DNA of 28,283 bases, from IMG/VR virus record IMGVR_UViG_3300043539_001392, positions 1 to 28,283 of that record; one strand, written 5' to 3'. A program made the translations under genes and the position numbers. This DNA comes from a virus. Position 1 is the first letter of the stretch. Each line of letters begins with the position of its first letter. This document shows positions 1 through 28,283 of this stretch, piece by piece. Under the pieces are notes generated by a model, which was given only the letters and a program-made list of their open reading frames with translations, made no database searches and was not told the origin of the DNA.

Positions 1-1
1 T

Positions 2-865
2 AATTATCTTGGAGTTTCTCCAGAAAGAGTGACTTTAGAACCAACTGTTCTTCCTCATGATGAGTTTATTATTCCAAATTTAAAACCATTTGAAGCATTG
101 AATATGCTCACAGCATTTTCACTCAACAACAATTTAACCTCAGCGTTTGTATTTTTCGAGACCGTTTCTGGTTATAAATTTGTAAGTTTGGAGTCTTTGA
201 TACAGGCTGATGATGCTCGAACCATTTATCTTCGTCCCCAAAATGTAAGTAATGAAACTGATTCTTTGGCAGGAATAGACTACATCAGCGATTTTAATAT
301 TTCTCAGTTATTCAATGTGTTGCAAACAATGTCAACTGGTGGTTATGCATCATCAATGTTAAAAATGGATCTAATCAAGCAAGATGTGCAAACAGCATTC
401 TCAGATCCAGCATCTTCAACACCTGTCACAACGTTGAATGCATTTTTACCAATGAATGACGCGAAAAATAGATTTAATGATAGAATAATTGATGCTTCAG
501 CATATCAAAGATTCTTCACTAACGTAAAAGGTGGATTAATTGACAAGATTATGTTGCAAAGAGCGCATCAATTTTCTCTTTTAAATAACTATACAATGCA
601 AGTTACAATGGCTGGCGATACAAGTTACGAAGCAGGTCAAGTGATCAGCGTTGACTTTCCATATCTGCAACCAATTAATGAAGCAGAAGAAACTCAAGTA
701 GATCCATACAAGGCAGGTCGCTATCTTCTTACTGCCGTTCGCCATCGAATTCTTAACAATAAATACATCTGCTATCTTGAATTATGCAAAGATTCAGTTC
801 TACAGCCATTCCCTTCTGCTGTTGCTGATGATTCTCAACTCTTAACATCTGCTAGATTATCATGA
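2..865 (+). CDS. Baseplate hub protein, gp27-like (5' partial)
   Basis: The reading frame is open to the left edge: codons before the GTG at 29 are in frame and read NYLGVSPER, so the true start lies outside the window and GTG 29 is not the start. About 287 residues are visible. The pattern FVFFETVSGYKFVSLESL, followed much later by a beta-rich part (YEAGQVISVDFPYLQP, then GRYLLTAVRHRI), is what I expect from the C-terminal two thirds of a T4 gp27-type hub subunit. That protein forms the trimeric torus joining the spike to the tail tube. The stop overlaps the next start as ATGA (862-865), so it is translationally coupled to the gp5-like spike, its expected physical partner. The family call rests on pattern and position; no alignment was run. 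Confidence 0.7.
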   Translation, partial: NYLGVSPERVTLEPTVLPHDEFIIPNLKPFEALNMLTAFSLNNNLTSAFVFFETVSGYKFVSLESLIQADDARTIYLRPQNVSNETDSLAGIDYISDFNISQLFNVLQTMSTGGYASSMLKMDLIKQDVQTAFSDPASSTPVTTLNAFLPMNDAKNRFNDRIIDASAYQRFFTNVKGGLIDKIMLQRAHQFSLLNNYTMQVTMAGDTSYEAGQVISVDFPYLQPINEAEETQVDPYKAGRYLLTAVRHRILNNKYICYLELCKDSVLQPFPSAVADDSQLLTSARLS

Positions 866-3087
866 GTAAATTTCGAAAAGACTTTATCGGATTAGATGGA
901 TTTCAGTGGTGGTTCGGTGTGGTTGAAAACCGAAACGATCCATTATTGCTTGGAAGATGTCAAGTTCGCATTTATGGAATACATTCTCCAAATTTAACTG
1001 ATATTCCATCAGCAGACCTTCCTTGGGCTTTGCCAGTCCATTCACTAAACAATCAAACCTTCTCAACACCAAAAGAAGGTGATTATGTTTTTGGATTCTT
1101 TATTGATGGATCATATGCGCAACAACCAGTAATGATGGGTATTGTTCCTGGAATTCCTGAGTCAATGACTGATCCAAATTCTGGATTTGCTGATCTTAGA
1201 ACCCCAGAAGAAATTGCAAATTCACCAAAAAGAACAAGATCAGTTGAGTATGCTACAGATGGTACTGGCGCAACTCTTGAAGAATATACTGATGAAGAAG
1301 AATTGTCGGCATTAAGAAATCCATCTGCATTTCAAATTGGTTTTCCAACAAATAGCCCACTCGCAAGAAACGAGCAGGTAGACGAAACAATTCTTTCTGC
1401 CAAGAAAGCATCAGTTGTCACTGTTCCAATTTCAGAAGAAAACCAATGGAAAGAACCAGATCCTGCATATGATGCAGAGTATCCATTCAATAAAGTTTGG
1501 GAAACAGAATCTGGTCACATTATGGAGTTTGATGATACTCCAGGATCAGAGCGTGTTCATATTGCACACAGATCTGGAACATTCCAAGAAATTTATCCTT
1601 CTGGAACTAAAGTCGAAAAGATTGTAAAAAACAATTATAAAATTGTTTTCTCTGATCATCATGTTTACATTAAGGGGCGTGTAAATCTTACCGTTGAATC
1701 AAATGTAAACATGAAGGTCTATGGACATGTTAATCTTGAAGCCCACAATGACATCAATGCTAATGTTGCTGGAAGTGTGAACTATACTGTCGGCGGTGAC
1801 TTTAATGTGAAGGCTGAGAATATTAATCTTGAAGCCAACAGTTATATCAATCAACTTGCAAATACTGGCGTGTTTATTACTGGCAATGGAGATGACGACG
1901 ACGGCGGTGTGTTCATAGTTGGAGAAGGTTCAGTTGGACTTCAGGGTGGAGAAGTTTCAGTTCTTTCTACAGTTGGAACTACGATAACTGCAGGTATTGA
2001 CATTTCATTGACTGCTGGTGGATTTATCGCTGCTCAAGCTGGCGGTGCAGTTAGCATTCAAGCAGGGGCGCAATTTAATGTTCTTGCTGCTGGTACTGCG
2101 GCAATGACAGCAGCCACAGTCGGATTGAATGGAGCGGTTATCTCTCTCACCTCTGCTGGTCTTGTGAATTTGCAGGGTACAGTTGTTGGTGTTGGTGCAA
2201 GTCTCGTTGCTCCATTACAAACGTTCACAACATTCCCACCATCTCCTATAATTGGTGTTCCAATCCCAGGAATTCCAGCTGGGGAAGTAATTCCTGCCTC
2301 ACCAACAGGATTAGGCGATCCACTTGAATTGCTCGAATATAACGATCCTCCTGTGTTCTTTGAGAAGAGCCCAAGCGTTCGACTTCCTCCAGATCGAGCT
2401 GCAGATATTGAACAACAGATTCTAGAATACGTTAAGAATCCAAACTCCTTCTATAATGAAGACGCAGATCGTGGTGATGTGAAGTCGAATTATCAAGGAA
2501 CACCAGATACAAGCGGATTTGGTGATTCGTTAATTAATCCAAATAATCCAAACATCGATGATGCTTCAGATTTGGCTGCTTGGCTAGAAGAACAATTATC
2601 AAAGACCAGTTCAGGCGGCTTCTGGTTAGAAACTGGAATGAGTGGAGGAGATTCAAATCCAAACATTATAAACATCTGGAAAGATCTAGGATTTGGAAAC
2701 AGAGCTCCATGGAACACCGACCAAACCGCATGGTGTATGGGCTTCATCAACTATGGTCTCAAACAAAATGGATACCGTTTCGTCCAAACTGCAAGAGCGT
2801 TTGACATTCGAGATCGTTTGTCAGATTTCGGCGCAACTCAGGTCATAAATCCAAGCGAGGCAAGACCTGGAGATATCGCTCTTTGGAAATATAGTCACGT
2901 CAGCTTTGTCTATAAAAACAATAATGGTGCCCTTTCGTTTGTGGGTGGAAATCAAAAGAGTCGCAGCAGCGTTGGTGGCTCTAAGAATAATCCTTCGCAG
3001 GGTGATGTAAGTATCTCTTGGCAAAATGGTTATTCGTCTCCAGGAGATGGAACTTTGCTCGGAATCTTTAGACCTGTAAAAGTCTAA
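862..3087 (+). CDS. 5: Baseplate spike, gp5-like, with C-terminal CHAP-like peptidase
   Basis: This 741-aa protein is the central puncturing spike of the baseplate. Residues about 18-96 form a gp5/VgrG-type OB domain (FGVVENRNDPLLLGRCQVRI, then PKEGDYVFGFFIDG). Residues about 110-213 are an acidic linker. From about 214 (ESGHIMEFDDTPGSERVHI) to about 440, short alternating beta repeats match the gp5 triple-stranded beta-helix. T4 gp5 carries its lysozyme between the OB domain and the helix; none is visible here. Instead residues about 598-741 resemble a CHAP/NlpC-P60-type peptidase or amidase (TIGR02594-like), with the likely catalytic Cys625 in TAWCMGFINY and His679 in YSHVSFVY, 54 residues apart. 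This would cut peptidoglycan during DNA entry. It is longer than T4 gp5 (575 aa). The spike call is firm; the exact bond cleaved is unknown. Confidence 0.88.
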   Translation: MSKFRKDFIGLDGFQWWFGVVENRNDPLLLGRCQVRIYGIHSPNLTDIPSADLPWALPVHSLNNQTFSTPKEGDYVFGFFIDGSYAQQPVMMGIVPGIPESMTDPNSGFADLRTPEEIANSPKRTRSVEYATDGTGATLEEYTDEEELSALRNPSAFQIGFPTNSPLARNEQVDETILSAKKASVVTVPISEENQWKEPDPAYDAEYPFNKVWETESGHIMEFDDTPGSERVHIAHRSGTFQEIYPSGTKVEKIVKNNYKIVFSDHHVYIKGRVNLTVESNVNMKVYGHVNLEAHNDINANVAGSVNYTVGGDFNVKAENINLEANSYINQLANTGVFITGNGDDDDGGVFIVGEGSVGLQGGEVSVLSTVGTTITAGIDISLTAGGFIAAQAGGAVSIQAGAQFNVLAAGTAAMTAATVGLNGAVISLTSAGLVNLQGTVVGVGASLVAPLQTFTTFPPSPIIGVPIPGIPAGEVIPASPTGLGDPLELLEYNDPPVFFEKSPSVRLPPDRAADIEQQILEYVKNPNSFYNEDADRGDVKSNYQGTPDTSGFGDSLINPNNPNIDDASDLAAWLEEQLSKTSSGGFWLETGMSGGDSNPNIINIWKDLGFGNRAPWNTDQTAWCMGFINYGLKQNGYRFVQTARAFDIRDRLSDFGATQVINPSEARPGDIALWKYSHVSFVYKNNNGALSFVGGNQKSRSSVGGSKNNPSQGDVSISWQNGYSSPGDGTLLGIFRPVKV

Positions 3088-3095
3088 TATAAATA
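3088..3095 (+). promoter_or_regulatory. T4-type late promoter (TATAAATA)
   Basis: An exact TATAAATA lies in the 32-bp gap directly after the gp5 stop, 24 bp before the gp25 start. This octamer is the T4 late-promoter -10 element read by the phage sigma factor gp55 with gp45/gp33. It probably starts the transcript for the wedge genes. The position in a gap and the exact match support it; AT-richness makes chance matches possible. Confidence 0.7.
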
Positions 3096-3119
3096 TAAAA
3101 ACAAATTTTAGAGTAAAAA

Positions 3120-3512
3120 ATGGCAGCAGAAGAAAGAGCATTTTCTGATCTAGATTTAAATTTTACGAAACATCCGATTACAAAAGATGTTGCTCGTAAA
3201 ACTGGGTATAATGCGATTATCGCTTCTTTAAAGAATTTAATTAATACTAATTTCTACGAAAGACCATTTAATCCAAAATTGGGAAGCAATATTCGCGGTT
3301 TACTGTTCGAACCATTAGATCCGTTAACAGGAACTGTTCTACAAAAAGAATTGAAAATTCTTATTGATAACTATGAACCAAGAGTTTCTGTGAGAGATAT
3401 ACAAGTAGTGGCTGATTATGATAGAAATGCATATCAAGTTACTTTAACATTTTTTACGGTTAATTCTACTGAACCACTCAGAACAGTATTATTTTTAAAT
3501 AGGTTGAGATAA
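3120..3512 (+). CDS. 25: Baseplate wedge protein gp25
   Basis: This 130-aa protein matches the gp25/GpW family in size (T4 gp25 is about 132 aa) and in sequence. The conserved EPR motif appears in IDNYEPRVSVRDIQV (about residues 83-97), and the N-terminal part has the usual GYNAIIASLKNLINTNFYERPFNP. In contractile tails gp25 links the inner baseplate to the first sheath ring; the EPR loop bonds with gp6/gp53-type neighbours and helps trigger sheath assembly. ATG 3120 follows an AGAG ribosome site and a late promoter. The stop shares one base with the gp6 start (TAATG at 3510-3514). I see nothing unusual in it. Confidence 0.95.
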   Translation: MAAEERAFSDLDLNFTKHPITKDVARKTGYNAIIASLKNLINTNFYERPFNPKLGSNIRGLLFEPLDPLTGTVLQKELKILIDNYEPRVSVRDIQVVADYDRNAYQVTLTFFTVNSTEPLRTVLFLNRLR

Positions 3513-5596
3513 TGTCAGCAAACTTAGAAAGTAAATTGATTGTTTCAAATCCAGACTTTAATGCGATTCGAAGCAACTTAAAAGATTTTTTGCGAGCTCA
3601 AACCACTTTTTCGGATTATGATTTCGAAGGTTCTGGTCTTTCTAATTTGATCGATCTGTTAGCGTATAACACTCACTATATGGCTTTCTATGCAAACATG
3701 ATTGCAAACGAAGCCTTCTTGGATACAGCCTCACTTCGTGATGCAGTAGTTTCTCACGCCAAGATGCTTGGATATACTCCAACTTCTGTAACAAGTGCAC
3801 GTGCAAATGTGAATCTAACCTTCACACAAGCAAATAATGCGGCTGTGGCAAATTTAACATCTCTCACGATTCCAAGATTTACAAAATTTGCTGGAATTTC
3901 TTTAAACGGAGTCAACTATACATTCACGACTCTTGAAGAAAAAACTGTAACAAAAGCCAATTCAGCATTTACATTCTCCAATCTCGAGATTACTGAAGGC
4001 AAACCAATAAACATTGTCTTCACTTATAGTGCGCAAAATAACCCACTACAACAATTTACAATTCCTGATCCAGATGTTGATACGTCAACACTAGAAGTTA
4101 TTGTTCAAAACTCTGCTGCCGACTTAACTCAAAAAACATATACGCTTGCTCTAGATGCAACTGAAGTTTCAGCAAATAGCGCAGTTTATTATCTTGATGA
4201 AATTAATGATGGAAAATATCAAGTATACTTCGGTGATGGTATTTTAGGTAAACAACTTTCAGATAGCAACATTGTGATTTTGAGTTATTTGAGAAGTAAG
4301 GGTGCTGATTCGAATAAGACAAATCAATTCACACTAATTGATTCAGTTGGAACATTAACAAGCGGAACAGTTGTGGTCAACGATGCTGCTCAAGGTGGCA
4401 CATCTGCAGAATCTATTAATAAAATTAAATTTACTGCGCCAAAAGCATTTGCTGCAAGAAATAGAGCAGTCACAAAAACAGATTATATTTCTCTAATTCA
4501 ACGCGACTATCCTTCTCTTGAAGCAGTCAACGTTTGGGGTGGTGAAGAAAATGATCCACCAGTTTACGGCAAAGTCTTTATTTCTGCAAAACCTGCTTCT
4601 GGCTACGAATTAACAACAACAGAAAAACAATATATTTTAAATGAGGTTGTTGCCCCGTTAAGCATGGTAACTGTAACACCAGAATTTGTTGACCCAGATT
4701 ATAATTATTTGAATCTAAGTGTTAAAGTTACTTACGATCCAACTGCAACAACGAAAACTCCAGGTCAGATTGTAAGCTCTGTAAAATCAGCTGTGTACAA
4801 CTTTGCAAATACAAACCTTGACAATTTCAATTCATACTTCAAAGTTTCTCGTTTGACAAGAGAAATTGATAATATCGAAACTGCAATTTTAAGTAACGAA
4901 ATTGACGTTACAATTGAGAAAAGACTTGAACCAATTCTTGGCGCAACACCAAGAAACTATACTTTGAAATATTATACGCCACTAAAGAAATCAACTAGCG
5001 GAAATAGAATTCGCTCAACTCCAGCATTTACTGCATATGACAGCGAAGATGTTGTTCGTCAGGTATTCTTCGAAGAAGTGCCCCAGTCAACAACAGGCAT
5101 CTCATCAATAACCATTAAAGCAGGTGGTTCAGGATTTACTGTTGCTCCAGAGATAAGAATCACAGGCGATGGCTATGGAGCAGCCGCAACAGCAGTAATT
5201 ACAAACGGCAAAATCACCTCTGTAAATATTACAAATGCTGGCTCAGAATATACAACAGCAGTTGTGAAAGCATATGACTCTGATGGAAACGAATTGACAA
5301 GCGTTTTACTTGAAGCAGTTATTCAGAATAGCGTCGGTAAACTTCGAACATACTATTTCGATGACAATCAAATTAAAACCATTCTTTCTGAAGATGCTGC
5401 AACAGTAGATTATGCTGCTGGAACAATCACACTTCAAAACTTCTCACCACTTGATATTAGAAATACTTTAAAAGTTCTTAAGTTCTATGCAATGCCTGAG
5501 AATAATTTGTTCAGTTCAACAAGAAGTTCAATTATAACAGTTGATCAAGAAGATGCAGCTGCAATCACTGTCGACGCTATACCTGTAACAATCTAA
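3512..5596 (+). CDS. 6: Baseplate wedge protein gp6
   Basis: At 694 aa it is close to T4 gp6 (660 aa). The N-terminus has the family pattern: FSDYDFEGSGLSNLIDLLAY and then MIANEAFLDTASLRDAVVSH, continuing with MLGYTPTSVTSARANV. The middle contains the gpJ-like segment with YQVYFGDGILGKQL and AARNRAVTKTDYISLIQRDYP. gp6 dimers form the iris-like ring holding six wedges around the hub. Unlike T4, a Gly-rich beta module (about residues 529-590, AGGSGFTVAPEIRITGDGYG) sits in the C-terminal half; similar modules occur in the gp7-position protein, gp8 and the 901-aa protein downstream. It overlaps gp25 by one base and is followed after one base by the next gene. Confidence 0.93.
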   Translation: MSANLESKLIVSNPDFNAIRSNLKDFLRAQTTFSDYDFEGSGLSNLIDLLAYNTHYMAFYANMIANEAFLDTASLRDAVVSHAKMLGYTPTSVTSARANVNLTFTQANNAAVANLTSLTIPRFTKFAGISLNGVNYTFTTLEEKTVTKANSAFTFSNLEITEGKPINIVFTYSAQNNPLQQFTIPDPDVDTSTLEVIVQNSAADLTQKTYTLALDATEVSANSAVYYLDEINDGKYQVYFGDGILGKQLSDSNIVILSYLRSKGADSNKTNQFTLIDSVGTLTSGTVVVNDAAQGGTSAESINKIKFTAPKAFAARNRAVTKTDYISLIQRDYPSLEAVNVWGGEENDPPVYGKVFISAKPASGYELTTTEKQYILNEVVAPLSMVTVTPEFVDPDYNYLNLSVKVTYDPTATTKTPGQIVSSVKSAVYNFANTNLDNFNSYFKVSRLTREIDNIETAILSNEIDVTIEKRLEPILGATPRNYTLKYYTPLKKSTSGNRIRSTPAFTAYDSEDVVRQVFFEEVPQSTTGISSITIKAGGSGFTVAPEIRITGDGYGAAATAVITNGKITSVNITNAGSEYTTAVVKAYDSDGNELTSVLLEAVIQNSVGKLRTYYFDDNQIKTILSEDAATVDYAAGTITLQNFSPLDIRNTLKVLKFYAMPENNLFSSTRSSIITVDQEDAAAITVDAIPVTI

Positions 5597-5597
5597 T

Positions 5598-8444
5598 ATG
5601 TCATCACAGAATAGACTTTCAACACTCGTAGAATGGCAACTTCCTGACTTTATTCGTCGGGATCATCCATTGTTCGTAGAATTTTTGCAAAAGTATTACG
5701 AATATCTTGAAACGCCAAATTCTCCTGTTTACGAATTAAAGAGATTCTCTGATAACTATGATGTAGATAAAGCCAGAGAAGCATTTTTACAATATTTTAA
5801 AAATAAAATCATACCTTCTTTTCCTGATTCTACAGAGTTGTCAACAGAAAGAATTATTAAGGCTGCGCGCGATTTTTATGCAAAGAAAGGTACTCCTGAC
5901 TCATTTAAATTTCTTTTCAGTGCTTTATATGGTGCAGAATTAGAAGTATTTTTCCCAAAATTACAAATTTTAAAAGCATCTGATGGTAAATGGATTCTAC
6001 CTCAAGCATTTCGTTTAACGCTTACTGGTGCAAATCTTTCTCTTGATTTAAATTTAATTGAAAAGCGAAAAGCATATGGCAGCATTTCCAGAGCGAGCTG
6101 TATTGTTGAAAGCGCAATAAGAACAATTGATAAAAGCACCAACAATGAAATTGTTGAAATTTATGTTTCAAATGTAAATCGTGCATTTCAAAATGGTGAA
6201 GATCTAGAAATAGAGTATCTTGACATTAATGGCGCGACTCAAACATTCTCAGAAAAGATTATTGGTGCACTTTCAAATATTCAAATTACTCAAAATCGTC
6301 GCGGCACAAGATATCTAACAGGTGACCCAGTTGTGATTAATGGTGGTTTGGATACCACATCAACTACAAAAGTAAAGGCTGTTGCAACTGTTGGGAATGT
6401 AACCACAGGTTCAATTGATTCTGTCACCGTATTAAATCGCGGATATGGATTTAGAACATTTCCAAATTCTTTAGTTGATATTGTAACAGCAAATGGCGTT
6501 GGTGCAAACGTAATTGTTGCTTCGGTAGACACAGCAAACAATATTGAAATTCCTTATAACATTGATGCAATTTTATACAAAAAAGATACTTTATTAAATG
6601 CTGCAGACTATGATTTTGATAATGTTGCTTCAGCAGACATTAATACAACCATTATTGATGCATTAACATTTGAAAAAATAAACGTTTATCCAATACTTAC
6701 AATGAGTGTTGTAAATGGCGGATCTTTCTTCAGTGAAGAGCCAACTTTAGATGTTGTTTCTCTATTCGAGAGTGATTATTCAGAAACAAATGGCAACCTA
6801 TTGTTAAGTCCAGGCTCATTTAGTACATACAATGCATCAAATTCTTCCATTAAATTTGTTGGTGGTGGGTTTTCTAGTGTGAATGATTATTACAATGGAT
6901 GGAGAATTTTACTTGAAAAACAATATAGAACAATCATAGATTATGATGGTGCAACTAAAACTGCATTTTTAGATAGATCGTTCGAAGTAAATATAAATTT
7001 AACCAATATTCTCACTAAAAATCTTTATCTTGATTCCCGCCCATCAACTAAATCTATGGGCTATATTGCTCACGTTGAAGTATTAAATGGTGGAAGTGGA
7101 TATGATAGTGGCGATACTCTTTCACTAGCTGGAACAGGTTATGGTGCTGTCCTCAGCCCAACGATAACAGGTGGTTCATTTACTGCAGTTTCAGTATCAA
7201 ATCGTGGTGAGGGATATGTTGAACCGCCAACAGTAATCGTAAATACATCAACTGGTAGTGGGGCATTATTTAAAGTTTATGTTCTTGGAAATGGTGAGGA
7301 ATTTGATGTTGTAACTGGAGACATTGGTCAAGTCAGAGACATTATTCTCTCAAATCGTGGATCAGATTATGTTTCAGCACCAAATGTATCACTAAAAGTA
7401 TATGACATTTTAATTTCTCCTCTTGGTGGATCTGAAGTAATTCTCGAGAATGATATTGTATATCAAGGTGTAAATGTAAATACAACTACATTTAGAGCCA
7501 TCGTTGATGAATATTATCCATCTAATAATATTATCAGAGTTTTCAATTATTCTGGTTCTATAAACGTAGCACAAAATCTTGTTGTTTATAAGACTGAGAC
7601 AGCAGCACAAACAAACACCTTCATTCAAACTTCAACGATTGGAGGTAAAACGTATCCATACAAATATGGTGACGGCAGAGCCAGAGCAACAGCAGAATTT
7701 TTAAATGGTCTTATTCGCTATAACGGATATTATCTAAACACCGATGGACAATTAAGTTCTGATAAGAGATTACAAGACGCTAAGAGATATCACAATTATT
7801 CTTATGAATTAATCTCTGATCGCTCTTACACTGAGTATAGTAAAACTGTTCTTGAGAGTTTACATCCTGCAGGCGCATCACTACTTGCTGCGCATATGAT
7901 CAAAACAGATTTGCAGGTCTCGCAGCTTTCTAATATAAATGTTCATACACTCTATACAAATAGTAATAGTTTAATCACGAACTGTAACGTTGGATTTAAT
8001 GCAGCTATTGTTTCTGGAAACACAGGCAGTGACTTTGATTTGCTTGCAAATATTGGTGATATTATCATAATTAATTCTGGTAATGTGTATCGCTCTTTTG
8101 CAAAGGTGATCACTTCGTTTACCAGCAACACTCAACTAAATATAGAGAGCCCTTGCGTTATTGTTGGTGAAGGTCGCGGTAAAGTTACAGCAAACCTCAA
8201 TACACTTACAATTAGCGGCAATTCAAACTCTATTGTACAATTCATCACAGTAGACGACGAACTTAGAATAAACGTAAATAATTCTATCTTGGTTAAAACG
8301 ATTAATAGTATTTCTGGCAATGTAATTACTCTCAACAGCAATGTGGGTATTACAACGACCAATACAAATCTTGTTTACTTCGTTTATCCGAAGTTAAACG
8401 CAGTAAGTTACAAAATAGTCAGTACGACTGACGAATTCTCTTAA
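5598..8444 (+). CDS. Large baseplate wedge/virion protein in gp7 position
   Basis: This 948-aa protein lies exactly between gp6 and gp8, where T4 has gp7 (1032 aa). Its start, LSTLVEWQLPDFIRRDHPLF followed by FLQKYYEYLE and FYAKKGTPDSFKFLFSALYG (about 1-120), is a domain common in marine T4-like virion proteins. Residues about 270-315 and 490-600 carry Gly-rich modules with the pattern GGSGYDSGD, GTGYGAVLSPTI and NRGEGYVEPPTVIV. Residues about 690-780 are helical and charged (RARATAEFLNGLIRYNGYYL, YSKTVLESLHPAG). The C-terminal 160 residues are beta-rich with many Asn, Ile and Thr. By position it would be the gp7-type wedge initiator that binds gp6 and gp8. I recognise the N-terminal family, but equivalence to gp7 is inferred from gene order. 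Confidence 0.75.
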   Translation: MSSQNRLSTLVEWQLPDFIRRDHPLFVEFLQKYYEYLETPNSPVYELKRFSDNYDVDKAREAFLQYFKNKIIPSFPDSTELSTERIIKAARDFYAKKGTPDSFKFLFSALYGAELEVFFPKLQILKASDGKWILPQAFRLTLTGANLSLDLNLIEKRKAYGSISRASCIVESAIRTIDKSTNNEIVEIYVSNVNRAFQNGEDLEIEYLDINGATQTFSEKIIGALSNIQITQNRRGTRYLTGDPVVINGGLDTTSTTKVKAVATVGNVTTGSIDSVTVLNRGYGFRTFPNSLVDIVTANGVGANVIVASVDTANNIEIPYNIDAILYKKDTLLNAADYDFDNVASADINTTIIDALTFEKINVYPILTMSVVNGGSFFSEEPTLDVVSLFESDYSETNGNLLLSPGSFSTYNASNSSIKFVGGGFSSVNDYYNGWRILLEKQYRTIIDYDGATKTAFLDRSFEVNINLTNILTKNLYLDSRPSTKSMGYIAHVEVLNGGSGYDSGDTLSLAGTGYGAVLSPTITGGSFTAVSVSNRGEGYVEPPTVIVNTSTGSGALFKVYVLGNGEEFDVVTGDIGQVRDIILSNRGSDYVSAPNVSLKVYDILISPLGGSEVILENDIVYQGVNVNTTTFRAIVDEYYPSNNIIRVFNYSGSINVAQNLVVYKTETAAQTNTFIQTSTIGGKTYPYKYGDGRARATAEFLNGLIRYNGYYLNTDGQLSSDKRLQDAKRYHNYSYELISDRSYTEYSKTVLESLHPAGASLLAAHMIKTDLQVSQLSNINVHTLYTNSNSLITNCNVGFNAAIVSGNTGSDFDLLANIGDIIIINSGNVYRSFAKVITSFTSNTQLNIESPCVIVGEGRGKVTANLNTLTISGNSNSIVQFITVDDELRINVNNSILVKTINSISGNVITLNSNVGITTTNTNLVYFVYPKLNAVSYKIVSTTDEFS

Positions 8445-8461
8445 CGGAGAGATAATATAAA

Positions 8462-9841
8462 ATGGCGAGTTATGCAATCTTAACTAAAAATTTCGGTGTT
8501 TTAAACGCCCAGAACTTCGAGCGTTTAACAACTGGGGCATTTGCAAATTGCTACGTCGCGATTGGTCGTCAAAGCGACTGGTCGGGTGGTGATGTTGCTG
8601 CTGCTCCTGTAGACACTTCAAACAGTTTCTATCGATTCTGGGACACCATGATCGGTATGAAGAAAATCACTGCTGCTGACATGAATTTAGTTGTTCCACG
8701 TGTTGATTGGGAAACAGGAACAACGTATATTGAATATAATCAAGATACTCAAATGTTTGCAAAAGCCAATACTGCAAATGTTGCGTATGATAACAAATTT
8801 TATGTGAGAAATACGCGAGATCAAATCTTTAAATGTTTGTTCAATAACAACAGTGGATCATCTACTGTGATGCCAGAAATTAATTTAGATGGCCAACTTC
8901 CAGAAAATGCATTTGTTGAAACATCAGATGGATACAAATGGAAGTATTTGTATACAATTCCACCTGGACTTAAAGAAAAGTTTTTCACAAATCAATATAT
9001 GCCTGTTGTGACAGAGGCTATTGTCACAAATAATGCTGTTGATGGTCGTCTTGACATCATTAAGATTACTGCAAATGGTGCTGGTTTTTATGCGAATGCA
9101 AATTCAAATAGTTATAGCATCGTTTCTATTAGTGGTGATGGATCTAATGCAAATGTGACTGTGAAGGTTACAACTACTGCCCTTCTTGGTGGTAATTTGA
9201 GCGGATATAATATTATTTCTGCAGGTAACAATTATACCAGAGCCACGCTCAGTTTGACCGACCCTATCAAAGTTCCTGGAACTGCAAATGGCACATTAAC
9301 CGCAGTTATAGGTCCTCCAGGAGGACATGGCTCAGATGTAGCGCAAGAATTGGGTGCATCTAATTTGATGCTTTGCGTTCAAATTGAGGGTGATGAGGGT
9401 GGAAAACTTCCAATTAATGGATTAAACACATTTAGACAGATTGGCATTCTAAAAGATCCTCTATTAGCCAACTCTGCTTTTGCGTCAAATAACGTATACA
9501 GAACGACAACAGCTCTCGGCATTTCAGCTGCAGTCACTCCAGCATTTAGTTTGAAAGAAACAATCTATGTTGGAACTTCTCTTGCAACCGCGACATTTAC
9601 TGCAGTGGTTGAAAACTATGATAGCGCAAATCTTGTATTATATGTAAACAATACAACTGGATCCCTCACAACTCCAGCAACGATTGTGGGGAATACTTCT
9701 GGAGCAATTACTAGCGTTTTAAGTCAAACTGCTCCAGAAATAAAGAAGTTCTCAGGGGATCTACTATATATTGAAAACAGCGCAAATATTTCTCGATCAA
9801 CTGTTGAAACTCAACAAGTTAAACTTACGCTCAGATTTTAA
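8462..9841 (+). CDS. 8: Baseplate wedge protein gp8, enlarged
   Basis: The N-terminal 190 residues show the gp8 pattern: FYRFWDTMIGMKKITAADMN, VVPRVDWETGTTYIEY, FYVRNTRDQIFKCLFNNN and TSDGYKWKYLYTIPPG. gp8 dimers clamp gp7 and gp6 in the wedge. T4 gp8 is 334 aa, while this one is 459 aa. The extra length falls around residues 195-285, where a Gly/Asn-rich beta module occurs (ITANGAGFYANANSNSY, then ISAGNNYTRATLSL), plus another stretch at about 345-425 with repeats of the type TSLATATFTAVVENYDSANL. The family's C-terminal motif is visible as FSGDLLYIENSANISRS. A GGAGAG ribosome site at about 8443-8448 precedes ATG 8462. Confidence 0.9.
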   Translation: MASYAILTKNFGVLNAQNFERLTTGAFANCYVAIGRQSDWSGGDVAAAPVDTSNSFYRFWDTMIGMKKITAADMNLVVPRVDWETGTTYIEYNQDTQMFAKANTANVAYDNKFYVRNTRDQIFKCLFNNNSGSSTVMPEINLDGQLPENAFVETSDGYKWKYLYTIPPGLKEKFFTNQYMPVVTEAIVTNNAVDGRLDIIKITANGAGFYANANSNSYSIVSISGDGSNANVTVKVTTTALLGGNLSGYNIISAGNNYTRATLSLTDPIKVPGTANGTLTAVIGPPGGHGSDVAQELGASNLMLCVQIEGDEGGKLPINGLNTFRQIGILKDPLLANSAFASNNVYRTTTALGISAAVTPAFSLKETIYVGTSLATATFTAVVENYDSANLVLYVNNTTGSLTTPATIVGNTSGAITSVLSQTAPEIKKFSGDLLYIENSANISRSTVETQQVKLTLRF

Positions 9842-9851
9842 GGTGTAACAG

Positions 9852-12800
9852 ATGGATTTTAATGTAGAACCGTTTTATGACGATTTTGAGGCTTCCAACG
9901 GAGCCAAAGATCAGAATTATATGAGAGTATTATTCCGTCCTGGATATGCAGTTCAGGCACGTGAACTTACTCAAATTCAGTCCATCGTTCAAAATCAAAT
10001 TAAGAGTTTTGGTGACCATATCTTTAAAGACGGTTCTCCAGTTTACGGTGGGCAAATTACTCTTGATACAAACGCAAACTATCTTAAACTTCAAACAACC
10101 TATAACGGAATTGACGTCGAAGCTGCAGATTTCGCAAATACCGTAATCTCAAATAGTTCTGGCACTTCGAAAATTCGAGCAAGAGTTGTTTCAGTAGATG
10201 AAACTCAAACACAGCCAACATTGATGGTTCGCTATCTTCGCGGAAATCAATTTGCGAATGGCGACGTCATTCAAGCAACAACCACGCAAGGAACAACGTT
10301 TGCTCAATTATCTGCTGATAGTGCTTCTGGTAAAGGCTCAGTTGCCTCTATTGACGAAGGTATCTTTTATGTTGATGGATATTTCGTTAAAGTTAGTCCG
10401 CAAACTATCGTTTTAGATCCATATGGTAACACACCAACATATAAAATTGGTCTTGAGATCGACGATAATATTATTGATGAGTCTGAAGATACAAATCTTT
10501 TAGACCCTGCGCAAAATTCATTCAACTATCAGGCTCCAGGTGCATGGCGTTATCAATTTAGATTAAATCTAGCAAAACGAGAACTCACATCTGTTGACGA
10601 TGAGAAGTTTTTTGAACTAGTTCGTGTTGAAAACGGACTCATCACAAAACAAGTTCGTTATCCAATTTACTCAGAACTAGAAAATACTCTTGCTCGCCGC
10701 ACTTATGACGAATCTGGCGACTATACAGTTCGCCCATTTGGTGTTTCTCTTTCCGCAAACACAGCATGTAATGATACATTTATTATTAATGTTGAACCAG
10801 GAAAGGCATACGTTAAAGGGTTTGAATATGAGTTTGCTGGAACGCAAAAAATTGAAGTAAACAAAGCCAGAACAACAAATACATCAACAGATTACGATCT
10901 TTCAGTTGAGTATGGCAAGTATGTTTATGCGAATACGATCACTGGATCTTCTTCAGGATTGTTTAATATCGCTAAACTCGATGTGATTGATCTTCACTGC
11001 GTCCCTCAAGTAAACGTATCAGTTTCAACTATTGATGCATATAATACAACTTATATGGGTTATGCGAGAATTCGCAACTTTAGAAGAGACAGTTCAACAG
11101 AATATCTTGTGTATCTAACTGATATTAATCTTGTATCAAATACCGTAACTGCAGCAGCAACTGCTGTAAATGCAAACTCTATTGTGTTCCCTGCAGGATA
11201 CTCTGATCTAAATGATGCATACGCTAATGTAAGCGTAAGAGTGTTGAGTGGTGGTGCAAGTAACGTATCTGCTGGCGATGTTCGTAAGATCGTAAGATAT
11301 GATGGTGCTACAAAGACTGCATTTACAGATTTAAACTTTACTGCACTCATCGGTAGCGGTAACACAGTTTCTCTCTTGTATAGCACAAAAGATATTGATT
11401 CATTGGTTGAAGCACCTGCTGCAAAGACATCTTATAATGTTAAGATGAATATCTCGAATAGCAGTAAAGATATTACAAATGCAACAATCATCTCTGATGA
11501 AAATAGAGATTCATTGTTGTTCATGCTACCAGATAATTATGTTTCTTATGGATCAATCACCAATGCTGACTTTAATAGCATGAAGGTGTTTGAAGATAAG
11601 TCATTCACTTCAAATGGTCAGTTAGCACTAACTCTTGCTGGCAATGAGACATATGGTTATGGTTCAGATGGAAGTTTCTTATCTGCAACCTCAGCAAATG
11701 CTAACATTATTGTAATGGTCAAATCTCTTGGAACTGCATCAAACGTTGTAGTTGGTCAAATATTGAATTTAACTGCTGCGGTGGGTCCAGGTGGTGGCGG
11801 TCGTGGAGTTGCTGTTCGTAGAGATTCATCAACACAATTGACAATTTTCAGTGGTGAATTGGGAACATTTACTGCAGACATTTATGCTGTAGTGAAGGTC
11901 AATGATTCAGAATCAGCCACAAATAATCGTAGAACAAAAACGATTCGTGGAAACGCTGCAAACACTACGCTTTTAGCAACCGATAGTTATCTAAATGCTA
12001 CACAAGTTACAGGTTGCACATCAGTAAGAATTGACACGACAAATGGTCATGTTTGGTTTACAAATACCAGCTTTATTAATAAAACTCCTGGTGGCAATAA
12101 CTCACTATTCATTCCAGACGTTTATAAGATCATAAAGATCTATGATTCTGGAAGCGGAACTCAAGAACCAACAGCAACAAATGCAATTGATATTACGAGT
12201 CGTTTCTATCTAGATTCTGGTCAAACTCTTGGAATGTATGATCATTCTAAGATTGTATTGAAACCAGGTGCCTCTGCCCCACGAGGACAGACTGTTGTGA
12301 TGTTGCAATATTATGAACATTCATCAGCAATTAATGGATACTTTGATGCAGATTCTTACCCATCGGCTCAATATGCAAATGGAACAATTCCAACGTTCAT
12401 AACTTCTGATGGAACAACATATAATCTTCGTGATGCGATTGACTTCCGCCCTACGAGAGATATTGGAACAAGTTCGAGCGTTGCTTCATATACCTTTGTT
12501 GGTATGAAAAATCCAATGCCAGATGATCCAATGGAATTGACATATTCATATTATGTTCCACGTGTTGATAAACTTATTTTGACAACAGAAGGCGAATTTA
12601 AAACTCTCACTGGTGTTGCGGGTAAGTATCCAATTCCTCCTGTGGATACAGAAGATGGAATGACATTGTTTAGAGTTGACATTCCTGCATATACTGCAAA
12701 TGTTAACAGCATCAAACTTACAAAGGTAGACAATAAGCGTTATACAATGCGTGACATTGGAACGCTAGAAAATCGTATTCGCAATATTGAATACTACACC

Positions 12801-13400
12801 TCATTGAGTATCGCTGAGAAAAAAGCAACTGATGCTCCAATTTTGTACGAAGATAATGCTACAGAAAAGGAAAAGTATGGTATTGTTGCAGATAATTTCA
12901 CAGGATTTAATGTTGCTGATACGTTAAATGCAGACTTCAAGTGCTCTTTAGAAAAGGGTAAACTTTCTGCTTATAATAATTTGAAACATATTCCTCTCGA
13001 AGTTAGCACAATTGGTGCAAATACTAAGAGAAATTCAAAAACTGTTTCGCTTGATTATACAGAAGAAGTTATTGTTCAACAAACAACAGCGACTGCAAAT
13101 GTGACTGTTCAGCCATATTTGTATGGAACATTTATTGGGCAATTAACTCTTTCGCCACAAAGCGACAGCTGGTTCTCTGAGAATCAAGCACCAATTCCTG
13201 TATCTCCAACATCGCCAGTTCCAACAATTGATGCGCCTGTTCCAGTTGTCGGTCCGCAAAATACAATTACCACAAATCCACGTAATCCATTTGGATTTGC
13301 ACCAATTGTCTTGACTCAAGAGGATTGGTTCCGCAGAGGTGGCGGTATGGCAAATGCGTTAAATAGAGCGCAGGAACGAGTAGAAGAATTAGCACCGTAG
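9852..13400 (+). CDS. DUF4815 virion structural protein (N-terminal half)
   Basis: This 1182-aa protein begins with the DUF4815 signature: FYDDFEASNGAKDQNYMRVL, FRPGYAVQARELTQIQ and SFGDHIFKDGSPVYGG. DUF4815 proteins are large baseplate-peripheral or fibre-base proteins of marine T4-like phages, placed where T4 has genes 9-12; their role is not well defined. Further family features are EGIFYVDGYFVKV (about 173) and GKAYVKGFEYEFAG (about 317), and near the end RDIGTLENRIRNIEYYTSLS with a following helical segment. The C-terminus is a Pro-rich linker (about 1110-1150) ending VEELAP. AAGGTG just before ATG 9852 is a good ribosome site. Three stops (TAG TAG and TAA) close the frame, and the next gene resumes 12 bases later in the same frame, suggesting the ancestral protein was longer. 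Confidence 0.85.
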   Translation: MDFNVEPFYDDFEASNGAKDQNYMRVLFRPGYAVQARELTQIQSIVQNQIKSFGDHIFKDGSPVYGGQITLDTNANYLKLQTTYNGIDVEAADFANTVISNSSGTSKIRARVVSVDETQTQPTLMVRYLRGNQFANGDVIQATTTQGTTFAQLSADSASGKGSVASIDEGIFYVDGYFVKVSPQTIVLDPYGNTPTYKIGLEIDDNIIDESEDTNLLDPAQNSFNYQAPGAWRYQFRLNLAKRELTSVDDEKFFELVRVENGLITKQVRYPIYSELENTLARRTYDESGDYTVRPFGVSLSANTACNDTFIINVEPGKAYVKGFEYEFAGTQKIEVNKARTTNTSTDYDLSVEYGKYVYANTITGSSSGLFNIAKLDVIDLHCVPQVNVSVSTIDAYNTTYMGYARIRNFRRDSSTEYLVYLTDINLVSNTVTAAATAVNANSIVFPAGYSDLNDAYANVSVRVLSGGASNVSAGDVRKIVRYDGATKTAFTDLNFTALIGSGNTVSLLYSTKDIDSLVEAPAAKTSYNVKMNISNSSKDITNATIISDENRDSLLFMLPDNYVSYGSITNADFNSMKVFEDKSFTSNGQLALTLAGNETYGYGSDGSFLSATSANANIIVMVKSLGTASNVVVGQILNLTAAVGPGGGGRGVAVRRDSSTQLTIFSGELGTFTADIYAVVKVNDSESATNNRRTKTIRGNAANTTLLATDSYLNATQVTGCTSVRIDTTNGHVWFTNTSFINKTPGGNNSLFIPDVYKIIKIYDSGSGTQEPTATNAIDITSRFYLDSGQTLGMYDHSKIVLKPGASAPRGQTVVMLQYYEHSSAINGYFDADSYPSAQYANGTIPTFITSDGTTYNLRDAIDFRPTRDIGTSSSVASYTFVGMKNPMPDDPMELTYSYYVPRVDKLILTTEGEFKTLTGVAGKYPIPPVDTEDGMTLFRVDIPAYTANVNSIKLTKVDNKRYTMRDIGTLENRIRNIEYYTSLSIAEKKATDAPILYEDNATEKEKYGIVADNFTGFNVADTLNADFKCSLEKGKLSAYNNLKHIPLEVSTIGANTKRNSKTVSLDYTEEVIVQQTTATANVTVQPYLYGTFIGQLTLSPQSDSWFSENQAPIPVSPTSPVPTIDAPVPVVGPQNTITTNPRNPFGFAPIVLTQEDWFRRGGGMANALNRAQERVEELAP

Positions 13401-13412
13401 TAGGTTTAAAAC

Positions 13413-16118
13413 ATGTTCGACGAATTTCCATTTAATTTTATATTCAATCCAAACCTAATCAATGGTTTGGATCCAAATGCGTTTTCGCCAGTTGAGCAAT
13501 CTAACGATCCAAATATCGTTACTCGATTTATTCGCGCAAACGAAGTTGTGTTTGTTGGCACATCGTTAACACCAGATAAAGTTCCTAACTTTTTCTTAGA
13601 TGATGCAGTTGTCAATAATTTTGTACAGAAGTCAAATAGACTAGAATTAAATGCTGCAAATAACGCAAGCATCTTCGTTCAAGGTGAGGGCATTGTTGAT
13701 ATTACAACAAATGCATATGCTCGTGTTCTTGCAAGCTCGAATAATATTCTATATTTGAATCAAAACTTTTTAACTGTGAATATCGCTGCTTATGGTGCCA
13801 ACTCACTAAATGACAATGATTATGCTGTAAATGATATTGTTATTCAGAGAGCCAGTGGAACAAGTGGTGTAACAACTTTCCGTGGTCGCGTTCAATACTA
13901 TGATCGTGCAAATGGTGTTCTTGCCATCTCTCCTTCTGATGGTGCTATGAATGCATATGGTGCTGTGGCAAATAGTGTTATTTCAAAATTGAACAGTGCA
14001 GTTCTTACAAATGCTGCATCATTCATTCGCGGAAACACGTTTAGAGCTGGCAACAGAGTTCGTGGTGCTGCGAATGTGTCAAATACTGGATTGATTGTTT
14101 CTCTTGATCATGCTTCTGGTGTTTATACTGCAGCAAATGGCACCAACACTCTATCAATTCTTGTTCAAGCCAACTCAATTAATTCTGTTGGAAACACTCT
14201 TATCATCACTTCTGGAACTGGACAAAACACTGTAAGAGAAATTCTTGCAGTTCATGGTACGAATCATAATGAACTTCGTCTCAATGCTACAGTTACATTG
14301 AGTTCAAATTCTAAGTATACATTTGGCACTCACGTGGTTGATGAATTTGGTCGCATCACTGGTATCTTTAATATTCCAGAAACTGAAAGTGCTCGATTCC
14401 CAGCAGGTGAGCGTATCTTCACAATCACTGATACGGAAGGTGCTCAAAATAACTTCTTCTCAATGCGTGCAACTGCGACATATAATGCAGTTGGTGCGCC
14501 ACCAGTTATTCCACCACCTGTATTTGTCCCACCACCTGTTCCACAAAGAAGAAGAGATCCTCTTGCTCAAACATTCTTTACGCCAGAAGTTGATGTGCAA
14601 GTAAATGGCGCGCCTAAATTTAATTATGGCATTTATGTGTCATCTGTCGACTTGTTCTTTGCTGGTAAGCCAATTCTAGCAGATCTTCAACTTCCTATTA
14701 CAGTTGAACTTGTAACTGTGGTGAATGGAATTCCAACACAAAATGTGATTGCTGCTAAATCAGTAGAATGTCGTGATGTTAAAACGTCATTGATTCCAGA
14801 TGCATCAAATACCAGCACAATTACCAACTTTAAGTTTGATGATCCAGTATATTTGGAACCAGAAACAGAATACGCTATTGTTGTGAAGTCTGATTCTCCA
14901 GATTACTATGTGTTCATCTCTGAACTCGGCGGAAGTGTTCTTGGTGCAAATCCACCACGTCGTGTTTCTCAGCAGCCATATCTTGGCTCATTGTTTAAAT
15001 CACAAAACTCATCAACGTGGACACCAATTCAAAATCAAGATTTGATGTTCCGCATTAAGAAGTGTGTCTTTACGCCAAATACTGGTGGCACGGTATTGTT
15101 TAAACCACAAAATCAATTTGCCAATGTGAATATTGATTCTATTTTGATGCACACAACACTGTTAACAAAGAAACCAACAGTTGCAAACTTTAAGTTTAAA
15201 TCGAACAACGTTTCTAACGTACAAGATGCTCAGTTCACCTATATTCCTGTCAATTCACGATATAGTTTTGGTGCTGATTTGTTGACATCAACCGCAACAT
15301 CAAATCGCCGTCGTCGAATTATAGAGGGTGATACAGGATCATTTATTGCTGGTGTTGATTTAAATACGACAGACGCAGACGTATCGCCAATTGTAAACAT
15401 TGAGCGCATCAGTGCTGTTGCTTATGAAAACGATATCAATGATGGAAGTATTTCAAATACTGATATTAGCATTACTTCTGTTGGAACGCATACTGACGCT
15501 GGTGACATTACAGTTACAATTTCTGCTCCAGATTTAGCAGATGGCATTCAAGCAAATGCATATGTTTCTGCTCTATCTAGCAATGGTGTTAGCACAATTA
15601 TTGTTGACAATTCAGGTTCTGGATATATTACAACTCCAACGATTACTTTCTCAGAGGCTGTAGCATCATCAAATGCAACCGCTGTGATTGCTGGTGAAAC
15701 AGGATCTTCTGGCGGTAATATGAAGGCTCGCTATATCACGAAACAGATTAGTCTTGCTGACGGATTTGATGCAGGTGATCTTCGTGTTTATATTGACGTC
15801 AATCGTCCACGTGGAACTAATGTTCACGTCTATTACAAAGTTAAATCAGCATCAGATCCTGAAAACTTCGAGTTGAAGAAGTGGAAGTTGATGAATAAGG
15901 TTCTTGATACCTATTCTGCAGATCAGAGCGAGGTTATTGAACTCGAATTTAGACCAAATCTTGAGAAAAACGTTCTTTCATATGTTGAGAATGGCGTTGT
16001 ATATCCTCTTGGTGGTACGTTTAAATACTATGCTATTAAGATTGTGATGTCCGCTGCAGATCCAACTGTTGTTCCAACAGTTCTAAACTTTAGAGCAATT
16101 GCAACACCATCAGGATAA
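13413..16118 (+). CDS. Virion structural protein, C-terminal half of DUF4815-type protein
   Basis: This 901-aa protein matches the segment that, as I recall, follows DUF4815 within one longer polypeptide in many marine T4-like phages. The marks are VTRFIRANEVVFVGTSLTPD (about 30-50), RRDPLAQTFFTPEVD (about 380), YLEPETEYAIVVKSDSPDYY (about 480-500), RRVSQQPYLGSLFKSQNSST and WTPIQNQDLMFRIKK (about 515-550). Near the C-terminus are DAGDLRVYIDVNRPRGTNVH and FKYYAIKIVMSAADP. A Pro-rich hinge (IPPPVFVPPPVPQRRR, about 365-380) separates two beta-rich halves. Residues about 690-765 hold a Gly-rich module (DNSGSGYITTPTITFSEA) like those in the wedge proteins. It is probably a fibre-attachment or baseplate-periphery component. 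The function is inferred from neighbours. Confidence 0.78.
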   Translation: MFDEFPFNFIFNPNLINGLDPNAFSPVEQSNDPNIVTRFIRANEVVFVGTSLTPDKVPNFFLDDAVVNNFVQKSNRLELNAANNASIFVQGEGIVDITTNAYARVLASSNNILYLNQNFLTVNIAAYGANSLNDNDYAVNDIVIQRASGTSGVTTFRGRVQYYDRANGVLAISPSDGAMNAYGAVANSVISKLNSAVLTNAASFIRGNTFRAGNRVRGAANVSNTGLIVSLDHASGVYTAANGTNTLSILVQANSINSVGNTLIITSGTGQNTVREILAVHGTNHNELRLNATVTLSSNSKYTFGTHVVDEFGRITGIFNIPETESARFPAGERIFTITDTEGAQNNFFSMRATATYNAVGAPPVIPPPVFVPPPVPQRRRDPLAQTFFTPEVDVQVNGAPKFNYGIYVSSVDLFFAGKPILADLQLPITVELVTVVNGIPTQNVIAAKSVECRDVKTSLIPDASNTSTITNFKFDDPVYLEPETEYAIVVKSDSPDYYVFISELGGSVLGANPPRRVSQQPYLGSLFKSQNSSTWTPIQNQDLMFRIKKCVFTPNTGGTVLFKPQNQFANVNIDSILMHTTLLTKKPTVANFKFKSNNVSNVQDAQFTYIPVNSRYSFGADLLTSTATSNRRRRIIEGDTGSFIAGVDLNTTDADVSPIVNIERISAVAYENDINDGSISNTDISITSVGTHTDAGDITVTISAPDLADGIQANAYVSALSSNGVSTIIVDNSGSGYITTPTITFSEAVASSNATAVIAGETGSSGGNMKARYITKQISLADGFDAGDLRVYIDVNRPRGTNVHVYYKVKSASDPENFELKKWKLMNKVLDTYSADQSEVIELEFRPNLEKNVLSYVENGVVYPLGGTFKYYAIKIVMSAADPTVVPTVLNFRAIATPSG

Positions 16119-16119
16119 T

Positions 16120-16344
16120 ATGAAAATTAAAGTTAAAGATAGAAGTGATCTTGTTCGAGATTCGCAAACAATGGCAATCTTGAATGTTGACAAAAATGTA
16201 TTAAATAAAGATCTTCTATATAAACAAAAAATGCGTCGAGAAAAACAAGTCGACGAGGCGATAAATAAACTAGAAAATGATGTAAACGAAATAAAAGGTA
16301 ATCTGAATAAAATACTTCAGATACTTGAGACTAGAGGTCCGTAA
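16120..16344 (+). CDS. Small coiled-coil virion-region protein
   Basis: I choose ATG 16120, one base after the previous stop, over the in-frame TTG at 16099 inside the upstream gene. The product is 74 aa. The start, MKIKVKDRSDLVRDSQTMAI, is a pattern I associate with small proteins beside the tail-fibre genes of marine T4-like phages. Residues 30-70 are highly charged and heptad-like (QVDEAINKLENDVNEIKGNL, then NKILQILE), which predicts a parallel coiled coil. It may be a fibre-base linker or a chaperone. The stop overlaps the next start as TAATG. The function is unknown. Confidence 0.75.
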   Translation: MKIKVKDRSDLVRDSQTMAILNVDKNVLNKDLLYKQKMRREKQVDEAINKLENDVNEIKGNLNKILQILETRGP

Positions 16345-17768
16345 TGGCTAATGCAAATATTTCAACAGTTGTCGTAACCAACACCTTTGATGAGTGGCGA
16401 GTCGCTACAAATGATTTGATTGCAGATCGTAACACTTTACGAAATACAAATTATGTCAAAGATGGCGGTAATTATGCGATCGCAAATGGCGTTTTAAGTG
16501 TTCAAAAAGACGGTGGTGGTACTGTTTTTTCTGTTGCGAATGACGCTTCAATTAGCGGTAATGCGACCATCAACAGATTAACTGTTACAACAGGTATTAA
16601 TGCTGCAGTGATAAATGCAACAACTGCAGTAAATTCAACATCATTCATCACAACAGCTGGATTAAATGTAACGAATCAGGCTAACCTTGCGCGAAATCAG
16701 GCAAACGCTGCATATGATATTGCAAATACTGCCAGAGATCAAGCGAACACTGCGCGTGATACCGCAAATACTGCCTCTGAAACTGCTAGTATTTCTGCAA
16801 ATAGTGGTTCTACTTTAACCAGTAAAAAATTAAATTTCATCAACACTTCAAGTATTCTTGTGAGTGTCACTGATGCATTAGACGGAAATGCAAATATTTC
16901 TCTTCAAACGAGTTTTGCAAGTCCTAGTGATGCGTATGATCAAGCAAACACTGCTCGTAATACTGCGAACGCTGCCTATGAAGCCGCAAATACTGCTGGT
17001 GGCGGTGCTCCATATGATCAAGCAAACACCGCCCGAGATCAAGCAAATACGGCACGTACACAAGCAAACACGGCACGCGATCAAGCGAATACTGCACGTG
17101 ATACAGCGAATATTGCATATGGACAAGCCAACAGTTCATATGATCGAGCAAATGGTGCCTATGGTCAGGCTAACGGCGCATACGCTCATGCGAACATTGT
17201 TTATGCTCAAGCCAACACTTCCTATGACCAAGCGAATACTGCATATAATCAAGCCAATACTGCTCGCACTACTGCAAACGATTCTTACAGTCAAGCCAAC
17301 ACAGCGCGTGATCAAGCCAATACTGCTCGAACCACAGCCAATGATGCTTATGGTCAAGCAAATACTGGAAGCACTCAAGCAACTGCTGCTAGAGATCAAG
17401 CCAATACTGCTAGAGATCAGGCAAATACTGCTCGCAATACAGCCAATGGTGCATATGGACAAGCCAATGGTGCATATGCTCAAGCAAACACATCAGCAAA
17501 TACAGTTCGTGTTTCCGCAAATCTTGGATCCACATTATCAGCAAAACAACTTAACTTTAATAATACATCAACAATTCAAGTGAATGTATTAGACGGTGGT
17601 GGTGATGCTGCTGGAAATGCAAATGTAACATTCTCAGTAATTGGTGGTCTCTTAAGTGCAAATGCATGGAAACATGCAACAGCAACTTATGATAGCGCCA
17701 ACGTATACATCTCTGCCACTGCACCTGCCTCTGGAAATCAAAAGGGTGACATCTGGATTCAATTTTAA
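16344..17768 (+). CDS. Tail fibre protein with Ala-rich heptad repeats
   Basis: A 474-aa fibre-like protein. Residues 1-65 form an N-terminal segment (VVVTNTFDEWRVATNDLIAD, then YVKDGGNYAIANGVLSVQKD) typical of virion-attached fibres. Two stretches of tandem heptads with Ala at two positions of each seven (types AYDQANT and ARDQANT) span about 112-152 and 196-387. They predict a thin trimeric Ala-core coiled coil. Two copies of a small module flank the long array: KKLNFINTSSILVSV to about GNANISL (about 155-190), and KQLNFNNTSTIQVNV to about GNANVTF (about 397-430). The C-terminus ends with the short motif YISATAPASGNQKGDIWIQF. The second heptad fibre at 27471 and the collagen fibre share this module. 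It is likely part of the host-recognition apparatus; the receptor is unknown. Confidence 0.8.
   Translation: MANANISTVVVTNTFDEWRVATNDLIADRNTLRNTNYVKDGGNYAIANGVLSVQKDGGGTVFSVANDASISGNATINRLTVTTGINAAVINATTAVNSTSFITTAGLNVTNQANLARNQANAAYDIANTARDQANTARDTANTASETASISANSGSTLTSKKLNFINTSSILVSVTDALDGNANISLQTSFASPSDAYDQANTARNTANAAYEAANTAGGGAPYDQANTARDQANTARTQANTARDQANTARDTANIAYGQANSSYDRANGAYGQANGAYAHANIVYAQANTSYDQANTAYNQANTARTTANDSYSQANTARDQANTARTTANDAYGQANTGSTQATAARDQANTARDQANTARNTANGAYGQANGAYAQANTSANTVRVSANLGSTLSAKQLNFNNTSTIQVNVLDGGGDAAGNANVTFSVIGGLLSANAWKHATATYDSANVYISATAPASGNQKGDIWIQF
16677..16800 (+). repeat. Short Ala-heptad coding repeat array
   Basis: About six imperfect 21-bp units encode heptads such as ARDQANT and ARDTANT in the first part of the 474-aa fibre. 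It is separated from the longer array by the NTSSI module. Confidence 0.75.
16929..17505 (+). repeat. Long Ala-heptad coding repeat array
   Basis: This run of imperfect 21-bp units encodes heptads such as AYDQANT, ARTQANT and AYGQANG. It includes one Gly-rich break (AGGGAPYDQ, at about 16995-17020). Synonymous codons differ between units, so the repeat is old or under protein-level selection. It creates long false reading frames on both strands. Confidence 0.85.
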
Positions 17769-17780
17769 TTAAGGTGCAAA

Positions 17781-18344
17781 ATGGCTCTTAAAATCTGGGA
17801 CAGCACAGAATGGAAAATGGCGTCTCAAATCAAAGTTTGGGATGGCACCACTTGGCAAAATGGCTCTCAGGCTAATGTCCATGTTTGGACTGGCACAGCA
17901 TGGCAAAAAGTTCATCCTGGCGTAGAATTAGATGCAACAATTGGATATTCAGTTTTCACCACTGATCCTACAGATGCTGGGAGTGGTGGTAATGCTCAAG
18001 CCAGAGTTAATATTTTTGCAAACGGAAAAATTCAAACCTTTGAATCAACATCAATATCAGGAACTGTAAGAACATCAAGTGCTGATTGGTTGCTAACAGG
18101 AACAAATTCTGATTATGATGTTTATGTTGCAAATTTTGGCGGAGATAATTTAGAAAGTGGCAGCGGACCAGTTGATGGTACTCGCACAAGATTAAGTTCA
18201 GGTGTTGAATATTCTTTATTTATAAATTCGAATGGAACTAAAAGTTCTTCATTTGATATAATCATTTGCGCGAATAATTCAGCGACAGGCACCACAATTC
18301 AAACAGCTCCAGTTTTTCTACAAGTTGATGTCGGTGGATTGTAA
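17781..18344 (+). CDS. Small tail-associated protein with N-terminal Trp repeats
   Basis: A 187-aa protein. Residues 4-50 contain three degenerate repeats of about 14 residues with the core VWDGTTWQ (KIWDSTEWKM, KVWDGTTWQN, HVWTGTAWQK). The rest is a beta-rich domain that I do not recognise (about 55-187), with segments NAQARVNIFANGKIQTF, DYDVYVANFGGDNLESGSG and GVEYSLFINSNGTKSSSFDI and a hydrophobic end (FLQVDVGGL). The Trp repeats suggest aromatic carbohydrate-binding surfaces or a docking segment. It lies between two fibre genes and has an AAGGTG ribosome site just before ATG 17781, so a role in the fibre tip or baseplate edge is likely. There are no cysteines and no signal peptide. The function is otherwise unknown. 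Confidence 0.7.
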   Translation: MALKIWDSTEWKMASQIKVWDGTTWQNGSQANVHVWTGTAWQKVHPGVELDATIGYSVFTTDPTDAGSGGNAQARVNIFANGKIQTFESTSISGTVRTSSADWLLTGTNSDYDVYVANFGGDNLESGSGPVDGTRTRLSSGVEYSLFINSNGTKSSSFDIIICANNSATGTTIQTAPVFLQVDVGGL

Positions 18345-18357
18345 TTTAGAGTAATCA

Positions 18358-21300
18358 ATGTCTAATCTACTTACAATTAATACAAAAGGAATTTTATTTC
18401 CTGATGGAAGTTTTCTAGATACTGCGCAAGTTGGATCAAATCTCAACGTTGCAGCAAATGGCTCATCTATTGAGTTTACGAAATTTCTCAATTTTATTAA
18501 TACTGATACAGTCACCGTTTCAGTAACTCCAAACACAGGTAATCCTGGATATACAAACGTTGCATTCACATCAACTGGTGGGGGTGGCGGTGGAGTGAGT
18601 GGTCCATCAGGTCCATCAGGTCCATCTGGACCAAGTGGTCCATCTGGAGCAGCATCAACAGTTTCTGGTCCGCAAGGCGCACAAGGTCCGTCTGGTCCAT
18701 CTGGCGCACAAGGTGCCGCATCTACTGTTTCTGGACCACAGGGTGCACAAGGTCCATCTGGACCATCGGGTGCTCAGGGGGCAGCATCTACAGTTTCTGG
18801 TCCTTCTGGTCCGCAAGGAACATCAGGTCCATCTGGTGCTGCCTCTAATGTTTCAGGTCCACAAGGTTCACAAGGTGTTTCTGGTCCCAGTGGTCCATCG
18901 GGTCCATCTGGCGCTGCCTCTACAGTTTCTGGACCATCTGGACCAAGAGGTATAACTGGTCCGTCTGGTGCACAAGGCGTATCAGGTCCACAGGGAACTG
19001 GTCCGTCAGGTCCACAAGGAACTCAAGGTGTTTCTGGTCCAAGTGGTCCACAAGGAGATCCAGGTGGTCCATCTGGTCCGTCAGGTCCACAAGGTCCGCA
19101 AGGTCCACCAAATGGTCCATCTGGTCCAAGTGGTCCACAAGGTCCTTCTGGTCCAACTGGTGACAAATATTCTACATCTAGTACATCGACATTTACGATT
19201 GCTCAAAATATAAACATCACGATTACAGTCGGCACTGGTTTATCTTGGACGCCTGGACGTGGTGCTCTTATTCGACACGATGGATTTAACTTTATATACG
19301 GAAGTGTTGAAGCATATAATCCAGCCACTGGTGAATTTACATTCTTCTCAGATCCAATTCTTGACTCTGCAGCAGGTGTAGGAAATTCATTTAGCAGTTG
19401 GAAAGTTGATGTTGCAATAATATTCTCAACAGTAGAAGGTCCTACTGGTCCATCAGGTGCTGCATCTACCATTTCTGGTCCAACTGGTCCGTCAGGTCCA
19501 TCGGGTCCATCTGGCGCTGCCTCTACAGTTTCTGGACCATCAGGTCCGAGTGGTCCAAGAGGTGCATCAGGTCCATCTGGTCCATCAGGTCCACAAGGAC
19601 CAAATGATGCAGCATCAATCAATTACATCCAAGATGGCACAGGTGCTGTTAGCAGAACAGTTCAAGCAGGATTGAGAGATCGAATTAGTGTATTTGATTT
19701 CATGACAACTGCTGAAATCACCGATGTTGAAAATAGATCGTTTACTCTTGATGTAACATCAAAAATTAAAGCAGCGATCGACGCTGCATCAGCACAAAGA
19801 AAAGATCTGTTCATTCCAGCAGGATTGTATAAGATCGTTCCAGCAACAGCATCTGAGTGGGCTGGTGGTGCTGCTGACTCTGGTCCAGTTTATGTTGCAT
19901 TTACAATACAAAATAATATGTCTATTGTTGCTGAGGAAGGTGCAGTATTTAAACTTGCAGACAATTTCTCAGTTGTTGGTGCTGTGAAAGCGCATGCGAT
20001 GTTCTTTACAAATGTCCCAACTGCAAATGTCTCCTTCTATGGTTTGACAATGGACATGAATGGAAATAACAATGATGGTATCGCGCCATTCCCTGGAGAC
20101 AATAATCCACAAATCTTTATTAGTGGTAAAACACCACGCTATTCTATTCCATCAAGAAGAGCAACAAGCACCTCAACCAACACAATTGGAACAGGATCAA
20201 AATCATTCACCATAGAAACTGGTAAAAGTTTTAGTGTTGGTGAAGATATTGGTATGTTAGTTGCTTCAGGAACTGGAGCATCATTATGGTCTATGCATGG
20301 AACCGTCACATCGTATAATAGTGGCAGCGGTGCTCTAGTGGTAAATGTAACTCAAACTAGCATATATGGAGTTGGTCAAAGCGTCGGTGGAAGTTCTGGT
20401 GGCGCGCCTCGTTGGGCAATTGGTGATGGTATTGGAGCATATATTGACGATGTTGTAATTGAAAAGTGCATCTTCTTGAATAATATGGGTAAAACTGTTC
20501 TTGGTTGTGCTCAATTAGATGGCGCAACGAAAATAAAATTAGGAAAAAATTGGAAAGTTCTGAACTGCACATTTAAAAATAATGGTAAACGTGCTGCGGA
20601 CCACTCAACATTTTACGGTATGGTTGATGATTTGACTGTAGAAGGATGTTCATTCACAGCAGATTCAATGTTCCCAAATGGTTCAACTGGACCATATGCT
20701 GATGGTGGTGGAACAATAACATGTGGTACACTTGTTGCGATTGAAACTCACGGAAGCAATCACAGATATAGTAACAATTTATTTGAAAATTACTATCAAG
20801 GATTTTGGATTGCCTCAAACGGAGCATTTGAAGCAAACAATATTGTAATTGCGCAAAATAATTTCAAAGTATTGACTTATGGAATGGGTTCGTATAGACG
20901 CGAAGGTGGTCCAACAATTATTCGAAATGTGAATATTTCTGACAATACATTCATATATGACAATACTTCTAGCGCAGATGGCGTTCCTAAAGTGGGTGTT
21001 CTTATTGCTGAAGATGAAGAGATTGAAGATTGGAGCATCTGTAACAACATTGCTAGAAAAGAAGTGCCTGCTGGGCAATCAAATTATCAATCTTATTTTA
21101 TAGGAATATTCACTGCACGTGTAAGCGGCGTGATGGATCGAATTGTTATTGATGGTAACTATTGCACTGGATTTGCTCGCGGCATTGTTTTGTATAGTGC
21201 TGTATCAGGAAAGAGTTTAGGAACAATTCGAATCACGAACAATACCATTTTAAATCCAAACACCACTTCATCATTCCCATCTGGTGCATATGGAATTTTG

Positions 21301-22047
21301 GCTTATACAACTGGTGGTGCATCTACAGTCAAAGAATTAATTATCGATAATAACTCATTTATTGATAATCGTGCTTCGCCACAAATGCAATATGGGATTA
21401 GATTATCTGGTGATTGGACAGTTAATAATCTTTGGAGAGATGGGAACAAATACTATGGATCAACAGTAGCAGATTTTGATTCAACTGGAGCGGTTATCAC
21501 AAATACACGATCTGCAGATGGCGGTGGTGCAACTGGTCCGCAAGGCGCACAAGGTCCATCTGGTCCAACTGGTGCACAAGGCTCACAAGGACCAAGTGGA
21601 CCAACATCAGGTGCTTCAAGCATCACGAATTTCACACCAACTTGGTATAATCAAGAATTTGGTTCTCCGCAAACAGCTGTAACGATTGGAAACGGAAACA
21701 ACGTTGGGTATTATAGTTTGAATGGAAATGAAGTTACAGTTGTCGCAACATTATTGTTGGGAAGTACAACAAGTATTGCCACCAAATCAACATCAGGATA
21801 TGTATATCTTGCATTACCCTTTGCCTCTGCTTATGCAGGATTAAGTTATAATGGTGTCTGGAGAATTTACGACGATAGTGTCGCTAAATTTTATAGTGGA
21901 TCTGCGTTTGTCGATGGTGGTGGTAGTACTGTCTCTTTGGCTGTTGATAATGGTTTGTTCGTTCGAAATGCTGCAGGTTCTGAGAATCCTGTAAATTTTG
22001 CTGCGGGAGACGCATTGTCCGTGCAATTAACATATTTCAAGACATAA
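18358..22047 (+). CDS. Collagen-like, beta-helix tail fibre/tailspike
   Basis: A 1229-aa multidomain fibre. Residues 1-30 hold the motif [12 protein letters not shown], common at phage fibre N-termini, followed by the module [14 protein letters not shown] shared with the two heptad fibres. Residues 82-268 are collagen-like Gly-X-Y triplets, mostly GPS and GPQ, interrupted by GAASTVSG. A small beta domain (about 268-358) precedes a second collagen stretch (361-415). From about 428, [17 protein letters not shown] and [10 protein letters not shown] mark the entry to a pectate-lyase-type right-handed beta-helix that runs to about 1045 (for example [34 protein letters not shown]). A second copy of the small beta domain is inserted near 600-685. 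A third collagen run (about 1060-1085) leads to a C-terminal tip domain ([13 protein letters not shown] through [14 protein letters not shown]). It probably binds or degrades surface glycans. Its many prolines make it the leading candidate substrate for the hydroxylase and glycosyltransferase downstream. Confidence 0.88.
18601..19161 (+). repeat. Collagen-like coding repeat, first block
   Basis: 9-bp units of the type GGTCCATCT encode Gly-Pro-Ser, Gly-Pro-Gln and Gly-Ala-Gln triplets. They group into longer modules separated by [16 protein letters not shown] and GVSGP breaks. Proline is nearly always in the X position; GPP occurs about once. Confidence 0.95.
19438..19602 (+). repeat. Collagen-like coding repeat, second block
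   Basis: Gly-Pro-Ser/Thr triplets with GAASTISG and GAASTVSG breaks lead straight into the beta-helix. The same module design as the first block suggests duplication. Confidence 0.93.
21535..21612 (+). repeat. Collagen-like coding repeat, third block
   Basis: A short run of GPQ, GAQ, GPS and GPT triplets joins the end of the beta-helix to the C-terminal tip domain. Confidence 0.9.
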
Positions 22048-22083
22048 TCAACTTGATTTTGGCGTAAATTTAACGTAGAATAT

Positions 22084-22101
22084 AGGGATGTTTCGATCCT
22101 T
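22084..22101 (+). other. Small hairpin upstream of late promoter
   Basis: AGGGAT and ATCCTT can pair (six pairs, one of them G-T) around the loop GTTTCG, in the only sizeable gap of the window. The following sequence is AT-rich but has no T-run, so it is a poor intrinsic terminator. It touches the first base of the TATAAATA box. Confidence 0.3.
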
Positions 22102-22108
22102 ATAAATA
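22101..22108 (+). promoter_or_regulatory. T4-type late promoter (TATAAATA)
   Basis: An exact TATAAATA lies in the 84-bp gap between the collagen fibre and the 36-residue-repeat gene, 24 bp before ATG 22132. This is the same distance as the promoter before gp25. It is the only such box at the head of the repeat-protein and modification-gene group, so those genes are probably transcribed late, with the fibres. Confidence 0.72.
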
Positions 22109-22131
22109 TAAAAAAGATTTTTGGGATTACT

Positions 22132-23301
22132 ATGTCAGATTTAAATAAAACTTGGCTCCCTGGACCTTCGAGAGGAACGACTACCGTAACCTCTCCAGGA
22201 AACGTTACAATCCCATATGGTCGTTTTGTTGGTACAGTTTCAGGAAAGGGTGCTCCTGGAAACTCTCCAGTAACAGCAGGTTGGGTGACAAACTATAACA
22301 CCAATTATAATGTTGCGTATCCAATCGCCAATCAGCCGATCGCAAATCAGCCACTGGCGAATCAGCCAGCAACTGCTTGGACAACCAATTACAATACAAA
22401 CTATAACACCAATTATAATGTTGCGTACCCAATCGCGAATCAACCAATCGCCAATCGTCCAATCGCAAATCAACCAGCAACTGCTTGGACAACAAACTAC
22501 AATACCAATTATAATACGAACTATTTCGTAACATATCCATTTGCTGGATTCGGTTTTGGACACTTCTCGTTTGGTGGAAATAATCCAGGTGTTTATTTCG
22601 TGAACTCTTATCGATATTGGACTTACGGTATCTATCAAAACCAAGCTGGTCCTCCAGGATATGTTCAAAGTACCAGTTACAACTTCGACGACTCTCAATG
22701 TCCATCGCACTTTGCATTCGATCAAACAAATCCATTACAATATCAGTGGCACTGGGTTTACTTTCAATGCTGGCATCAATTTGCACCAGGAAATGCATTC
22801 TTTTTCACAAATTACAATACAGAATATAACGTCGCATATCCTGTTGCAAATCAACCAGTGGCAAATCAACCAATTGCAAACCAGCCTATAACTGCTTGGA
22901 CGACAAACTATAATACCAATTATAATACGAACTACAACGTTGCTTATCCAATTGCCAACCAACCAATCGCAACTCAGCCACTGGCGAATCAACCAATAAC
23001 TGCTTGGACGACAAACTATAATACAAATTATAATACCAACTACAATGTCGCGTATCCAATTGCGAATCAACCAATTGCAAATCAACCAGCCACAGGATTT
23101 ACTCCTGGAAACATTGGTGCTTCTGCTTCTGCTCTTGGTGTGACATTACCTGGCGGTGCAGTTGGTAATGTGATTGATGGTGGTCCAATTCCAGCGACAC
23201 CAATTTCACCAACAACAGTAAGTTACTGGACTTACCCAGATAATTCAACATATCCTGTTACAGCCCCTTCTGGATCGGAAGTCGTAATTAAACTTGAATA
23301 A
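22132..23301 (+). CDS. Protein of 36-residue NYNT/ANQP modules around a Cys/aromatic core
   Basis: A 389-aa protein that I do not recognise. Residues about 53-131 and 226-321 consist of modules with an exact 36-residue period. Each module reads TAWTT, then NYNT repeated every four residues, then NVAYP, then the pentapeptide IANQP about three times. Between the arrays is a unique domain (about 132-225), rich in Phe, Tyr, Trp, Gly and His with two cysteines (DSQCPSHF, YFQCWHQF). Residues 1-50 are Gly/Pro/Thr-rich (WLPGPSRGTTTVTSPGNV), and the C-terminus has a Gly-rich hinge and a beta-like end (YWTYPDNSTYPVTAPSGS). There is no signal peptide or membrane helix. The strict period suggests a beta-solenoid or other fibrous structure. 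It has its own late promoter and lies 24 bp before the hydroxylase gene, so its many ANQP prolines are a second candidate substrate. The function is unknown. Confidence 0.82.
   Translation: MSDLNKTWLPGPSRGTTTVTSPGNVTIPYGRFVGTVSGKGAPGNSPVTAGWVTNYNTNYNVAYPIANQPIANQPLANQPATAWTTNYNTNYNTNYNVAYPIANQPIANRPIANQPATAWTTNYNTNYNTNYFVTYPFAGFGFGHFSFGGNNPGVYFVNSYRYWTYGIYQNQAGPPGYVQSTSYNFDDSQCPSHFAFDQTNPLQYQWHWVYFQCWHQFAPGNAFFFTNYNTEYNVAYPVANQPVANQPIANQPITAWTTNYNTNYNTNYNVAYPIANQPIATQPLANQPITAWTTNYNTNYNTNYNVAYPIANQPIANQPATGFTPGNIGASASALGVTLPGGAVGNVIDGGPIPATPISPTTVSYWTYPDNSTYPVTAPSGSEVVIKLE
22288..22524 (+). repeat. 108-bp coding repeat array, upstream block
   Basis: Modules with an exact 108-bp period: the TAW codons begin at 22372 and 22480. 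Each carries an NYNT tract and an ANQP tract. The first module is incomplete at its left end, and the last breaks into the unique core after NTNY. Confidence 0.92.
22807..23094 (+). repeat. 108-bp coding repeat array, downstream block
   Basis: The same modules as the upstream block: TAW codons begin at 22891 and 22999, again exactly 108 bp apart. The array starts with a variant (TNYNTEYNVAYPV) and ends with a shortened ANQP tract. Third-base differences between copies show they are not very recent duplicates. Confidence 0.92.
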
Positions 23302-23325
23302 TTAATTGAGAGTGGAGTGAATATT

Positions 23326-23916
23326 ATGTTTAAGATTGATAAATTCAAAAGACAGTTTCCTAAATTCTGTCATGTTGAACAAGTCTTTTCTAAAGAAGAA
23401 GTAAAAAGAATTTATGATTTGGAAGATTTAGAAAAATTCCGAAGAGGAATGGTTGGATCTAATAATTCTGAAGGTGAGGTTAAACTCGAATCTCGAGATT
23501 CTGAGATTATGTGGGTTAATCCTAATCATGAATCAGGTTGGATCTTTGATCGTTTTGCTCAAGTCTTAGCAAACGTGAACTATGATTTCTTCAATAGTAA
23601 TATTAATCATATGGGTCCATTTCAATATACTCTTTATCGCGAAAATCAATATTATAACTGGCATGTTGATTCAGATTCCATGTATGCTGATTTAACTCGA
23701 AAAATTAGTGCAACAATTATGTTATCTGATGCTTCTGATTATGTTGGTGGTGAGTTCGAATTGATTGCAAATGGTAATGTGGAACAGCCAATAATGCTTC
23801 GACCAAATGCAGGTGATATTATTTTCTTCGCCTCTCACATGCCTCATCGTGTTCGAGCAGTTACACAAGGTGTGCGGAAATCGCTAGTGAATTGGATATA
23901 TGGACCATGGGATTAA
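23326..23916 (+). CDS. 2-oxoglutarate/Fe(II) dioxygenase, prolyl 4-hydroxylase-like
   Basis: A 196-aa enzyme of the double-stranded beta-helix dioxygenase fold. The metal triad is visible: His113 and Asp115 in NWHVDSD and His174 in MPHRVRAV, with Arg184 (VRKSLVNW) ten residues later as the likely 2-oxoglutarate salt-bridge residue. This H-x-D...H...R layout, with GGEFEL before and VTQGVR after, fits the PKHD/prolyl 4-hydroxylase group. The likely reaction is O2- and 2-oxoglutarate-dependent hydroxylation of peptidyl proline, in the host cytoplasm during assembly. I choose ATG 23326 over GTG 23317 because GGAG at 23314-23317 is well spaced for it. It lies 24 bp after the repeat-protein gene. 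Phage 2OG oxygenases are common and often of unknown target; the proline target is inferred from the collagen-like fibre and the GT60-like enzyme nearby. Confidence 0.88.
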   Translation: MFKIDKFKRQFPKFCHVEQVFSKEEVKRIYDLEDLEKFRRGMVGSNNSEGEVKLESRDSEIMWVNPNHESGWIFDRFAQVLANVNYDFFNSNINHMGPFQYTLYRENQYYNWHVDSDSMYADLTRKISATIMLSDASDYVGGEFELIANGNVEQPIMLRPNAGDIIFFASHMPHRVRAVTQGVRKSLVNWIYGPWD

Positions 23917-23926
23917 TGGATAAATT

Positions 23927-24673
23927 ATGGATCTCTCAAAGTTCACAAAACTCAAGTTTTGGTCAAATAACATCATTGAATTTTATTGTAGAAAAGAATT
24001 CGAAGGTGTAATTCCTGAACCAAAACCAGCAGCGAAATACTTTCCAGAATGGTTTAAAAATCTAGAACCATACATTGCTGCTAGAGATAAAAGCAGTGGT
24101 GATAAAAGAATCATGACTGCGAAAAGATGTCTGCCTCTCATCGATGCAATGTCATTGGGTTTTGTTATCCCTCTTGCTGCTGATTGCCACGTTTTAACAA
24201 ATCATGACAATTCTCAAATACTTTTTAATGGATTGGCTGGATCATTCCCAATTATTGAATCTCATGATAAGCGACAAGTCGGAGGTCACAGCACAATTAA
24301 AAGAAATAATGGAGATGCTCTTAAATTCCTAAATTATTGGGTTGTGAAAACTGCTCCAGGATGGTCAAGCCTTTTTATTCCTCCGATTAATAATTTCTCA
24401 CAGCCGTTTACCTGTTTAGGTGGAATGGTTGATACTGACAAATATACAAAAGAAGTGAATTTTCCAGCAGTTTGGCATGCTCATAATTTTGATGGAATGA
24501 TTTATGCAGGAACACCGCTTATTACTGTAATACCAATTAAAAGAAATATTTTTGATAAGAAACCTGTTATTCGAAAAATGACTAAAAAAGAACAAGAAAC
24601 TCATAATCAAATGAATCGAATTCAAAATAGTCGTCTTAGTTATTATACAAATGAGTTGAGGGTTAAGAAATGA
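23927..24673 (+). CDS. DUF6065-like protein, first copy
   Basis: A 248-aa protein. Its pattern is KYFPEWFKNLEPYI near the N-terminus, then TAKRCLPLIDAMSLGFVIPL (about 64-84), a His-containing stretch (IIESHDKRQVGGH, about 109-121), KTAPGWSSLFIPPINNF (about 142-158), CLGGMVDTDKY (about 164-174), and YAGTPLITVIPIKRN (about 195-209). The order resembles DUF6065, a poorly characterised family with a probable jelly-roll core. No catalytic residues can be assigned with certainty. The gene follows the hydroxylase after 10 bp and overlaps its relative downstream as ATGA, so it belongs to the same operon. Possible roles are a scaffold or partner of the modifying enzymes, or an oxygenase-like enzyme of its own. 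The family link is by eye and moderate. Confidence 0.7.
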   Translation: MDLSKFTKLKFWSNNIIEFYCRKEFEGVIPEPKPAAKYFPEWFKNLEPYIAARDKSSGDKRIMTAKRCLPLIDAMSLGFVIPLAADCHVLTNHDNSQILFNGLAGSFPIIESHDKRQVGGHSTIKRNNGDALKFLNYWVVKTAPGWSSLFIPPINNFSQPFTCLGGMVDTDKYTKEVNFPAVWHAHNFDGMIYAGTPLITVIPIKRNIFDKKPVIRKMTKKEQETHNQMNRIQNSRLSYYTNELRVKK

Positions 24674-25455
24674 GATTTATTAAGTATTTTATGGGTGATA
24701 ATAATGACATTTTGGACAATGGCATTCATCCAAAAAAAGACGATATTGAGTTTATCTGTTTCATGGGTCAGGCTGCGTCTCATGAACAAACTCGAGTTAA
24801 ACTTGCAAAAGAAGTCGACACAAAATTTAAAAAGTATCAAGTCGAAAAGCATGGATCGTACACCTTTGCTCAATGTCCAGGAATGTTAGATTATTCCCGT
24901 CTAGGATATATCATTCCAGCATGGACCAACTTTGAGTTCATGTACAACTCTGCAGGTGTAGAGATATTTGATGGAACAATCGATTCTAGAGTTCGCTCTA
25001 AAATTCCATTAAGAGGATTCGATCCAACTATTTTCGATGGCGCAATTAAAAACGACGATGGATCTAAAACTGAAATCTATAACATTCAAGCACCTTGGCA
25101 TATTCGATGCAAGCCTGGAGTCCATATGATGATTATGCCTGCATTCTATCATAGCAATATTCTAGATGATTTTCATATCCTTCCAGGTGTTATTGATTAT
25201 GGTAGCGGATTTCATACGATTAATTTCTTAACTGGACCAAAGAGATATGGTCAGTTTAAGATTATGATGGGCGAGCCTCTATTCCACATCATTCCTCTCA
25301 AGAATGTCCCATTCACTGCTTCTTATGGACTTGTTGATAATTATAAAAATGTCTATAAAGAAGATGAGTTTTTTGGTAAAATTAAGAGTTTCTATAGAAA
25401 ATTTTATTGCGGAAAGAGAAAATTCTCCTTACGAAAGGAGATGGGAGATAAATGA
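24670..25455 (+). CDS. DUF6065-like protein, second divergent copy
   Basis: A 261-aa protein with the same order of landmarks as the gene before it: YTFAQCPGMLDYSRLGYIIP (about 60-79), a variable strand region, WHIRCKPGVHMMIMPAFY (about 144-161), FHILPGVIDYG (about 169-179) and MMGEPLFHIIPLKN (about 200-213). It has diverged strongly, and the His-rich middle of the first copy is not conserved. The C-terminus is basic (FYRKFYCGKRKFSLRKE). Both borders are ATGA overlaps, with the first copy upstream and the glycosyltransferase downstream, so translation is coupled. The pair may form a heterodimer, but this is inference and the function is unknown. Confidence 0.68.
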   Translation: MRFIKYFMGDNNDILDNGIHPKKDDIEFICFMGQAASHEQTRVKLAKEVDTKFKKYQVEKHGSYTFAQCPGMLDYSRLGYIIPAWTNFEFMYNSAGVEIFDGTIDSRVRSKIPLRGFDPTIFDGAIKNDDGSKTEIYNIQAPWHIRCKPGVHMMIMPAFYHSNILDDFHILPGVIDYGSGFHTINFLTGPKRYGQFKIMMGEPLFHIIPLKNVPFTASYGLVDNYKNVYKEDEFFGKIKSFYRKFYCGKRKFSLRKEMGDK

Positions 25456-26435
25456 AAACTATTTTCGTAAGCATTGCTTCATATAGAGATAAACTTCTTT
25501 TAGCAACTCTGAACTCATTAAGGCAAAATGAGTCTGGTCGAAATAAGATCGTTTATGGTGTTTTCGAACAGACCAAAAAAGAAGACAGTTTAGAGACAAA
25601 AGCACCAGAGTTGCTAGACAATGCTGCGATTCGATACAAAAGAATAGACCCAGAATATGCTGATGGAGTCGTCTGGGCTCGAGCAATCAACGCCATGCAG
25701 CACTATGATGAAGAGTTTTTCTATCAGATCGACTCTCATATGCTCTTTGATAAAGACTGGGATAACACTCTTTTGTGGGACTATCAACAAGCATCTAGGC
25801 TTGCAAATAACCCTAAAGTTATTTTAACAACAGGCACGAAGAATTTCGAGTATTTCTCAAATTATATCACAAAACATACACTAACTCGTGATATAACAGT
25901 GAATTTTAAGTATTGGCAATTTGATAAGGAATTATGTCTAAAGGTTCATGGTCCTTGGATTGCCGCGACTGATACTGTTGTTCCTGGAATCCATACGATC
26001 GCAGGTAACTTTTTCGCACCTGCTACCTGGATTAAAGATGTCGGATTCAACACTAGATTGTTTTTTGAGTATGAAGAACAATATATGTCTCTTACATCCA
26101 TATTGGCTGGATATAAAATCTATCATCAGAGAAAGATCCAATGCTATCATTATCTGGATTCTGCGAAATCAACAACTCGCCAAGAGAACGATCCAGTTCG
26201 TCCGTCGAAGATCTTTGACAATAAGAAGCGAGAGAAGGAGGAATTTATCAATTATATATACTCTTTAGGTGAGGAGAAACTTGAAGAATATCGAAGATTG
26301 ACAGGAGTTGATTATATAAATAGAAAATTAGAAGAGCGCGCAATCACCAGAACCGTTCCTCCAACAATTCCTGTTGATTGGGAATTGCCTCAACCACCAG
26401 AACCAGCAAAAGACGAAGAGAAAAATGAGCCTTGA
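25452..26435 (+). CDS. GT60-like glycosyltransferase (Skp1 hydroxyproline GlcNAc-transferase family)
   Basis: A 327-aa glycosyltransferase with the landmarks of Pfam GlcNAc (PF11397, CAZy GT60). These are the N-terminal IFVSIASYRDKLLLATLNSL (4-23), YGVFEQ, then DGVVWARAINA before the metal/nucleotide motif FFYQIDSHMLFDKDWD (Asp94-Ser95-His96 in place of DXD). The acceptor/catalytic side has GNFFAPATWIKDVGFN and LFFEYEEQYM (Glu208, Glu209), then AGYKIYHQRKIQCYHYL (His233). The characterised members in Dictyostelium and Toxoplasma transfer GlcNAc from UDP-GlcNAc to a hydroxyproline of Skp1. No signal or membrane segment is visible, as expected for a cytoplasmic enzyme of this family. The last 35 residues are Pro/Glu-rich (VPPTIPVDWELPQPPEP). 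It shares an operon with a prolyl-hydroxylase-like gene, so modification of hydroxyproline on a fibre is the best guess. The sugar and target are unproven. Confidence 0.85.
   Translation: MKTIFVSIASYRDKLLLATLNSLRQNESGRNKIVYGVFEQTKKEDSLETKAPELLDNAAIRYKRIDPEYADGVVWARAINAMQHYDEEFFYQIDSHMLFDKDWDNTLLWDYQQASRLANNPKVILTTGTKNFEYFSNYITKHTLTRDITVNFKYWQFDKELCLKVHGPWIAATDTVVPGIHTIAGNFFAPATWIKDVGFNTRLFFEYEEQYMSLTSILAGYKIYHQRKIQCYHYLDSAKSTTRQENDPVRPSKIFDNKKREKEEFINYIYSLGEEKLEEYRRLTGVDYINRKLEERAITRTVPPTIPVDWELPQPPEPAKDEEKNEP
26315..26322 (+). promoter_or_regulatory. Possible internal late promoter (TATAAATA)
   Basis: An exact TATAAATA lies inside the 3' end of the glycosyltransferase gene, 103 bp before ATG 26425. 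It could serve the unknown gene and the fibre genes after it, but it encodes Tyr-Ile-Asn in an AT-rich gene and may be chance. Confidence 0.3.
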
Positions 26436-27111
26436 AAATGATTTTAAAGAAGTATTTTCATATTCAATGCATGCTGGTGGTGGGACCAATCTAAATTTCG
26501 ATGACATTGATAAAAATCTCTATAATACTCGAAAAATTGATCGATACTTTCTAGAAGGTATCAAGATCGACCCAAAGATCCACTCTACTCAAATGTTTTT
26601 AGCCAATAGTTTTTATTTTCTAGTGGCTGGAGAGATTGATATTAAATATCAAGACGGATCCGACGATCGCGTTTCTGGTTCTTATTATAATTCGAATGAT
26701 TGGGTTTCCTATAAAAAATTCTGGACTGAGAATAAGCCATGTAAGATTATTCCTTCTCAGAATGCATGTTTATATAAAATTCAGAGAATAAAAGAAATAC
26801 AGAATGATTCGCCTCTCAACGATCTATCAAACTTAAATGTGATAGTTAAAAAAGTGAGTGCAGATAACGTTTCTTTCACTACAACAGGTAATAGCATTCT
26901 TCTAGTGTTTAATGCTAGCATGGAAGAATTTACTTTAAGAAATGAAACAATTGTGTTTAATACCTCAACTGAATCTGATTATTGCGAAATTCTTATTGAC
27001 AAGAATCCGCAGTTTATAAAATTTAAAAATTATTATAGATTCTCAGTTAACGGAAATTGCACATTTTCTACTGCAAACTCTTGTCATTTAGTTTTGTTGA
27101 CACCAAAGTAA
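26425..27111 (+). CDS. Unknown protein at end of modification operon, possible cupin-like fold
   Basis: A 228-aa protein that I do not recognise. I choose ATG 26425 (ribosome site GAAGAG at 26415-26420) over in-frame codons further upstream inside the glycosyltransferase gene; this leaves an 11-bp overlap. The N-terminal half has HSTQMFLANSFYFLVAGEID followed by IKYQDGSD, then CKIIPSQNACLYKIQRI, a spacing of strands and turns that recalls cupin/jelly-roll proteins. The C-terminal half is beta-rich with Asn/Phe/Thr (FTLRNETIVFNTSTES, FKNYYRFSVNGNCTFS). No metal-binding triad can be assigned. The coupling to the GT60-like gene suggests a shared pathway, but it could equally be a structural protein. 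Confidence 0.65.
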   Translation: MSLENDFKEVFSYSMHAGGGTNLNFDDIDKNLYNTRKIDRYFLEGIKIDPKIHSTQMFLANSFYFLVAGEIDIKYQDGSDDRVSGSYYNSNDWVSYKKFWTENKPCKIIPSQNACLYKIQRIKEIQNDSPLNDLSNLNVIVKKVSADNVSFTTTGNSILLVFNASMEEFTLRNETIVFNTSTESDYCEILIDKNPQFIKFKNYYRFSVNGNCTFSTANSCHLVLLTPK

Positions 27112-27127
27112 AGAATAGGAAAATAGC

Positions 27128-27466
27128 ATGGCAAGTCAAGTAGAATTATTTTGCGATCAAGGATCTACATTTTCCTACACGATAGATATTGCAAATGACG
27201 ACGGCACAAAAATTAATGTTGCTGGATATTCATTCTCATCATCTATTCGTAAATCATATTATTCAAATAAAGTTGCTGCGAATTTAACCGTGGCAACTAC
27301 AGACGCCGCAAACGGAAACGTTGCATTATCTATGAATGCAGCAACTACAGCAAACATTAAAGCTGGCAGATATCTTTATGACGTTAGAATGGTAGACACA
27401 TCAAATGTTGTTACACGTGTGATTGAAGGAGTCATTACTGTCTACCCACAAGTAACAAAGTCATAA
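27128..27466 (+). CDS. Small beta-rich tail protein
   Basis: A 112-aa protein of a type common beside fibre genes in marine T4-like phages. Its start is SQVELFCDQGSTFSYTIDIA; then come a Tyr/Phe-rich strand (INVAGYSFSSSIRKSYYSN), AATTANIKAGRYLYDVRMVD and a C-terminal strand (RVIEGVITVYPQVT). The length and the order of strands suggest a single immunoglobulin-like or BppU-N-like sandwich domain, perhaps an adaptor for the following fibre. AGGA at about 27117-27120 precedes ATG 27128. The next gene begins 4 bp after its stop. The virion location is inferred from context. Confidence 0.72.
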   Translation: MASQVELFCDQGSTFSYTIDIANDDGTKINVAGYSFSSSIRKSYYSNKVAANLTVATTDAANGNVALSMNAATTANIKAGRYLYDVRMVDTSNVVTRVIEGVITVYPQVTKS

Positions 27467-27470
27467 AGAA

Positions 27471-28283
27471 ATGAAGGTAACGGTTGGATCAAATAGTAAT
27501 ACATCATTCCAACCAGCAACAGACAGAGGTTCTGGTGCTGCCATAACTGTCAATCCACCTGCAGGTTCTACTGTTAAAATCTCAACAGTTGGTGGTGCTG
27601 GCACAGGACCTGCATACGATCAAGCAAACATTGCTAGATCTACTGCGAATAGTGCTTATGGACAAGCCAACGCTGCATACAATGCGGCAAATAGCGCCAA
27701 AGTCACGGTGTATGCAAATAGTGGTGCAGCCAACGCAACCACACAAAATATTAATTTTGTAAACACATCGTCGATTCTTGTCACAGTTGCAAATACAAAC
27801 GGAAATGCAAATATTTCGTTTGCAGTCACTGGTGCTGCTGCTGGTGATGCGTATGATCAAGCAAATGCGGCAAGAGACCAAGCAAATACAGCACTTAATG
27901 TTGCTAATGGCGCATATAGTCAAGCCAACGGAGCATATGCCCAAGCAAATGGTGCTTACTCGCAAGCAAACGGAGCATATAATCAGGCTAATGGTGCATA
28001 TGCTCAAGCCAATGGTGCATATGCTCAGGCTAATGGAGCATACTCTCAAGCAAATAGTGCTTACAATCAAGCCAATGATGCATACAGTCAAGCGAATGCT
28101 GGATATGCAACTGCTAATGCGGCTTATGCGACAGCAAACACTAAATTAAGTTTATCTGGTGGTACAATTACAGGACCAATTAGTGGATTAGGAAATTCTA
28201 AACTAGACCTTACTACTTTCGGAGCCAACACCGCATATCTAACAACTACTGATAATGATTCTACTGCATTGTTTATGGGAGCG
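27471..28283 (+). CDS. Second Ala-heptad tail fibre (3' partial)
   Basis: An open frame of 271 codons from ATG 27471 continues past the window end. The first 45 residues are a short N-terminal region (MKVTVGSNSNTSFQPATDRG, then AITVNPPAGSTVKI). Next come a few heptads (AYDQANI, AYGQANA) and a copy of the shared module (NINFVNTSSILVTV through GNANISF, about 88-120). A long, regular run of heptads of the type AYAQANG and AYSQANG follows (about 126-223). After it, KLSLSGGTITGPISG matches the short LSGGTITG motif common in phage fibres, where the sequence turns to a folded domain. It is related to the 474-aa fibre upstream; the distal domain lies outside the window. Confidence 0.85.
   Translation, partial: MKVTVGSNSNTSFQPATDRGSGAAITVNPPAGSTVKISTVGGAGTGPAYDQANIARSTANSAYGQANAAYNAANSAKVTVYANSGAANATTQNINFVNTSSILVTVANTNGNANISFAVTGAAAGDAYDQANAARDQANTALNVANGAYSQANGAYAQANGAYSQANGAYNQANGAYAQANGAYAQANGAYSQANSAYNQANDAYSQANAGYATANAAYATANTKLSLSGGTITGPISGLGNSKLDLTTFGANTAYLTTTDNDSTALFMGA
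27846..28142 (+). repeat. Ala-heptad coding repeat array in second fibre
   Basis: About fourteen 21-bp units encode near-identical heptads (AYSQANG, AYAQANG, AYNQANG). It is more regular than the array in the first heptad fibre and could exchange with it by recombination. Confidence 0.88.

Follow-up and report, generated by a model that had tools for sequence, protein, structure and literature searches.

Analysis of the window, a 28,283-nucleotide stretch of the viral record IMGVR_UViG_3300043539_001392, revealed five genes encoding a repeat protein, an oxygenase, two DUF6065 proteins and a GT60 glycosyltransferase, which form a compact same-strand block whose order is conserved in divergent uncultured phages. 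This block probably encodes a post-translational module that hydroxylates and then glycosylates or sulfates a tail-region repeat protein, and its content suggests that these phages produce a decorated protein resembling those of plant cell walls, which may belong to the virion surface. The chemistry, the target residue (proline being favored over Ser/Thr and Asn) and the virion location of the product are what we infer from gene content and predicted folds. The genes of the region are as follows:

18358..22047, + strand: collagen-like/beta-helix tail fibre gene (Pfam Collagen, 1.4e-17); a neighbor that is not always present with the module
22132..23301, + strand: tandem-repeat protein with NTNYNVAYPIANQP repeats, the proposed substrate of the module (no family above cut-off)
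23326..23916 (alternative start GTG 23317), + strand: prolyl-hydroxylase-like 2OG-Fe(II) oxygenase (PF13640, 2e-15)
23927..24673, + strand: DUF6065 copy a, with a predicted fold that may be dUTPase-like (DUF6065, 5.4e-8; phrog_7084, 1.2e-56)
24670..25455, + strand: DUF6065-like copy b, divergent (phrog_7084, 4.3e-17)
25452..26435, + strand: GT60-family (PF11397) glycosyltransferase (2.5e-26) with an invariant DSH motif
26428..27111, + strand: orf7, accessory gene (no family; relatives by iterative search)
27128..27466, + strand: small tail-fibre-assembly-like protein (phrog_1084, 3.4e-28; phrog_3304, 2.9e-16)

The oxygenase, transferase, fibre and repeat protein named in a first-pass annotation were all found where it had placed them, but it had overlooked the two DUF6065 genes between oxygenase and transferase. 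Beyond the GT60 gene, orf7 matched none of the profile families, and iterative search located its relatives downstream of GT60 in some of the loci that have the module. The small protein that follows matches phrog_3304, annotated as L-shaped tail fiber protein assembly, and occurs in 16 of the 17 repeat-protein loci L027–L043, a set that includes near-identical members (L028, L029 and L037 score alike) and whose 17th locus stops soon after the GT. Among the nearer relatives of the window, the block is bounded downstream by its gene.

The oxygenase matches 2OG-FeII_Oxy_3 of Pfam at 2e-15 (58 bits against a cut-off of 27). The residues H113-x-D115, H174 and R184 pointed out previously are correct when translation starts at ATG 23326, which is the favored start because the N-termini of relatives agree with it (alignment A7). 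Numbered from GTG 23317, these residues become H116, D118, H177 and R187; across 30 aligned oxygenases H116, D118 and R187 never vary, and 27 retain H177. All four residues, which comprise the HxD...H iron triad and the 2OG-binding arginine, are present in the window enzyme; the distal histidine is lost in the GT-adjacent oxygenase of three aligned rearranged-locus examples. The best fold match of the AF2 model (pLDDT 87.8) was P. putida P4H:EF-Tu (4iw3; VIA Z 21.2, rmsd 2.7, 179 residues), followed by PHD2 (Z 20.0) and the viral collagen P4H vCPH of PBCV-1 (5c5t; Z 19.3), with Dictyostelium PHD and an algal P4H also among the matches. In Foldseek, the best 50 of 504 matches (E up to 0.001) were all prolyl-hydroxylase or PKHD-type structures, the latter name being carried by 3dkq and PiuC; the sequence scored below cut-off against the PKHD-type hydroxylase/PRK05467 NCBIfam equivalogs (66/143, 46.3/180, 36.6/399 and 32.4/336 bits). 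As modeled, the fold is closest to those of prolyl hydroxylases.

Assignment of the transferase to GT60 had been made from the landmarks QIDSHM, GNFF and FEYEEQ, which are present, and was borne out by the PF11397 GlcNAc profile (E 2.5e-26; 93.4 bits against a cut-off of 21). The same profile scored above cut-off in 18 of 18 module-holding records, and D118, S119 and H120, presumably the conserved metal/nucleotide motif of GT60, are invariant across 19 diverse GTs (alignment A4). Searches of PDB sequences with the GT and with DUF6065 gave no useful relative. The GT query retrieved no relative from the phages collection at 1e-5 and seven records only, distant or chance, at E up to 10; the GT of locus L128 retrieved three jumbo-phage records at E up to 0.01, and two of these, on inspection, had neither an oxygenase nor a DUF6065 profile match in the vicinity of the GT60-like gene. 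A non-exhaustive scan of the genome contigs collection with the GT query, which missed the GT relative of L209, gave 35 pattern matches and 0 relatives. L006 (33% over 57 residues) was dropped as a chance match in an unrelated ORF set.

Copy a of the DUF6065 pair scores above the Pfam cut-off for DUF6065 (33 against 26.6 bits), copy b matched phrog_7084 only and nothing in Pfam, and the two copies share 17% identity (alignment A3). Pfam searches (E up to 10) of 25 copy-a members listed DUF6065 for 24 and six families in all, none of them a dUTPase family. The predicted fold of copy a aligned with the dUTPase 3h6x_B (Z 10.0, rmsd 3.4, 121 residues; Foldseek best E 1.7e-4). The presence of DUF6065 does not by itself mark the module, because the family is also carried by haloviruses, whose inspected stretches gave no profile match to an oxygenase or GT, and by cyanophages, with no oxygenase or GT annotated in the DUF6065 stretches; it lies near ribonucleotide reductase in HF1, HRTV-15 and S-RIM4.

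A survey of viral contigs revealed that the hydroxylase–GT60 pairing, the core of the first-pass proposal, is conserved across divergent viruses. The best-scoring GT relatives (the best 80 of 97 and the best 80 of 240 were fetched) fell into 37 clusters, 34 of these having 2 kb or more of sequence upstream of the GT; clustering was by k-mers on 153 loci, some contigs being present twice owing to overlapping searches. The order oxygenase–DUF6065–DUF6065–GT60 occurs in 29 of the 34, four have a rearranged form and one (the L136 cluster, four loci) has a lone GT with no oxygenase nearby; oxygenase and GT share one block in 33. Lone GTs may be commoner among distant relatives, since best-scoring relatives alone were fetched. 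A repeat protein precedes the oxygenase in all 31 clusters whose contigs reach far enough. Some upstream feature was detected for 37 of the 39 oxygenases in the 37 representatives, the nearest being a repeat protein for 35, at a spacing of −11 to 65 nt in 33, and in rearranged loci another repeat protein stands before the second oxygenase. Observations that count against reading the block as a module are the lone GT, the GT60-like genes of XacN1 and RAS14, which have no oxygenase nearby, and the loss of the distal histidine in rearranged loci.

The repeat protein itself gave no profile family above cut-off. In its relatives both the N- and the C-terminal end are conserved and the repeats vary greatly; these proteins were recognized by end profiles, except in clusters that these profiles missed, where the repeat proteins of L091, L093, L140, L171 and one of the two in L090 were identified by eye (the second in L090 lies outside this by-eye set). 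A simple YN/FN count also flagged repeat proteins; it wrongly tags some downstream tail fibres, and upstream calls alone were used. In the repeat regions of the 29 proteins examined, Asn makes up 8.1–25.5% and Ser+Thr 11.1–32.4% of residues, counts that rest on approximate trimming of the ends, and the proline content is as low as 3.9% (L095). This scarcity of proline in some repeat proteins, together with the presence of Asn and Ser+Thr in all 29, also speaks against the reading favored here. The dipeptide [YF]N exceeds the composition expectation in 29 of 29 proteins (observed versus expected, 45 versus 16.3 in L095 and 54 versus 14.7 in L128), and Y and F swap at this step between related repeats (L107 versus L132). 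A match of the L128 repeat protein to PF11528 DUF3224 (30.8 against 25 bits) was taken as low-complexity noise, no single stretch passing the cut-off.

A converse search with the N-terminal end of the repeat protein (an alignment of six close sequences) gave 34 loci, of which 29 have the full module, one is cut off and four, representing two lineages, carry Sulfotransfer_2 with GT60 not found; in these four records the search controls gave no signal, while the same search was positive in 18 of 18 module records. The sulfotransferase profile PF03567 matched 9 of 37 records at E 0.001, four over cut-off and some far from the module (G003, G020). A sulfotransferase in a block where GT60 was not found is what one would predict were the oxygenase to supply a hydroxyl for a transferase to cap. 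The earlier pairing of oxygenase and GT60 stands, but these lineages had escaped it.

We propose a mechanism where the oxygenase would act on the low-complexity repeats during synthesis in the infected cell and hydroxylate numerous residues there, prolines being the most likely, after which GT60 would add HexNAc (GlcNAc by family precedent) to the new hydroxyls. A sulfotransferase may act instead of, or besides, GT60 in some lineages, and DUF6065 could serve as scaffold or accessory. Such a module would yield an extended, fibre-like putative virion protein that is glycosylated, rich in hydroxyproline and composed of repeats that evolve fast. More tentatively, the phages may produce a hydroxyproline-rich glycoprotein of their own, a Pro/Asn/Tyr repeat fibre under rapid evolution in which many prolines are hydroxylated and capped by GlcNAc, sulfate or both, by enzymes from the same block.

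GT60 could instead glycosylate Ser/Thr of the repeat protein directly, in mucin-type fashion as trypanosome GT60 does, with the oxygenase hydroxylating another residue and no two-step chemistry. The Ser+Thr content of all 29 repeat regions would permit this, and according to an extract of PMC8724618 the family also takes in mucin-type pp-alpha-GlcNAcTs acting on Ser/Thr-rich domains; the presence of the oxygenase in the GT block of 33 of 34 clusters makes it rather unlikely, as do the sulfotransferases in the block, which need an acceptor such as a hydroxyl, in two lineages where GT60 was not found. It is less probable again that the oxygenase hydroxylates Asn, or an aromatic residue, of the [YF]N step and that the transferase caps that hydroxyl. 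The excess of [YF]N in every repeat protein and an Asn content of at least 8.1% are consistent with such a target, but [YF]N may be merely structural, the best Foldseek matches of the oxygenase are those of prolyl-hydroxylase or PKHD type, and the Y/F interchange speaks against the aromatic ring.

Two further possibilities appear very unlikely. Glycosyltransferases in the pelagimyophage host-recognition region have been read as O-chain modifiers (extract of PMC7029224), cyanophage 2OG oxygenases have been given nitrogen or DNA-repair functions (extract of PMC3037559) and DUF6065 has a predicted fold that may be dUTPase-like, all of which could mean that the host surface or phage DNA is what the enzymes act on; the tight pairing with a repeat protein, even before the second oxygenase of rearranged loci, and a predicted fold closest to protein prolyl hydroxylases argue for a phage protein. 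Slighter still is the probability that the collagen-like fibre, which the first-pass annotation had named ahead of the repeat protein, is the main substrate. In the window the fibre gene is placed immediately upstream, and 17 of 31 cluster representatives have collagen-like stretches in their flanks, but the other 14 show none (some flanks being short); the constant neighbor is the repeat protein, the second candidate. Proline occupies X in 54 and Y in 2 of the 81 Gly-X-Y triplets of the window fibre, and Y in 49 of 5,344 triplets in the collagen-like stretches of loci L056–L208. Judged by its triplets, the fibre of the window offers hardly any site for hydroxylation of the collagen type.

The favored hydroxylate-then-glycosylate/sulfate reading has its closest parallel in the Skp1 pathway of Dictyostelium and Toxoplasma (P4H PhyA and GT60 Gnt1), where a prolyl-hydroxylase-fold 2OG oxygenase is likewise coupled to GT60. 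There P4H acts first and Gnt1 activity depends on the hydroxylase (extract of PMC6939170); such P4H/GlcNAc-transferase pairs are often fused in protists, and a title cited by the same source names a dual-function enzyme of this type from a plant pathogen (extract of PMC8724618). In contrast to Skp1, with its one proline, the phage-encoded module has a putative many-site repeat-protein substrate, two DUF6065 genes, no implied oxygen-sensing role and, in certain lineages for which the search gave no GT60, a sulfotransferase.

Extensins are plant and algal hydroxyproline-rich glycoproteins, whose glycosylation uses arabinosyl and galactosyl transferases. The phage repeats are similarly low-complexity, Pro/Tyr-rich and tandem, with multi-site hydroxylation and glycosylation proposed, and an algal P4H is among the oxygenase fold matches; however, the Extensin_1 match is far under cut-off (17.6 bits against 105) and the phage module uses GT60. 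Mimivirus-type viral collagen modification employs a lysyl hydroxylase/glucosyltransferase. There, as with PBCV-1 vCPH, viral proteins are hydroxylated by an enzyme that the virus itself encodes, whereas the present module apparently belongs to bacterial viruses and has GT60 and a putative non-collagen substrate.

We know of no earlier protein hydroxylation-then-glycosylation system in bacterial viruses, and a literature search found no such phage module described. Mycobacteriophages decorate their own virion proteins with sugar (Freeman 2023, cited in PMC12619734), but on a different substrate, and the available extract of PMC12619734 mentions no hydroxylation step. If correct, the module would to our knowledge be the first such system in bacterial viruses, a counterpart of plant extensin and protist Skp1 chemistry in which the virion surface varies and the enzymes that decorate its evolving repeats stay the same. 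It would account for the joint travel of DUF6065 and GT60 with a hypervariable repeat protein that lacks annotation. T4-like aquatic phages have many 2OG oxygenases, which have been read as genes of nitrogen metabolism or DNA repair (extract of PMC3037559), and the module would assign a concrete function to some of them. It would also offer a self-contained, testable gene set for producing modified Pro-rich protein in bacteria, and the viral GT60 branch a vantage point on the origin of the eukaryotic hydroxyproline pathway.

With regard to hosts, a cyanobacterial one is not supported by the PF00124 test (photosystem II D1/D2-type), which gave no match in 10 records, including that of the lone GT. 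A DUF6065 search of the genome contigs collection reached L209, a contig of 4.4 kb that belongs to a Chitinophagaceae MAG and has a GT relative; the contig carries the phage module itself and was not taken as evidence of a host. Among 296 genomes of that MAG's phylum, PF11397 matched eight, six of them over cut-off; one of the eight is the L209 contig and the other seven are marginal.

Most of the first 16 kb of the window, a virus record of 28,283 bases, is filled by T4-type tail and baseplate proteins (PHROG matches), and every gene from 18358 onward lies on the + strand.

Genes of the window from 18358 onward
from 18358, +: collagen-like fibre, first gene of the group
22132-23301, +: Pro/Asn/Tyr-rich repeat protein
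23326-23916, +: 2OG-Fe(II) oxygenase
23927-24673, +: DUF6065/phrog_7084 protein, first of two divergent copies
24670-25455, +: DUF6065/phrog_7084 protein, second divergent copy
25452-26435, +: PF11397/GT60 transferase
26428-27111, +: orf7, no function assigned, directly after GT60
after orf7, +: small tail-fibre-assembly-like protein
after the assembly-like protein, +: another tail fibre

Profile comparison placed the transferase in PF11397 (93.4 bits, cut-off 21), and its D-S-H motif is invariant across 19 diverse relatives. An oxygenase model built from 30 sequences (pLDDT 87.8, pTM 0.83) has P. putida P4H bound to EF-Tu as its top structural match (Z 21.2, rmsd 2.7, 179 residues), followed by animal PHD2 and the PBCV-1 collagen prolyl hydroxylase, with Dictyostelium PHD likewise among the matches listed; scores for the PRK05467/YbiX equivalogs fall far under the NCBIfam cut-offs. 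The motifs and families assigned to both enzymes in the first-pass annotation were correct, and its oxygenase residue numbers are consistent with an ATG start at 23326. The first DUF6065 copy was modelled (pLDDT 82.4) with a dUTPase-like fold (Z 10.0, rmsd 3.4, 121 residues), while no dUTPase sequence profile is among the families listed for it. DUF6065 homologues also occur near ribonucleotide reductase genes in haloviruses HRTV-15 and HF1 (L054, L055) and cyanophage S-RIM4 (L255), where this neighbourhood and the predicted fold hint at a nucleotide role. ORFs related to orf7 occupy the same place after GT60 in part of the loci, and in loci L095 and L140 the ORFs between the repeat protein and the oxygenase look similar to it, a likeness judged by eye.

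The repeat protein as query returned 21 loci, of which four belong to near-identical viruses. The remaining 17 include loci that resemble one another, and all of them keep the order repeat protein-oxygenase-DUF6065-DUF6065-GT60; both PF11397 and PF13640 exceed their cut-offs in 18/18 records tested. GT-profile searches of viral contigs found 97 and then 240 relatives, and the best 80 of each set were fetched, giving 153 loci in 37 sequence clusters. In 34 representatives of these two best-80 sets the contig extends 2 kb or more upstream of the transferase: 29 have the order oxygenase-DUF6065-DUF6065-GT60, four are rearranged (repeat protein-oxygenase-GT60-repeat protein-oxygenase-DUF6065-DUF6065) and one has a lone transferase (L136); the other three representatives are cut contigs with DUF6065 visible up to the edge. 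A repeat protein precedes the oxygenase in all 31 clusters whose contig reaches far enough, and another precedes the second oxygenase of the rearranged loci. Some feature was detected upstream of 37 of the 39 oxygenases in cluster representatives; it is a repeat protein for 35, spaced −11 to 65 nt away in 33, and about 1.4 kb with other genes intervenes in L095 and L140. L209, a 4.4-kb contig in the bin of a Chitinophagaceae MAG, holds this phage module as a repeat-protein end, an oxygenase, two DUF6065 genes and GT60.

The repeat protein of the window matches no Pfam, PHROG or NCBIfam family over cut-off. Its N-terminal end (KTW...YGR...V.G.GG; alignment A8) and its C-terminal end are common to relatives, and the repeat units vary by lineage (NTNYNVAYPIANQP, SYNTVPGNLNPTNYPYTPA, YNAQNIAS, GPQNFNAPTN, YNPGNIASYTGNN). 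Across 29 proteins the repeat region contains 3.9-20.2% Pro, 8.1-25.5% Asn and 11.1-32.4% Ser+Thr, and [YF]N is more frequent than composition predicts in all 29. Two repeat proteins (L090:2793-5003, L093:2605-4875) end in a Hint/intein-like domain (in L090, AXH 8.6e-11, Hint 4.2e-7), suggesting self-processing or ligation of the repeat protein.

The collagen-like fibre, first proposed as the substrate, is no constant companion of these genes: the fetched flanks, some of them short, contain a collagen-like stretch in 17/31 representatives and none in 14/31. Of the 81 Gly-X-Y triplets of the window fibre, 54 have proline at X and 2 at Y; in the collagen-like stretches of loci L056-L208, proline stands at Y in 49 of 5,344 triplets. 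In animal collagens the prolines often hydroxylated are those at Y, and a paper on prophage collagens describes bacteria and viruses as without the hydroxylating enzymes (PMC3368898).

We propose that the oxygenase would make a hydroxyl on the repeat protein, which GT60 or a sulfotransferase would then cap. A search with the N-terminal end, limited to one subfamily by its query of six close sequences, recovered 34 loci. The full module is present in 29, one is cut off, and four, from two lineages, have a Sulfotransfer_2 enzyme within the block and no detected GT60. A PF11397 search of these four records, which may be incomplete (158,915 and 82,212 bases among them), gave no match; the same search was positive in 18/18 module records. 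The putative hydroxyl-capping enzymes are exchanged while oxygenase and repeat protein remain, as the proposed mechanism predicts, although such exchange is no proof that it is the new hydroxyl that carries the cap. Both transferases are present in L095, and L140/L141 have a sulfotransferase downstream of GT60 and a similar-looking ORF, with no Pfam match, upstream of the oxygenase. Downstream of the module, L101:5284-7425 holds a PhyH-type dioxygenase (2.7e-12) together with an ORF resembling sulfotransferases, whose 18.9 bits fall short of the cut-off of 22. In L097:7001-8554, GT60 shares its ORF with a methyltransferase domain (PF08242, 3.4e-7), which perhaps methylates the sugar.

In Toxoplasma, by homology with Dictyostelium, PhyA hydroxylates Skp1 before GT60 Gnt1 adds GlcNAc, and Gnt1 activity depends on PhyA (PMC6939170); PMC8724618 cites a work whose title names a dual-function P4H/GlcNAc-transferase. 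Papers on aquatic phages take their glycosyltransferases to modify the host O-chain (PMC7029224) and assign 2OG oxygenases to nitrogen metabolism or DNA repair (PMC3037559). The largely open-access literature covered on phage protein modification yielded no description of this module; its proposed chemistry is of a familiar kind, here in a new setting, with a putative role in the virion.

Several observations count against hydroxylation followed by glycosylation, which the first-pass annotation placed on prolines. Ser/Thr and Asn are as universal in the repeat proteins as Pro, the L095 protein is poor in Pro, and mucin-type enzymes also belong to GT60 (PMC8724618). GT60-like genes occur with no oxygenase nearby in L136, XacN1 and RAS14. 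In three aligned rearranged loci (L088, L090, L092) the oxygenase beside GT60 lacks the distal iron-binding His (PSR/PAR), and an intact second oxygenase-DUF6065-DUF6065 set follows another repeat protein; L091 and L093 share this arrangement. In the three aligned loci the GT60-adjacent oxygenase may therefore be inactive and the second copy functional.
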